Assembly (NCBI GenBank): GCA_001801025.1
Contig: MGWO01000007.1
Span: forward strand, 496,001-560,000
Length of the DNA stretch: 64,000 nucleotides
Origin: Gallionellales bacterium GWA2_54_124
GTDB taxonomy: Bacteria; Pseudomonadota; Gammaproteobacteria; Burkholderiales; Gallionellaceae
Direction: 5' to 3'
Positions 1 to 64,000 of this stretch are shown in pieces (the stretch's first letter is position 1; each line of letters begins with the position of its first letter). The position numbers and the translations under genes were made by a program. The notes under the pieces are model-generated. The model was given only the letters and a program-made list of their open reading frames with translations. It ran no database searches and was not told the origin of the DNA.

Positions 1-2
1 CG

Positions 3-899
<897 letters not shown>

Positions 900-924
900 G
901 AAGTCAGGGTTCAGGATAAATATG

Positions 925-954
925 CGCCCCAGGTTCAGGCCGGGGCGTTTTTTT
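925..954 (+). terminator. Rho-independent terminator after eno
   Basis: CGCCCC (925-930) pairs with GGGGCG (942-947) across an 11-nt loop and is followed by seven T. It lies between the eno stop and ftsB, so ftsB probably has its own promoter or depends on readthrough. Confidence 0.85.
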
Positions 955-1003
955 CGTGTGGTATTGACTGGTTTGAGTAAGTCGAAAGACTCATCCTGCA
1001 TAT

Positions 1004-1318
1004 ATGAAAATAATCACACTGATATTGATTGTGTTGCTGCTGCTATTGCAATATCCGCTTTGGCTGGGCCGCGGCGGCTGGCTGAAGGTGCAGGATTTGC
1101 ACCGTCAGGTTGCGGCAGAACAGCAGATTAATCAAAAGATCCAGACGCGTAATGGCTTGCTGGACGCGGAGGTGCGCGATCTGAAACAGGGCACCGAGGC
1201 GATCGAAGAGCGTGCGCGCAGCGAGTTGGGTATGATCAAGAGCAATGAGGTTTTCTTTCAGATACTGGACGGCAACGTCAGTCAAATTGCTTCTGCACCG
1301 GTGCCAACGGCCAAATAA
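1004..1318 (+). CDS. ftsB: Cell division protein FtsB
   Basis: Small bitopic inner-membrane protein of the FtsQLB divisome subcomplex. The 104 residues show the family layout: a very short cytoplasmic start, one transmembrane helix (about residues 3-17, mostly Ile and Leu), the conserved post-membrane GRGGWLKV segment, a periplasmic coiled coil (about 28-70), then ARSELGMIK and a VFFQIL stretch typical of FtsB. The position directly after eno is conserved in beta- and gammaproteobacteria and supports the call. No strong Shine-Dalgarno sequence is visible before the ATG. The C-terminal tail is short and Ala/Pro-rich. Confidence 0.93.
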   Translation: MKIITLILIVLLLLLQYPLWLGRGGWLKVQDLHRQVAAEQQINQKIQTRNGLLDAEVRDLKQGTEAIEERARSELGMIKSNEVFFQILDGNVSQIASAPVPTAK

Positions 1319-1327
1319 TGCCGCTAT

Positions 1328-3115
1328 TTAGTAGCCCAGCGCGCGTGCGCCCTGATAAAAAATAAAGCTGACCAGCCACGCAAGGGCTAGCGACCAGATG
1401 AGTGCGAGCAGGGTGAAGCGACGGCTCTTCGATTCACTTTTGAGTGTCGCAATCGTCGACAGGCAGGGCGTGTAGATCAGCGTGAACAGCATGAAACTAT
1501 AGGCTTGCACCCAGTCCAGTTGCTGGGCGAGTGCGCCGCTGAGCGCACTTCCTGTCAGCCCGTAGATCACCGCCAGCGAACCGATGACGATTTCCTTGGC
1601 GACAAAACCAAATAGCAGTGCGATGGTGAGCTGTTCGTTGATGCCGATCGGCGCGAAAAAAGGGTGCAGCAGGCTGCCTATCATGCCCGACAGCGTTTCC
1701 GGACTGGCAGGCTGTGCCGCGAAGGGGATGTGAGTGAGCAGCCAGACCAGTACCACGCCTGCGATGATAAAGGTGCTGGCGCGACGCAGGAAGTGGGTGA
1801 CTTCCAGATAGCCGCGCAAGACCATCTGCCGCAAGGTTGGGAACCGGTAGGGGGGTAATTCCAGCACAAAGGGTTCGCTGTTGGCGAATTGTCGTTTGAA
1901 CAGCAGCGCGGTGAGTATCGCAGCGGCGAAGCTGAACAGATACAGGCTGAACAGCACGAGCGGCGCGGCATGTGCGCTGAACAGGGCGGCGGTGATGAAT
2001 ACGAACACCTGTAAGCGCGCAGAGCACAGCGAGAACGGGATGATCAGCATGGTTAACAGGCGCATGGCGCGGGAGCGCATCACGCGGGTTCCCATCAGCG
2101 CGGGTACGTTGCAGCCGAAGCCCATCAGCAGCATTACGAAACCTCTCCCGTCCAGCCCCATTTTGGCCATCAGCGCATCCATCAAAAAGGCGGCGCGCGA
2201 CAAATAGCCGCTGTCCTCGACGATTGCCATCAGCAGGAAGAACAATACGATGACCGGGACGAAGGCCGCAACCGTTGCGATGCCGTTGTAAATTCCGTCC
2301 AGCAGCAAGCCTTGCAGGGCTGGAGGCAGGCTGGCAAGGGCAGGCGCTAAGGACGTCTCACGCAGCCAGTTAAGCAGCAGTCCGATGCCGATTTGCAGCG
2401 GCTGGCCGAAAAAGAAGATGCCCTGAAACAATAGATACATGATGCCGAAGAAAATCGGCAGCCCAAGCACCGGATGGAGCATTACGCGATCCAGTTTTTC
2501 GGTGAGATTTGCAGGCAAGCGGGCGGGTATTTGAACCGCGCCCTTTAATACGCGCGCCATCTCGGCTTCGATGTGTTCGTCCTGTTCGAGCTGGGTGCGC
2601 ACATTTTCAGCCATGCCGGGTGTCGGGTAACGCAGTGCGCGGGTCACAGCCTGCAGGGCCTCCTGGTAGCCCGTGCCGTATTTTCCGCTCAGCTGGAAAA
2701 CCGGCATTTGCAGCATCTCTGACATCTTGCGGCTGTCGATGCTGATGCCGTATTGCTTAGCTTCATCCGACATGTTGAGCAGCACGACGATATTCATGTT
2801 GAGCTGTTTGAGCTGCAGCAGCAGGCTCATCTGGCGTTCGATCTGCGTCGCATTCAGTATCACCAGCGCCAGATCCGGCACATTGTCATGCAAGAAATGC
2901 CGCACGACCTGCTCATCGTCAGAAAATCCGTGCAAATCGTAGATGCCGGGTAGATCGATAATTTCGACCATATCCGCGCCTAGCAGGATTTTGCCGCATA
3001 GCAATTCGACCGTGATGCCGGGCCAGTTACCCACGCGTGCTGCGCCGCCCGTCATGCGGTTGAACAGGGTGGACTTGCCGGTATTGGGCATGCCTAGTAA
3101 CGCGATGCGTTTCAT
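1328..3115 (-). CDS. feoB: Ferrous iron transporter FeoB (short form)
   Basis: Inner-membrane Fe(II) uptake protein with a cytosolic G domain. G1 is GMPNTGKST (8-16), the G2 Thr lies in GNWPGIT (29-35), G3 is DLPG (54-57) and G4 is NMSD (114-117). A spacer leads to membrane helices with the two Gate regions, including CSARLQVF in Gate 1 and YTPCLSTIATLKSE in Gate 2. At 595 residues it is well below the ~770 of E. coli FeoB. The missing length appears to be in the helical spacer and C-terminal region, not in the G domain or gates. It starts in an ATGA overlap with the upstream feoA stop, so the two are translationally coupled. Probably functional. Confidence 0.93.
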   Translation of the reverse strand: MKRIALLGMPNTGKSTLFNRMTGGAARVGNWPGITVELLCGKILLGADMVEIIDLPGIYDLHGFSDDEQVVRHFLHDNVPDLALVILNATQIERQMSLLLQLKQLNMNIVVLLNMSDEAKQYGISIDSRKMSEMLQMPVFQLSGKYGTGYQEALQAVTRALRYPTPGMAENVRTQLEQDEHIEAEMARVLKGAVQIPARLPANLTEKLDRVMLHPVLGLPIFFGIMYLLFQGIFFFGQPLQIGIGLLLNWLRETSLAPALASLPPALQGLLLDGIYNGIATVAAFVPVIVLFFLLMAIVEDSGYLSRAAFLMDALMAKMGLDGRGFVMLLMGFGCNVPALMGTRVMRSRAMRLLTMLIIPFSLCSARLQVFVFITAALFSAHAAPLVLFSLYLFSFAAAILTALLFKRQFANSEPFVLELPPYRFPTLRQMVLRGYLEVTHFLRRASTFIIAGVVLVWLLTHIPFAAQPASPETLSGMIGSLLHPFFAPIGINEQLTIALLFGFVAKEIVIGSLAVIYGLTGSALSGALAQQLDWVQAYSFMLFTLIYTPCLSTIATLKSESKSRRFTLLALIWSLALAWLVSFIFYQGARALGY

Positions 3116-3345
3116 GATTTGCAGATCCTGATTTTGGCGGCTTCCAGACGGCGCAGCACGATGTCTGTCGTGCCGATGCGCACCTGCAGCGGCCCGCCGA
3201 AGCTGGCCTTGCGGATTAATTCTATCGTGCGGCCGGAACGAAAGCCGAGTGCCAGCAGCCGCTGATGCAACGCTTCTTCTGCGTGAATAGCGGTGATGGT
3301 GGCGATGTCGCCTGTATGCAGCGTGGCAAGTGTGGTGGCAGGCAT
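3112..3345 (-). CDS. feoA: Ferrous iron transport accessory protein FeoA
   Basis: A 77-residue SH3-like protein that acts in the cytoplasm with FeoB. Family features are the opening TLATLHTGDIATI, the LLALGFRSGRTIELI core and a closing strand LRRLEAAKIRI. It is the first gene of feoAB and its TGA overlaps the feoB ATG. The region upstream, shared with the divergent dapA, shows no convincing Fur box by eye, so iron control cannot be read from the sequence. Confidence 0.92.
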   Translation of the reverse strand: MPATTLATLHTGDIATITAIHAEEALHQRLLALGFRSGRTIELIRKASFGGPLQVRIGTTDIVLRRLEAAKIRICKS

Positions 3346-3519
3346 GAAGCGCTTAGAAATTCAACAATGGTGCATTATTCCACAGCCGTCCTGTGTTTGT
3401 CGCGCAAGGCGTGTTTGCGTGTGGTGCCAATCGGATGGAAATCATAGTAGCGGCGGTATATTTGCCGTGCCCGTTAGGTTAGAATGCCACCTTTGCTTGT
3501 CACGAAAACGAGAGTCAGA

Positions 3520-4401
3520 ATGATCAAGGGAAGTATTGTTGCAATCGTCACGCCTATGCACGAAGACGGTAGTCTGGATTTGCCGGCGTTTCGCGGATTG
3601 ATCGATTTTCACATCGAGCAGGGTACGGATGCCATCGTGGTGGTGGGGACGACGGGAGAGTCGCCGACCGTCGATCTGGAAGAGCACGAGCTGCTGATTT
3701 CAGAGGCGGTGAAACATGCTGCGAAGCGTATTCCCGTCATTGCCGGTACAGGTGCCAATTCGACACGCGAAGCCATAGAGCTTGCCCAGTTTTCACAGCG
3801 TGCCGGGGCGGATGCATCACTGACCGTGGTGCCTTATTACAACAAGCCGACTCAGGAAGGTCTGTACCTGCACTTCAAGGCGATTGCAGAAGCGGTGGAC
3901 ATGCCGCATATCCTGTACAACGTGCCGGGACGTACAGTGGCGGACATGAACAACGACACGGTGCTGCGTCTGGCACAGATGCCGAATATCGTCGGGATCA
4001 AGGATGCGACAGGAAATATCGAGCGCGGCAGTGATTTGCTGGCGCGCGCCCCGAAGGATTTTGCCATCTACAGCGGCGATGACGCCAGCACGCTGGCGCT
4101 GATGTTGCTGGGCGCGCACGGCACGATTTCCGTTACTGCCAATGTCGCGCCCAAACTGATGCACGAGATGTGCATGGCCGCACTGGACGGCGATGTGGTG
4201 CGGGCGCGGGAAATCAATTTCCGCTTACTGGGATTGCACCGTAACCTGTTCGTCGAGGCCAATCCTATCCCGGTAAAATGGGCGGTCGCACGCATGGGCC
4301 GCATGAAAAACACCCTGCGCCTGCCGCTGACGCCCTTGTCGGCAGGGATGCATCACGTTGTTGAACAAGCCATGCGGGACGCTGGCGTACTTACAAATTA
4401 A
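3520..4401 (+). CDS. dapA: 4-hydroxy-tetrahydrodipicolinate synthase
   Basis: Class I aldolase that condenses pyruvate with aspartate semialdehyde, the first committed step to diaminopimelate and lysine. The 293-residue length from ATG 3520 matches the family; an upstream in-frame ATG at 3484 would add 12 unlikely residues. Diagnostic segments are GTTGESPT near residue 45, the active-site Tyr in YYNKPTQEG, and the Schiff-base Lys in GIKDATGN. bamC follows after 15 bases, the conserved dapA-bamC arrangement of proteobacteria. dapB, a later pathway step, lies at 48.8 kb in this window. Confidence 0.97.
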
Positions 4402-4416
4402 TCTTCGGGAATAAAT

Positions 4417-5493
4417 ATGAAAGCTTTGCATATTGGAATTTGTAGTGTTGCGCTGGTCTCTCTGGCCGGATGCGGTGCGATGGGCTTGGGTAACAAGCGC
4501 ATCGATTATGGCGCGGCTGCCGTACAAGTGCCGACCCTCGAAGTGCCGCCGGATCTGACCACTCCTGAAGTGGATGACCGTTACAAGGTCGCAGGTGGAG
4601 AGTCTGTTGCGACTTACTCGGCGTATAACAGCGAAGCGGCGCCAGTCGCGCGCAGCACGGTGCTGCCGGTTGTAAAGGGCGTCAGTCTGCAGCGCAACGG
4701 CGCTCAGCGCTGGTTGAAAGTATCCGATCAGCCTGAAAATGTCTGGCCGGTCGTCAAAGCCTTTTTGCGTGAGACGGGGCTGAGCATTCAGACTGAGGAT
4801 CAGGCAGCCGGTATCATCGAAACAGAATGGGCGGAAAATCGCGCCAAGATTCCTCAGGATGGTCTGCGCAATATCATCGGCAAGGTTTTTGATGGCCTGT
4901 ACTCTTCAGGCGAACGTGATCAGTATCGCATCCGTCTGGAACGCTCAGGAGAAGCGACTGAGATTTACATCACGCATCGCGGCAAAGTTGAAGTGCTGGA
5001 TGCGGACAAAAACTCCTCGAAGTGGCAAACCCGCCCGAACGATCCTGAAATGGAAGCGGAATTGTTGCAGCGTCTGATGGTGCGTTTTGGCGGTACGCCT
5101 GCGCAAGCCGTTGCAGCGACCGAAGGCGCTGCCGTCTCTACGGGCGCTGCCACGCTGCTGCAGGTATTCGATGGCAGTAGCGTCATCGTCATTAGCGACG
5201 CGTTTGACAAGAGCTGGCGCCGGGTGGGACTTGCGATTGAACGTGCCGGTTACGTCGTCGAAGACAAAGACCGCGAGAAGGGCGTTTATTTCCTGCGCAC
5301 CGTCAAGGTCGAAAAGGGCTGGATGGATAAGCTGCAGTTCTGGAAGGATGAAGAGGACACGAGTCTGCGTTATCGCGTCACCGTCAAGGATGCGGGCGCT
5401 TCATGCGAAGTCGCGGTCACCGATCAGAACGGCGTAAGCTCGGAGGCGAGTCAGTCGCGTCTCGATGCAATTTTCAAGAATATCAATCAATAA
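4417..5493 (+). CDS. bamC: Outer membrane assembly lipoprotein BamC
   Basis: Lipoprotein subunit of the BAM complex that inserts beta-barrel proteins into the outer membrane. The N-terminus is a lipoprotein signal with lipobox SLAGC (Cys19). A flexible segment follows, then two helix-grip-like domains (about 95-215 and 240-358), which matches NlpB/BamC. Other support: position immediately after dapA, and bamE also in the window (48.4 kb). A strong hairpin terminator follows at 5516-5546. The 358-residue length is normal. Confidence 0.92.
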   Translation: MKALHIGICSVALVSLAGCGAMGLGNKRIDYGAAAVQVPTLEVPPDLTTPEVDDRYKVAGGESVATYSAYNSEAAPVARSTVLPVVKGVSLQRNGAQRWLKVSDQPENVWPVVKAFLRETGLSIQTEDQAAGIIETEWAENRAKIPQDGLRNIIGKVFDGLYSSGERDQYRIRLERSGEATEIYITHRGKVEVLDADKNSSKWQTRPNDPEMEAELLQRLMVRFGGTPAQAVAATEGAAVSTGAATLLQVFDGSSVIVISDAFDKSWRRVGLAIERAGYVVEDKDREKGVYFLRTVKVEKGWMDKLQFWKDEEDTSLRYRVTVKDAGASCEVAVTDQNGVSSEASQSRLDAIFKNINQ

Positions 5494-5515
5494 ACTGATT
5501 GCAGGGTAAGTAAAA

Positions 5516-5546
5516 AAGCTCGCCTTTGCCGGTGAGCTTTTTTTTT
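5516..5546 (+). terminator. Rho-independent terminator after dapA-bamC
   Basis: AAGCTCGCC pairs with GGTGAGCTT (one G-T pair) around a six-base loop and runs into nine T. It closes the dapA-bamC unit just before the next gene. Confidence 0.88.
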
Positions 5547-5557
5547 GAGGAAATCGG

Positions 5558-6325
5558 ATGAAATTTGCCTCTTTAGGGAGCGGTAGCGAAGGTAACGCGT
5601 TGCTGGTGAGCAGCGGGCAGACGCATGTATTGCTTGATTGTGGTTTTAGTCTGAAAGAGGCGGTCGCGCGTCTTGCTCGTCTTGATGTGACGCCTTTCCA
5701 GCTGAACGGCATCGTCGTGACGCATGAGCACGGAGATCACATCGGCGGTGTGGCGCGGCTGGCACGCCAATACCGTATTCCCGTCTGGCTGACGCGAGGC
5801 ACGCACCGGGCGCAGCCCAAGGCATTTGAAAAGGTCGAGGAGCTACACGAAATCGATGTGCATCAGTGTTTTATGATTGGCGATATGGAAATTCAGCCCT
5901 ACCCTGTGCCGCACGATGCCGCAGAGCCTGTGCAGTATCTGTTGTCAGGCGGCGGTAAGCGGTTGGGGGTGTTGACCGATGCGGGGTGCAGCACGCCCTA
6001 TATCGAGCAGATGCTGAGCGGGTGCGATGCGCTGGTGCTCGAATGCAATCACGACAGCGATATGCTGATGAACGGCAGCTATCCCTATAGCTTAAAGCAG
6101 CGTGTGGCGGGGCGTTTCGGTCATCTGGGCAATGCCGAGGCGGCGGCGCTATTGGCCAGACTCGATACGAGCCGTTTGCAGCATCTGATTGCCGCGCATC
6201 TGAGCGCACACAATAATACGCAGGCGTTAGCAGTCAGTGCCTTGTGCGGGGTCTTGAATTGTGAGGCGGAATGGATTGGGGTTGCAACGCAGCATGAAGG
6301 ATTCGGCTGGCGGGAAATAATATAG
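5558..6325 (+). CDS. Metallo-beta-lactamase-fold hydrolase (YycJ/WalJ-like)
   Basis: 255-residue cytoplasmic metallohydrolase. The fold is marked by the opening GSGSEGNALLV, the metal-binding THEHGDH (55-61), a later His in PYPVPHDAAEP, TDAG and LECNHDSDML, and a late AAHLSAHNN. Order and spacing match the YycJ/WalJ group, several of which are predicted or shown 5'-3' DNA exonucleases. The substrate cannot be read from sequence. SD GAGG sits eight bases before the ATG. It has its own unit after the bamC terminator. Confidence 0.85.
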   Translation: MKFASLGSGSEGNALLVSSGQTHVLLDCGFSLKEAVARLARLDVTPFQLNGIVVTHEHGDHIGGVARLARQYRIPVWLTRGTHRAQPKAFEKVEELHEIDVHQCFMIGDMEIQPYPVPHDAAEPVQYLLSGGGKRLGVLTDAGCSTPYIEQMLSGCDALVLECNHDSDMLMNGSYPYSLKQRVAGRFGHLGNAEAAALLARLDTSRLQHLIAAHLSAHNNTQALAVSALCGVLNCEAEWIGVATQHEGFGWREII

Positions 6326-6448
6326 CGCAGGAGATAGCGCTTTTTGATAGGGAGACCGCAAGCTCGCACGGGGCTTCCCGCGCAACTAAACGATGAGGCC
6401 GTAAAGTTGCTGAATGATAGTCGCGCGATGCGCTCGTTGTTTTAAGCG

Positions 6449-6476
6449 AAAAAAAACCGGCTTGCGCCGGTTTTTT
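6449..6476. terminator. Bidirectional terminator
   Basis: A-run, AACCGG, CTTGCG loop, CCGGTT, T-run: a symmetric hairpin between two converging genes. It can end both the hydrolase transcript (+) and the small lipoprotein transcript (-). Confidence 0.8.
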
Positions 6477-6491
6477 CTTGCAAGCAGTCTA

Positions 6492-6686
6492 TTACTTAGC
6501 AGCTGGAGCGGCTTCAACAGCAGATGCTGCTTCAGCAACAGGAGCAGCTGGAGCTGCTTCAACAGCAGAAACAGCAGCTGGTGCTTCAACAACAGCAGGA
6601 GCAGCAGCTGGAGCTTCAGCTGCCTTTTCACCACAAGCAGACAAAGCAAGAGCCAACAGAGCAGCAACGAGAGCGGATAATTTCAT
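6492..6686 (-). CDS. Small Ala/Pro/Val-rich lipoprotein
   Basis: 64 residues. A lipoprotein signal (about 1-18) ends in LALSAC, so Cys18 would be lipidated. The rest, after GEKAAE, is almost wholly Ala, Pro, Val and Glu in repeating blocks (APAAAPAVVEAP, VEAAPAAPVAEA), encoded by reiterated GCTGCT/CAGC-type triplets. SD AAGGAAA lies ahead of the ATG. It resembles the low-complexity lipoproteins often found in betaproteobacteria, but no function is recognised. The periodic codons make the length prone to change. Confidence 0.72.
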   Translation of the reverse strand: MKLSALVAALLALALSACGEKAAEAPAAAPAVVEAPAAVSAVEAAPAAPVAEAASAVEAAPAAK

Positions 6687-6812
6687 GTTAAGTTTCCTTA
6701 AGGTTAAGTTAAAAATGATTGAAAATTTTGTTCGACTTCGCTGATTCAGCTAAAATCAAAGTCGCGGCATTCTACCAGTAAAATTAAAAAAATCCAGTAA
6801 ATTGCAGTATTT

Positions 6813-7304
6813 TTATAAGCCTAATTGCGTTGTGGATATGGCGGAATGGGAGCTTGACCACATTTCAGTGAAGGATGCGGTCAATGCGCGTGCATTATCG
6901 GGGTCGTTTTGCGCAAAGAGTCCGCGCGGATCATCGAAATGAAACCGGCGTACATAGTGCAGGTTGTCCGCTACGCTGAAGGGCGCGGTAATGTGTTGCA
7001 GGATTTTGGATGTCTGGCGGATGAACATCCTGTCGTCAAACTGCTGCAACAACATCGTCATGCGCGGACACAAAGTGGACAGGTAGTGCGTATCGTGCGT
7101 CAGCACATGCAGGCGGTTGTTAGGGTTTGCCAGCAGAAAATGGCGCAAGCAGTCGTAACGTGCCTCCGAGTTGAACCCCAGTCCGTCGAAATTCTTTTCA
7201 AACAAATAGAGGGTATGCCGGGCCCGCTGGCATAAGGCATCGAGTGCCGCGCTGTAATCGGTAATGCCGTCCAGATGGGTGTGTGTCAGCGCGTCATCCG
7301 TCAT
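6813..7304 (-). CDS. Conserved hypothetical protein (possible DUF7931-like)
   Basis: 163 residues from ATG 7304, chosen because it has SD AAAGGAAA and lies just after the roxA stop; the longer frame would start inside roxA. Soluble, with no signal or membrane segment. It has a phospholipase-D-like feel (LYLFEKNFDGLGF, LTHDTHYLST, a late YVRRFHFDDPRGLFAQNDP) but no HKD catalytic motif. I recall similar domains next to or fused with acetyltransferases in betaproteobacteria, but this is uncertain. Probably co-transcribed with roxA. Confidence 0.6.
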   Translation of the reverse strand: MTDDALTHTHLDGITDYSAALDALCQRARHTLYLFEKNFDGLGFNSEARYDCLRHFLLANPNNRLHVLTHDTHYLSTLCPRMTMLLQQFDDRMFIRQTSKILQHITAPFSVADNLHYVRRFHFDDPRGLFAQNDPDNARALTASFTEMWSSSHSAISTTQLGL

Positions 7305-7315
7305 GTCGGTTTCCT

Positions 7316-8440
7316 TTAAACGGGGGAAAGATAGCCGTCCAGATACCATTCATACAGCGTTTCGATCACATGTTCCGGGCACTTGGGTTGTGCGGGCAGG
7401 CTGCGATTGTCAGCCAGTTCGCGCAGCAAGGCGTAGTCGGCGGCGTCCACCTGAGTGGATTCGCCGTTCATAAACACGGTATCGGTGTGGCATAGCATCT
7501 GGCTCTTGAGATTCAGTGCAATGCCGGTGCTGGCGAGTGCTTTGGCGAATTTTTTCAGACTCAGCTCCGTCTCCGGCGTATCGAAATAGATATGCGGCTT
7601 GGGTTCGCTGAGATAACAGCCGAGGAAATTGGCGATATCGCCTTTATCCCAGCGTACCTGCTTGATCGCCTGTTCTACCTGCGTCAGCATATCGGAACTG
7701 ATTTCGGACGGATGTGCCTGTGTTTTCAAATCGGGATCGGCGTAGTTGCCTTCCACCACGATCCGGTCTTGCAGGTAAACCAGAAACTGTTCTGCAAGCT
7801 CCTGATAGGCCGGGGTGCGAAAACCGATCGAATAGGTCATGCAGTCGTCTTCGGCGACGCCGTTGTGCGCGCATTGCGGCGGCAGATACAGCATGTCGCC
7901 GGGGCCCAGTACCCATTCCTGCTCGACCTTGAAGTCCTGCAAAATGCGCAGCGGCGCGCCTTCGATCAGCGTGCGGTCGGCCTGCGTGGAAATCTGCCAG
8001 CGGCGATGCCCCAGTCCTTGCAGCAGGAAAACATCGTAGGGGTCAAAATGCGGGCCTACGCCACCGTCTTTGGGTGCGTAGCTGACCATCAGGTCGTCCA
8101 GACGCGCGTGCGGAATAAAATCGAAGCGTTTGAGCAGTTCAGCCGCTTCCGGCAGGTGATGGTTTAAGCCTTGCAGCAGCACCGTCCAGTGCGATTTGCC
8201 GAAGTCTTTGAAGTCTTTTGCCGTAAAGGGCGATTGCGCCAGTTCAAACTCGCCGTTGTACTGGGTGATCAGGCGCGCTTGCGCTTCTTCTGTGCAGGCA
8301 AGTTTGATCGCCTGTTTGGGGCTGAGCAGTCCGGTGAATTCAGGAAGGGCGCCGCGTATCAGCAGCGGTTTCTTCTGCCAGTAGTCGCGCAGAAATTCGT
8401 CTATGGACAGGCCGCCTAGCAATGTGGATATATTTTTCAT
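7316..8440 (-). CDS. roxA: Ribosomal protein L16 arginine hydroxylase (JmjC/cupin oxygenase)
   Basis: Fe(II)/2-oxoglutarate-dependent oxygenase of the YcfD/RoxA family, which hydroxylates an Arg of ribosomal protein uL16. From ATG 8440 it has 374 residues, nearly the E. coli YcfD length; the longer in-frame start adds 42 implausible residues. Iron ligands are H131 and D133 in PHFDPYDVF and H192 in LPPQCAHNG. The LLIRGALPEF opening and the C-terminal winged-helix-like part are also typical. The function rests on family knowledge. Confidence 0.88.
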   Translation of the reverse strand: MKNISTLLGGLSIDEFLRDYWQKKPLLIRGALPEFTGLLSPKQAIKLACTEEAQARLITQYNGEFELAQSPFTAKDFKDFGKSHWTVLLQGLNHHLPEAAELLKRFDFIPHARLDDLMVSYAPKDGGVGPHFDPYDVFLLQGLGHRRWQISTQADRTLIEGAPLRILQDFKVEQEWVLGPGDMLYLPPQCAHNGVAEDDCMTYSIGFRTPAYQELAEQFLVYLQDRIVVEGNYADPDLKTQAHPSEISSDMLTQVEQAIKQVRWDKGDIANFLGCYLSEPKPHIYFDTPETELSLKKFAKALASTGIALNLKSQMLCHTDTVFMNGESTQVDAADYALLRELADNRSLPAQPKCPEHVIETLYEWYLDGYLSPV

Positions 8441-9055
8441 GCGCGAGATTATAGCCTCGTCAGGCCCCGCGTTGTTGTAGTTAAAAATTAGATCTATGTG
8501 ATACACCGTAGATGATTTTAAAAGACAAGTAAGATCAACGATGAAATGAAGCTCATTTAGCTGCACCCTTTACCCCTGCGCACCGCCGCAGATAGTCAGT
8601 AAATGCGGTGCAGTTGGGCGAGGACTGTTTGAGTACGTGGCCGCTAGCGGATCGTGCGAGTTCCGCAGCCCCGCTATTTACTGGCTATCAAGGGTATGCC
8701 GTCTGGCTGGGTGCAGGCAAGACGGCACGGTAAACCGGGGTCGCCTTTTAGTTTCGGCGACGCCTCACTGCAACTTCGTTGTCTTTGGTATTTTCCAGCA
8801 AAAGAAAACGCAGTTTGGGCGCATCATTAAAAATAAATAAGGACGCAGCCAAAGTAACCAGCTGCCGGGCTGTTACCGGCAAAAATAAAAGCTCATTGTG
8901 TGGACCCGCTGTAAATCTCATAGAAGCTAAAAATTTATTAGGTGACAACAGACAAAGTGTTTAAAATGTCGCGAGATTCAGGATTGAATAAATACATATT
9001 ACTTTCACATACGCCGTCTATGCTTGCACTGGCGAAATTTTAAAAAGGAAATTTA
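8441..9055. other. Intergenic region, mostly dispersed repeat copy A
   Basis: 615 bases between roxA (leftward) and slyD (rightward). About 8536-8880 is a dispersed hairpin repeat described separately. The short ORFs through it are not credible genes. The rest holds the divergent promoters; no other structure stands out. Confidence 0.6.
8536..8880 (+). repeat. Dispersed hairpin repeat, copy A
   Basis: Shares about 340 bases with copy B at 9690-10040 and, in inverse orientation and shorter, with copy C near 18.2 kb. It starts around ACGATGAAATGA. A long stem follows: GATAGTCAGTAAATGCGG (8591-8608) faces CCGCTATTTACTGGCTATC (8671-8689), with GGCGAGGACTG and GAGTTCCGCAGCCCC between the arms. 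A second stem is TGCCGTCT/AGACGGCA (8697-8704, 8720-8727). The 3' half (GGTAAACCGGGGTCGCC...CAGCCAAAGTAACC) is nearly identical to copy B. No transposase is present. Confidence 0.85.
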
Positions 9056-9550
9056 ATGAAGATTGCAAAAAATACAGTGGTATCGTTGCGTTACGAATTG
9101 CGCAATGCCGAAGTGGCAGGCGAAGTGCTTGAAACGGTTGAAGATCCGATCAGCTATCTGCATGGCGGTTACGACGGTATTTTTCCACTGGTAGAGGAAG
9201 CGCTGCATGGCAAGAGCGTAGGCGATAAAGTCAGCGTTACCCTGCAACCGGATGATGCCTTCGGCGAATACGAGCACGAACTGGTCGAAGTCGAAGCGCG
9301 CAGCTCTTTCCCTGAAGATGTCGCCGTTGGCATGCAGTTCGAAGGCGCACCTGAAGAATCTGACGATGAAGACTTCATTTTGTACACCGTTGTGGAAGTG
9401 GGCGACGACGAAGTGACCGTGGATGGCAATCATCCATTGGCTGGCAAAACGGTCACCTTTGACTGCACGGTTACCGGCGTGCGCGCCGCGACCGAAGAAG
9501 AACTGGAACACGGTCATGTGCATGACGAAGCTGGCGGTCATTTGCACTAA
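9056..9550 (+). CDS. slyD: FKBP-type peptidyl-prolyl isomerase SlyD
   Basis: Cytoplasmic prolyl isomerase and chaperone. The 164 residues show the FKBP N-terminal half (VSLRYELRNAEV), the YLHGGYDGIFPLVEEAL segment, an inserted flap (about 70-120) and the return strand HPLAGKTVTFDCTVTGV. The tail is short but His-rich (HGHVHDEAGGHLH), as in metal-binding SlyD proteins that deliver nickel. SD AAAAGGAAA precedes the ATG. A perfect hairpin terminator follows. Confidence 0.93.
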   Translation: MKIAKNTVVSLRYELRNAEVAGEVLETVEDPISYLHGGYDGIFPLVEEALHGKSVGDKVSVTLQPDDAFGEYEHELVEVEARSSFPEDVAVGMQFEGAPEESDDEDFILYTVVEVGDDEVTVDGNHPLAGKTVTFDCTVTGVRAATEEELEHGHVHDEAGGHLH

Positions 9551-9570
9551 GCAGATAACCGTTAAGCATT

Positions 9571-9599
9571 GAAAACGCCCCGCAGTGCGGGGCGTTTTC
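9571..9599. terminator. Terminator after slyD
   Basis: GAAAACGCCCCGCA and its near-perfect reverse complement TGCGGGGCGTTTTC form a 14-bp stem with almost no loop. It ends slyD and could act in both directions. Confidence 0.85.
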
Positions 9600-9689
9600 A
9601 TTTGTGCTCCCGATACGCCGGAATGGATGGTCAAAAAAATAGGCCCTATATGGAATGCAGCGGCTAGTTCGAAAACTACAGCGGGAATA

Positions 9690-10040
9690 ATACGATGAAA
9701 TGAGTGTGTTTCTTAACACCGATAGCCCCTGTGCACCGCCGAAGATAGCCAGCAAACAGCGGTGATTTTAGGCGAGGACTGTTTGAGCACGTTTGCAGCT
9801 GCTCGGAACGTGCGAGTTCCGCAGCCCCGTTGTTTGCCGACTATCAAGGGTACGTTTTCCTGTTTGGTTACAAATAGGAAAACGCGGTAAACCGGGGTCG
9901 CCTTTTAGTTTCGGCGATGCCTCACTGCAACTTCGTTGTCTTTGGTATTTGCCTGCAAATGAAAACGCAGTTTGGGCGCATCATTAAAAATAAATAAGGA
10001 CGCAGCCAAAGTAACCAGTTGCCGGTCTGCCACCGGCGAT
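9690..10040 (+). repeat. Dispersed hairpin repeat, copy B
   Basis: Second copy, same orientation as copy A, about 1.15 kb downstream, so the two flank slyD. The long stem arms are GATAGCCAGCAAACAGCGG (9744-9762) and CCGTTGTTTGCCGACTATC (9827-9845). The second stem is CGTTTTCCT (9853-9861) with AGGAAAACG (9876-9884). Both stems differ in sequence from copy A yet stay complementary, while the flanking and loop blocks are nearly unchanged. It fills most of the slyD to 10171 gap, where no gene is seen. Confidence 0.85.
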
Positions 10041-10170
10041 TTTTAAAATAGGATTTATGTTATCTACTCGAAATTACATGCAACCAAAAAAATGACTTAT
10101 GTGAGGTTTGTCACAGACAGTTGTGTGAGCTGCCCCTAATATGCGACCCATCAACCACAAGGAGCTCAAA

Positions 10171-10362
10171 ATGAAATGTAACTCAGGCGGCATGGATCGT
10201 ATTCTTCGGGTAATTGCAGGTCTGGTTCTGATTGCGCTGGCTGCGACAGGCATGGTGGGCGTATGGGGGTGGATCGGTGTTGTGCCGCTGCTGACCGGAA
10301 TTGTCGGTTTTTGTCCTGCTTACACGCTGTTGGGCGTGAACACCTGCGGCATCAAAAAATAA
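10171..10362 (+). CDS. DUF2892 (YgaP-like) small membrane protein
   Basis: 63 residues from ATG 10171, chosen for the strong SD AAGGAG; the frame opens ten codons earlier. The pattern is that of DUF2892: MDRILRVIAGLVLIAL at the start, two hydrophobic helices (about 9-27 and 31-50), and the ending FCPAYTLLGVNTCG. These are inner-membrane proteins, often found alone or fused to rhodanese domains. Function unknown. A terminator follows. Confidence 0.85.
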   Translation: MKCNSGGMDRILRVIAGLVLIALAATGMVGVWGWIGVVPLLTGIVGFCPAYTLLGVNTCGIKK

Positions 10363-10384
10363 TCCATCAGTCCTCCCAGACTTT

Positions 10385-10409
10385 AGCCCGGTTAATTGCC
10401 GGGCTTTTT
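10385..10409 (+). terminator. Rho-independent terminator
   Basis: AGCCCGG (10385-10391) pairs with CCGGGCT (10399-10405), followed by a short T-run. It ends the DUF2892 gene and lies just ahead of the next SD. Confidence 0.82.
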
Positions 10410-10425
10410 AAATCAAAGGATCGTC

Positions 10426-10998
10426 ATGAATAAAAAAATTTCCCTGTTGGCATTGCTTAGTCTCACCGTAGGCAGCGTCTATGCCGAAGATCTGACTCAA
10501 TATCAGGACGAGAGCCGTGCCGTCGCCATGCCGTTTTTGAAACAGCTGGGCGCCGCGAATCAAAAAGCGGTCAGCGAAGGCGGCCCTGATGCGGCCGTTA
10601 AAGTCTGCCGCGACATCGCGCCGCAAATGACCGGAGAAATTTCACGCAAGACCGGCTGGAAACTGACGCGCGTCAGCCTTAAAGTGCGCAATCCTATGTT
10701 GGGAACTGCGGATGCCTGGGAGCAAAAGGCCTTGCAGGAGTTCGAGGCGCGCGCAGCTAAAGGCGAAAAGCCTGAAACGCTGGAATTGTCCGAAGTGGTG
10801 CAGGAACCGGCTGGCAAGTCTTTCCGCTTTATCAAGGCGATCCCGCTGCAAGCAGGGTGCGTTGCCTGTCACGGTGCGACAGAACAGCTTCCCGATAGCG
10901 TAAAGGCGCGCTTGAATGAAGATTATCCGCACGACAAGGCAACCGGCTACAGCGTAGGTCAAGTCCGTGGCGCTGTGAGCATCAAGCGTCCGCTTTAA
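10426..10998 (+). CDS. Periplasmic Tll0287-like (DUF3365) haem protein
   Basis: 190 residues from ATG 10426 (SD AAAGGA; the frame opens ten codons earlier). A signal peptide (about 1-20, ending SVYA) sends it to the periplasm. The body follows the DUF3365/Tll0287-like pattern, with conserved KVCRDIAPQMTGEIS and LKVRNPMLGTADAWE. A single haem-c site, CVACH (145-149), precedes a VGQVRGAVSIKRPL ending. Such domains are thought to be redox or gas sensors or soluble electron carriers. The sensor of the diguanylate cyclase at 24.4 kb is similar in plan. Terminator at 11093-11123. Confidence 0.82.
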   Translation: MNKKISLLALLSLTVGSVYAEDLTQYQDESRAVAMPFLKQLGAANQKAVSEGGPDAAVKVCRDIAPQMTGEISRKTGWKLTRVSLKVRNPMLGTADAWEQKALQEFEARAAKGEKPETLELSEVVQEPAGKSFRFIKAIPLQAGCVACHGATEQLPDSVKARLNEDYPHDKATGYSVGQVRGAVSIKRPL

Positions 10999-11092
10999 GT
11001 CAGGTTTAAGAGCGCAAATTCTGAAAAATGGAGTTTTTCAGATGATCTGCCTGATTTGAGTGTACGGGCGTCAGGAAAACGGATTGTCACTT

Positions 11093-11123
11093 GAAAACGG
11101 CCCGCAAGACGGGCCGTTTTTTT
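11093..11123 (+). terminator. Rho-independent terminator
   Basis: AAAACGGCCCG pairs with CGGGCCGTTTT around a five-base loop and continues into further T. It ends the haem protein gene. Confidence 0.85.
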
Positions 11124-11221
11124 ACGGGTGCGCCATGATCGTCTGACATTTTCGCGATTTTCCCCGCGACAAAGCCCGGTGCGGCTTACCGCTACCGTCA
11201 ACATCCGTTAAAATATCCGCT

Positions 11222-11455
11222 ATGAAAAAATTGCCTAAAAATTCCTTCCACCTGTTCTTCTCGCTCGTCATGGGCGCGATGATGGTGTTTCTGATGACCG
11301 CTGTGATTACGCTCGCGAATGTTGGCATGACGGAGGATTTCTTCCGCCACTGGTTGCATGCTTTCCTAATCGCCTACCCTGTCGCGGTACCGGTCATTTA
11401 TCTGTTTGCGCCGATTGCCCGCAAAATTACCGCGCGGTTCGTCGAGCATCCGTAA
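11222..11455 (+). CDS. DUF2798 small membrane protein
   Basis: 77 residues with two predicted membrane helices (about 10-33 and 44-64). The FFSLVMGAMMVFLMT start, the mid-protein HWLHAFLIAYPVAVP and the PIARKITARFV end are the DUF2798 pattern. Inner membrane, function unknown. It stands alone on the plus strand with a 39-base gap to the next small ORF. Confidence 0.85.
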   Translation: MKKLPKNSFHLFFSLVMGAMMVFLMTAVITLANVGMTEDFFRHWLHAFLIAYPVAVPVIYLFAPIARKITARFVEHP

Positions 11456-11494
11456 CATATCCGCCGATATCTTTTTCACTGAAAGCATAACCAA

Positions 11495-11806
11495 ATGAGT
11501 CAGATTGAGAACCACTGGGGCGAGGTTGCCAATATCGAAACCGCCTTGATGAGAAAGATGATTGCGCTGGGGCTGGACTGGCACGATGAAGTCGCTATGC
11601 GGCAGCTGGCGGCGGAATGCAAAACGTTCGGCCCCGCACAGGTCGAGGCCGCCTACGCATCGAATGACCAGAGCCGGATCACGAAGGCCGAGCTTTTTTC
11701 GCTGGCGTCCGTGATGATACAGACGATGGAGAATGCCACGTTCGAGCGGCGCGATGTACACGGCGGCGAGGTATGGAAGGCGTTTGGCAGACACCTGTAT
11801 CAGTAA
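11495..11806 (+). CDS. Hypothetical protein
   Basis: 103 residues, soluble, with no signal or membrane segment. It reads as a real protein (mixed composition, amphipathic helices such as ETALMRKMIALGLDW and SLASVMIQTMENATF) but I do not recognise a family. No strong SD is visible before the ATG. It is the last gene before the noncoding stretch ahead of the CRISPR locus. Confidence 0.6.
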   Translation: MSQIENHWGEVANIETALMRKMIALGLDWHDEVAMRQLAAECKTFGPAQVEAAYASNDQSRITKAELFSLASVMIQTMENATFERRDVHGGEVWKAFGRHLYQ

Positions 11807-12330
11807 ATGATTTGAGCCTTGTAACATAAGGCTCGCAGCGAAATAGCAACTTTCTCAATAACGCACGATGCCGCTAACGTGTGACCCATGCCATCCGGCG
11901 GTTGCCATCAAATGCCTAGGCGCTCAATCAGCAGGCCATCCGGTTGCCTGACCACCCCCACAAGTGCCGTATTCAACTTGGCCGCGCCAGCTTGCACCGC
12001 TTCCAGCCCTCCGTCCTATCCAATTTTATTGCCTAGCCTTAATGGCTAATACTTCCGTCCGGGGTTATCCGGTATATTGAACGAAATTTTTGCTGCGTCG
12101 TTTTGATCGCAGCATCTCAACCGTGTGATTTAAGTAGATGATGCTCAGTGGCGGCTATGTGCCATCTGTTGACTGTCGAGGTATAGAATAGGTAGCAGCA
12201 ATGCGGTCGCTCGCAACCGACAGTAGTGTGCAATTTGCGTATGGCCCTCAGTAGCAGACGATCACATTATTGGCTGTATAGGGAAGCACTAAGTGTCCGC
12301 GAGGAGTTGTGTACGCCCCATATCTAAAGC
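11807..12330. other. Noncoding stretch ahead of the tracrRNA
   Basis: No credible gene. On the minus strand, 11908-12015 is open for 35 codons and reads like the end of a protein (ALVGVVRQPDGLLIERLGI before the stop), but a stop closes it upstream, so it may be a gene scrap. At 12159-12188 lies GTGCCAT-N5-GACTGTCGAGGTATAGAA, which recurs near 29.1 kb. Confidence 0.5.
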
Positions 12331-12355
12331 AAAGAGCCGCATATAGCGGCTCTTT
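12331..12355 (-). terminator. Terminator hairpin of the tracrRNA
   Basis: AAAGAGCCGC and GCGGCTCTTT form a 10-bp stem with a five-base loop; on the minus strand it is followed by GCTTT. The T-tract is short, but the position matches the last stem-loop of type II-C tracrRNAs. Confidence 0.78.
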
Positions 12356-12370
12356 CATTTGGTGCATCTT

Positions 12371-12400
12371 TCAGCTTGTTAGCGTTCAGCTTGTTAGCGT
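12371..12400 (+). repeat. 15-bp tandem duplication inside the tracrRNA
   Basis: TCAGCTTGTTAGCGT occurs twice without a gap (12371-12385, 12386-12400), directly next to the anti-repeat. In the RNA it doubles the segment between the anti-repeat and the conserved CTGAAAGATG element. Confidence 0.95.
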
Positions 12401-12434
12401 TCAGAGCGCAAATCCCAATCTACTGGTACGGCGC

Positions 12435-12463
12435 ATCCTAGTTTGAAAATGTCATGTGGTCAA
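12435..12463 (-). promoter_or_regulatory. Predicted promoter of the tracrRNA
   Basis: On the minus strand TTGACC (12463-12458) is followed after exactly 17 bases by TAGGAT (12440-12435), a good sigma70 pair. The start site would be near 12428, just before the anti-repeat. A TAGAAT box at 12475-12480 on the plus strand could be the cas9 -10, so the divergent promoters nearly overlap. Confidence 0.75.
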
Positions 12464-12505
12464 GGAAATCGTACTAGAATCACCCACTCACGCTGGGGAG
12501 AAAAC

Positions 12506-15500
12506 ATGTTACGCAAAATGCACTATCGATTGGCACTCGACTTGGGGTCAACTTCGCTCGGTTGGGCGATGATTCGGCTCAATGCAGGCAACGAGCCTTG
12601 TGCGGTAATTAAGGCGGGTGTGCGCATATTCTCGAATGGCCGAAATCCCAAAGATGGCAGTTCGCTAGCAGTGACGCGACGCGAAGCGCGCGCCATGCGC
12701 CGACGACGTGATCGCCTGCTTAAACGCAAAGCGCGCATGATACAGACACTCATCGAATATGGATTCTTCCCCGCCAAAGAAGATCAGCGTAAAGCGCTGG
12801 AAATCATGAACCCTTTTGCTTTACGTGCAAAAGGACTGAATGAAGCCCTTACCCCTGCCGAATTTGCCCGCGCGCTGTTCCACATCAACCAGCGGCGCGG
12901 CTTCAAGAGTAATCGCAAAACGGATAAAAAAGACAATGACAGCGGCGCACTAAAAACTGCCATCAACAAGTTGCGCGAAACGCTAAAGACGGAAAATTGC
13001 CGGACAGTGGGTGAATGGCTGAACAAACGCGATGTGGCAGGACTTACCGTTCGCGCCCGCTACCATCAGGACAAAACCATCAAGGAAGATGGAAAATCAA
13101 AGATCAACAAGTATTACGACTTGTATATCGACCGCGCCATGATCGAACATGAGTTCGATGAGTTATGGAAAAAACAGGCTGAACTAAACCCAACCCTATT
13201 CACCGAGGCTGCACGAGCCGACCTGAAAGATGTACTGCTGCATCAACGCGCACTCAAACCTGTCAAACCGGGTCGCTGCACATTTATGCCTGATGAAGAA
13301 CGCGCGCCATTGGCCTTGCCCAGCACACAACGTTTTCGCATGTACCAGGAAGTCAATAATCTGCGCATCTTGCGCGATGGATTAAAAGAAGAATCGCTGA
13401 CATTGAATCAGCGCGACGATCTCATTGCCGCATTGGAAGAGAACAACAAGCGCACTTTTACGCAAATCAAAAAATTGCTTGGACTGGGCGGGGTGGTCAA
13501 GTTTAACTTTGAAGACCCAAAACGCGAGGAACTCAAAGGTAATACCACCAGCGCCATCTTGGGTAAAGATGAACATTTCGGTTCGGTGTGGTTTAAATTC
13601 GATGAAGCGAAGCAAGATGCCATCGTCATGCAATTGTTCAAAGAAGAAAATGAAGCCAAGCTCTTGCGCTGGCTGCAAAATGAAACAGGCATTGATGAGA
13701 AGCGAGCCGAGACCATCGCCAATGTTGGATTACCAGAAGGCTACGGCAGTCTATGTGCTTTGGCACTGGCGCGCATTCTGCCGGAACTGCGCCGTGATGT
13801 TGTACCGTATTCTGATGCTGCAAAAGCTGCTGGTTTTCACCATAGCGACACAAGCAATAACCAAGAAGTGCCGGGCCTTACTTTTCCAATCGAACTAGTC
13901 GTTACCGAAACTGGAGAAATCAAAACCAAACATATATTTCACGAACTTCCTTACTATGGCGAATATCTACAACGACATGTTGGCTTTGGTAGCGGCAAGC
14001 CCGAAGACTCCGCTGAAAAACGTTACGGAAAAATTGCCAACCCCACCGTGCATATCGGGTTGAACCAAGTTCGCCTTGTGGTGAATACTCTCATCAAGCG
14101 TTACGGACATCCCAGCGAAGTAATTGTTGAAGTGGCACGCGATTTAAAGCAAAGCAAAGACTTGCGCGATGAAGAGGGCAAGCGTCAAGCCGAAAATCAA
14201 AAACGCAACAAGCGAATTCGCACAGCCATTGCAGGTGTTTTGCAGACAAGTGAAGAGCGGGTCAGGCGCGATGACATTGAAAAAATGATTCTATGGGAAG
14301 AACTCAGCTTTGATCCCGCTGATCGCCGCTGCCCTTATTCCGGAGTACAAATCAGCGCAGCCATGTTGCTAAGCGACGAAGTAGAAATCGAACACATCCT
14401 GCCCTTCTCACAAACACTGGACGACAGCCTCAACAACAAAACGGTAGCGCTCCGTCAGGCCAACCGCGTCAAAGGCAACCGCACTCCTTGGGAAGCATTT
14501 GGTGCGCAAAGCACGGCTGGCTTTGACTACGCGACCATCCTTGCCAGAGCGGAACATATGCCCAAAGGAAAACGCTACCGTTTTGCCGAAGACGGCTACC
14601 AACGCTGGCTCAAAGACGATGCTGGATTTTTACCGCGTGCGCTGAACGACACCCGCCACATGAGCAAGGTGGCGCGTGAATACATGAGCCTGATTTGTCC
14701 CAACACCCGCGTCATCCCCGGTCGCATGACTGCCATGCTGCGCGGCAAATTCGGCCTGAATGATGTGCTTGGCCTGAACGGAGAAAAGAACCGCAACGAC
14801 CACCGCCACCACGCGGTGGATGCCTGTGTGATTGCCGTGACAGACCAAGGCTTGCTACAGCGCTTCGCCAAAGCCAGCGCCAGCGCGCGCGAACAGCAAC
14901 TCAACCGCCTTGTGGAAAACATGCCGTTACCGTGGGAAAGTTATCGGGAGCATGTGGAACGCGCCATTGATGCTATTTGGGTGAGCCACAAGCCTGATCA
15001 TAGCCACGAAGGCGCAATGCACAACGACACCGCTTACGGCTTGCTCGGTGATGGCAAAGTCAGCATCCACAAAATGGTAGAGGGGAAACGTGAGCGCATT
15101 GAGGAAAGCCTCAAGGTCATCGCATTCACTAACGCAAAAGCCAATGATCGACACGGCTTACTAGACAACGGTGAGCCAAGGCCATACAAAGGCTACAAAG
15201 GTGACAGCAACTACTGCATCGAAATTATTCGTAATGAAAAAGGCAAATGGGAAGGCGAAGTTATCTCCACGTTTGATGCTTATCAGCTAGTCCGAGAACA
15301 CGGAGTAGCACGGCTACGGCATCCGACTTTGAGTGTTAGCGGGAAGCCATTGGTGATGCGGTTGATGAAGGATGAAACCATTCGCATGGTGACAAATGAA
15401 AAGCCAATCACCGCAAGAGTTTGTTGGGTCAGGTCAGACACCCGCATAGCCTTTGCGAGTACGAGCGAAGCCAATGTAGATGCGAGAGATCGGGATAAGA

Positions 15501-15613
15501 ATGACTCATTCAGCTATATCGTAAAAACGGCAAGCGTTTTGCAAAAATTACAAGCGCGCCGTATAAGTATTTCGCCGACTGGCGAACTCCGCGACCCAGG
15601 TTTCAAGGAGTAA
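12506..15613 (+). CDS. cas9: CRISPR-associated endonuclease Cas9, type II-C
   Basis: RNA-guided DNA endonuclease, 1035 residues, in the compact type II-C range. Catalytic parts look intact: RuvC-I LALDLGSTSLGW (D12), Arg-rich bridge helix (about 58-80, with MRRRRDRLLKRK), RuvC-II VIVEVARDL (E542), HNH VEIEHILPFS (H630, with N653 downstream), and RuvC-III HHAVDA (H769, D772). The first HNH metal ligand is Glu629 where SpCas9 has Asp. The C-terminal ~250 residues would hold the PAM-interacting part. ATG 12506 is preferred to the frame opening at 12443: it has SD GGGGAG, lies eight residues before the RuvC-I strand, and the longer form would overlap the tracrRNA promoter. cas1 follows after five bases. 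Confidence 0.97.
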   Translation: MLRKMHYRLALDLGSTSLGWAMIRLNAGNEPCAVIKAGVRIFSNGRNPKDGSSLAVTRREARAMRRRRDRLLKRKARMIQTLIEYGFFPAKEDQRKALEIMNPFALRAKGLNEALTPAEFARALFHINQRRGFKSNRKTDKKDNDSGALKTAINKLRETLKTENCRTVGEWLNKRDVAGLTVRARYHQDKTIKEDGKSKINKYYDLYIDRAMIEHEFDELWKKQAELNPTLFTEAARADLKDVLLHQRALKPVKPGRCTFMPDEERAPLALPSTQRFRMYQEVNNLRILRDGLKEESLTLNQRDDLIAALEENNKRTFTQIKKLLGLGGVVKFNFEDPKREELKGNTTSAILGKDEHFGSVWFKFDEAKQDAIVMQLFKEENEAKLLRWLQNETGIDEKRAETIANVGLPEGYGSLCALALARILPELRRDVVPYSDAAKAAGFHHSDTSNNQEVPGLTFPIELVVTETGEIKTKHIFHELPYYGEYLQRHVGFGSGKPEDSAEKRYGKIANPTVHIGLNQVRLVVNTLIKRYGHPSEVIVEVARDLKQSKDLRDEEGKRQAENQKRNKRIRTAIAGVLQTSEERVRRDDIEKMILWEELSFDPADRRCPYSGVQISAAMLLSDEVEIEHILPFSQTLDDSLNNKTVALRQANRVKGNRTPWEAFGAQSTAGFDYATILARAEHMPKGKRYRFAEDGYQRWLKDDAGFLPRALNDTRHMSKVAREYMSLICPNTRVIPGRMTAMLRGKFGLNDVLGLNGEKNRNDHRHHAVDACVIAVTDQGLLQRFAKASASAREQQLNRLVENMPLPWESYREHVERAIDAIWVSHKPDHSHEGAMHNDTAYGLLGDGKVSIHKMVEGKRERIEESLKVIAFTNAKANDRHGLLDNGEPRPYKGYKGDSNYCIEIIRNEKGKWEGEVISTFDAYQLVREHGVARLRHPTLSVSGKPLVMRLMKDETIRMVTNEKPITARVCWVRSDTRIAFASTSEANVDARDRDKNDSFSYIVKTASVLQKLQARRISISPTGELRDPGFKE

Positions 15614-15618
15614 GAGCC

Positions 15619-16548
15619 ATGATAGGCCGCATCGTCGAAGTGGCAGATGACAGGCGGCACTTGTTCCTCTCTCGCGGCTTTATGGTGGTGCAAGATACCG
15701 AAGGTGAGCGCAAAGAGCTGGGGCAAGTACCGTTAGATGATGTCGCGGCTGTCATCGCCAATGCACATGGCCTGAGCTATACCAACAACCTATTAGTGGC
15801 ACTGGCCGAACGTTGCGCCCCCTTTGTGCTGTGCGCTGCTAATCACAACGCAGTGGGTATGGTGTTACCGATAGATGGCAACTATCAACAAGCAAAGCGT
15901 TTCGATGCGCAAATCGCCGCCAGTCAACCGCTAATAAAACGGCTATGGGCAGACATTGTTAAATCAAAACTCCAGCAACAAGCCGCCGCACTCGAAGCCA
16001 CTGGCGCACCATTTATTCCTCTGTCAGCTTTAGTCCGCAAAGTGCGTTCAGGCGACCCGGATAATTTTGAAGCGCAAGGAGCGCGGCGTTACTGGGGACT
16101 TTTGTTTGGTGATGACTTTCGGCGCGACCAACAAGGTGACGGGCTCAATGCAATGCTCAACTATGGCTATACAGCTCTACGTGCCGCCACCGCACGTGCA
16201 GTTGTTGCGGCAGGTCTGCATCCAACCATCGGGTTACACCATCGCAATGCAGGGAATGCCATGCGCTTAGTGGATGACTTGATGGAACCCTTTCGCCCCA
16301 TGATTGATCTGAAAGTCTGGCAGCTACATAAGCAAGGCGAAGGGCTGATTACGCCGGAAAGCAAACGCGCATTGGTGAGAACCCTATACGACGATATGCA
16401 AACCAGTGCAGGTGCGACTCCAGTGATGGTTTGCGCGCAAAAATTAGCCACCTCATTAGCGCAAATATTTATGGGAGAAAAAGATAAACTCGACCTGCCT
16501 TTGCCGGGCTTGCCGCTCAGCCTTGCTGCATCATTTCAAGACGACTAA
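15619..16548 (+). CDS. cas1: CRISPR-associated integrase Cas1
   Basis: Spacer-integration nuclease that works as a complex with Cas2. The 309 residues match type II Cas1. Probable metal ligands are E151 in NFEAQGARRYW, a His in GLHHRNAGNAM (about 207) and an acidic residue in LVDDLMEPFRP (about 220). SD AAGGAG overlaps the end of cas9, so the genes are coupled. cas2 starts six bases after the stop. No csn2 or cas4 is present, which defines subtype II-C. Confidence 0.97.
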   Translation: MIGRIVEVADDRRHLFLSRGFMVVQDTEGERKELGQVPLDDVAAVIANAHGLSYTNNLLVALAERCAPFVLCAANHNAVGMVLPIDGNYQQAKRFDAQIAASQPLIKRLWADIVKSKLQQQAAALEATGAPFIPLSALVRKVRSGDPDNFEAQGARRYWGLLFGDDFRRDQQGDGLNAMLNYGYTALRAATARAVVAAGLHPTIGLHHRNAGNAMRLVDDLMEPFRPMIDLKVWQLHKQGEGLITPESKRALVRTLYDDMQTSAGATPVMVCAQKLATSLAQIFMGEKDKLDLPLPGLPLSLAASFQDD

Positions 16549-16554
16549 CGTGAC

Positions 16555-16881
16555 ATGCTTTCCGGGTATCGCCTTATGTGGATTGTGGTGATGTTCGACT
16601 TACCCGTCGTTGAAAAAGTTGAGCGCAAAGCCGCCACGGATTTTCGCAATGCCTTGCTCGACATGGGATTTGAGATGTCTCAATTTTCCGTTTACATGCG
16701 TTTTTGCAGCAGCCAAGGTCAAGTAGACACCTATTGCACACAAGTAGAAAAGAGTTTGCCTAAAGGCGGCAAAGTCAATATCCTTCAATTCACCGACAAG
16801 CAGTATGAGCGCATCATCACTTTTCGCGGTAAAGCCAAACAGCCGAGAAATAAATTACCTGACCAGTACGATCTTTTTTGA
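16555..16881 (+). CDS. cas2: CRISPR-associated protein Cas2
   Basis: 108-residue ferredoxin-fold partner of Cas1 in spacer acquisition. The start LSGYRLMWIVVMFDLPV carries the conserved Asp at the end of beta-1, followed by the RNALLDMGFEMSQFSVYMRFC helix and strand. Last gene of the cas operon. The first CRISPR repeat begins 70 bases after its stop. Confidence 0.96.
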   Translation: MLSGYRLMWIVVMFDLPVVEKVERKAATDFRNALLDMGFEMSQFSVYMRFCSSQGQVDTYCTQVEKSLPKGGKVNILQFTDKQYERIITFRGKAKQPRNKLPDQYDLF

Positions 16882-16903
16882 TGAAACACATATTTTTCGA
16901 TGT

Positions 16904-16940
16904 CCAAAAACGCAACAACCACCCAGTAAATCAGGTGGTT
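16904..16940 (-). terminator. Possible terminator at the cas2-side end of the array
   Basis: AACCACC (16917-16923) and GGTGGTT (16934-16940) form a 7-bp stem. Read on the minus strand it is followed by GTTGCGTTTTT. It would end transcripts leaving the array toward cas2. The gap before the T-run makes it moderate. Confidence 0.5.
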
Positions 16941-16951
16941 GCAGCACTGGT

Positions 16952-18043
16952 ATTGTAGCAGATTGGGATTTGCGCTCTGACCGGAACTTTGCTGGCCTTG
17001 CTGTTGAGCCTGCGCAAATTGTAGCAGATTGGGATTTGCGCTCTGACCGGAACTTGTCCCATGCCATCACGGACAGTTGCAACATTGTAGCAGATTGGGA
17101 TTTGCGCTCTGACCGGAACTTCAGACTGATTCCTGTCAACAACGCACAAATTGTAGCAGATTGGGATTTGCGCTCTGACCGGAACAGCCGCACACGTCGT
17201 GAACGTAGCAGCGCGATTGTAGCAGATTGGGATTTGCGCTCTGACCGGAACCCTTGCTCGCCAGTTGCAGATGCTGCGCCTATTGTAGCAGATTGGGATT
17301 TGCGCTCTGACCGGAACACGGGTGAAAGTTCGGTGCGAATCGATTTGATTGTAGCAGATTGGGATTTGCGCTCTGACCGGAACAAGTGTTGGTCGCTCGT
17401 CTTTCATGTGCATATTGTAGCAGATTGGGATTTGCGCTCTGACCGGAACTTGGTTGAACCCATCGACCCCGTGGCAGTCATTGTAGCAGATTGGGATTTG
17501 CGCTCTGACCGGAACTCGGTCATTACCGATACTACCGCAAACAGGATTGTAGCAGATTGGGATTTGCGCTCTGACCGGAACGTGATGCGACCGTTGGTGC
17601 GGCTAAAGTCAATTGTAGCAGATTGGGATTTGCGCTCTGACCGGAACCCGAGATCCAGTCATAGAACACTCTAATCTATTGTAGCAGATTGGGATTTGCG
17701 CTCTGACCGGAACCTTGATATGCTTGGGCGAGTCAATGACCTGATTGTAGCAGATTGGGATTTGCGCTCTGACCGGAACTATATTCATCAGGGATCTCAT
17801 TGCGCTGTAATTGTAGCAGATTGGGATTTGCGCTCTGACCGGAACCACTCCTTGACGTAATCGCTCAGGGCCTTAATTGTAGCAGATTGGGATTTGCGCT
17901 CTGACCGGAACATCAGTGCATCAGCTTCGGCTTTAGCCTTGATTGTAGCAGATTGGGATTTGCGCTCTGACCGGAACAATACGCTGTTGAATTGCGCGTT
18001 AAACATCATTGTAGCAGATTGGGATTTGCGCTCTGACCGGAGC
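16952..18043 (-). CRISPR. Type II-C CRISPR array, 17 repeats and 16 spacers
   Basis: Repeats of 36 bp start every 66 bp from 16952 to 18008, so all 16 spacers are exactly 30 bp and all differ. On the plus strand each repeat begins ATTGTAGCAG and ends TGACCGGAAC. Sixteen are identical by eye; the last (18008-18043) ends AGC for AAC. The crRNA-sense strand is the minus strand: there the repeat starts GTTCCGG and ends TGCTACAAT, an extended -10 box identical to the repeat-embedded promoter of Neisseria, so each spacer can have its own start site. The minus-strand sense is also the one that pairs with the predicted tracrRNA. Long ORFs across the array are artefacts of the 66-bp period. Confidence 0.98.
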
Positions 18044-18433
18044 TAAGGTGCGTGAATATCTGCAAGGTGTCTGTTGGAAAAATCAATCCCACCAAATTGC
18101 TTGCCGGATAGCGGACGCTCCCCAAGGTTGGCTCTGTCTCGTTAGCTGACTTTCACAGTGCTAGCTTCACTGACTGATTTGGCCGAGTTGCCGCTATCGG
18201 TGGTTCCTTTCTTGTCTCGCCAAGAAAGGAACCGAAAGAAGGCGACCCGGTTTGCCGCGCCTGCGGCGTGCCTTAGATAGTCACAAACAAACGGGGCTGC
18301 GCAACTCGACCTCGCTACCGCTCGGGACTCGGTCAGTGCTCGCCTTAAAGCACCGTTTGTTTGTAACTATCTTCAGCGGCGCACACGGGAATAGGGATTG
18401 CCGGGTGAGGGGTATACCCCTCACCGTTCTGTT
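18044..18433. other. Intergenic region after the array, with hairpin repeat copy C
   Basis: No gene. The first 150 bases show nothing recognisable and would include any sequence upstream of the array in crRNA sense. From about 18202 to 18400 lies an inverted copy of the dispersed hairpin repeat. The remainder leads to the end of the aminotransferase gene. Confidence 0.6.
18202..18400 (-). repeat. Dispersed hairpin repeat, copy C (inverted, shorter)
   Basis: Opposite orientation to copies A and B. The long-stem arms are GATAGTCACAAACAAACGG (18276-18294) and CCGTTTGTTTGTAACTATC (18353-18371), 18 of 19 complementary. The small stem is GCCGC/GCGGC (18254-18267). A third stem is GGTTCCTTTCTT...AAGAAAGGAACC (18202-18233). 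Conserved blocks shared with A and B on the reverse strand include CGGTGC, GGCGAG, GCAGCCCCG and CCGGGTCGCCTT. Confidence 0.8.
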
Positions 18434-19627
18434 TTACGAGAGTGCTTTTTTGATGCGTTTGAGTGCTTCGACGAGGTTGTCCATCGAGGTGGCGAACGAC
18501 AGGCGGATATAGCCTTCGCTGCCGAAGGCTGAACCCGGCACGACCGCAACGCCGGCTTCCACCAGCAGGTATTCCGATAAGGCGATGTCGGTTTGCGCGG
18601 TGATGATCCCTTTGTTGAACAGGTTGGCGATTGCGACCCTCGCGTCGGGGAACGCATAAAATGCGCCGCCCGCCATCAGGCAACTCACGCCCGGGATCGT
18701 GTTCAATTCGTTCACGACGAATACATGGCGTTCGCGGAAGGCTTTGATCATCGGTGCGAGGCAGTTCTGGTCGCCGTTCAAGGCGGCTTCGGCTGCCACT
18801 TGCGAGATCGACGTCGGGTTGGAGGTGCTTTGCGACTGCACGTTTTCCATCGCGGTGATGATGGCTTCTGAGCCTGCCGCGTAGCCGATGCGCCAGCCGG
18901 TCATCGCATAGGCTTTGGAGACGCCGTTGAGCACCATGGTGCGCGAATACAGATCAGGACAGGCATCGAGAATGTTGACGAATTTTTCATCGGTCAGCGC
19001 GATGTGTTCGTACATGTCGTCGGTGGCAATCAAAATGTTCGGATGTTGTCTTAGCACTTCGCCCAGCGCCTTGAGGTCGTCCAGCGTATACACCGCGCCT
19101 GAAGGATTGCTTGGGCTGTTGATCACCAGCATGCGGGTTTTCGGCGTGATGGCGGCTTCGAGTTGTGCCGGCGTCAGTTTGAAACCCTGTGTGATATCGG
19201 TGTGAACGATGACGGGTTTGCCTTCGGCGATGATGATGATGTCAGGATACGACACCCAGTACGGCGCGGGAATAATCACCTCGTCGCCCGGATCGATCAC
19301 GGCGAGTGCCAGATTGAAGAAGCTTTGTTTGCCGCCGCAGGAAACCAGAATCTGCTTGGCCGTGTAATCGAGGTTGTTGTCGCGTTTTAACTTGGCGATG
19401 ATGGCAGTCTTCAGCGACGGCGTGCCGCCCACGGCGGTGTACTTGGTAAATCCTGCATTGATCGCCTTGATGGCGGCATCCTTGATGTGTTGCGGCGTGT
19501 CGAAATCAGGCTCGCCCGTTCCCAGTGCGATGATGTCACGGCCTTCTGCCTTTAGTTTTGCGGCGCGGGCGGTAACGGCAAGAGTAGGGGAGGGTTTGAT
19601 GGCCTGGACGCGTTTCGAGAGGGACAC
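18434..19627 (-). CDS. Class I aspartate aminotransferase
   Basis: PLP enzyme transferring the amino group between aspartate and 2-oxoglutarate; some relatives also use prephenate. The GTG start at 19627 (SD AAGGA) gives 397 residues, normal for the bacterial I-gamma aspartate aminotransferase; upstream in-frame codons lack a plausible start. Landmarks are GTGEPDFDTP, the aromatic PYWVSYPD, the SPSNPSGAV loop, the PLP-binding Lys in GVSKAYAMTGWRIGY, and a C-terminal GYIRLSFA. Monocistronic by context. Confidence 0.92.
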   Translation of the reverse strand: MSLSKRVQAIKPSPTLAVTARAAKLKAEGRDIIALGTGEPDFDTPQHIKDAAIKAINAGFTKYTAVGGTPSLKTAIIAKLKRDNNLDYTAKQILVSCGGKQSFFNLALAVIDPGDEVIIPAPYWVSYPDIIIIAEGKPVIVHTDITQGFKLTPAQLEAAITPKTRMLVINSPSNPSGAVYTLDDLKALGEVLRQHPNILIATDDMYEHIALTDEKFVNILDACPDLYSRTMVLNGVSKAYAMTGWRIGYAAGSEAIITAMENVQSQSTSNPTSISQVAAEAALNGDQNCLAPMIKAFRERHVFVVNELNTIPGVSCLMAGGAFYAFPDARVAIANLFNKGIITAQTDIALSEYLLVEAGVAVVPGSAFGSEGYIRLSFATSMDNLVEALKRIKKALS

Positions 19628-19708
19628 GGTATTTTTCCTTGGAGTATGGACAGTGGGCGGAATTATACACCTGAGAAGCGGGGTGCGGATTGCCGTACAA
19701 TGCCGCTC

Positions 19709-20689
19709 ATGGATACTCAACACCCTTTCAGTTTACTCACTCCCGATCTCGTGCTCGATGCGCTGGACAGCGCGGGGCTGGCCGGTGACGGTCGCCTGCT
19801 GGCGCTCAATAGTTACGAGAATCGCGTCTATCAGGCAGGCATGGAGGACGGGCCGCCGCTGATCGTCAAATTTTATCGCCCCGCCCGCTGGACCGATGAC
19901 GCGATACTGGAAGAGCAGGAATTTGTCGCAACGCTCGCTGCGCGTGAAATTCCGGTGGTGCCGGCCAATCTCATCAACGGCACGACCTTGCATGAATTCA
20001 ACGGTTTCAGGTTTTCAGTTTTCAACAGGCACGGCGGACGGGCGCCGGAGCTTGACCGCCCGGATACGCTCGAATGGATGGGACGTTTTCTCGGCCGCAT
20101 TCATGCGGTAGGCGCGCTAGAAACTTATGTTCATCGCCCGACGCTGGATATTGACAGCTTCGGCATCGAACCTGTTGCGTACCTGATGGCGAACGACTTT
20201 ATTTCGCCTGCCTTGCGCGAGGTGTATCGCGGAGTGGCCGCTCACGCGCTGGACGGGGTCAAGCGCTGTTTTGATCGCGCGGGAGAGGTTAAATCGCTCA
20301 GGCTGCACGGCGACTGTCATGTCGGCAACGTGTTGTGGACCGATGACGGGCCGCACTTCGTCGATTTTGACGACAGCCGCACGGGGCCTGCCATTCAGGA
20401 TTTGTGGATGCTGTTGTCGGGCGACCGCGCAGAGCAGACGCGGCAATTCGGCGATTTGCTGGCAGGCTATGAGGACTTTTATGATTTCAACCCGCGCGAG
20501 ATGCATCTGATCGAGGCGCTGCGCACCTTGCGGCTGATTCATTATGCTGCGTGGATCGCGCGTCGCTGGGACGATGCGGCTTTTCCGGCTGCATTCCCGT
20601 GGTTCAACACGGAACGCTACTGGCAGGATCGTATCCTGGAATTGCGCGAACAAATCGCGCTGATGGATGAAGCGCCGCTGCATTGCTAA
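19709..20689 (+). CDS. srkA: Stress response kinase A (YihE/RdoA family)
   Basis: Ser/Thr protein kinase of the APH/choline-kinase fold, reported to protect cells from stress-linked death in E. coli. 326 residues from ATG 19709 (ATG 19700 is an alternative), like YihE. Markers are YENRVYQ in the N-lobe, VKFYRPARW with the ATP-site Lys, the catalytic loop HGDCHVGNVLW and the metal-binding HFVDFDDSRTGP. It starts about 80 bases from the divergent aminotransferase start. Confidence 0.9.
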   Translation: MDTQHPFSLLTPDLVLDALDSAGLAGDGRLLALNSYENRVYQAGMEDGPPLIVKFYRPARWTDDAILEEQEFVATLAAREIPVVPANLINGTTLHEFNGFRFSVFNRHGGRAPELDRPDTLEWMGRFLGRIHAVGALETYVHRPTLDIDSFGIEPVAYLMANDFISPALREVYRGVAAHALDGVKRCFDRAGEVKSLRLHGDCHVGNVLWTDDGPHFVDFDDSRTGPAIQDLWMLLSGDRAEQTRQFGDLLAGYEDFYDFNPREMHLIEALRTLRLIHYAAWIARRWDDAAFPAAFPWFNTERYWQDRILELREQIALMDEAPLHC

Positions 20690-20735
20690 GGCTGCTTTGC
20701 CGATTTATAAATACTATAACGATTAGAAAGAATAT

Positions 20736-21278
20736 ATGTCTGAGGAAACCATCATCGCGGCAACACAGGACTGGCTGGAAAAGGCCGTCATCGGTTTGAA
20801 TCTGTGCCCGTTTGCCAAGGCCGTGCATGTCAAGAAACAGATACGCTATGTGGTGAGCAGCGCCACAACCGAGGATGCGCTGTTCGAGGAACTGATCGCC
20901 GAGTTGCGTCATCTGCAGGCTGCGGATCCTGATGAGATCGACACTACGTTGCTGATACACCCGTATGTGCTGACCGATTTTTTAGACTATAACGATTTTC
21001 TCGACGCGGTCGACATCGCCACCGCAGAGCCTGAATTTAACGACGCGTTTCAGGTCGCCAGTTTGCATCCGCAATACCAGTTTTCGGGCACCGAACTTGA
21101 TGACATCGAAAATTACAGCAACCGCGCGCCTTATCCGACCTTACATCTGCTGCGTGAAGCCAGTGTAGACCGGGCTGTGGATGCCTTCCCCGATGCCGAC
21201 CGTATTCCGGATGCCAACATCGAGATGCTCAAGAAGCTCGGACATGCAGGCTGGGAGAAGCTGGGACTGATCAAATAG
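20736..21278 (+). CDS. DUF1415 protein
   Basis: 180 residues, cytoplasmic. The DUF1415 pattern is clear: WLEKAVIGLNLCPFAKAV near the start, LIHPYVLTDFLDYNDFLD in the middle, LHPQYQFSGT and NRAPYPTLHLLRE later. Function unknown. It follows srkA on the same strand (46-base gap) and converges with rsgA. Confidence 0.9.
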   Translation: MSEETIIAATQDWLEKAVIGLNLCPFAKAVHVKKQIRYVVSSATTEDALFEELIAELRHLQAADPDEIDTTLLIHPYVLTDFLDYNDFLDAVDIATAEPEFNDAFQVASLHPQYQFSGTELDDIENYSNRAPYPTLHLLREASVDRAVDAFPDADRIPDANIEMLKKLGHAGWEKLGLIK

Positions 21279-21289
21279 ACCTGACGGCA

Positions 21290-22162
21290 TTACGCCTTGT
21301 TGGCGACGATCTGCTGAAATAATTCCAGTCGGCGCGCGTTGATGTCGCCCTTTGCGACCGCCTCCAGCAGCGCGCAGCCGGGTTCGTGCAGATGATGGCA
21401 GTCGCGGAAGCGGCACTGGCCTAAGTATTTGTCGAATTCGATGAAACCCTGTTCGATTTCGCCAACACTCAAATGATGCAAACCGAAAGCCTGTACGCCG
21501 GGGCAGTCGATCAGGCTGCTCTCTTCATCGAGTTTGTAGAGCTTGGCGTGGGTCGTGGTGTGTTTCCCCGAATCGAGCACGGTAGAAATTTCGCGGGTAG
21601 CCGCTTGCGCATCGGGCAGCAGCGCGTTGATCAGGGTGGATTTCCCCATGCCGGACTGGCCGACCAGCACGCTGGTGTGGCCTTGCAGCAAAGGGCGCAG
21701 CGTCGTTACATCCTGCAGGGCGGAGAGTTCCAGCACGTGGTAGCCGATGGCGCGATAGGGTGCCAGTTGCTGTCGGGCTGCCGCGGCGGGCGCGGGTAAG
21801 TCGCATTTATTCAATACGATCAGCACCGATAGATTCTGGTCGAATGCCGCGATCAGGCAGCGGGTGACGACTTCATCGCTGAAGGACGGTTCTGCGGCCA
21901 CCACGATGATGATCTGGCTGACGTTGGCCGCGATCAGTTTTGAGCGATAGGCATCCGAGCGGTGCAGCAAAGAGCTGCGCGGTGCGGTACGTTCGATCAC
22001 GCCCTGATTGTCGCCGCTTCGTTTAATGTCCACCTTGTCGCCGCAGACCACATCGCTCTTCTTGCCGCGCGTTAAACAAGGCAGCAGACTGCCGTCGGCC
22101 AATCTCACCAGATACTGGCGACCGAAGGCGGCGACGATGCGCCCGTTAAGGAGGCCCTCCAT
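21290..22162 (-). CDS. rsgA: Ribosome biogenesis GTPase RsgA
   Basis: Circularly permuted GTPase for late 30S assembly. 290 residues: N-terminal OB fold (about 1-70), then permuted G motifs in the order G4 NKCDLP, G1 GQSGMGKST, G3 DCPG, and a C-terminal zinc site made by CRFRDCHHLHEPGC. The start abuts the stop of the upstream cytochrome gene, so they are probably co-transcribed, as are rsgA and orn-region genes in many proteobacteria. Confidence 0.96.
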   Translation of the reverse strand: MEGLLNGRIVAAFGRQYLVRLADGSLLPCLTRGKKSDVVCGDKVDIKRSGDNQGVIERTAPRSSLLHRSDAYRSKLIAANVSQIIIVVAAEPSFSDEVVTRCLIAAFDQNLSVLIVLNKCDLPAPAAAARQQLAPYRAIGYHVLELSALQDVTTLRPLLQGHTSVLVGQSGMGKSTLINALLPDAQAATREISTVLDSGKHTTTHAKLYKLDEESSLIDCPGVQAFGLHHLSVGEIEQGFIEFDKYLGQCRFRDCHHLHEPGCALLEAVAKGDINARRLELFQQIVANKA

Positions 22163-22468
22163 TTATTTGAGGTTGTAATAACGGTTGAGATAGGCGCCTA
22201 AATGCTGCTCCTCCTGCGCGCTGAGATTAGCGCCCACATTACCGCTACATTGTTTGATCTGGGCGATCAACTGAGCAGGGTTATGTACCTTGCGGTTGGC
22301 GCGGGTGAACATCGCGTTTCCATCGCCCCCCAACATATCTTTATGGCAACTGTTGCACTGGTACTTGTCGAACAAGGCCTTGCCGGCAGACGCTTGCCCA
22401 TCCGGGAAAGGTGCGGCCTGCAGGCCTGTTGTACCCAGCAGCAATAGTAGTGCGGTGATCCGTTTCAT
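22163..22468 (-). CDS. Small periplasmic cytochrome c
   Basis: 101 residues from ATG 22468; the longer frame adds 21 residues without a signal. Signal peptide about 1-18 (ending LQAAP). Single haem site CNSCH (38-42), later a Met-containing DMLGGDGNAMF region and a C-terminal LGAYLNRYY helix, as in class I monohaem cytochromes. Likely a periplasmic electron carrier, partner unknown. Its stop is directly followed by the rsgA start codon. Confidence 0.88.
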   Translation of the reverse strand: MKRITALLLLLGTTGLQAAPFPDGQASAGKALFDKYQCNSCHKDMLGGDGNAMFTRANRKVHNPAQLIAQIKQCSGNVGANLSAQEEQHLGAYLNRYYNLK

Positions 22469-22478
22469 GATGTCTCTT

Positions 22479-23741
22479 TCAGAGTGATTGCAGGTGCCTG
22501 ATGCGAATTGCAGCAGGCGGGTGCGAGTCATAGAATTTTGAATACAAGGGGTCCGGGGTCAGCGTCGCGGCATTGTCCTGATACAGCTTGACCAAAGCGC
22601 TGACCAGATCGGCGGCACGGGTTTGTTTGGCTGCATAGGCGTCGGCTTCAAACTCGTGTTTGCGCGAATAGGCTGACATGACAGGGCTGATGAAAAAGCC
22701 GAATACCGGCATCACCATAAAAAACAGCAGCAGGGCCAGCGCGGTGTGCGCCTGTCCCGAACTTAGGGCAGGATCAACGCCCAGTCCCTGATAAAACCAT
22801 GTGGTGTTCATCAGCAGACTCAGCAGCCATAAAAACCCCAGACTCATCGCGAAAGTCGAGACGATGCGTTTTACGACGTGACGGTGTTTAAAATGCCCCA
22901 GTTCGTGCGCCAGCACCGCTTCTACCTCGTCTACGCTCAGCCGCTCGATCAGCGTGTCAAAAAACACGATGCGTTTAGATTTTCCGAAACCGGTGAAGTA
23001 GGCGTTGCCGTGCGCGCTGCGACGGCTGCCGTCCATCACGAACAGGCCGCTGCTGGTAAAGCCGCAGCGGGATAACAAGGCTTCGATGCGCGTTTTCATC
23101 GCCTCATCCTGCAAGGGGCTGAACTTATTGAACAGCGGAGCGATGAAGGTCGGGTAGAGGAACAGGATCAGCAGATTAAAGCCTACCCAGACGCTCCAGA
23201 CGTACAGCCACCAGTTGGCGCCCATCTGCTCCATCAGCCACAAGACGCCGAACAACAGCGGCAGCCCTAAAATGGCCCCGATCAGCAGGCCTTTTGCGGT
23301 GTCGAGCAGGTACAGTCTGAACGTCATCTTGTTGAAGCCGAAGCGCGCTTCAATGCGGAAGGTGCGATACAGATTAAAAGGCATTTCAAGCAAGGACGAG
23401 AGCAGCAGGACTGCGACGATGATCGCCATGCCTTGCGCAATCGGCTGGCTGAATAGGCTTTGGCACTGTACGGAAATCCACTGGATGCCGCCGCCTGCGG
23501 TGAAGGCGAGCAGCAGCAGGGCGTCGAACTGAATTCCCAGCGTCGAAAAGCGAGTCTTGGCAGTCGTATAGTCGGCGGCTTTCTGGTGGTCGGAGAGCTG
23601 AATTTGTCCGCTGAAAGCGTCCGGTACGGCTGTGCGGTGAGCGGCGATATGGGCCAGATGACGGTGCGCCAGCCAAAGTTTTAGCAGGGTAGACAGGGCG
23701 AGGACTTCGATAAAAAGGTAGGTGAATTGTGTGGCTGACAT
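22479..23741 (-). CDS. M48 family (Ste24/CAAX-type) membrane zinc protease
   Basis: Integral membrane metalloprotease. ATG 23741 gives 420 residues with about seven membrane helices. The zinc site is [12 protein letters not shown], with the third ligand in HEFEADAYA; a [26 protein letters not shown] segment is typical of the Ste24 branch. In bacteria these probably act in membrane protein quality control, since there is no prenylated CAAX substrate. It is divergent from orn, whose start lies about 80 bases away. Confidence 0.9.
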
Positions 23742-23823
23742 AAAGGTTATACGTTTTGGTAGTATGGGTAATCGCGGTTGTGACACAATACGCGTCCGAC
23801 CATTCTATACAAGCGCACGAATT

Positions 23824-24369
23824 ATGGCACAAAATCAAAACTACCTTGTCTGGATAGACATGGAAATGACCGGCTTAAGCCCGGATACCGATCGCATTAT
23901 CGAAGTCGCGATCGTCGTGACAGACAATAATCTGGAAACCATTGCCGAAGCGCCGGTGCTGGTCGTGCATCAGCCCGACAGCATCATGGACGCCATGGAC
24001 GCATGGAATAAATCTACGCACGGCAAATCAGGCCTGATCGAACGGGTTAAGGCATCGACCCTGGATGAAGCGGCGGTGTCGGCGCAAATGGTCGCATTTC
24101 TCAAGGAATATGTGCCTATCCGCACGTCCCCTATGTGCGGCAATTCGATCTGTCAGGACAGGCGTTTCATGGCGCGCTGGATGCCCGAATTCGAGGACTA
24201 CTTCCATTACCGCAATCTGGATGTCAGCACCCTCAAGGAATTGGCCCGCCGCTGGAAGCCCGATATGGCAAAAGGCGTCAAAAAGCATGGCAAACACGAA
24301 GCCCTCGCTGACATCTACGAGTCGATTGAAGAGCTCAAACATTATCGAGAGCATTTCATCAAACTTTGA
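23824..24369 (+). CDS. orn: Oligoribonuclease
   Basis: DEDDh 3'-5' exoribonuclease that degrades RNA dinucleotides, including pGpG, the product of c-di-GMP breakdown. 181 residues from ATG 23824, matching E. coli Orn. Exo I is WIDMEMTGL, Exo II lies in [10 protein letters not shown] and Exo III in [14 protein letters not shown]. This matters here because the window encodes c-di-GMP synthesis and an HD-GYP phosphodiesterase. Confidence 0.97.
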
Positions 24370-24406
24370 TTGCTTCCCGTCGCCGGCTTTTTTGAGGTTA
24401 TTTTAG

Positions 24407-26104
24407 ATGAGTTTAAAATTGAGCTGGCGGGAATTGGGTGTGCAGAAAAAACTGCACATCCTGATACAAGGTTCGCTGATCATCTTATTCGTTATCTCGA
24501 TGAACTGGGTAATAGAGCGTTTCGAGAAGCAGATTATCAGTCATGCCGAGCAGCGTGCGGATGAAACGGCGGACGGGCTGATTAACGGCATGAATTTGCT
24601 GATGCTGACCGGCGCGATATCGAACCCGCTCAATCGCCAGTTGCTGCTGGAAAAGACGCGACGTTCCGAGGGGGTGCGAGAGTTGCGCATCGTACGGGGC
24701 GATTCTGTTGTTTCTCAGTTCGGGCCGGGGCTGCCGGAGGAGCGCGCGCAGGACGAGATGGATCGAACAGCACTGGCCACCGGAAAATCGGCATTCCGGC
24801 GTATAGACGAACCGGGCAAACCGCCGATGCTGCGGGTAGTCGTGCCCTTCATCGCGCAAAAGGATTTTCGCGGAACGAACTGTATATCCTGTCACAATGC
24901 GGCCGAGGGCAGTGTCAACGGACTGGCCAGCGTCAATATCGATTTGAGTCAGGACATGGCTAATCTGGCTGACATTAAGCGCAGTTTGTGGATCGGTCAC
25001 ATATTGATTCAGCTGTTTCTTTCATGGCTGATCTGGCTGTTTGTGCGCAATCTGATTGAGCGGAATATCGCGGATCCTGTCAAAAAATTGAAGCTGACCA
25101 TGGCGGAAATACAGCACAACAACGATCTGTCCAAGCGGGCGGATGTCGATGAGCGAAATCCGGATATCGGCGATATGGCCCGTTCATTTAATTCCTTGCT
25201 GGGTACGCTAGAACAGGCCAACGAGCGGCTGGAACTGTTTGCCAAGATGTTTGAAAACAGCAGCGAAGCGATCATCATCACCGATGCGGATAAGCGTATT
25301 CTGACGGTGAATCCTGCGTTCGAACTAATCACTCAGTACCGCAGTGCAGAGGTCATCGGATCCGATCCTAAAATTCTGAGCTCGGGTAAGCAGACTGCCG
25401 AATATTATCAGGCCATGTGGTTGATAATAGAAAGCGCTGGCAAGTGGTCAGGTGAAATCTGGAATCGCCGCAAAAATGGTGAGGTGTATCCGCAGTGGCT
25501 GTCCATCGGTGCGGTTAAAAATCACAACGGGAAAGTGATTAATTATATTTCGCTGTTCTCGGATATCACTCAGCGCAAAGAGGATGAACATAGAATCGAG
25601 ATGCTTGCGCATTATGACGTGCTGACAAAACTGCCTAACCGCGCACTGTTTGCCGACCGTCTTCAGCATGCTTTGCAGGTTGCCGATCGCAGTCACCGCA
25701 AGGTCGGCCTGATGTTTCTTGATCTTGATAAATTTAAAGCCATCAACGACACACTGGGGCATTTGGCAGGCGATCAGCTTTTGCAATCGGTTGCGGAACG
25801 GCTTACACGTTGCGTTCGTCAGTCGGATACGGTGTGCCGGCAGGGCGGGGATGAATTCATGATACTGCTGGAAGAGATCAATTCGCCTCTGGACATCGAA
25901 GGAGTCGCTCAGAAAATTGCGCTAGAAATGTCACTGCCGCATCAATTGGGCGAAGAGGGGCGTATCGTCAGTTTCAGTATCGGTGCGGCTATTTATCCGG
26001 ATCATGCGCTAGACAGTGAAAAGTTATCGCAGTGTGCCGATCAGGCCATGTATCAGGCCAAAGAGGCCGGCAGAAATAATTTTAAACTGTACGGTGCCGG
26101 GTAA
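24407..26104 (+). CDS. Haem-c-sensing PAS/GGDEF diguanylate cyclase
   Basis: Inner-membrane enzyme predicted to make c-di-GMP. 565 residues: TM1 (about 17-36), periplasmic DUF3365-like sensor with a haem-c site CISCH (159-163), TM2 (about 194-214), HAMP (about 215-270), PAS (about 280-395) and GGDEF (about 400-560) with an intact GGDEF motif at 480-484. No EAL or HD-GYP domain. The covalent haem in the periplasm suggests redox or gas sensing (inference). It sits 37 bases after orn. Confidence 0.92.
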   Translation: MSLKLSWRELGVQKKLHILIQGSLIILFVISMNWVIERFEKQIISHAEQRADETADGLINGMNLLMLTGAISNPLNRQLLLEKTRRSEGVRELRIVRGDSVVSQFGPGLPEERAQDEMDRTALATGKSAFRRIDEPGKPPMLRVVVPFIAQKDFRGTNCISCHNAAEGSVNGLASVNIDLSQDMANLADIKRSLWIGHILIQLFLSWLIWLFVRNLIERNIADPVKKLKLTMAEIQHNNDLSKRADVDERNPDIGDMARSFNSLLGTLEQANERLELFAKMFENSSEAIIITDADKRILTVNPAFELITQYRSAEVIGSDPKILSSGKQTAEYYQAMWLIIESAGKWSGEIWNRRKNGEVYPQWLSIGAVKNHNGKVINYISLFSDITQRKEDEHRIEMLAHYDVLTKLPNRALFADRLQHALQVADRSHRKVGLMFLDLDKFKAINDTLGHLAGDQLLQSVAERLTRCVRQSDTVCRQGGDEFMILLEEINSPLDIEGVAQKIALEMSLPHQLGEEGRIVSFSIGAAIYPDHALDSEKLSQCADQAMYQAKEAGRNNFKLYGAG

Positions 26105-26161
26105 TCTTCCTGAGGTTTATACTTGCGCCGTGACACCGGTTGTTAACACGAGGAGATCGTC

Positions 26162-26602
26162 ATGTACAAACGTATTCTGGTTCCGATCGACGGCAGCAGC
26201 ACTTCCGACCGTGCGTTGCAGGAGGCGATCAAGTTGATCGATGCGCAACCGGCTCTGTTACGGCTGGTGCATGTGGTGGATGATTTGCAGTTTCTCGATA
26301 CGGAAGGCTATGTCGATTACGCGGAACTGCGCGATCTGACCCGTAAAATCGGTGAACGCGCGCTGCAAAAAGCCCGTGAAATCGCGCAGCAGGCCGACCT
26401 CACGGTCGAGACCTCGCTGCTGGAGGCGAACGGCGAGCGCATTGCGCATGTGCTCGACACGGAGGCCAGCAGCTGGTCGGCCGATCTGATCGTTATCGGT
26501 ACGCACGGACGTTCCGGTTTCAACCATCTGCTGTTTGGCAGTGTTGCCGAAGGTGTCGTGCGAGGCGCCTCCGTTCCCGTCTTGCTGGTGCGCAGCGAAT
26601 AG
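26162..26602 (+). CDS. Universal stress protein (UspA family)
   Basis: 146 residues, cytoplasmic, HUP fold. Starts YKRILVPIDGSSTSD and ends with the ATP-binding type G-2X-G-9X-G(S/T) motif in GTHGRSGFNHLLFGSVAEGVV, so it probably binds ATP. SD GAGGAG precedes the ATG. It is the last intact gene before the repeat-rich island. Confidence 0.93.
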   Translation: MYKRILVPIDGSSTSDRALQEAIKLIDAQPALLRLVHVVDDLQFLDTEGYVDYAELRDLTRKIGERALQKAREIAQQADLTVETSLLEANGERIAHVLDTEASSWSADLIVIGTHGRSGFNHLLFGSVAEGVVRGASVPVLLVRSE

Positions 26603-26722
26603 CATCAATTCTTAAAACCGCTTTTCATCCACGAAATAGTTTTCGCAGGGATACCGCGAGAATCCCGTGCCTTTATTTGACGGGGGGGGGCGACTGCGCG
26701 GGATACGATTTGTCCGCTTAGC

Positions 26723-26863
26723 CTAATGGCTGGCAGTTTTATCAGCGACAAAGTTCAATGAGTCATCATCTCCCTGATCCGGATTGTCTAGGCCTTTTGG
26801 CATATTGTATTTATCCGGATCCGTACGCAAAATGCGTTCAACGTTCTGGCAGTACGCAATTAT
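26723..26863 (-). pseudogene. Possible gene remnant
   Basis: A 46-codon open frame with a stop at each end and no good start. The translation looks like a real C-terminus (YCQNVERILRTDPDKYNMPKG, then acidic residues and VADKTASH) with normal codon usage. It continues, past one TGA, the frame of the minus-strand ORF through the 21-bp repeats. The parent family is not recognised. Confidence 0.35.
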
Positions 26864-26956
26864 TCAGACGGACATTCCTTGCAGCACCCCTGGCGGGTGG
26901 CTTGAAGTTGATTTGGAGGGCGCGTCAGTCGGTTTAGCGCAAGCCGTAGGTGAATT

Positions 26957-27124
26957 TTCGAGATCTGTACTCAAGTTAGCATCATTCGCGGTCAAGTTGA
27001 GTTGATCCGCAGGCAAGTTAACATGATCTGCGAGCCATATGAGTTGATCAGCAGGCAAGTTGACATGATCTTCGAACCATATGAGTTCATCCGCGGGCAA
27101 GTTAACACGATCCGCGAACCAGTT
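26957..27124 (-). repeat. Array of eight 21-bp repeats (minus orientation)
   Basis: Eight contiguous 21-bp units, with a stronger 42-bp super-period over 26999-27124. Read on the minus strand, units resemble AACTTGCCTGCGGATCAACTC or ATATGGTTCGAAGATCATGTC. In one frame they encode a heptad such as NLPADQL or IWLADHV. Units grow more diverged toward 26957. Confidence 0.9.
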
Positions 27125-27191
27125 AACAGGCGCGGCAGACTGGAGCGGTTGCCCGGCGCCGTGTCACGGGTATCTGAGTCAGCGTGCAGAC

Positions 27192-27275
27192 GACTTCATA
27201 TGGTTCGCGGATGAACTGATCTGGTTCGCAGATGAACTAATATGCTTCGAAGATGAGCCCATATGGTTCGAAGAT
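27192..27275 (+). repeat. Array of four 21-bp repeats (plus orientation)
   Basis: Four units of the same family, in the opposite orientation to the array at 26957-27124 and 67 bases from it; a fifth degenerate unit may follow to 27296. Units resemble GAACTGATCTGGTTCGCAGAT and encode ELIWFAD-type heptads in one frame. Confidence 0.88.
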
Positions 27276-27706
27276 CATCTGAAACTGACGGCAGAGCCTA
27301 TCAGATAGCGTGCGGAACCCGCAAGAATAAGTGGCGAGCCCGCAGGGCGGATAAAAAATCACGCCGTAGCAATTGTGAATTATGTTCGTAATGCAGTCCG
27401 GTTTTTACTTAACCCACCAAAAGGAATTCGATCATGGATGGCGCATAAAAATCTGCTGCGCGACGGCGGTACGGATTTCGCAAACTGGCCGACCGTTCTT
27501 AAAACGGATGAAGCAACACCTCCCGTTGTTGCACCTGGCATTATTTCTCGCCTGTCCACGCTGGTTGCCCGAAACCAGCCCGTCGTGGACAGCATTGACG
27601 GGTCTTTGCTGGATGGATTCCTACGTTTTTCCGTTACTATCATTCGATCCCGAATTTAAATAGTTATTGCCCGTGATCTTATATATCGTTTTGATATAAT
27701 CGGCGC

Positions 27707-28009
27707 ATGCACATCATCTCTATAAAAATGCTTCGTGAGTTCTGGCAGAAACATCCTGAAGCAGAAAAGGTATTACGGGAGTGGCACACGGTTGTTGAGC
27801 ATGCCGAGTTTATAGACTTTAATCATGTTCGTGAATTTTTCAACTCCGCCGACTATGTGCCACCCTATACCGTCTTTGATGTGGGCGGAAACAACTATCG
27901 CTTAGTGGTTATCGTTAGATACAGGTTCAAAAAAGTCTTTGTACATAAGGTGATGACACACAGGGAATACGATAACTGGAACAAACTCTATCGGAAAGGC
28001 AAGGGCTAA
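27707..28009 (+). CDS. higB: HigB-type mRNA interferase toxin
   Basis: 100 residues of the HigB family: a ribosome-dependent endoribonuclease that cuts translated mRNA when free of its antitoxin. Family cues are MLREFWQKHPEAEKVLREW, NNYRLVVIVRY and VFVHKVMTHREYDNW. As usual for hig loci the toxin is first; the antitoxin starts two bases after the stop. A TTGATATAAT-like -10 lies just upstream (about 27690). Confidence 0.93.
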   Translation: MHIISIKMLREFWQKHPEAEKVLREWHTVVEHAEFIDFNHVREFFNSADYVPPYTVFDVGGNNYRLVVIVRYRFKKVFVHKVMTHREYDNWNKLYRKGKG

Positions 28010-28011
28010 AT

Positions 28012-28440
28012 ATGCGCGCTACTTATACCCAGTTTGATATCATGGGAATTCAATCTTCCTGGCAAGCCTTTGATGAAATGGTGCATTTGCGTCCTATCCA
28101 AAACGAGGATGGCTATGATCGAATGGTTGCGCTCATGAATTCTCTATTGGACGCTACCGGCGATGATGAAGATCATCCTCTGGCGGGTTTGCTCAATTTA
28201 GTTGCCGATATGGTGTCTAGGTACGAGCAAGAACACTATGCTATTGAGGCAGCCACGCCTAAAGATGCCTTGCGTTTTTTAATGGATGCACGTGGTTTAA
28301 AGCAAGAAGACTTGTCTGCTATCGTGCCACAAAGCAACCTGTCAGCTATCTTGGCAGGAAAACGTAAAATCAGCGCAACGCTGGCTGGGAAACTAGGTAA
28401 GTTTTTCGGAATTAGCCCAGCTGTGTTTGTGCCTGCTTAA
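28012..28440 (+). CDS. higA: HigA-type antitoxin with HTH domain
   Basis: 142 residues. The N-terminal half is helical and acidic (toxin binding). The C-terminal half is an XRE-type helix-turn-helix: MDARGLKQEDLSAIVPQSNLSAILAGKRKIS. It neutralises HigB and should repress the higBA promoter. Length and HTH position fit HigA. The locus sits in an accessory region full of remnants, consistent with transfer or addiction. Confidence 0.93.
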   Translation: MRATYTQFDIMGIQSSWQAFDEMVHLRPIQNEDGYDRMVALMNSLLDATGDDEDHPLAGLLNLVADMVSRYEQEHYAIEAATPKDALRFLMDARGLKQEDLSAIVPQSNLSAILAGKRKISATLAGKLGKFFGISPAVFVPA

Positions 28441-28527
28441 CAAAAACAGTCCATTTCAAACGATGTGATTGCATTGCGGCGCTGGCTGAATGTGAACTAA
28501 CTATGGTCGGCGAAAGGCAGTTGAAAT

Positions 28528-28710
28528 ATGGACAGTTTGCAACGTATCTATAAGCTGCACCAGGCAATTTTCTCACGCCGCCATCCCGTATCCTGTCAGA
28601 CTCTGCAAGACGAGCTTGAATGTTCACGCGCTACGGTTAATCGTGGCATTCGAGATATGCGATTGTTTTTCAATGCGCCGATTGATTACAGCCGTGAGCA
28701 CAACGGCTAG
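28528..28710 (+). pseudogene. Truncated WYL-type transcriptional regulator
   Basis: 60 codons of an HTH_11 N-terminus: MDSLQRIYKLHQAIFSRRHP, QTLQDELECSRATVNRGIRDMR, then FFNAPIDYSREHNG and a stop. Intact relatives go on with a Tyr after NG and a ~200-residue WYL ligand-binding part, which is missing here. The stop codon TAG is the first three bases of TAGGCCC, which matches the end of the CRISPR-like repeat that follows. The break is therefore at the junction with that element. Not expected to function as a full regulator. Confidence 0.75.
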
Positions 28711-28836
28711 GCCCTAAGGCCGAAGTACAGGCTTGGGCTACCAGAGGTTTCCCCCGCGCCTGCGAGGATAGGCCCATGAGCGAGAAGGGTACGATGGGGC
28801 GCGATGTGTTTCCCCCTCCCGTGGGGGCATCGCACT
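28708..28836. CRISPR. Relic of a type I-E-like CRISPR array
   Basis: A 29-bp unit at 28747-28775 (starts GTTTCCCCCGCGCC, ends GATAGGCCC, with a near-palindromic CCCCGC...GCGAGG stem) resembles type I-E repeats. It is flanked by two stretches of exactly 32 bp, the type I-E spacer length: 28715-28746 and 28776-28807. Before the first lies TAGGCCC (28708-28714), the end of another repeat. After the second is a degenerate unit (28808-28836) keeping GTTTCCCCC and the stem with GGGGG. No type I cas genes are in the window. Confidence 0.7.
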
Positions 28837-29300
28837 TATTGATTTCAGTTTCAACCTTAAGTTTTCCGCCCATAGGGATGAACTGCCAACTTTGCGCGAA
28901 TGGGGAGATTGACGAGCGTTATTACCCCCTGAATATCATGCTCCGAAGCTGCCCGTCGTGACGGACCGCAGTGTCTCGATTGCCCGCATTCGCCAATGAC
29001 TGGTTCGGAGCAGGCCAAATAATTGAACGGAGAAAAACCTCTAATGCCCGCTTGCAGGCGGTGTATTATTAAAGCTGTGCATCGGCTGCGTGCCATAAAC
29101 GGACTGTCGAGGTATAGAACATTTAGCAAGAAAACTGACGGTCGTGACAGTAGCAATGTCAGTAGCAATGTCAGTAGCAATGTCAGTAGCAATGTCAGTA
29201 GCAATGTCAGTAGCAATGTCAGTAGCAATGTCAGTAGCAATGTCAGTAGCAGCTACATTACAGTGTAACTTAAATGCATATTGTGATAGGGAGCAGGAAT
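28837..29300. other. Noncoding region before the PAS-GGDEF gene
   Basis: No credible gene. Contains GTGCCAT-N5-GACTGTCGAGGTATAGAA (29089-29119), also found at 12159-12188, and the 12-bp tandem repeat at 29149-29244. ORFs through the tandem repeat (SNVS or LLTL runs) are artefacts. Confidence 0.55.
29149..29244 (+). repeat. Eight perfect tandem copies of a 12-bp unit
   Basis: AGTAGCAATGTC is repeated eight times without change, followed by a diverged ninth (AGTAGCAGCTAC). The array ends about 56 bases before the likely start of the PAS-GGDEF gene, so it lies in its 5' leader or promoter. Confidence 0.96.
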
Positions 29301-31559
29301 GTGAATAAGAATTTTGAAAGCACTCCTTCATCCCGCGCAGAGCCACAGGCCGATTTGTCTGTTGATGATTTACCTATGGCCGCGGGTGAGCTTTTGCGTG
29401 AAGTTCTTGCCCTCAGGAATGAGCTTGAAATGCAGAATAAAAACCTGAGACATAGCCAGGCTGAACTAGGAAACGCGCGTGACCTCTATGAAGATCTTTA
29501 TAATTTTTCACCCATCGGGTATCTATCGCTTGATAAAGATGGTCTGATTTTACAGATCAATTTGACTGGAACCGCTATGCTGGCGGGCGTTGGAGACGAA
29601 TTACTCAACGCATATTTTGTGCTATTTGTTGCCGAAAACAATCGCCATCAGTGGCATAGATTCTTTCTGAACACTTTAAATAGCAATCTAAGTCAGCATT
29701 TCGAATTAGATCTTCAGCGTGTTGACGGATCGATCTTTGTTGCTAGGATGGACTGTCTTTCTCACGATGCGGGCAATGGCGAACATTCTGTGCGTATTGC
29801 ACTGACCGATATTTCCGATCAAAAACTAACTGAAAATCGCCTGTGTGAATCTGAGGCTAAGCTAAGTGCTATTTTTAAGGGGGCCATCGACGGAATTTTA
29901 CTTGTCGATGTGATGAGCAAGAAATTTTCCTTTTGCAATGAGGCAATGTGTCGTATGTTGGGCTACAGTCATGAGGAAATTACAAATCTTTCCGTATTTG
30001 ATGTGCATCCATCACAGGATTTGCCATCAATCATGGAAAAGCTTGAAAAGCATGTGAGGGGTGAGTCTAGCCTTGCCGAAAAAATTCCCTTTAAGAGGCG
30101 TGACGGCACAGTCTTTTTAACCGACATCACCTCGACGTCCATTTTATTAAATGACAAGCTGTACCTTGTGGGGGTAATTCGTGATATTACGGAGCGCATG
30201 CAGGTTGAAGAGGCCTTGCGGGTCAGTACGTTAAAATATCAGATGCTATTTGAGAGTTCGCGCGATGCATTGATGATCTTAGCGCCACCTTTTTGGAAGT
30301 TTACCGATGCCAATGCAGCGACGCTGGGATTGTTTGGGGTAGCCACCGTTGCTGAATTCACTGAGCTGGGGCCTTGGGATATTTCGCCGCACTGTCAGCC
30401 AGATGGACAGTGCTCAAGTGAAAAGGCGCAGCAAATGATCGCGACGGCGATGCGTGATGGTTCCAACTTCTTTGAATGGGAACATCAGAAAATGAATGGA
30501 CAGGCTTTTCCCACAGATGTGCTTCTCACCCGTATGGAACTGGGTGAAGAGGTCTTTGTTCAGGCAACTGTTCGTGACATCAGTGGTCGACGCCAGGCTG
30601 AACGATTACTCGCACAGGCGCAGGTAATCACAGAGTCCGAAGAGAAATTTCGGAAGATAACAGAGTCGGCGCATGATGCGATCATCATGATGGGAGCTGA
30701 TAAATGCATTTCATTATGGAATACAGCGGCTGAACGTATTTTCGGTTACACAGCGAGTGAAGCGATCGGCTGTGAAATGCATCCTTTGCTAGCACCTGAT
30801 GCCTGTCCTGCATTTGAAAAAGGATTTCTTGCATTTAAGAAAACGGGTGCAGGTCCTGTGGTCGGAAAAATGCTGGAGCTTAACGCGTTACGGAAGGGAG
30901 GAGAATCATTCCCGGTAGAAGTTACTATTTCGGCATTGCAAATAAATGGTGCTTGGCACGCCCTCGGGATCTTTCGAGATATTACTGAGCATAAATTGAA
31001 TGAGGAAAAAATTCGAAAACTGGCTTTTTATGATGCGTTGACACAATTACCTAATCGACGTCTGCTTAATGATCGCTTAGATCAGGCAATGGCTGCAAGT
31101 CGTCGAAGTGAACGGTATGGCGGCGCGTTGATGTTTGTCGACTTGGATAATTTCAAGCCACTTAATGACAATCACGGGCACGGAGTGGGCGATTTGCTGC
31201 TGATCGAAGTGGCGCAACGCATTACCAGTTGCTTGCGTGAAATGGATACGGTTGCACGTTTTGGTGGTGATGAATTCGTTGTATTACTCAGCGAATTGGA
31301 TGTGGATAAGTCTACCTCCGTTAAGCAAGCATACACAGTTGCAGAGAAAATTCGCGCGACGTTGGCAGAATCATACTGCATGGAGTCAGCAGAGGGCGCA
31401 GTAGTAGAGCATCGTTGCACATCGAGTATCGGCGTGGTTTTGTTCCTCAATCATCAAGCCACTGCCGATACCATACTTAAATGCGCAGATATGGCAATGT
31501 ACCAAGCTAAAGAGAGTGGACGCAACAAGGTTGTTTTTTCGAGCAGGCATGAGGTCTAA
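29301..31559 (+). CDS. Multi-PAS diguanylate cyclase (GGDEF)
   Basis: 752 residues from GTG 29301, preferred for its SD (GGGAG); ATG 29274 would add nine residues. No membrane helix, so cytoplasmic. A short coiled coil (about 30-65) is followed by four PAS-like segments, with junctions at VRIALTDISDQ, LVGVIRDITER, VQATVRDISGR and LGIFRDITEH, then a C-terminal GGDEF domain with intact motif (655-659). Predicted to make c-di-GMP in response to cytoplasmic cues. It heads the signalling cluster but is separated by ~30 bases from the next gene. Confidence 0.92.
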   Translation: MNKNFESTPSSRAEPQADLSVDDLPMAAGELLREVLALRNELEMQNKNLRHSQAELGNARDLYEDLYNFSPIGYLSLDKDGLILQINLTGTAMLAGVGDELLNAYFVLFVAENNRHQWHRFFLNTLNSNLSQHFELDLQRVDGSIFVARMDCLSHDAGNGEHSVRIALTDISDQKLTENRLCESEAKLSAIFKGAIDGILLVDVMSKKFSFCNEAMCRMLGYSHEEITNLSVFDVHPSQDLPSIMEKLEKHVRGESSLAEKIPFKRRDGTVFLTDITSTSILLNDKLYLVGVIRDITERMQVEEALRVSTLKYQMLFESSRDALMILAPPFWKFTDANAATLGLFGVATVAEFTELGPWDISPHCQPDGQCSSEKAQQMIATAMRDGSNFFEWEHQKMNGQAFPTDVLLTRMELGEEVFVQATVRDISGRRQAERLLAQAQVITESEEKFRKITESAHDAIIMMGADKCISLWNTAAERIFGYTASEAIGCEMHPLLAPDACPAFEKGFLAFKKTGAGPVVGKMLELNALRKGGESFPVEVTISALQINGAWHALGIFRDITEHKLNEEKIRKLAFYDALTQLPNRRLLNDRLDQAMAASRRSERYGGALMFVDLDNFKPLNDNHGHGVGDLLLIEVAQRITSCLREMDTVARFGGDEFVVLLSELDVDKSTSVKQAYTVAEKIRATLAESYCMESAEGAVVEHRCTSSIGVVLFLNHQATADTILKCADMAMYQAKESGRNKVVFSSRHEV

Positions 31560-31588
31560 GTAGTGTGATGTGATAAAGAGGAGTGATC

Positions 31589-32593
31589 ATGACTCTCATT
31601 AACAAATGGCGCTTGATAGTAGGCAGTTCCTTCTTTCTGTTGGCGGTTGGCGTAGCGCTTATCTACAAACCGCCCCTTGTTCCGGAGAAGCTTATCATTG
31701 CCGATGCTGACCAGATCGTTTTTTCACTGCTTTATGTCGCCGATGCACAAGGATATTTCAAGGAAGAGGGAGTGGAGGTCGAATATAAACAGTTCGCCTC
31801 CGGTAAAGATGCGCTGAACAGCGTGTTGTCGGGCGAGTCGGATGTGGCGACGGTATTTTCGACTCCGGTCATTCTTGCTGTCTTATCCGGTCAGCCTGTT
31901 AAGGTATTGTCTACGCTGCATCGAAGCGCCAAAAATACGGCTATCGTTGCCCGGCGAGATTGCAATATCGAACGGATAGCCGACCTTCGCGGTAAGCACA
32001 TCGGCGTCACCCGTAATACTAATGCTGATTTCATGCTATCTGTCACACTAGATTCAGAGGGTATACCTGATAATGAGGTGAGGATCAGCGATATTCCACC
32101 GCAGCGGATCGCTGCAGCATTAAAATCTGGCGAAGTAGATGCCATCGCTACCTGGTCACCCCATGTGGCTAAGGCTAGAGTCGGTCTGTCTTCACAAGCC
32201 ACCGTAACACTCACAACTCCGCTGTATACCGAATACTCGCTGCTGGCTACCACTGCCTCTCATATCGAACCCAAAAAACTGGCGTTGCAGCGCTTAATGC
32301 GAGCGCTGGTGCGTGCTGAAACATACATAGCCAACAACAACCGTGAATCGCTGGACATTGTCATCAAGCACTTGGCTACGCAGTCTCCAGATTTGCTGGT
32401 AGAACCATGGAAAAACACTCGTTTCACGCTTAGTATCGACAATGCGCTACTTGAGTCCATGAGATTGGAAGCTGAATGGTTTACTCAACATGGCAAGTCG
32501 GCAAAAAAAGAACTCAGCTTAAAAACCATTATTGATAGTAGTTTTCTACAGCATATTAAACCGCAGGGTGTTTTAGTCAGGGAGGAGCCATGA
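31589..32593 (+). CDS. NMT1/ThiY-like periplasmic binding protein, membrane-anchored
   Basis: 334 residues from ATG 31589 (SD AGAGGAG; an in-frame GTG lies at 31583). A single N-terminal hydrophobic segment (about 7-24) is followed directly by a type 2 binding-protein fold of the NitT/TauT/ThiY class: LIIADADQIVFSLLYVADAQGYF, then GVEVEYKQFASGKDALN, and DVATVFSTPV. The signal lacks a clear cleavage site or lipobox, so it may remain anchored. No permease or ATPase gene is adjacent. Its stop overlaps the start of the histidine kinase (ATGA), so a sensory role is more likely than transport (inference). Confidence 0.82.
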   Translation: MTLINKWRLIVGSSFFLLAVGVALIYKPPLVPEKLIIADADQIVFSLLYVADAQGYFKEEGVEVEYKQFASGKDALNSVLSGESDVATVFSTPVILAVLSGQPVKVLSTLHRSAKNTAIVARRDCNIERIADLRGKHIGVTRNTNADFMLSVTLDSEGIPDNEVRISDIPPQRIAAALKSGEVDAIATWSPHVAKARVGLSSQATVTLTTPLYTEYSLLATTASHIEPKKLALQRLMRALVRAETYIANNNRESLDIVIKHLATQSPDLLVEPWKNTRFTLSIDNALLESMRLEAEWFTQHGKSAKKELSLKTIIDSSFLQHIKPQGVLVREEP

Positions 32594-34485
32594 AGTTAAC
32601 GCTATCTACGAAGTTGGTCGCGCCATGGCTGCTATTCATCCTGTTCAGTTGTATCGGCTTGTACGCACACATTAACTACACATCGCGTATTGAACGCGAG
32701 ATTAATGCGCATAATCACCAACACCAGCGTGCTGCCGAAATAAGCAAAGAAATTCTGTTGCACACACAGGAGCGCTGGGTCATCGTACTAGAACACCTTG
32801 CTCGCCCAGGTATTGCTTCTACTTCTAGGATTATTCAAAGCGGAATTGAGATTGAAACCTTGTCGAAAGAGCTGGAATCGTTATTTGAAACAGTTAATCT
32901 GGTAGGCATTCACGCGGGCAGCGATCAGGATCGCGAAGTGCTCACCAATTTTCTCACCACACGCACAGGGCTCACAGAGTTATATCTGAACTTGATTGCC
33001 GCGATAGATGCAAAGGATCTCACTAGGCAAAGCAGAGCGATTGAACAGGTGGCGAGAAAGATGCACCTGGTTCAGGCCTCATTGGATGACTTAATGCAAT
33101 ATCACATCGCGTCGCGTGAGGTCGCACTCGATCATTCCAGAAAAATGGCTCGTGAGGCTAGTCTGTTGTTCTATCAGGCAATTGGAGTGCTGTTACTTCT
33201 TTTGCTCGCTTTCACCATCTATCAGGCATTCGACATCGTCCAGCCGTTGCAAAACCTTGCCAACACAGTCACACGTTTTAACATAGAAAAAGATACGCTG
33301 GCTCTTATTCCAGAGAGATCGCGTGACGATGAAATAGGCGGTGTAGCCCGCAGCTTTGAAAATATGGATGCACAAATACGAAAATATATCAAAGAATTAT
33401 CTGAACGTCAGACCGTGATACTAGAACAGATGGGTATGATGTCCAAAGTGGGCGGATGGGAACTTGATTTGACTGATATGCGCCTCAGTTGGACCAAGGA
33501 AACTTACCGTATTCATGAAATAGATCCTAGTGTGCAGCCTGATTTGACCAACGCTATTAATTTCTATGCGCCGGAATCTAGGCCTGTGATCCAATCTGCG
33601 ATTGATAAAGCGATGCAGGACGGTACACCCTGGGATCTGGAACTACCCTTTATTACCGCCAAGGGAAACCATATTTGGGTGAGGGCGCTGGGTGAGGCGA
33701 CACGGCTCGATGGGAAGGTGGTGCGTTTGAACGGGGCTTTTCAGGACATCACTGAGCAAAAGAAATTATTGGAATCTATTCGTCAGGCTAATGCGGATCT
33801 GGAAGGGTTCAGCTATTCAGTTTCGCACGACTTGCGCACTCCTTTGCGGGCGATCGATGGCTTTTCCCGCATTCTGCTGGAGGACTACAACGATCAACTG
33901 GATGCTGAAGGAAAACGCCTGCTGAACGTGGTGCGCAGTAACACACAGCGCATGTCGCAACTTATCGATGACATCCTGCATTTCTCCCGTGCCGGACGAA
34001 CAGCGTTGACTTACTCCGAAATCGATATGAATGAACTGGTTCATCAAGTCCTGGAGGAGTTGAAGTCTTCAATGGATGGGCGGAATTTGACGTTGAATAT
34101 TGCCACTTTGCCGGTCGTCAATGGCGATCACGCTATGTTGCATCAGGTGATAGAAAATCTACTCACCAACGCGATTAAGTTCACCGGATCGATGGTCGAG
34201 CCACGTATCGAGATCGGTTGCAAGCATGAGGATGCGACAACTACTTTCTTCGTGCGTGATAATGGCGTAGGCTTCGATATGCAGTATGTTGACAAACTGT
34301 TCGGTGTCTTTCAGCGTTTACATGGCGTGACTGAATTCGAGGGAACAGGTATAGGTCTGGCCATCGCTAAACGCGTAATTAACCGGCATGGCGGTCAGAT
34401 ATGGGCGGAAGCCGAGTTGAACAAGGGGGCAACTTTCTACTTCTCGCTTCCCAACAAGGAGAGCAATGATGAACAACGTAAATGA
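32590..34485 (+). CDS. Membrane sensor histidine kinase (HAMP-PAS-HisKA-HATPase)
   Basis: 631 residues: TM1 (about 9-27), a helical periplasmic domain (about 28-195), TM2 (about 196-216), HAMP (about 217-270), PAS (about 285-390), then HisKA with the phospho-acceptor His413 in [13 protein letters not shown] and HATPase with N-box [11 protein letters not shown] and G boxes DNGVGFD and [11 protein letters not shown]. The kinase core is of the phytochrome-like type, usually paired with small Rcp1-like receivers, as here. Overlaps its neighbours on both sides. Confidence 0.93.
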
Positions 34486-34924
34486 AAACATCGAAATTCT
34501 GCTGGTGGAAGACAATCCGACCGATGCGGAACTGACCCTGCGTGCTTTCAAAAAACACAATCTGACGAATAAAATTCATTGGGTGAAGGATGGTGAAGAG
34601 GCGCTGAACTTTGTATTCTGCCGTGGTGAATACGCAGAGCGCAGGCTTACTAATTTGCCTCATCTGATTCTGCTTGATCTGCATTTGCCGAAAGTGGATG
34701 GTCTGAGTGTATTGCGGGCGATCAAGTCAGATGAGAGCACGAAAACCACGCCTGTGGTCATCCTGACTTCGTCCAGAGAAGAACGTGATATGGTTGAAAG
34801 CTATGCGCTCGGTGCAAATAGTTACATCAGCAAGCCAGTCGAGTTTGAGGCATTCATGGATGCCGTGGCCGAGTTGGGGATGTACTGGATGCTGCTTAAC
34901 CAGACGGTGAAAACGAAGCTATGA
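34466..34924 (+). CDS. Single-domain response regulator (Rcp1-like)
   Basis: 152 residues, a lone receiver domain: acidic pair E15/D16 in LLVEDNPTD, phospho-acceptor Asp71 in LILLDLHLP, Thr in VILTSS and Lys in YISKPVEF. No output domain, so it passes phosphate on or acts by protein contact. It starts inside the last 20 bases of the kinase gene with SD AAGGAG. The next gene overlaps its stop by four bases. Confidence 0.93.
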
Positions 34925-36324
34925 ACGACAGAAAGTTGCGTTTGCTGCATTTGGAGGATGTGCCTTCGGATGCGGAGTTGATCAGGACCGAAATTAAGCG
35001 ATCCGGTCTTAATTTTGAATGGTTATGCGTCGACAACGAAGCTAGCTATAAGCGCGCCTTGTTGGATTTTCAGCCGGACATCATATTAGCGGACTATAAG
35101 TTGCCGACGTATGACGGAGCCCAAGCACTCCGTGCATCAAAGTCCATCGCACCACTGGTCCCATACATCGTCGTGACCGGCACGCTGGGAGAAGAGAAGA
35201 CCGTGGAGCTGATGCGTAACGGTGCCGTGGATTATGTACTCAAAGATAGGCTGGCCCGGTTGCCTGAAGCAATACGCAACGCATTGGAGAATGCCGAGTC
35301 GAACCGGCAACGTAAGGAGGTACAGAAAAAACTGATTGAAAGTGAAGCGATGCTGCGTGAGGCTCAGGCGATCTCGCACATCGGCAGCTGGCGATGCGAG
35401 TTGGCTGATGACCTCATTCATTGGTCCGAAGAGTCTTGCCTTATCCTTGGCCTTGAACATGATTGTGGTTCGCATGATCTCATTTCGTTCATCGAAAAGA
35501 TCGTGTTTGATGAGGACAGGTTGCTTGTTAAACAACAGTTTGAAGATGCACGAACAGGTCGTTCGGAATATAAATGCGAGTTCCGCATCCGTCGCTTAGA
35601 TGGCAAGATTCGATGGGTGCAAGCACGTGGCATGTTGATACGCGATGGCGAGGGAAAACCGCTCAGATTATCCGGTACCAATCTGGACATCACTGAACGC
35701 AAAGAAGCTGAAATCGAGCGATTGATAATGTTGGGCAAGATAGAGCTCAATCTTATGCAGTTCGTGTCAGCTATTTCGCGCGTACTGGAACAACGAGATC
35801 CGTATACAGCTGGCCACCAGCTTCGTGTCGCCGAGCTAGCCTTAAGCATTGCAATGGAATTGGGGCTGGATGAGCACCGCTGCAAGGGACTGCATTTGGC
35901 GGGCATGATGCATGATTTGGGCAAGATATCGATACCCTCTGAGATATTGAGCAAGCCTGGTCGCTTGAGTGAGATTGAATACATAATGGTGCGTACGCAT
36001 GCCGAGGCTGGCTATGAGGTCTTAAAGGAAATCGACTTCCCGTGGCCAATTGCCGACATGGTCCGCCAGCACCACGAGCGGATTGATGGCTCAGGTTACC
36101 CGCTGGGACTCAAGGGGGAGAAAATCTTGCTGGAAGGTTGCATACTTGGGGTCGCTGATGTGGTCGAGGCGATGTCGTCGCATCGTCCGTATCGACCAGG
36201 GTTGGGTATCGATGCGGCGCTAGACGAGATTAAGAAGGGCAAAGGTTTGTTGTACGACTCCTCGGTCGTTGATGCATGTCTTAAAATTTTTGGAGAGGGT
36301 CGGTTCGAGTTTACAAAAATGTAG
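34921..36324 (+). CDS. Response regulator with PAS and HD-GYP c-di-GMP phosphodiesterase domains
   Basis: 467 residues. Receiver (about 5-125) with Asp58 in [11 protein letters not shown] (about 145-265, ending [15 protein letters not shown]), then HD-GYP (about 285-460) with H331/D332 in MMHDLGK, HH at 384-385 and GYP at 392-394 in DGSGYP. The motifs look intact, so it should degrade c-di-GMP when phosphorylated. Last gene of the operon with the kinase; it opposes the GGDEF enzymes at 24.4 and 29.3 kb. Confidence 0.93.
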
Positions 36325-36640
36325 AGACTTTCTCTAACTAGAATCAAATGCCACTTTTTTACAAGTCATGACGTATTAGAAGGCATATTTTTTAACCTCA
36401 GTTGAGAATGAACATACGCCTGAAAGCTGACCGTCGTGAACTCACCCTATGTCTCGATAGCGGTATTTGGCGAATAGCAGGTTTCGGGCAGTGTGAAAAC
36501 AATACAAGGTGAAATCTCTATCGTCTGCCTTTTTAAGTGCTACAACCCGAGACTAAGTGCAGAGCTTTATTTAGTGCGTCACGACATTAAAAGCCCCCGA
36601 AGTGAATAACTTCGGGGGGCTGAAACTCAGAGCGGCGTTG
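36325..36640. other. Intergenic region between converging genes
   Basis: 316 bases. The 3' end holds the hemH terminator. A segment GACCGTCGTGA...TGTCTCGAT (about 36432-36460) loosely resembles 28954-28980. Nothing else is seen. Confidence 0.5.
36592..36621 (-). terminator. Terminator after hemH
   Basis: AGCCCCCGAAGT and ACTTCGGGGGGCT form a 12-bp stem with one bulged G. On the minus strand it runs into CTTTTAA. It ends hemH and may also block transcripts from the convergent operon. Confidence 0.8.
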
Positions 36641-37726
36641 CTATTTCGCGCCCATCGCCAGTGCCAGCAAGCGTCCCTTTTCGCGATCGGCGGCATCGGG
36701 CAGATTCAGCCAGCCCTGCAGATTGTCCATCACGAGATCGGTCAGTGCTCTCATCCAGTCGTCCCGGTCGTTGAGGCAGGGGATGTAGTGGTATTCGCCG
36801 CCGCCTGCGTGCTGAAAATCTTCTCGCCCTTCCATGGCGATTTCCTCCAGTGTTTCTAAGCAGTCACCGACAAAACCGGGACAGACGATGTCCACGCGAC
36901 GCGTTTTTTGCCGGCCAAGTTCCAGTAAGGTGGCGGTCGTGTAAGGTTTAATCCATTCGGCGCGCCCGAAACGCGACTGGAAGCTGACGACATACTGCTC
37001 GCGCGTCAATCCCAGCGCTTCGGCGAGCAAGCGTCCGGACTTGTGGCATTCGCAGTGGTAGGGGTCGCCCTTGTCCAGCGTGTATTGCGGCACGCCGTGA
37101 AAACTCATCACCAGTTTTTCCGGACGACCGTGCTTTGTCCAATACTCATTGATGTTGGCTGCCAGCGATTTAATGTAGCCTGCGTCATCGTGAAAATGTT
37201 TGAGGGTGCGTATGGCCGGTATATTGCGCATTTTTTGCAGTTCGCCGAAAACCTGATCGAAGACGGGAGCGGTCGAGCTGGCTGCATACTGCGGAAACAG
37301 CGGTACGACGAGGATGCGCTGGCAGTTTTGCGCTTTTAAACGGCGCATGGCATCCGGGATTGACGGATTTCCGTAGGTCATCGCGAACTCAACTGCGAAG
37401 GGCGCACGGGTGCGTTCGCCCAGATAGCCTTGCAACATGATGGCCTGCTTTTCCGTGTAGACGCGCAGGGGCGAGCCTTCTGCGAGCCAGACGCTGGCAT
37501 ATTTTTCGGCGGATTTTTTCGGGCGTACGTTTAAAATAATACCGTTGAGTATCAGCCACCAGATCGCTCTGGGGATTTCAACAACGCGCCGATCTCCCAG
37601 AAATTGTTTGAGATAGGGGCGTACCGCCTTTGCGGTGGGGGCATCGGGCGTGCCTAAATTGACCAGCAAGATGCCGGTTTTTTCGGGTGTGCCGTGGGTG
37701 TAGCCGGGTTCGGTCAGGTAGGTCAT
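36641..37726 (-). CDS. hemH: Ferrochelatase
   Basis: Inserts Fe(II) into protoporphyrin IX, the last step of protohaem synthesis, at the cytoplasmic face of the membrane. 361 residues. Markers are [12 protein letters not shown] near the start, the active-site His in MSFHGVPQ, a [12 protein letters not shown] stretch and the late [19 protein letters not shown]. Relevant to the several haem proteins in the window. Monocistronic, with its own terminator. Confidence 0.97.
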
Positions 37727-37900
37727 ATTGGGTTTGCGTTGTGTTTAGTGTTTAGAGGCTATCACGCGCAAGCGGGAATGGATGCATTTTAAATTATCCG
37801 GACGGTCTGCTTTGAAATTTTTTATTCATACCGGCTGAGTTTGACAAACAGCTGTTTGAAAACTACAGTGCCAAACCTTTTAAGTAATTCCTTATATGCT

Positions 37901-38941
37901 ATGAAATTGACACTCCTGTTCCTTGTGATCGCTGCCAGCCTTTGCGCCTGTGGCCAAAAAGAAACCGCAGCACCTGTCAACCCGACGCGGCCAGCGCTCA
38001 CGCAGATCGTCGGCATGCATGCGGGAGAGGGGGCGGTGTACTACAGCGGTGAGATTCGTGCACGCAATGAACTGCCGGTGAGTTTTCGAGCAGGAGGCAA
38101 ACTCATCGCGCGTCCGGTTGAGGCAGGCTCTCAGGTTAAATCGGGGCAGGTGCTGGCAAGATTAGATCCTGCGGATGCAGCCTTGCAGGCGGGTGCTGCG
38201 CGTGCACAATATACGCTGGCCGAGAGCGAGGCGCTGCGCTATCGCGAGTTGCACCGCAAAGGTTTCGTGAGCCAGTCTGCGCTGGATGCAAAGGAGGCGG
38301 CCTTGCAGGCGGCGGTTGCACAGTCAGGATTGACGCATAACCAGTCTGATTACACCGTGCTGCGCGCCGGGTACGACGGGGTGGTGTCGGCAACCTTAGC
38401 TGAGGCGGGTCAGGTGGTCAGCGCCGGGCAGCCCGTTTTGCGGCTGGCACAATCGGGTGAAATCGAAGTCGCTATCGAAATTCCGGAAGCGGATTATGCT
38501 GCGCGGCATGTGGGCGACAAGGCGGATGTCGTATTGCTGACAGCTGAGGGGGAGCATATGAACGGGCGTTTGCGTGAACTGTCGCCATCCGCTGACCCTG
38601 TCAGCCGAACCTATGCGGCACGCGTGTCTGTCGCCGCCGCTTCAACTCATATCCCGCTGGGAATGACCGCACGGGTGCGTTTCGAGGCCGCTAAAACAGT
38701 CGCTGCCGAATTGTTGATTCCTGTTTCGGCGGTTTACCAGCAAGGTGCGCATCCGGCGGTCTGGATCGTCTCTGCAGATCATACGGTGAGTTTAAGACCG
38801 GTTGAAATCAGTGCTTATCGCGACAGCGGCGCTGTCATCACCAGCGGTCTGGCGGTAGGGGAGCGCATTGTGACGGCCGGCGTACACCGATTGTCAGCCG
38901 GTGAAAAAATTCAGCTGATCGCACCGGTAAGTGTCAAATGA
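37901..38941 (+). CDS. RND efflux periplasmic adaptor lipoprotein
   Basis: Membrane-fusion subunit of a tripartite efflux pump. From ATG 37901, 346 residues; the longer frame lacks a signal at its start. Lipoprotein signal with ASLCACGQKE. Barrel-sandwich halves (RPVEAGSQVKSGQVLARLD and SATLAEAGQVVSAGQPVLRLAQ) flank a short helical hairpin (about 95-140), followed by the beta-barrel and membrane-proximal parts. Its stop overlaps the permease start. No outer-membrane channel gene is adjacent. Confidence 0.92.
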   Translation: MKLTLLFLVIAASLCACGQKETAAPVNPTRPALTQIVGMHAGEGAVYYSGEIRARNELPVSFRAGGKLIARPVEAGSQVKSGQVLARLDPADAALQAGAARAQYTLAESEALRYRELHRKGFVSQSALDAKEAALQAAVAQSGLTHNQSDYTVLRAGYDGVVSATLAEAGQVVSAGQPVLRLAQSGEIEVAIEIPEADYAARHVGDKADVVLLTAEGEHMNGRLRELSPSADPVSRTYAARVSVAAASTHIPLGMTARVRFEAAKTVAAELLIPVSAVYQQGAHPAVWIVSADHTVSLRPVEISAYRDSGAVITSGLAVGERIVTAGVHRLSAGEKIQLIAPVSVK

Positions 38942-41900
38942 AAGGGCCGAATCTTTCCGCCTGGGCGTTAACGCACCAGCAAATGGTGCTGTATCTGATC
39001 ATCGTGCTGACTGCGGCCGGCGTGATCTCGTATTTCAATTTAGGCCGCGCTGAGGACCCTGATTTTACCTTTAAGGTCATGGCGGTTCGTACGCAATGGC
39101 CGGGTGCGGATACACAGCAGGTTGAGCACGAGCTGACCGAACGGATCGAGAAAAAGTTGCAGGAAACCGCCTGGGTCGATGTGTTGCGCTCGGCTTCCAA
39201 ACCCGGCGAATCGATGGTGTTTGTGATGCTCAAGGATTACACCCCTAAGCAGGAAGTGCCTGAAGCCTGGCGTCAGGTGCGCAAAAAACTCGACGATATT
39301 CGTCACACCCTGCCCGCCGGCGTGCAGGGTCCGTTTCCCAATGAGGAATTCGGCGATGTGATGATCAATATTTTTGCGCTGACAGGCGACGGCTTTGATC
39401 TGGCCGATTTGCGACGCCATGCGGATCAGATCGCGCTCGATTTAAAACGCGTGCCCGATGTTAAACGGGTCGAACTGATCGGGGTGCAGGATGAAAAAAT
39501 CTATCTGGATGCGAGCCCCGCACGTCTGGCAAGCTTCGGCGTCACCCCGGCGCAGATTGGTGCCGCGCTGCAACAGCAAAATGCGATCGCGCCTGCCGGT
39601 TTTCTGGATACCAGTACCGACCGGATCTGGCTGCGCGCGTCGGGCGGCTTCGACAGCATCGAGCGCATCCGCAATACCGATTTGCTGGTCAACGGCAAAC
39701 ATCTGCGACTGGGCGATATCGTCAAAGTCTCGCGAGGCCTGAATGAACCTGCGCGTCCCGGTATGCGGGTGGACGGCGTGCCTGCCATCGGGATCGGCGT
39801 CATCATGGACAAGGGCGGCAATGTGATCGGCCTGGGCGAGCATCTGAAGGCGGCCATGAAAGCGATTTCAGCGAATCTGCCGGTCGGCATCGACGTTCAT
39901 GTTGTCGCCAATCAGCCGGAAGTCGTCAAGGAATCCGTGTCTTTGTTTCAGGACTCCTTATCCGAGGCAATTTTGATCGTGCTGGTGGTGTCCTTTCTGA
40001 GTCTGGGCTGGCGCACGGGCACGGTGGTCGCCTTGTCCATTCCGCTGGTGCTGGCGATCACCTTTTTCATGATGAAGATTTTCGGCATCGATTTGCAGCG
40101 CATCTCGCTGGGCGCGCTGGTGATCGCATTAGGGTTGCTGGTCGACGATGCGATCATCGCGGTTGAAATGATGGTCGTGAAAATGGAGCAGGGCTGGGAC
40201 AGGTTTCAGGCGGCCACCTATGCCTATACTTCGACGGCCTTCCCGATGCTGACCGGTACGCTGATTACGGCGGCGGCTTTCACGCCGGTCGGTTTTTCCA
40301 AATCAGCTGCCAGTGAATATACTTTTTCGATTTTTGCCGTGGTGACTATTGCTTTGATCGTGTCGTGGCTGGTGGCGGTGGTGTTCACGCCCTACTTGGG
40401 CTACAAGCTGCTCGATCCTGCCAAGCTGATCGCCAATGCACAAAAGCACGGTGAGGATATCTACGACACGCCGTTCTACAAGCGTTTTCGTGCGCTTTTA
40501 GTGTGGTGTCTGAAAAATCGCTGGAAGGTGATCGGTGGCACGCTGCTGCTGTTCGTGTTGTCGATTGTGGCATTCGGTCAGGGCGTGCAGAAGCAGTTCT
40601 TCCCCTCTTCCAGCCGTCTGGAATTACTCGTGGATGTCTGGCTGCCGCAGGGTGCGTCGCTCAAAGCCACCGGCCATGAAGTGGGCCGCATCGAGGCGCT
40701 GCTCAAGAGCGATCCTGCCGTCAACAGCTTTTCCTGTTATGTCGGCAACAGCTCGCCGCGCTTCTTCTTGTCGCTGGATGTGAAACTGTTCAGCGATAAT
40801 TACGGTCAGTGCGTGATTCTGACTAAAGATTTTAAGGCACGCGAAGCGTTGAAAGTGCGACTGGAGCAGATATTCACCTCCGCCGAAGGCGGCTTCGGTC
40901 ATATACATCCGCATGTGCTCAGGCTGGAAAACGGCCCGCCCGTCGGTTATCCGGTGCAGTTCCGTGTCAGCGGTGCGGACGTCGAGCAGGTTAGACTGAT
41001 TGCCGAGCAGGTCTCCACGATGATGCGCGCTAATTCCCATCTGCAGGATGTCAGCTTCGACTGGAACGAAAAGGTCAAAAGCGTGCATCTGATCGTCGAT
41101 CAGGACAAGGCGCGCGTGCTGGGGATTTCGAGTCGCGACATCGCACAGACGATGCAAGGCTGGCTCAATGGCGTGGCGCTCACCCAGTATCGCGAAGACG
41201 ATCAGCTGATCGACGTGGTGTGGCGGGGGGCTGCCGATGCACGCACCCTCGATCGCCTCGCGGGGCTGGATATTCCCACCGCCGGTGGCCGCCATGTGCC
41301 ACTGTCTCAGGTGGCGCGTCTGGTGCCGGTGCTCGAAGAGGCTGTGGTCTGGCGTCGCAACCGGCAGCCGACCATGTCGGTGCTAGCGGACATGAGCGAC
41401 AAGACGCAGCCTGCCACGGTGTCCCGTCAGCTGGACGCGCAGCTCAATGCGCTGCGTGAGAAGCTGCCGGCGGGCTTTCATATCGAGATGGGCGGCAGCG
41501 TCGAGGAATCCGCCAAGGGCGAAAAAGCCATCATGGCCGTGATGCCGCTGATGCTGGTCGGCGTGATTACGCTGCTGATGATGCAGTTGCAAAGCATCAG
41601 CCGCACCATCATCGTGCTGCTTACCGCACCCCTGGGGATGATAGGCGTGACAGCCGCGCTGCTGATTTTTCAGGTGCCGTTTGGTTTCGTCGCCAATCTG
41701 GGCTTTATCGCGCTAGCCGGCATGATCATGAGAAATTCGGTGATACTGGTCGACCAAATCCGTCAGGACGAGGCAGATGGAAAAACTAGCTGGGAGGCGA
41801 TTGTCGGTTCCACGGTGCGGCGTTTCCGTCCCATCATGCTGACCGCGGCGGCCGCGATTCTGGCGATGATCCCGCTGACCCGTCAGGTGTTCTGGGGGCC

Positions 41901-42003
41901 GATGGCCGTCACCATTATGGGCGGGCTGGTGGTGGCTACCCTGCTGACCTGTCTGTTCTTGCCAGCGTTGTATGCCGCGTGGTTTAAGGTGGAAGAGGAT
42001 TAG
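38938..42003 (+). CDS. RND family efflux permease
   Basis: Inner-membrane proton-driven pump, 1021 residues, AcrB/MMPL type. Twelve membrane helices are expected in the usual 1+5+1+5 plan with two large periplasmic loops. The first helix is followed by FNLGRAEDPDF. Helix 4 carries the proton-relay Asp pair in LLVDDAIIAVEMM. The second half mirrors this with GFIALAGMIMRNSVILVDQI. The sequence resembles the single-adaptor VexF/OqxB-like or cation-independent HAE group; the substrate cannot be told. Its stop overlaps that of the convergent YkgJ-like gene. Confidence 0.94.
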   Translation: MKGPNLSAWALTHQQMVLYLIIVLTAAGVISYFNLGRAEDPDFTFKVMAVRTQWPGADTQQVEHELTERIEKKLQETAWVDVLRSASKPGESMVFVMLKDYTPKQEVPEAWRQVRKKLDDIRHTLPAGVQGPFPNEEFGDVMINIFALTGDGFDLADLRRHADQIALDLKRVPDVKRVELIGVQDEKIYLDASPARLASFGVTPAQIGAALQQQNAIAPAGFLDTSTDRIWLRASGGFDSIERIRNTDLLVNGKHLRLGDIVKVSRGLNEPARPGMRVDGVPAIGIGVIMDKGGNVIGLGEHLKAAMKAISANLPVGIDVHVVANQPEVVKESVSLFQDSLSEAILIVLVVSFLSLGWRTGTVVALSIPLVLAITFFMMKIFGIDLQRISLGALVIALGLLVDDAIIAVEMMVVKMEQGWDRFQAATYAYTSTAFPMLTGTLITAAAFTPVGFSKSAASEYTFSIFAVVTIALIVSWLVAVVFTPYLGYKLLDPAKLIANAQKHGEDIYDTPFYKRFRALLVWCLKNRWKVIGGTLLLFVLSIVAFGQGVQKQFFPSSSRLELLVDVWLPQGASLKATGHEVGRIEALLKSDPAVNSFSCYVGNSSPRFFLSLDVKLFSDNYGQCVILTKDFKAREALKVRLEQIFTSAEGGFGHIHPHVLRLENGPPVGYPVQFRVSGADVEQVRLIAEQVSTMMRANSHLQDVSFDWNEKVKSVHLIVDQDKARVLGISSRDIAQTMQGWLNGVALTQYREDDQLIDVVWRGAADARTLDRLAGLDIPTAGGRHVPLSQVARLVPVLEEAVVWRRNRQPTMSVLADMSDKTQPATVSRQLDAQLNALREKLPAGFHIEMGGSVEESAKGEKAIMAVMPLMLVGVITLLMMQLQSISRTIIVLLTAPLGMIGVTAALLIFQVPFGFVANLGFIALAGMIMRNSVILVDQIRQDEADGKTSWEAIVGSTVRRFRPIMLTAAAAILAMIPLTRQVFWGPMAVTIMGGLVVATLLTCLFLPALYAAWFKVEED

Positions 42004-42302
42004 TCGATGTGATGCAGGCGCCGCTGGTCAAGGCAGTCATCGTCGCCCGCCTGATACTCGCCGCAGATCATCGGGCGCTGTGCGTAGATGGTGCACAGCA
42101 TGGTTTTCCGGTCCAGCGCCGCGCACCAGCCATCTTCACGTCGTGCCATCACCCAGCCGCCCCAGCGGTCCTGTTCGGTTAATTCGGGCGGGATGTCATC
42201 GTCTCCCATCAGCATTACCTCAAGGCGGCAGCAGCACGCTTTGCAGGTGGCGCAGGTGGTGCGCTCCTGGGGGTCGCAAGCAGATATAGTCATAGCGTGC
42301 AT
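42000..42302 (-). CDS. YkgJ family cysteine cluster protein
   Basis: Up to 100 residues (start may be three codons later). The Cys pattern CATCKACCCR, then CAALDRKTMLCTIYAQRPMICGEY, is that of the YkgJ/CxxCxxCC zinc- or iron-chelating family. Cytoplasmic, function unknown. Converges on the RND permease with a four-base overlap of stop codons. Confidence 0.85.
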   Translation of the reverse strand: MHAMTISACDPQERTTCATCKACCCRLEVMLMGDDDIPPELTEQDRWGGWVMARREDGWCAALDRKTMLCTIYAQRPMICGEYQAGDDDCLDQRRLHHID

Positions 42303-42360
42303 TCTCGCATCATGCCGGATTTATGCCAAATAGGAACGGACGATAATGGGATAATGCCGT

Positions 42361-43308
42361 ATGAAAAATAAATCCCCCGCTACCGCGAAAGTGCGCCCCG
42401 TTCCTGCCGAAAAACTGCATCCGGGAAATCCGCATCGCGGTCGCTATGATTTTACCCAATTGATAGCCGCGAGTCCCGAGCTGGCGGCGTTTATCTCAAT
42501 TAATCCCTATGGCGATGAGTCGATCGATTTTGCGAATCCTGCTGCGGTCAGAGCGCTCAACCGCGCACTGCTGATTCAGTATTACGGCATTCAAGGCTGG
42601 GACATTCCTGCACGCTACCTGTGTCCGCCGATTCCGGGGCGCGCGGATTATCTGCACTATCTGGCGGATTTGCTGGCCGAAGGCGGCGTTGTGCCGACTG
42701 GTGTGCGGGTGCTCGATATCGGTACGGGGGCAAACTGCATTTATCCTTTGCTAGGACACCGCACGTTTGGCTGGCAATTCGTCGGTAGCGACATTGATCC
42801 GGCGGCGCTTGAAAACGCGCAACGCATACTGGACGCCAATCCCGATTTGAGCGGCGCGATCGAATTGCGTTTGCAGCGCTCACAGCAGGCGATTTTCAAC
42901 GGGGTGGTGAAGCCTGGCGAGACTTTCGATCTGACCCTGTGCAATCCGCCGTTTCATGGCTCGCTGGCCGAGGCCAATCTGGGCACGCAGCAAAAGTGGA
43001 AGAACCTTGGTAAAAGCGCTTCGCTCAATTTCGGCGGGCAGGGCGCGGAGTTGTGGTGTTCGGGCGGCGAGGAAGCATTTGTCTGCCGTATGATTGCCGA
43101 GAGTGCTCAGGTTAACTGTCTGTGGCATAGCTCGCTGATCTCCAAAGCGTCCAGTTTGCCCGGTATTTATCGTGCACTCAAAAATGCAGCCGTGCAGGAG
43201 GTCAGGACGGTAGATATGGCGCAGGGGCAGAAGAAGAGCCGCTTTGTCGCGTGGACTTTTCGCGACGCGTCACAGCGGCGCGACTGGTTTATCAACGGGG
43301 CTTTGTAG
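42361..43308 (+). CDS. rlmF: 23S rRNA (adenine-1618 N6)-methyltransferase RlmF
   Basis: Methylates A1618 of 23S rRNA using S-adenosylmethionine. 315 residues, close to E. coli RlmF. Markers are [13 protein letters not shown] at the start, the SAM motif [14 protein letters not shown] (about 118-131) and the catalytic [12 protein letters not shown] basic N-terminus fits rRNA binding. Immediately downstream, in the same frame, lies a chemotaxis-receptor fragment. Confidence 0.95.
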
Positions 43309-43326
43309 GTCGTTTGGCATTTTGCC

Positions 43327-43866
43327 AGCCGATTAGCGGCAAACGCTGAGATTTCTGCGATTTTTCGTGTGATTCGTGAGGTGGCGGATCAGACCAATTT
43401 GCTGGCGTTGAATGCGGCGATTGAAGCGGCGCGTGCGGGAGAGGCAGGGCGCGGTTTTGCGGTGGTCGCTGATGAAGTCCGCAAGCTTGCTGAGAAAACG
43501 GCCAGTTCGGCCGGCGAGATCACCAAGATGATTGCCGGCATACAGGAGAGTTCAGCTCAGGCGGTACAAAATATCCATCATGCGGTTGAACAGGCTGAAA
43601 CAACGGCCAATTATGCAGAAAATGCCCGCGAATCGATTGAGCGCATACACAGCAGCGCGGTGAAAAGCGAGGGATTTGCGCGCGACATTACCCATGCGAT
43701 CGGCGAGCAGTCGAAAGCGAGCAGCCTGATTGCCCAGAAAATCGAGGGGATCTCACGCATGAGTGAAGAAAATGCGCAAAGCGTGATGCATTCGGGGCAG
43801 GCGATGCATGAACTGGAAAACGAATCGCAGGTGTTGCAGGCGGCCGTAGCGCGCTTCAAAGTCTGA
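43327..43866 (+). pseudogene. C-terminal fragment of a methyl-accepting chemotaxis protein
   Basis: About 180 codons of the signalling domain only. The hairpin tip is present ([31 protein letters not shown] in two pieces: [19 protein letters not shown] and [20 protein letters not shown]). MCP-like sequence already begins before the first possible start (GTG 43369), with [13 protein letters not shown] readable from 43330, so the 5' part with membrane helices, sensor and HAMP has been lost. The upstream boundary is within 20 bases of the rlmF stop. It could still make a soluble fragment, but no SD is evident. Confidence 0.8.
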
Positions 43867-43926
43867 ATTGTTAAGCAACGTGTAATTACAGCAGAGTGCT
43901 GATTAGCGCTCTGTTATCATATTACC

Positions 43927-45774
43927 ATGCTCAATATACTTAACATGTCTTACCTGCAGGGCGGCGAACCGCTGTTCAGCGGGGCGAATTTGCAGGCGTT
44001 TGCTAATCAGCGCATCGGGCTGGTCGGAAAAAACGGTTGCGGTAAATCCACTCTATTTCGTTTAATTCGAGGCGAACTTCAACCCGAAAGCGGCGAGGTC
44101 TCGCTGCAAAGCGGAAAAACCCTCGCTTACGTCGAACAGGAAATCGCCAATTCCGATCAGAGCGCGATGGAGTTTGTGCTCGATGGCGATTTGAAGTTAC
44201 GCCAGTTGGAAAAAATTCTGATTAAAGAGCAGCACGATACAGCCTGGTTCGAAGCGCAGCAGCAGTTCGAAGCCATCGACGGCTATGGCGCGCCGGCCCG
44301 TGCCGCCCAGTTGTTGAGCGGACTGGGGTTCGATACCGACAGTCTGGAACGGCAGGTTGCCAGTTTTTCCGGCGGCTGGCGCATGAGGCTGAATCTGGCG
44401 CGCGCGTTGATGCACAGAGCCGATTTGCTATTGCTCGACGAACCGACCAACCATCTGGATCTGGAAGCGATCCTCTGGCTTGAGCAATATCTGGCGCGCT
44501 ATCCGGGCAGCATTCTGCTCGTGTCGCACGATCGGGAGTTCCTCAACGCCACGGTAAATCGCATCGCTCATGTGCACGACTGTGTGATCGATTGCTATGC
44601 CGGCGATTACGACGATTTCGAACGCGCGCGTGCCGAGAAGATTGCGCAACAAAATCAGGCCTACGAGACGCAGCAGTTAAAAATTGCCCATCTGGAAGAC
44701 TTCGTGCGGCGTTTTCGCGCGCAGGCTACCAAGGCTAAGCAGGCGCAAAGCCGCATCAAGGCGCTCGATAGGCTCACCCGCATCGCGGCCGTACATGTCA
44801 CCGATGGCCACTTCGAGCTGGAGATCGAGGCGCCGGAACGCAGTCCGGATCTTCTGATGCGTCTGGATAACATGGGGTTCTCCTACGGCGAAAAATCGCT
44901 GTTTAAAAATATGAACATGGTGTTAAGAGCTGGCGCGCGCATCGCGCTGCTGGGACCTAACGGTGCGGGTAAATCGACGCTGATCAAACTGCTGGTGGGC
45001 GAGTTGGCGCCTACCTCGGGTCGCTTAGACATTACCCCGGATATCCGCATCGGTTATTTCGCCCAGCATCAGCTGGAAAATCTCGACAGCAATGCGACGC
45101 CCCTGCAGCATATGGAACGGGTTGCGCCCAAGGAAACCACGCTGGCGTTGCGCACCTTTCTGGGGCGATTCGGTCTGGCCGGCAACAGTGAGGATCGTCC
45201 TGTCGCGAGTTTTTCAGGCGGCGAAAAAAGCCGTTTGGCGTTAGCCTTGCTGGCCTGGCAAAAGCCGCATCTGTTGCTGCTCGATGAACCAACCAATCAC
45301 CTCGATCTGGATATGCGCGATGCGCTGACGATCGCGCTCGAAGAATATACGGGCGCCGTGGTGATCGTCTCTCATGATCGCAGCCTGATACGCGCCGTAG
45401 CGGATGAATTGTGGCTGGTGGCGGATGGAGAGGCGAAATTGTTTGACGGCGATCTGGAAGACTATAAGAGCTGGATTGAGTTGCGCCGTCCGCGGGAAAC
45501 CGTGCAGGCTAAACCTGAAAAAATTGCGCAAGCCGCGGCGCCCAAGGTGAACAAAAAAGCGTTGCAATCGAAGCGCAGCAAGCTCGAAGTCGAGTTGAAC
45601 AGGGTGCAGGCGGAGCTGTCCGGGATTAATGCTAAGCTGGGCGATCCGGCAACCTATAGTGATTGCAGCAGCGACTTTCTGGCCGAACTTAACGCACGCC
45701 GCGAAATCGTGCAGGCGAAGGTCGATGAACTCGAAGAGAGCTGGCTGGAACTCGAAATGGCGCTGGAAGCGTGA
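43927..45774 (+). CDS. ABC-F family ATPase (YheS-like)
   Basis: Soluble protein with two ABC ATPase domains and no membrane part, acting on ribosomes in this family. 615 residues: Walker A GKNGCGKST (first) and GPNGAGKST (second), signatures SFSGGWRMRLNLAR and SFSGGEKSRLALA, Walker B LLLLDEPTNHLDL in both halves, and a charged linker (about 235-285). The C-terminal coiled coil (about 545-610) matches YheS rather than EttA. Plausibly a translation factor that rescues stalled ribosomes (family knowledge). Confidence 0.92.
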   Translation: MLNILNMSYLQGGEPLFSGANLQAFANQRIGLVGKNGCGKSTLFRLIRGELQPESGEVSLQSGKTLAYVEQEIANSDQSAMEFVLDGDLKLRQLEKILIKEQHDTAWFEAQQQFEAIDGYGAPARAAQLLSGLGFDTDSLERQVASFSGGWRMRLNLARALMHRADLLLLDEPTNHLDLEAILWLEQYLARYPGSILLVSHDREFLNATVNRIAHVHDCVIDCYAGDYDDFERARAEKIAQQNQAYETQQLKIAHLEDFVRRFRAQATKAKQAQSRIKALDRLTRIAAVHVTDGHFELEIEAPERSPDLLMRLDNMGFSYGEKSLFKNMNMVLRAGARIALLGPNGAGKSTLIKLLVGELAPTSGRLDITPDIRIGYFAQHQLENLDSNATPLQHMERVAPKETTLALRTFLGRFGLAGNSEDRPVASFSGGEKSRLALALLAWQKPHLLLLDEPTNHLDLDMRDALTIALEEYTGAVVIVSHDRSLIRAVADELWLVADGEAKLFDGDLEDYKSWIELRRPRETVQAKPEKIAQAAAPKVNKKALQSKRSKLEVELNRVQAELSGINAKLGDPATYSDCSSDFLAELNARREIVQAKVDELEESWLELEMALEA

Positions 45775-45818
45775 TGGCGGCTTTGTCATTAGCTGTTTGA
45801 TGTGGTCTAATCACGCCC

Positions 45819-46691
45819 ATGAAATTACCCTTTAAAAACGTCGCACTGATCGGTAAGCACAAATCGCCCGATGTGGCCGTGCCGCTGCTGAGTCTGGCCA
45901 CGTTCCTGTCTGCTCGTGGATTTGGTGTGATCGTGGATAGTCTGACGGCCGAACAATTGGCCGACTGCTCCTATCCTTCGATGTCGCTGGAGGAAATGGC
46001 TAAGGTCACAGATCTTGCGATTGTGATCGGCGGCGACGGCACCCTCTTGAATATCGCGCGCACTTTTTCGCCGCACCACGTGCCGCTGATTGGCGTGAAT
46101 CAGGGGCGGCTGGGTTTTCTGACCGATTTGACGCTGGAAAATATGCTGGAGAGCATCGGCGCGATGCTGGACGGTCAGTATGTGACCGAGCGTCGTTTGT
46201 TGCTGTCCGCCCGCGTGATGCGGGCGGGGCAGGAAGTATTCAGCGGCCTGGCGTTCAACGAAGTGGTCGCGCATCGCAGTCAGATCAGCAGCATGGTCGA
46301 ATTCGAGGTGCGGATCGACGGCGAGTATTTGTACAATCAGCGTGCGGACGGCTTAATCGTCTCGACACCGACCGGTTCGACGGCCTACGCGATGTCGGCG
46401 GGCGGCCCGATTCTGCATCCTGCGCTCGACGTGCTCGAACTGGTGCCGATTTGCCCGCATACCTTGAGCAACCGGCCTATTGTCGTGAACGGGTCGTCCG
46501 TGCTGGAAATTCTGATGCATCGCTGCAGCGATACCCGCGTGCGTCTGGACAGTCACACCAGTTTCGATATGCAATTGCACGACAAAATTGTCGTCACGCG
46601 TTATCCCGGTCATGCGCATCTGCTGCATCCGGTGGGGCACAGTTACTACCATACCCTGCGTGAAAAATTGCAGTGGAATCAATCCCTTTAA
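45819..46691 (+). CDS. nadK: NAD kinase
   Basis: Phosphorylates NAD to NADP. 290 residues with the GGDGTLL motif (about residue 70), the NQGRLGFLTDL segment, the conserved NE in FNEVVAHRS and the nucleotide-binding TPTGSTAYAMSAGGPI. recN follows after 14 bases, a common betaproteobacterial arrangement (nadK-recN). Confidence 0.96.
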   Translation: MKLPFKNVALIGKHKSPDVAVPLLSLATFLSARGFGVIVDSLTAEQLADCSYPSMSLEEMAKVTDLAIVIGGDGTLLNIARTFSPHHVPLIGVNQGRLGFLTDLTLENMLESIGAMLDGQYVTERRLLLSARVMRAGQEVFSGLAFNEVVAHRSQISSMVEFEVRIDGEYLYNQRADGLIVSTPTGSTAYAMSAGGPILHPALDVLELVPICPHTLSNRPIVVNGSSVLEILMHRCSDTRVRLDSHTSFDMQLHDKIVVTRYPGHAHLLHPVGHSYYHTLREKLQWNQSL

Positions 46692-46705
46692 TTACCTGAG
46701 CTAAT

Positions 46706-48367
46706 ATGCTGAAATTTTTAAGCATCCGTGACTTTGTCATCGTATCTCAGCTTGAGCTCGAGTTTTGTGCGGGCTTTACCGCGCTGACCGGCGAGACGGG
46801 GGCAGGAAAATCGATTTTGATCGATGCTTTGCTGCTGGCGCTGGGTGAACGCGGCGATGCGACCATGGTGCGCAACGGCTGCGAGCGCGCTGAAATTACC
46901 GCGGAATTTGATGTGAGCGCACAGCCCGGATTGCTGGCATGGCTTAAGACGCAGGAACTCGAAGGCGATGACGGCGTGTGTCTGATGCGGCGACTGCTCG
47001 ATGCCGGAGGCCGTTCGCGCGGTTTTATCAACGGCCGCAGTGCGACACTGCAACAGATGCGCGAAGCGGGCGAGCATCTGCTCAATATACACGGTCAGCA
47101 TGCGCATCAGTCCTTGTTGCAAGCGGATGCACAACGGGTCCTGCTCGATGAATATGCCGGGTTGCAGTTAAGCGTTACGCAGGTCGCGACAGATTTTCGC
47201 GACTGGCAGGCGCTGATGCGCCGCCGCATTGCGCTGAGCGAAAATTCACAAGCGGTCGCGGCCGAGCGCGAATTGCTTAATTTTCAGCACAATGAGCTCG
47301 AAGCGCTCGCTTTTAATCTCGCCGATTGGGAAGCTTTGCAGGCCGATTATGCGCGGATGGCGCATGCAGCCAGCTTGCTTGAAACAGCCGCGTTCGGTAT
47401 TGAGGCGCTGAGTGAAGCCGAGACGGCATGTCTGTCGCAACTGAACGCGCTGATGGCGCGGTTGCGCGAAGGCACGGTGCATGATGCGACCCTCGGTGAG
47501 CCGTTGCGTATGCTGGAATCTGCGCAGGCTGAATTGCAGGAAGTCGTATACAGTTTACGACATTATCAGCAGCGTCTGGATGCCGATCCTCAGCAGATGG
47601 CGCAGAAGGAGTCGCGGATTCAGTATGTCATGGACTTGGCGCGCAAATACCGCGTTGCGCCTGAAAAGCTGGTCGAGGTGCAGCAGCAGGTCGCGCGGCG
47701 TCTTGCAGAATTGGGCGCTGATGCGGATCTGGAAGCATTGCAGCAGCAGGAAACAGCCGCGCGCACTCGCTATCTGGAAGCGGCGCGCGCATTGAGTCGT
47801 GCAAGACGATTGGCCGCCGATAAATTGTCGCAACAAATTACCGCCGCGATGCAGACGCTGGCGATGCAGGGCGGTAGTTTTGCGGTGGCGTTGCTGCCGC
47901 TGACTGAGGGCAATGTGCACGGGCTGGAGGCGGTTGAGTTTCAGGTCGCGGCTAACCCTGGTGTGCCGACGCGCAGTCTGGCGAAAGTGGCCTCCGGCGG
48001 CGAGCTTTCCCGCATCAGTCTTGCGATGCAGGTGGCGACCAGTCAGGTGGCGTCGGTGCCGACCCTGATTTTCGATGAGGTGGACAGCGGGATTGGCGGG
48101 CGTGTCGCGGAAATTGTCGGTCTGCTGCTCAAACAGCTCGGACGCCAGTATCAGGTGTTATGCGTGACCCATTTGCCGCAAGTGGCCGCAATGGCAGATA
48201 GTCAGTGGCAGGTCAGCAAGGCGGTGGAAGCCGGGGTGACCTTAAGCCGTATCGAAGTGCTGGGTGAATCGCAGCGTATCGAGGAAATTGCCCGTATGCT
48301 GGGAGGGGTGACGATTACCGATACCACGCGTCGCCATGCGGCGGAGATGCTGGGTGTGGCAGGTTGA
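46706..48367 (+). CDS. recN: DNA repair protein RecN
   Basis: SMC-like ATPase for double-strand break repair. 553 residues: N-terminal Walker A GETGAGKS, long coiled coil (about 165-370) broken by a hinge-like part, then signature ASGGELSRISLAMQ, Walker B TLIFDEVDSGIGG and the switch region CVTHLPQVAAMAD. No LexA box is evident in the short gap to nadK. Confidence 0.96.
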   Translation: MLKFLSIRDFVIVSQLELEFCAGFTALTGETGAGKSILIDALLLALGERGDATMVRNGCERAEITAEFDVSAQPGLLAWLKTQELEGDDGVCLMRRLLDAGGRSRGFINGRSATLQQMREAGEHLLNIHGQHAHQSLLQADAQRVLLDEYAGLQLSVTQVATDFRDWQALMRRRIALSENSQAVAAERELLNFQHNELEALAFNLADWEALQADYARMAHAASLLETAAFGIEALSEAETACLSQLNALMARLREGTVHDATLGEPLRMLESAQAELQEVVYSLRHYQQRLDADPQQMAQKESRIQYVMDLARKYRVAPEKLVEVQQQVARRLAELGADADLEALQQQETAARTRYLEAARALSRARRLAADKLSQQITAAMQTLAMQGGSFAVALLPLTEGNVHGLEAVEFQVAANPGVPTRSLAKVASGGELSRISLAMQVATSQVASVPTLIFDEVDSGIGGRVAEIVGLLLKQLGRQYQVLCVTHLPQVAAMADSQWQVSKAVEAGVTLSRIEVLGESQRIEEIARMLGGVTITDTTRRHAAEMLGVAG

Positions 48368-48409
48368 GGTATGATGTGGCAGATTTTAGAAATTACGAGA
48401 CTTTAAACC

Positions 48410-49596
<1,187 letters not shown>

Positions 49597-49612
49597 GCTT
49601 AATAAATAATCG

Positions 49613-50974
49613 ATGATCAAAAAATTCCTCAAACGCGTCTTTCGCCGTTCGGCTAAAGTTAAAACGCTAGGCAATGCGCAGGTGATTCCGTTCGCCTTGC
49701 ATGGCGTGCCGCGCGAACAGATAAGCTACGGAGCAAAGCGCGTGACCGATGGTCTGCAGGCCGCCGGTTTCAAGGCTTTCGTGGTGGGCGGCGCAGTGCG
49801 CGATTTGCTGCTGGGCAAAGTTCCGAAAGATTTCGATGTGGCGACGGATGCCACCCCTGAGGAAGTCAAGCGCGTGTTCCGCCGCTCGCGCATCATCGGC
49901 CGGCGTTTCCGTCTGGTACATGTGATGTTCGGCGAAGAACTGGTCGAGGTTGCGACCTTCCGTTGCATGATAGACACGGAAGATGCGCAGACCGATGCGC
50001 ATGGCCGCCTGCTGCGCGATAACGAATTTGGCGATCAGGAGCAGGATGCCGCACGGCGCGATTTTACCGCCAACGCACTGTTCTACGATCCGACGACTCA
50101 GGAAATTTACGATTACCATCAGGGTTATCAGGATACCCGCAACGGTGTACTGCGCATAATCGGCGATCCGCTGGTGCGCTATCGCGAAGATCCGGTGCGT
50201 ATGCTGCGCGCAGTGCGCCTGTCGGCCAAGCTGGGCATTACGCTCGATCCTGTGACCGCAGCGCCGATTGCCCAGCTGAAATCCTTGCTCGATAACGTGC
50301 CCGAAGCGCGTATGCTCGACGAAGTGTTGAAGATGCTGCTATCCGGGCATTCGGTCGAATGCATACAGCAGTTGCGCAAGATGGAATTGCATCACGGTTT
50401 GCTGCCGCTGCTCGATGTGATCATGGAACAGCCGATGGGCGAGAAGTTCATCATGCTGGCGTTGAAAAATACCGATGAGCGGTTGAGTCAGGAAAAATCG
50501 GTGTCGCCGGCATTTTTGTTTGCCTGTCTGCTCTGGCATGAGGTACTGTCAGTCTGGAACGCGCTGGTTGAAAAAGGCGAACGACCGTTAGGCGCGATGC
50601 ATATCGCGATGGATGAAGTGCTGGCGCGCCAGAAGAAGCAGCTGGCGATCCCGCATCGGCATGATGCCGTTATGAAAGAAATCTGGTTGATGCAGCAGCG
50701 CTTCGATCAGCGCGCAGGTCAGCGGCCGTACCGTTTGCTGGAGCAGCCGCGTTTTCGCGCCGGTTTCGATTTTTTGCTGTTGCGCTGTGCCAGCAATGAA
50801 GTCGATAACGATCTCGGGCTCTGGTGGGACGAGTTTCAGGATGCAAGCGAAGCGCGTCGTCAGGAAATGCTGCAGCCTGAAGGCGCGGGTGTTGCCAAGA
50901 AACGTCGCCGTAAACCGCGGAAAAAACCGGCCGGTGAGCCAGCGCCCAGTGCTGACGGACAGGATTCCGAGTGA
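49613..50974 (+). CDS. pcnB: Poly(A) polymerase I
   Basis: Adds 3' poly(A) tails that promote RNA decay. 453 residues of the class II nucleotidyltransferase family: VVGGAVRDLLLG, the metal-binding DFDVATDATPEEVKRVF, RRRFRLVHV-like strand (RFRLVHVMFG), RRDFTANAL and the neck RMLRAVRLSAKLG. The N-terminal extension and basic tail (AKKRRRKPRKKP) mark PcnB rather than CCA-adding enzyme. folK starts within its stop codon. Confidence 0.94.
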   Translation: MIKKFLKRVFRRSAKVKTLGNAQVIPFALHGVPREQISYGAKRVTDGLQAAGFKAFVVGGAVRDLLLGKVPKDFDVATDATPEEVKRVFRRSRIIGRRFRLVHVMFGEELVEVATFRCMIDTEDAQTDAHGRLLRDNEFGDQEQDAARRDFTANALFYDPTTQEIYDYHQGYQDTRNGVLRIIGDPLVRYREDPVRMLRAVRLSAKLGITLDPVTAAPIAQLKSLLDNVPEARMLDEVLKMLLSGHSVECIQQLRKMELHHGLLPLLDVIMEQPMGEKFIMLALKNTDERLSQEKSVSPAFLFACLLWHEVLSVWNALVEKGERPLGAMHIAMDEVLARQKKQLAIPHRHDAVMKEIWLMQQRFDQRAGQRPYRLLEQPRFRAGFDFLLLRCASNEVDNDLGLWWDEFQDASEARRQEMLQPEGAGVAKKRRRKPRKKPAGEPAPSADGQDSE

Positions 50975-51459
50975 CGCTGCAGGTCTGCTTTATCGGGTTG
51001 GGGAGCAATCTGGGAGAGTCGCGCGAGCAGCTAAGATGCGCGCTGGCTGATATCGATGCGCTGCCGGATACGCGCGTCATGGCCTGCTCTTCGTTTTATC
51101 GCAGTGCGCCGGTTGGATTTCTGGATCAGCCGGATTTTGTCAATGCGGTGGCAAAAATTACGACGGGTCTGGCGCCGCAGGCGCTGCTTGCTGCCTTACT
51201 GCATATCGAACAGCGCTACGGCCGCGAGCGGGTATTTCAAAATGCACCGCGCACCTTGGATCTCGATGTGCTGCTGTACGGGCAGCTGCAAATTCAGGAA
51301 CCGGGCCTGACGGTGCCGCATCCGCAAATGCACCTGCGCGCTTTCGTGCTGCAGCCGCTGCTGGAGATCGAGCCTGGCTGCCTGATCCCTGCAATCGGAC
51401 AGGCTGAATACGCCATGCGGAATTGTCTGGATCAGGATCTGGAAAAGTTGGCAAATTAA
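50971..51459 (+). CDS. folK: 6-hydroxymethyl-7,8-dihydropterin pyrophosphokinase
   Basis: Folate pathway kinase. 162 residues from GTG 50971, which overlaps the pcnB stop (GTGA). Motifs are [13 protein letters not shown] at the start, [10 protein letters not shown], the metal-binding [11 protein letters not shown] and [15 protein letters not shown]. The pcnB-folK-panBC order is common in beta- and gammaproteobacteria. Confidence 0.96.
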
Positions 51460-51494
51460 CTTCCAGTTATCAACTAATTATTAATTATTTTCCC

Positions 51495-52286
51495 ATGCGT
51501 ACGACATTAACGACTCTCAAAGCCATGAAAAGCCGCAGCGAAAAAATCGCTGTGCTGACGTGTTACGACGCGAGTTTTGCCGCATTGCTTGAAGCTGCCG
51601 GCGTGGATGTGCTGCTGGTGGGCGATTCGCTTGGGATGGTGGTGCAAGGGCGTGAGACGACTTTACCCGTGACGCTGGCTGACATGTCTTATCACACTGC
51701 CTGTGTTGCGCGCGGCGCTGAAAAGGCATTCATCGTCGCCGATATGCCGTTCGGCACCTCTCAGGTGTCTCCTGAAAAAACCTTAGAGCACGCGGTTCAG
51801 CTGATGGCGGCCGGTGCGCAGATGGTGAAGCTCGAAGGCGGTGCCGTGATGCTTGAAACAGTGCGCTTTTTGACCGCGCGCGGGATTCCGGTTTGCGCGC
51901 ATATCGGTCTGACGCCGCAATCTGTGCATCAGTTGGGCGGATATCGGGTGCAGGGGCGTGAAAAAGATGCCGCATTGCAGTTGATCGAGGATGCGGTCGC
52001 GCTCGAGCAGGCGGGGGCGGGGATGGTTGTGCTCGAAGCCGTGCCCGCGCTGCTGGCTGCTGAAATTACCGCGCAACTGGCTATTCCAACCATCGGTATT
52101 GGTGCCGGGGCTGCGTGCTCGGGGCAGGTGCTGGTGCTGTACGATATTCTGGATGTTTTTCCGGGTAAGAAGGCGCGCTTTGTTAAAAACTATATGTCGG
52201 GCGCTGCGTCCATCAGCGATGCGGTCACGCGCTATGTGGCTGAGGTCAAGGATGGTCGCTTCCCTGCACCGGAGCACGGGTTTTAA
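51495..52286 (+). CDS. panB: 3-methyl-2-oxobutanoate hydroxymethyltransferase
   Basis: First step of pantothenate synthesis, forming ketopantoate. ATG 51495 gives 263 residues as in the family; the frame opens earlier inside folK. Markers are [46 protein letters not shown] and VLEAVP. The stop overlaps the panC start (TAATG), so the genes are coupled. Confidence 0.96.
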
Positions 52287-53119
52287 TGGAGCTCATTTCG
52301 ACTGTCGCGCAGTTGCGTGCGCGTCTGAGCGCCGAGGCGTCTGTCGCTTTTGTGCCGACGATGGGTAATCTGCATCAGGGGCATCTTGATTTAATGCATC
52401 AGGCAAGGCGGTACGGGCGTTGTGTGGTGGCGAGTATTTTCGTCAATCCCTTGCAGTTTGGCCCGAACGAGGATTTTGACCAGTATCCGCGTACGCTCGA
52501 TGACGACTGTGAAAAGTTGCGAGGACTGGTCGATGTGGTGTTTGCGCCTGGTGTGAATGAGATGTATCCGGCGTCCCAGACTGTATTTGTAGCGCCGCCG
52601 CCGATAGCCAGTGAGCTGTGCGGTGCCGCGCGTCCCGGTCATTTTCAGGGGATGGCGACTGTGGTTTGCAAACTGCTCAACATCGTCCAGCCGCAGGTCG
52701 CGTTGTTCGGCAAGAAGGATTACCAGCAACTGCACATCATTCGTCAGTTGGTCGCGCAACTGAATATGCCGGTGGAGATTATCGGCGGCGAGACGGTGCG
52801 GGCGATCGATGGTCTGGCGCTGAGTTCCCGCAATCAATACTTGAGCGAGGCAGAACGAGCTGAGGCTGTATTTCTGAATCAGACGCTGCGTTCGATGCGT
52901 GAGCAGCTGTTGTCGGGCGCGCGCGATTTCGGGATTCTGGAGCAGGAGGCAATTCGTGCGCTCACGGCGCGGGGCTGGTCGGTTGATTATGTTGCGATAC
53001 GCAATCAGTCCGATTTGAAGAGGGCTTGCGCAGGGGATCAGTATCTGGTGGTTCTGGCGGCCGCGCGATTGGGGAAAACTCGGCTGCTCGATAATATCGA
53101 GGTGAATCTGCACGCTTAA
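52286..53119 (+). CDS. panC: Pantothenate synthetase
   Basis: ATP-dependent ligation of pantoate and beta-alanine. 277 residues: FVPTMGNLHQGHLDLM with the HxGH-type site, VASIFVNPLQFGPNEDF, GHFQGMATVVCKL, LFGKKDYQQL and SSRNQYLS. It completes panBCD with panD 37 bases downstream. Confidence 0.97.
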   Translation: MELISTVAQLRARLSAEASVAFVPTMGNLHQGHLDLMHQARRYGRCVVASIFVNPLQFGPNEDFDQYPRTLDDDCEKLRGLVDVVFAPGVNEMYPASQTVFVAPPPIASELCGAARPGHFQGMATVVCKLLNIVQPQVALFGKKDYQQLHIIRQLVAQLNMPVEIIGGETVRAIDGLALSSRNQYLSEAERAEAVFLNQTLRSMREQLLSGARDFGILEQEAIRALTARGWSVDYVAIRNQSDLKRACAGDQYLVVLAAARLGKTRLLDNIEVNLHA

Positions 53120-53156
53120 GTCAGATATAATCCGCGCCCCATTTGAAAGGTAGTTT

Positions 53157-53537
53157 ATGCAAAGAACCATGCTCAAAGCCAAACTGCACCGGGTGCATGT
53201 GACGCATTCCGAATTGCACTATGAAGGCTCCTGCGCCATTGACGATAATTTGCTTGAGGCGGCTGATATTCGGGAATATCAGCAGATCGATATTTACAAT
53301 GTCAGCAATGGCGAGCGATTTACAACCTATGCGATACGCGCTCAGCGCGGTTCGGGGATCATTTCTGTGAACGGTGCTGCAGCACATAAAGCCAATCCGG
53401 GCGACATTCTGATCATAGCGAGTTATGCGCTGTATCACGATACGGAACTGGATGCCTTTCACCCGGCGTTAGTCTATGTGGATGAGCAAAATCGTATGGT
53501 GGCAAAGCGCGGCGAAATACCTGTGCAGCTGGCATAA
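53157..53537 (+). CDS. panD: Aspartate 1-decarboxylase proenzyme
   Basis: Makes beta-alanine for PanC. 126 residues; self-cleavage between Gly24 and Ser25 in HYEGSC would create the pyruvoyl group on the alpha chain. [11 protein letters not shown] at the start and [20 protein letters not shown] later are typical. No panM/panZ gene is adjacent, as expected outside gammaproteobacteria. Confidence 0.97.
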
Positions 53538-53634
53538 TTTAAAAGTTTGATCATTTTTTTGGAATGTTACATTGACCAAAATGCCTTTCGCAGGTAGCAT
53601 TGCAAAACTTTAAAAGCTAACTGGATTGATTACG

Positions 53635-54387
53635 ATGCGTCGCAAACTAGTAGTTGGAAACTGGAAAATGTACGGCCGCTTGGCGCGTAATCAAGCATTG
53701 CTGCAAGGGGTTCTGGATGGTGTTCGTGAATTGCGTGCTGCAGACTATGCGGTATGTGTTCCTTACCCATATCTGTCTCAGGCGGCAACGATGTTGGCAG
53801 GTAGTAATGTAGCCTGGGGTGCGCAGAATTTGAGTCCTCAGGAAGAGGGTGCGTTCACCGGTGCGGTAGCGCCCGGTATGCTGGTTGATTTTGGTTGCAG
53901 TTATGTGATTATCGGTCATTCGGAACGTCGCGGTCTGTTTCATGAAAGCAATGAAATCGCTGCAGCGAAGTTTGAGGCAGCTCAGAAGGCCGGTATGAAG
54001 CCAATCTTCTGTGTGGGGGAGACGCTGGCTGAACGCGAGTCCGGAATTACAGAGCAAGTCGTTGCGACGCAGCTGGATGCCGTGCTGGTGCGTTTTGGTG
54101 CGAAGGCGTTGTCCAATGCGGTGATTGCATACGAGCCTGTGTGGGCAATCGGTACCGGCAAGACAGCAAGTCCTGATCAGGCGCAGGCAGTACACGCCTT
54201 CATTCGTCAGCGCGTAGCGGCGCATGATGCAGCGGTTGCGCAAGGTTTATGTATTCTTTACGGCGGCAGTGTGAAGGCATCCAATGCGGTCGAATTGTTC
54301 GGTATGCCGGACATCGATGGCGGTCTGATTGGTGGCGCTTCGCTGGTTGCTGATGATTTTGTGGCGATATGTCGCGCAGCGCAATAA
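53635..54387 (+). CDS. tpiA: Triosephosphate isomerase
   Basis: Glycolytic TIM-barrel enzyme, 250 residues from ATG 53635. Catalytic residues: Lys in VVGNWKMYG, His in IIGHSERR, Glu in AYEPVWAIGTG; the phosphate loop is LYGGSVKASN and GGLIGGASL. secG follows after 18 bases, the usual tpiA-secG pair. Confidence 0.97.
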   Translation: MRRKLVVGNWKMYGRLARNQALLQGVLDGVRELRAADYAVCVPYPYLSQAATMLAGSNVAWGAQNLSPQEEGAFTGAVAPGMLVDFGCSYVIIGHSERRGLFHESNEIAAAKFEAAQKAGMKPIFCVGETLAERESGITEQVVATQLDAVLVRFGAKALSNAVIAYEPVWAIGTGKTASPDQAQAVHAFIRQRVAAHDAAVAQGLCILYGGSVKASNAVELFGMPDIDGGLIGGASLVADDFVAICRAAQ

Positions 54388-54405
54388 TTTAGTCTGGAGT
54401 AGTGT

Positions 54406-54732
54406 GTGGAAACAATCGTTTGGGTTTTTCATCTGGTGACAGCCATTGCTTTGTGTGGTCTGGTGCTGGTGCAACATGGTAAGGGCGCTGATATGGGTGC
54501 TGCATTCGGCACCGGTTCAGCGGGAAGTTTGTTTGGTTCCGGAGGTTCTGCGAATTTTCTGAGTCGCAGCACGGCCATTGCCGCTGCAATCTTTTTTGTA
54601 ACCAGCTTAACTTTGACCTATCTGTATTCACATCCTGCGCAGCAAACGGGTGTGATGGACAGGGTTGATGCCGTGAAGCCGGCTGTAACGGCGCCCGTGG
54701 ATAATTCGAAGTCCAAAGAAATTCCGAAGTAA
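54406..54732 (+). CDS. secG: Protein translocase subunit SecG
   Basis: Inner-membrane subunit of SecYEG. GTG start at 54406 with SD GGAG; 108 residues. Two membrane helices (about 3-20 and 48-68) flank the conserved [25 protein letters not shown] loop, followed by a short hydrophilic tail. The tRNA-Leu gene begins 28 bases later. Confidence 0.95.
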
Positions 54733-54760
54733 ACTAATTTCAGGTAGTATCTAGGAATAT

Positions 54761-54847
<87 letters not shown>

Positions 54848-54859
54848 ATGTAGTTAATT

Positions 54860-54885
54860 AAGCCCCTGAGATATGGGGCTTTTTT
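54860..54885 (+). terminator. Rho-independent terminator after tRNA-Leu
   Basis: AAGCCCC pairs with GGGGCTT around an eight-base loop and is followed by T. It ends the tpiA-secG-tRNA transcript. Confidence 0.85.
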
Positions 54886-55503
54886 ACGACTTAATAATGT
54901 CGATGAATATTCGATCGTTCCCTTTGTCGGGTGGAAAACCGATAGCGCTAGCAAGTCCTGTCGTCTGTGGCGAAGAAACGATGCTGGATTGATAGATGTG
55001 CTGTGGCTGCCTTATCAGGGGGATATTTTGTTGTGGAGTGCGGGAGCGGTAGTGCGCCGGGCTACAGTTGTCAGGAACTGTTTTACCTGCGCGATCAGCA
55101 GAAAAATATTTCGCTGTGATGTAAATTAATTACGGATGAAATCAGGCTGTTATCTAAAGAGTGCTACCAAAACTCAAAACAACCATTGAGGCTAGGAGCT
55201 GTTTAAAGCTATAATTATTTCAGTGGAAAAAAATGATGGTTGCAGAAACAATAAAAAAATTCTGTGATTTAAAATAAATAAACCGAAACAGTGTGTTGCA
55301 TTAATGTTGCGGTTTATCCATCGCAAAGGTAGTAAATGATGAAGGCTAGCCGTCTTCAAATAGCTGTGAAATTCACAAGCAGCAGTAATAATAATAAAAA
55401 ATTAAGTTGATATCTGCCGTCATGGCAGCCTGAAATCGCACAAAATGATTCTGATTCAACTCTACGGGTTGGTCACGAATCTTGTACTGAGGGGGGAAGC
55501 TCA
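54886..55503. other. Long leader/promoter region of the nuo operon
   Basis: About 600 bases without a credible gene. The AT-rich half nearest nuoA has an 8-bp inverted repeat ATAAACCG/CGGTTTAT (55278-55285, 55310-55317) and a 13-bp palindrome TGTGAAATTCACA (55365-55377). Either may be a regulator site or leader structure. SD GAGGGGGGAAG precedes nuoA. Confidence 0.5.
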
Positions 55504-55860
55504 ATGTTGGAAAACTATTTTCCGGTACTGTTGTTCATCTGTGTCGGGTTGGCTTTTGGTGTAGTTCCGATTGTTCTGGGCAGGCTGGCTGCTCCGCATC
55601 GTCCGGATGCGAAAAAACTATCTCCCTATGAATGTGGCTTTGAGGCCTTTGAAGATGCGCGTATGAAATTCGACGTGCGTTATTACCTCGTCGCCATTCT
55701 GTTCATTCTGTTCGATCTTGAAATTGCATTTCTTTTCCCCTGGGCGATCGTGCTTAAGGAAATCGGTATGTTCGGTTACGTTTCCATGATGATCTTTTTG
55801 GCTATCCTCGTGGTTGGTTTTGTCTATGAGTGGATGAAAGGGGCCTTGGAATGGGAATAG
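55504..55860 (+). CDS. nuoA: NADH-quinone oxidoreductase subunit A
   Basis: Membrane subunit of complex I. 118 residues, three membrane helices (about 7-29, 60-82, 88-110), with the conserved loop [21 protein letters not shown]-type sequence and [12 protein letters not shown]. First gene of the operon; it overlaps nuoB by ten bases. Confidence 0.97.
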
Positions 55861-56333
55861 AAGGCATTTTGGAGAAGGGTGTCGTTACAACGACACTCGA
55901 TACCATTATCAATTACACGCGTACCGGTTCTCTGTGGCCGATGACGTTCGGTCTGGCCTGTTGTGCGGTTGAAATGATGCAGGCGGGCGCATCGCGTTAC
56001 GATCTGGATCGATTCGGTATTGTGTTTCGTCCAAGTCCGCGTCAGTCCGATGTGATGATTGTGGCGGGTACGCTGTGCAACAAGATGGCTCCCGCGTTGC
56101 GTAAAGTCTACGATCAGATGTCAGAGCCGCGTTGGGTGATCTCAATGGGGTCCTGTGCAAATGGCGGTGGGTACTACCACTATTCCTATTCAGTCGTACG
56201 CGGATGCGACCGTATTGTTCCTGTCGATATCTATGTGCCGGGTTGTCCTCCGACTGCCGAAGCCTTGTTGTACGGGCTGATTCAATTGCAGAATAAGATC
56301 AAGCGCACCAATACCATCGCGCGCCAGGGGTAA
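55851..56333 (+). CDS. nuoB: NADH-quinone oxidoreductase subunit B
   Basis: Carries cluster N2, the last Fe-S centre before quinone. 160 residues from ATG 55851 inside the nuoA end; the longer frame is less likely. Cys ligands are in [10 protein letters not shown] (tandem Cys), [10 protein letters not shown] and [12 protein letters not shown]. Peripheral arm, at the membrane interface. Confidence 0.97.
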
Positions 56334-56338
56334 ACTGA

Positions 56339-56935
56339 ATGACGACCGATAAATTATCATTGCGTGAAGGTCTGGAAGCCTTGCTGTCCGACCAGTTGCT
56401 GAGCGTACAAGAGCGGTTGGGTGAGACCACCATCGTAGTGAGTGCAGCTGATATGCTGCCGGTACTGACCAAGCTGCGCGACGCGGACAGTATGCAGTTT
56501 TCGCAAATGACGGATCTGTGCGGGATGGACTATTCAGAATACGGTGATGGCGCATGGCAGGGTAAACGCTTTGCCGTCGTGTATCAGTTGCTGTCTGTCG
56601 TTCATAACCGCCGCTTGCGTGTACGTGTGTTTGCCGAAGAAGACGATTTTCCGGTTTTAGCGTCTGTTGCGCCCGTATGGGCCGGTGCTAACTGGTTTGA
56701 GCGCGAAGCATTTGATTTATTTGGTATTATCTTTACAGGACACCCGGATCTGCGCCGCATCCTGACTGACTACGGCTTTGTCGGCAATCCGTTCAGAAAA
56801 GACTTTCCGATCTCGGGACACGTTGAAATGCGCTATGACGCAGAACAGCAGCGTGTGGTGTATCAGCCGGTTACCGTTGAACCCCGTGAAGTGACGCCGC
56901 GTATCATCCGCGAAGAAACCTACGGTTGTCATTAA
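56339..56935 (+). CDS. nuoC: NADH-quinone oxidoreductase subunit C
   Basis: 30-kDa subunit of the peripheral arm, 198 residues. Conserved [18 protein letters not shown] and [24 protein letters not shown]. Separate from NuoD, unlike the NuoCD fusion of enterics. Downstream lies an unusual duplicated nuoD start. Confidence 0.97.
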
Positions 56936-56945
56936 GGACACGCTC

Positions 56946-57056
56946 ATGCCTGAAATTAAAAATTACACGATGAATTTTAGCTCCGGCCGCCCTGCGGGCG
57001 TTGGTTTGTTTTTGTTGTCCTGCGCAGAAATTCATTGTGCGCTACGTGCGAGGTAA
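56946..57056 (+). pseudogene. Duplicated 5' end of nuoD in a 36-codon ORF
   Basis: Begins with the first 11 codons of nuoD ([11 protein letters not shown]), then diverges into an unrelated sequence ([20 protein letters not shown]) and stops at 57054-57056, two bases before the true nuoD ATG. It has its own SD (AAGGA, 56934-56938). Three third-position differences (ATT/ATC, AAA/AAG, ACG/ACA) separate the two copies. It could be a duplication remnant or a short leader peptide coupled to nuoD. Confidence 0.75.
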
Positions 57057-57058
57057 CC

Positions 57059-58312
57059 ATGCCTGAAATCAAGAATTACACAATGAATTTTGGTCCGCAA
57101 CATCCTGCAGCGCATGGTGTGTTGCGTCTGGTGTTGGAACTCGATGGTGAAGTGATTGTACGTGCCGACCCCCATATCGGTTTGCTGCACCGCGCCACTG
57201 AAAAGCTGGCCGAACATAAAACCTTCTTGCAGTCCGTGCCGTATATGGATCGACTCGATTATGTGTCGATGTTGTGTAACGAACATGCCTATGTCCAGGC
57301 GATCGAGAAGCTGGCTGGCATCGAAGTGCCGTTGCGAGCCCAGTATATCCGGGTAATGTTCGATGAAATCACCCGCATTCTGAATCACCTGATGTGGCTT
57401 GGCGCGCACGGTCTGGATATCGGCGCGATGACGGTGTTTTTGTATTGTTTCCGCGAACGTGAAGATTTGATGGATGCCTATGAGGCGGTATCGGGCGCCC
57501 GTATGCATGCGGCATACTATCGTCCGGGCGGTGTGTATCGCGATCTGCCGGATACCATGCCTCAGTACGAAGCCTCCAAGATTCATAATGCTGCCGCAAT
57601 TAAGAAGATGAACGCGAATCGTCAGGGTTCATTGCTCGATTTTCTGGAAGACTTCACGCGTCGATTCCCGACCTATGTCGATGAATATGAAACGCTGCTG
57701 ACCGACAACCGTATCTGGAAACAGCGTACCGTAGGTATCGGCATCGTGACGCCGGAACGCGCGCTGGCATTAGGGCTGACAGGGCCGATGCTGCGAGGTT
57801 CAGGTATTGAGTGGGATTTGCGCAAGAAGCAGCCTTATGCAGCTTACGACAAGGTCGATTTTGATGTGCCTGTCGGCGTGAATGGCGACTCTTACGACCG
57901 CTATCTGGTTCGTGTTGAAGAAATGCGCCAATCCAACCGCATTATCAAGCAATGTATCGACTGGTTGCGCGTCAATCCCGGCCCTGTGATGACGAGCAAT
58001 CACAAATATGCCCCGCCGGGTCGCGAATCCATGAAACAGAACATGGAAGAATTGATTCATCACTTCAAGCTGTTCACCGAAGGGATGCGCGTGCCGGAAG
58101 GTGAAGCATATGCGGCGGTAGAGCATCCTAAGGGTGAGTTTGGCATCTATCTGGTGTCAGATGGCGCCAATAAGCCTTATCGTTTGAAGATACGTGCGCC
58201 GGGTTTTCCTCATCTGGCAGCCCTCGATGAAATGGCACGCGGGCATATGATCGCTGACGTTGTGACCATCATCGGTACGCAGGACATTGTTTTTGGAGAG
58301 ATAGACCGATAA
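57059..58312 (+). CDS. nuoD: NADH-quinone oxidoreductase subunit D
   Basis: 49-kDa subunit forming the quinone site with NuoB. 417 residues from ATG 57059 (SD GAGG). [27 protein letters not shown]-type [14 protein letters not shown], then [11 protein letters not shown] and a C-terminal [12 protein letters not shown]. An earlier in-frame start at 57035 would add eight residues and is not favoured. nuoE starts in its stop codon. Confidence 0.97.
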
Positions 58313-58791
58313 TGTTATCCGCAAATATACAAGATCAAATTAACCGCGAACTCAAAAAATATCCGGTCGACCAGAAACAATCCGCCGTGATGTCTGCACT
58401 GCGTTTTGTGCAGGATGAAAAGGGCTGGATCGCAACTGACGATATGGCTGATATTGCGGCCTTTCTCGGTATGCCGCAAATGGCGGTGTATGAAGTCGCG
58501 ACGTTCTACCATATGTATAACTTGAAACCGATGGGGAAAACCACCCTGACGGTGTGCACTAATCTTTCCTGTACCCTGTGTGGTTCGGCCGATACGGTCG
58601 CGTATCTGACCTCAAAGTTGGGTATTGGTTTTGGTGAAGTTACCGCAGACGGAAAATACGGTATGCGCGAAGGTGAGTGCATGGGCGCGTGCAAGGATGC
58701 ACCGTTGATGACGATCAACAACAAGAAGCTTTGCGGGCGTTTGACGCCTGCGAAAATCGATCAAATCTTGGCAGAATTGGATAAGTCATGA
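58312..58791 (+). CDS. nuoE: NADH-quinone oxidoreductase subunit E
   Basis: 24-kDa thioredoxin-fold subunit with a [2Fe-2S] cluster (N1a). 159 residues; Cys ligands in [11 protein letters not shown] and [11 protein letters not shown]. Overlaps nuoD (TAATG) and nuoF (ATGA). Confidence 0.96.
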
Positions 58792-60053
58792 GAGGTCCGG
58801 TTACGCAAACCACGATGGATTTCGACCAGCCGTGGACATTAGAGAATTACCTGAAAGTGGGCGGTTATCAGGCGTTGCGCAAGATTCTGACTGAGCAGAC
58901 TTCCCCCGATGCCATCATCGCTGAAGTCAAGCTGTCCGCATTGCGCGGGCGCGGTGGTGCTGGATTCCCGACCGGTTTGAAGTGGAGTTTTATGCCGCGC
59001 AGCTTTGCAGGCGACAAGTACATCGTCTGCAACTCGGACGAAGGCGAGCCGGGGACGTGCAAAGACTGGGACATCATGTTGTATAACCCGCATCTGCTGA
59101 TCGAAGGAATGGCGATTGCGGCTTATACGATGAATGTGAAGACCGGCTACAACTACATCCACGGTGAAATTTTCGAAGCCTACGAGCGCATGGAAGAAGC
59201 GTGTGAGCTGGCACGCGCCGCAGGCTTTCTGGGCGACAAGATTTTAGGTTCAGACTTTTCATTCGATCTGCACAATCATCTGGGCTACGGCGCTTACATT
59301 TGCGGCGAAGAAACCGCATTGCTCGAATCGATCGAAGGCAAGAAGGGACAGCCGCGTTTCAAGCCGCCTTTCCCTGCCAGCTTCGGTCTGTACGGCAAGC
59401 CGACTACGATCAACAATACCGAGACCTTTGCGAGTATCCCTTACATCATCAACAACGGGGGCAAAGCGTTTCTGGAACTGGGTAAACCCAATAACGGCGG
59501 CACCAAGCTGTTCTCGGTATCGGGTCATGTAAACAATCCGGGCAATTTCGAAGTGCCGATGGGCACGCCTTTTGCCAAGTTGCTTGAAATGGCGGGCGGC
59601 GTGCGCCACGGACACAAACTTAAAGCCGTGATTCCCGGCGGTTCGTCGATGCCGGTTTTGCCGGGTGACGTCATGATGGATCTGACCATGGATTACGATT
59701 CGATCCAGAAGGCAGGATCAGGTCTGGGTAGCGGGGCGGTGATCGTGATGGATGAAACGGTCTGCATGGTGCGCGCACTGGAACGTCTGTCTTACTTCTA
59801 CCATGAAGAATCGTGCGGGCAATGCACGCCCTGCCGTGAAGGCACGGGCTGGTTGTACCGCATCGTTCATCGCATCGAACATGGTCAGGGTCGCCCGGAA
59901 GATCTGGATTTGCTGCTGAGTGTTGGCGAAAATATCGCAGGACGCACCATTTGCGCGCTGGGTGAAGCCGCAGTTTGGCCGGTGCAGGGTATGCTCAAGA
60001 ATTTCAGGGCAGAATTTGAATATCACATCGAACACAAGCGGTGCTTGGTTTAG
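58788..60053 (+). CDS. nuoF: NADH-quinone oxidoreductase subunit F
   Basis: NADH-binding subunit with FMN and [4Fe-4S] N3. 421 residues: [17 protein letters not shown] (FMN/NADH site), [32 protein letters not shown], and the cluster motif [12 protein letters not shown] with a later Cys in TICALGEAA. nuoG follows after 19 bases. Confidence 0.97.
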
Positions 60054-60072
60054 CTGACGGGTTAGGTGCGCA

Positions 60073-62403
60073 ATGATCAACATTGAAATTGATGGCAAGT
60101 TAGTCGAAACCCAACGCGGTTCGACGGTGATGGATGCAGCTCACAAGGCTGGCGTCTACATCCCGCATTTTTGCTACCACAAAAAACTGTCCATTTCGGC
60201 GAATTGCCGGATGTGTCTGGTCGAAGTCGAGAAGGCGCCCAAGCCGTTGCCGGCCTGTGCGACGCCTGCTGCCGACGGCATGAAGGTACACACGCATTCC
60301 GAAATGGCCGTTAAGGCGCAAAAGGGCGTGATGGAATTTTTGCTGATCAATCATCCTCTGGATTGCCCGATTTGCGATCAGGGCGGTGAGTGTCAGTTGC
60401 AGGATGTTGCGATGGGCTACGGCGGCAATGCATCGCGTTATACGGAAGAAAAGCGCGTCGTAGAACCGAAGCAAATCGGTGAACTGATTTCAACCAACGA
60501 AATGAGCCGCTGTATCCAATGCACACGCTGCGTGCGTTTCGGTCAGGAAATCGCCGGATTGATGGAGCTCGGCATGGCGAACCGTTCAGAGCACGCTCAG
60601 ATTATGAGCTTTGTGAACAGTTCGGTCGATTCCGAGTTGTCAGGCAATATGATCGATCTGTGTCCGGTCGGCGCGCTGACCAGTAAACCGTTCCGCTATA
60701 CGGCACGTTCCTGGGAGCTGTCGCGCCGCAAATCGGTCAGCCCGCATGACAGTGTCGGCGCGAATCTGGCCGTCCACACCAAAGATAACAAGGTTGTCCG
60801 CGTCGTGGCGGCCGAAAATGAAGAGGTGAACGAGTGCTGGATCTCCGATAAGGACAGATTCAGCTACGAAGGACTCAATTCTGCCGAACGCCTGACTCGC
60901 CCGATGATCAAGCAGGGCGGCCAGTGGATCGAAGTTGAATGGGCCGCAGCGCTCGAATACGTTGCGAACGGCGTGAATCAGCTGCGTCGCAGTGCGGGCA
61001 GTGATCAGATCGCAGCGCTTGCGACACCCAATTCGACGTTTGAAGAATTGTATCTGCTGCAAAAGCTGATGAGAGGGATAGGCAGCGGCAACGTTGACTT
61101 CCGTTTACGTCAGTCAGATTTCAGCGCAGATGGCAAACAAGATGGCGCACCGTGGTTAGGCATGCCGGTTGCTGAACTCAATACCCGCGACCGTTTTCTG
61201 ATTGTCGGCAGTTTCCTGCGCAAGGATCATCCTCTTTTGGCACAGCGCATCCGTCAGGCGGTCAAATTGGGCGCACAGGCGAATATCATGCATGCTAGCG
61301 ATGACGATTTGCTGATGACCGTTACCAACAAGGCGATCGTTGCACCGGCTGATTTGCCGGGCGTGCTCGCGCAAGTATTGAAGGCGCTGTCAATTGAAAA
61401 ACAAGCTGCTGTTCCGGCTGAAGTTGCAGATGTTACGGTAGGGACTGAGGCTGCCGCAATCGCCGCCAGTCTCGCATCAGGCAAGGACGGTGCTGTGCTG
61501 CTGGGTAACTTTGCACAGCAACATCCGGAAGCTGTACAAATCGCTCTGCTCGCTGAGCAAATCGCTGTTTTAGCCGGTGCTAAATTTGGCTATCTGGGGG
61601 GCGCGGCCAACAGTGTGGGCGGGTATCTTGCGGGTGCTGTGCCTTTTGGCGGGGCGGTGCAGGGTATGAGCGCAGCTGCGATGCTGGCAAAGCCTCGCAA
61701 GGCCTATATTCTGCTCAACGTTGAACCTGAACTTGATATGGCTGATCCGCAAGCCGCCATGAAGGCGATGAACTCCGCCGATATGGTGGTTTGCCTGTCT
61801 GCCTTCAAACACACCGGCATGGATTATGCGGATGTGATGTTGCCGATAGCACCGTTCACCGAAACCTCAGGTACCTTCATCAACACCGAAGGCAGAGCTC
61901 AGAGTTTCAAAGGCGCGGTAAAGCCGTTAGGTGACGCACGTCCGGCATGGAAGGTATTGCGTGTTCTGGGCAATTTGCTGGATGTGCCGGGTTTTGACTT
62001 CGACACCAGCGAAGCGGTGAGGGACGAAGCGGGCATCGCAGGGAATCTCAGCAATCACATCGAAGGTCTGGCGTTAAAAGGCGCGGCCGTGACACCGGCG
62101 GGCCTGCAACGCGTAGCCGATGTGCCGATTTATGCTGCCGACGCACTGGTTCGCCGAGCGACTGCACTGCAAAAAACACACGATGCCGCGACCCCGGTTG
62201 CGATGTTGCACAGCAGTGAGCTGCAAAAGTTGGGTTTGAATTCAGGTGATGCGGTGAGAGTCACGCAGGGCGGCGTGAGCGTACAGCTAACTGCTGCAGC
62301 AAATGACGGACTCGCAGCGGGTACGGTTCGTGTTGCCGCAGGTCATCCGGCGACAGCGACCCTGGGCGCAATGTTTGGAACGATAACCGTGGAGCGTGCA
62401 TGA
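60073..62403 (+). CDS. nuoG: NADH-quinone oxidoreductase subunit G
   Basis: Large Fe-S subunit, 776 residues. N-terminal [2Fe-2S] domain (Cys in [20 protein letters not shown]-type sequence and LPACATP), the [18 protein letters not shown] and [16 protein letters not shown] cluster motifs, then a molybdopterin-oxidoreductase-like domain without cofactor role. The stop overlaps the nuoH start (ATGA). Confidence 0.97.
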
Positions 62404-63428
62404 TGGATTGGCTACTACCCGTACAAAACCTGTTAGGACCTGCCTGGTTGCCGATCTGGACGGTCGTCAAGATTATGCTGATCGTAGCCCCTCTGATGGG
62501 TGCGGTGGCTTATCTGACACTGGCAGAGCGCAAGGTAATCGGCTGGATGCAGATCCGTATCGGCCCTAACCGCGTCGGTTATTTTGGTCTGTTGCAGCCA
62601 TTGGCGGATGGTTTAAAACTGTTCATGAAAGAAATTATCGTGCCTTCCGGCTCGAACAAGTTTCTCTTCGTGATCGCGCCTATCATGGTGCTGATGCCGG
62701 CGCTCGCTGCCTGGGCGGTTGTACCGTTCAATGCAGAACTTGTCTTGTCGAATGCCAATGCAGGACTGTTGTATATTCTGGCGATGACCTCCTTAGGGGT
62801 GTACGGCGTGATCATCGCGGGCTGGGCGTCTAATTCCAAGTACGCGTTTTTGGGTTGCTTGCGTTCAGCGGCACAGATCGTGTCTTACGAAATCGCGATG
62901 GGGTTTGCGCTGGTCACCGTGCTGATGGCGGCACAGAGTCTGAATCTGGGCGATATCGTCAAGGGGCAGCACGGCAATTACGGCATGCTCAACTGGTACA
63001 TCATTCCTCTGTTTCCGATGTTCATCGTCTACCTGATTTCGGGTGTGGCGGAAACCAACCGCGCACCGTTTGACGTGGCGGAAGGTGAATCTGAAATCGT
63101 TGCCGGTTTCCACGTTGAATATTCCGGGATGGCGTTTGCGCTGTTCTTCCTGGGCGAATACGCCAACATGATCCTAGTCGCCTTCCTGACCTCGATCATG
63201 TTCCTGGGCGGCTGGCTGTCACCGGTTCCCTTCCTGCCGGATAGCATCGTTTGGATGCTGGGTAAGGTCGCCTTTGTGCTGTTCCTGTTCCTGTGGTTCC
63301 GTGCAACTTTCCCGCGCTACCGTTATGATCAGTTGATGCGTCTGGGCTGGAAGGTGTTTATTCCGGTATCGTTGATTTGGGTCGTGGTAGTGGGTGCGTG
63401 GATGCAAACCTCCTATTGGCTGTGGTAG
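62400..63428 (+). CDS. nuoH: NADH-quinone oxidoreductase subunit H
   Basis: Membrane subunit at the quinone channel, 342 residues with about eight helices. Conserved [19 protein letters not shown], the EIAMGF helix, [19 protein letters not shown]-type loop, and [18 protein letters not shown] near the end. Confidence 0.97.
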
Positions 63429-63458
63429 GGCGTAAACGCGCTCGCACGAGGAAATAAA

Positions 63459-63947
63459 ATGGAAAAAATCAAAGATTTCTTTAAAACGTTTCTGCTGATC
63501 GAACTGCTCAAGGGGATGGCGCTGACCGGACGTTATATGTTCGCCCGCAAGATCACCGTGCAGTTTCCAGACGAAAAGACGCCGCAGAGCTTTCGCTTTC
63601 GCGGACTGCATGCGCAGCGCCGCTATGAAAACGGCGAAGAGCGCTGTATCGGATGTAAGCTGTGCGAAGCGGTGTGTCCTGCGATGGCGATTAAGATTGC
63701 AGTGGCCGAACGAGAAGATGGGACACGGCGCACGACACAGTACGACATTGATCTGACCAAGTGCATCTTCTGCGGCTTTTGCGAAGAATCCTGCCCTGTG
63801 GATGCGATTGTTGAGACGCGGGTTTTTGAGTATCACGGTGAAAAGCGCGGCGACTTGTACTACACCAAGCCGATGCTGCTGGCGGTAGGCGATAAGCACG
63901 AAGCGCAAATTGCGAAAGACCGTTTAGCTGACTCGAAATACAGATAG
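63459..63947 (+). CDS. nuoI: NADH-quinone oxidoreductase subunit I
   Basis: Ferredoxin-like subunit with two [4Fe-4S] clusters (N6a, N6b). 162 residues; motifs [12 protein letters not shown] and [12 protein letters not shown]. Last gene in the window; nuoJ and later genes are expected downstream. The final 53 bases show no gene start. Confidence 0.97.
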
Positions 63948-64000
63948 TAGAAAGTTGGAAGTGGGAAGTCGCGGTTCAACTACCCACTAACCACTTACCA

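Follow-up and report, generated by a model that had tools for sequence, protein, structure and literature searches.

The loss of CRISPR-Cas systems commonly occurs. Orphan arrays and isolated cas loci are already well described, as far as the available parts of two accounts show (PMC5294841, PMC8616872). The same holds for WYL regulators of CRISPR operons, an example being sll7009 of the Synechocystis type I-D system, cited in the accessible text of PMC4012209. In the available portion of a report on Gallionella ES-2, CRISPR sequences were not identified (PMC3770913).

Here we describe a locus of Gallionellales bacterium GWA2_54_124 at which the beginning of a WYL-family regulator gene runs directly into what remains of a type I-E-like array, and which is most probably the fossil of an operon that lost its interior by deletion. 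The window is the whole stretch of 64,000 nucleotides that was analysed (contig MGWO01000007.1, positions 496,001 to 560,000); genomes and loci are given by G and L numbers where they need to be told apart, G000 being the genome of the window. A literature search found no account of this locus.

Results

Structure of the locus

The features of the locus and of its surroundings are collected in Table 1. The preliminary description, made from the letters of the window, had proposed a repeat tail, a 32-base stretch, a 29-base repeat, another 32-base stretch and a degenerate unit, with exact 29/32 type I-E geometry and with a WYL reading frame that ends where TAGGCCC starts, and all of this layout and its coordinates are confirmed. 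The tail, the full repeat and the degenerate unit stand in register at 61-nt steps with 32-nt spacers, as in a type I-E array, and the first three bases of TAGGCCC are the stop codon of the 60-codon frame (TAG, 28708-28710). The full unit departs from the consensus at 1 of its 29 positions and the degenerate unit at 9, the next-best sites in the window having 11 mismatches. Counting both strands (128,000 positions), GTTTCCCCC occurs twice in the window, both times at the two units of the array, and TAGGCCC occurs four times. The relic has no leader; the direction of the repeat places the leader side on the left, where the regulator sits. The repeat had also been called a hairpin, of which the 29-bp unit is real but the surviving copy folds weakly, at -7.4 kcal/mol, a value equalled by 67 of 200 shuffles; the corresponding repeat of G203, described below, folds at -13.1 kcal/mol (equalled by 8 of 200).

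With just one full repeat present, a chance resemblance or an assembly chimera might be suspected, but we regard either as extremely improbable, given that two exact words flank the spacers at fixed spacing. For the words at their fixed positions, a first-order Markov model built on the window gives probabilities of 2.4e-5 (TAGGCCC) and 1.3e-6 (GTTTCCCCC), with a product of about 3e-11; moreover, the contig spans 1,249,575 bases and this kind of repeat is found in eight other genomes.

Table 1. Features of the array remnant, the adjoining genes and the type II system, in window coordinates.
Feature	Coordinates	Strand	Remarks
HigB-like toxin gene	27707..28009	+	PF09907; partner of the HigA-like antitoxin
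HigA-like antitoxin gene	28012..28440	+	HTH_3; beside the former operon
Upstream region of regulator gene, presumed promoter	28441..28527	+	Conserved with G069
Truncated WYL-family regulator gene	28528..28710	+	60 codons and TAG; N-terminal HTH, WYL domain absent
Junction	28708..28709		TA compatible with regulator side and repeat side; break within 28707-28710
Repeat tail of broken type I-E repeat	28708..28714	+	TAGGCCC, 3' part, 7 of 29 bases; 32 bases before the full repeat
Relic-array spacer 1	28715..28746	+	32 nt; between repeat tail and full repeat
Sole full-length type I-E repeat	28747..28775	+	29 nt, GTTTCCCCCGCGCCTGCGAGGATAGGCCC; one stem position differs from relatives
Relic-array spacer 2	28776..28807	+	32 nt; between full repeat and degenerate unit
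Degenerate terminal repeat	28808..28836	+	Starts GTTTCCCCCTCCCGTGGGGG...; 9 of 29 mismatches to consensus; leader-distal end
Type II cas genes	12443..16881	+	cas9 12443-15613, cas1 15619-16548, cas2 16555-16881; Cas9, Cas1 and Cas2 model matches
Type II array	16952..18043	+	17 repeats (36 nt) and 16 spacers (30 nt)

To the right of the join, the flank 28711-29290 is untraceable in relatives: across the 76 genomes of the genus, matches consist of dispersed sequence from query position 237 on, the only exceptions being the window itself and one repeat match in G054. A dispersed repeat (28972-29113) has a 94% identical copy elsewhere in the same genome (G000:C4:123325-123466), with weaker copies there and in several other genomes of the genus. 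A 12-bp tandem repeat (29148-29251; CAGTAGCAATGT, eight perfect units and a partial one) is situated after the array remnant and before a PAS-GGDEF gene, and upstream of the HigBA genes a region of repeats with a 21-bp period (26962-27282) is made of two halves with inverted matches between them. A search of the whole window against Rfam at gathering thresholds returned only a tRNA (54761-54844).

Relatives of the repeat

The repeat was sought in 76 genomes of the genus (up to three mismatches), 369 of the class (up to two) and 399 of the order (up to three), sets that overlap, and is present in nine genomes, each counted once: that of the window, G053, G054, G203, G451, G498, G665, G772 and G781. 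The closest repeat overall is that of G781, at 27 of 29 bases. Those of G203 and G498, each identical to the window repeat at 26 of 29 bases, form long arrays, each accompanied by a WYL gene and a complete series of cas genes; the array of G203 has 74 units at an unvarying step of 61 bp, and that of G498 has 52 units, with 49 of its 51 steps at 61 bp and two at 62. Both operons are arranged as WYL - cas3 - cas8e - cse2 - cas7 - cas5 - cas6e - cas1 - cas2 - array, on one strand. The six G203 proteins tested with PADLOC matched Cas3e, Cas8e, Cas11e, Cas7e, Cas6 (with Cas6e second) and Cas1e; for G498, PADLOC identified Cas8e and genes were otherwise assigned from similarity to G203, and cas5 and cas2 of the complete operons were assigned by similarity alone. 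By sequence comparison the window repeat is assigned to type I-E, because close repeats form arrays behind these complete type I-E operons. The same call in the preliminary description is upheld by these 26-of-29 matches, and relatives with an intact WYL gene and type I-E cas set, which it had suggested looking for, do exist in G203 and G498.

Remaining CRISPR content and spacer targets

Within the genome of the window the repeat occurs once (up to three mismatches). Neither Cas8e nor Cas6e was found there, and the C-terminal part of the G069 Cas3 had no match in a search made without a positive control. The locus has the features of a degenerate or orphan CRISPR locus, namely an array remnant, decayed repeats and no matching cas genes found. 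The genome has a single Cas1 gene, matched as two pieces of one frame, and it lies within the type II system. The presence of this system in the host had already been proposed, with II-C as its putative subtype; as a type II system it is substantiated by the Cas9, Cas1 and Cas2 model matches and the array of 17 repeats.

Phage matches of the two spacers had been suggested as a further check, and a convincing target was found for neither. Comparison with phages and plasmids by blastn gave only matches with E of at least 0.9, a pattern search of viral contigs with partial spacers gave nothing, and among the 76 genus genomes, including their own, the spacers matched only the array itself at up to three mismatches. 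Nor was there a match at up to eight mismatches in 1.15 Mb of fetched loci, a set from which most loci of the own genome are left out. We also considered type I-E genes as targets of the type II array, and an anti-cas guide function of the relic spacers; both ideas were dropped, the fetched loci yielding a single marginal match, of one type II spacer in L134 with exactly seven mismatches.

These observations bear on whether the two-spacer array is still useful, either because it is transcribed and then processed by Cas proteins of another origin or because it is kept for regulation. It does stand in line behind a conserved upstream region, and orphan arrays with proposed roles are mentioned in the available text of PMC8616872 and PMC5294841; set against this are the failure to find Cas6e and Cas8e in the genome, the weakened stem of the surviving repeat and the lack of a target at up to three mismatches in the genus genomes, and we consider continued use highly improbable.

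The regulator stump and its family

The 60 residues match HTH_11 (PF08279) over residues 6-55 and the PADLOC WYL model with E 2.5e-6. The WYL domain itself (PF13280) is not matched in them and is present in the G069 protein (E 3e-20), so that the WYL identity of the stump comes from the PADLOC match and from its relatives, the 60 residues themselves containing the HTH domain only. Matches to the regulator at E of 0.001 or less occur in 22 of the 76 genus genomes and, the own genome aside, 14 match all 60 residues at 65-97% identity. One further stump of the same WYL gene, of 27 codons, is present in G004, a single-contig genome with no Cas1 match (L040 9427-9507, - strand).

A scan of genome contigs located relatives of the full-length WYL family at 33 loci, and downstream contents were sorted by hand for the 28 that are at least 50% identical, some of which come from genomes also in the genus search. 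Genes of a type I-C-like operon follow at 12 loci (Cas8c being confirmed by PADLOC in three), type I-E genes at four, and an array with a 28-nt repeat at three, in one of which PADLOC confirmed Cas1f, Cas5f and Cas6f. Two others have a cas3 piece only, on a short contig, one shows a type I-E-like array, without visible cas genes, where its contig ends, and six have no CRISPR genes or array in the stretch examined (one with a weak helicase match). With cas genes or arrays downstream of most of these relatives, the WYL gene is seen commonly to stand first in type I CRISPR-Cas operons of this group of bacteria. One and the same family precedes type I-C, I-E and I-F genes (L082-L109; L098, L043, L049, L050; L115, L137), in records titled Gallionella, Sideroxydans and Nitrosomonas, and the regulator therefore seems, from this distribution, to have been exchanged between CRISPR subtypes.

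Comparison with G069

The closest regulator is that of G069, a member of the same genus, with 97% identity over the 60 residues and 172 of 182 bases. Starting within the HigA gene and crossing the intergenic region, the DNA of the window aligns with that of G069 gap-free as far as codon 60; the last base of homology is 28709, within the join, and from 28710 on the two are alike no longer. A deletion with one end in the regulator and the other in a repeat would produce just this pattern of homology up to codon 60 followed by a repeat tail. The G069 WYL gene continues past codon 60 and is followed by a Cas3 C-terminal part and then by Cas8e (the Cas3e and Cas8e models match); no array was found on the 7-kb contig of G069. 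The C-terminal part of HigA, 86 residues at 87% identity, also stands ahead of the G069 WYL gene, and gene neighbours beyond HigA differ from those of the window, so that the comparison with G069 extends from HigA to codon 60.

Two further features of these neighbourhoods may be recorded. The HigB/HigA pair (27707-28440) is directly upstream of the stump in the window; of this pair, the search of G069 recovered only the C-terminal part of HigA ahead of the WYL gene. The G069 operon is itself damaged: its WYL gene runs into the cas3 C-terminal part (L038 2224-2312), which reflects either a separate deletion at the operon head or an assembly fault.

Over the 60 codons, the window and G069 differ by 10 base changes, seven synonymous and three non-synonymous, the latter in two codons, giving a pN/pS of about 0.12; under neutrality the chance of at least seven synonymous changes is 0.0014. 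With this ratio, the regulator gene can be taken to have been constrained for most of the time since the split of the two, which in turn suggests that the deletion was fairly recent. The same ratio, together with an HTH_11 match that covers residues 6-55, could be read as a sign that the 60-residue fragment is a functional small DNA-binding protein maintained by selection. A low pN/pS is, however, equally expected from a recent deletion, the two amino-acid changes are seen in the window alone of the 13 rows aligned, and WYL regulators generally require their C-terminal part; we therefore hold a selected role for the fragment to be very unlikely. The G072 row, which lay one codon out of register, was left out of the codon comparison.

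The nearest-regulator genome and the nearest-array genomes represent different type I-E lineages. The G069 Cas8e is 44% identical to that of G054, and neither the G203 locus nor the G498 locus gave a match to it at E 1e-5; for the Cas3 part of G069, identity is 73% with the G054 protein and about 40% with those of G203 and G498; the main array of G054 has repeats of another kind. A near-identical regulator and the same kind of repeat within one intact operon were found in no genome searched. As the Cas8e lineage of G069 is unlike that of the sister-repeat operons, the two halves of the window locus could stem from two CRISPR-Cas systems that once lay side by side, fragments of which were joined by one or more deletions. 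The distribution of the WYL family points the same way, since a regulator that precedes I-C, I-E and I-F genes is no predictor of the repeat, and stacked remnants do occur, G772 having a WYL gene before one array and a WYL fragment after it. Even so, both complete sister-repeat operons begin with a WYL gene and have the gene order and strand required, and a single event is simpler, so that we regard an origin from two systems as rather unlikely.

Remnants in other genomes

A WYL gene or stump is present at the locus in five of the nine repeat-bearing genomes; it heads a complete operon in G203 and G498, and the loci of G772, G053 and the window are damaged. In G772 a WYL gene stands before a cas3 that has an internal gap and adjoins an array of eight units and a degenerate one. 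In G053 (L044) a full-length WYL gene and about 340 bases precede three repeats that include the same spacer twice; the cas queries had no match in the 14-kb stretch, and the genome has no Cas8e match and a Cas1 elsewhere. Like the window locus, both pair a WYL gene with a short array of this repeat kind; at the locus, cas genes are missing in G053 and only the broken cas3 is left in G772 (L138). They differ from it in that the G772 array adjoins cas3, and in that the WYL gene of G053 is of full length and set apart from its array; from this, the two look like separate events. At the G772 locus (L138 10469-13609) the last unit of the I-E array adjoins a fragment of a second WYL gene, and the whole forms a stack of CRISPR remnants.

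Elsewhere, G665 has a single repeat near cas6e-like and cas4-like fragments, G451 has one repeat and G781 has two, near a contig end, both with no cas matches in the stretch examined, and G054 has a lone unit of the window-type repeat beyond its own different array.

Discussion

The arrangement at this locus is best explained by a deletion within a type I-E operon that began in the regulator gene and ended in the trailer part of the array, a reading to which, on sequence comparison, we give a probability of roughly 0.88. Its ancestor, as reconstructed from relatives, would have had the gene order of G203 and G498 on one strand, with a leader between cas2 and the array. The left breakpoint would lie around codon 60 in the regulator and the right one within a repeat toward the array's trailer, the two sharing no more than TA; the end of homology at the join is shown by the alignment, and the molecular mechanism is our proposal. 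The join itself would have created the stop codon, and what was left over would be an HTH fragment of 60 residues, one slightly altered repeat between two old spacers, and the degenerate terminal repeat. Such a remnant should no longer serve as immunity, because neither Cas6e nor Cas8e was found in the genome. That a deletion took the rest of the regulator, the cas genes and most of the array had been put forward in the preliminary description, and it gains support from the cas3 and cas8e genes that follow the regulator in G069, from the operons of G203 and G498 and from the failure to find type I-E cas genes in the genome.

Three cases now run from the operon head toward the array: WYL to repeat in the window, cas3 to repeat in G772, and a whole WYL gene with the cas genes gone in G053. 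It is conceivable, though we put it forward only tentatively and think it on balance unlikely, that WYL-headed I-E operons with GATAGGCCC-like repeats have been lost repeatedly by head-to-array deletions, which remove the genes for effector and adaptation functions and spare the two ends of the operon. If so, this would speak for selection against the cas genes, arising for example from self-targeting or from a second CRISPR system, and against random decay. The window locus allows each side of the break to be identified, and several parallel remnants of one repeat lineage exist, so that it can be asked whether selection removes cas genes.

Compared with working type I-E CRISPR-Cas systems, the relic shares repeat length, spacer length and 26 of 29 repeat bases with those of G203 and G498, and differs in having one full repeat, no leader and no type I-E cas genes that could be found, so that it is a remnant and not a system. 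With the WYL regulators of CRISPR-Cas operons, as described in the available text of PMC4012209, the gene has in common its N-terminal HTH and, in its relatives, a position first in line ahead of the cas genes; it differs in being reduced to the HTH part, the WYL domain missing. As in the orphan and degenerate arrays treated in the accessible parts of PMC5294841 and PMC8616872, an array stands without cas genes of its own type and is seen as a product of decay. What is new is this particular case: here, in distinction to those arrays, the break is placed within two bases, and its other end lies inside a regulator gene of a kind found at the head of such operons.
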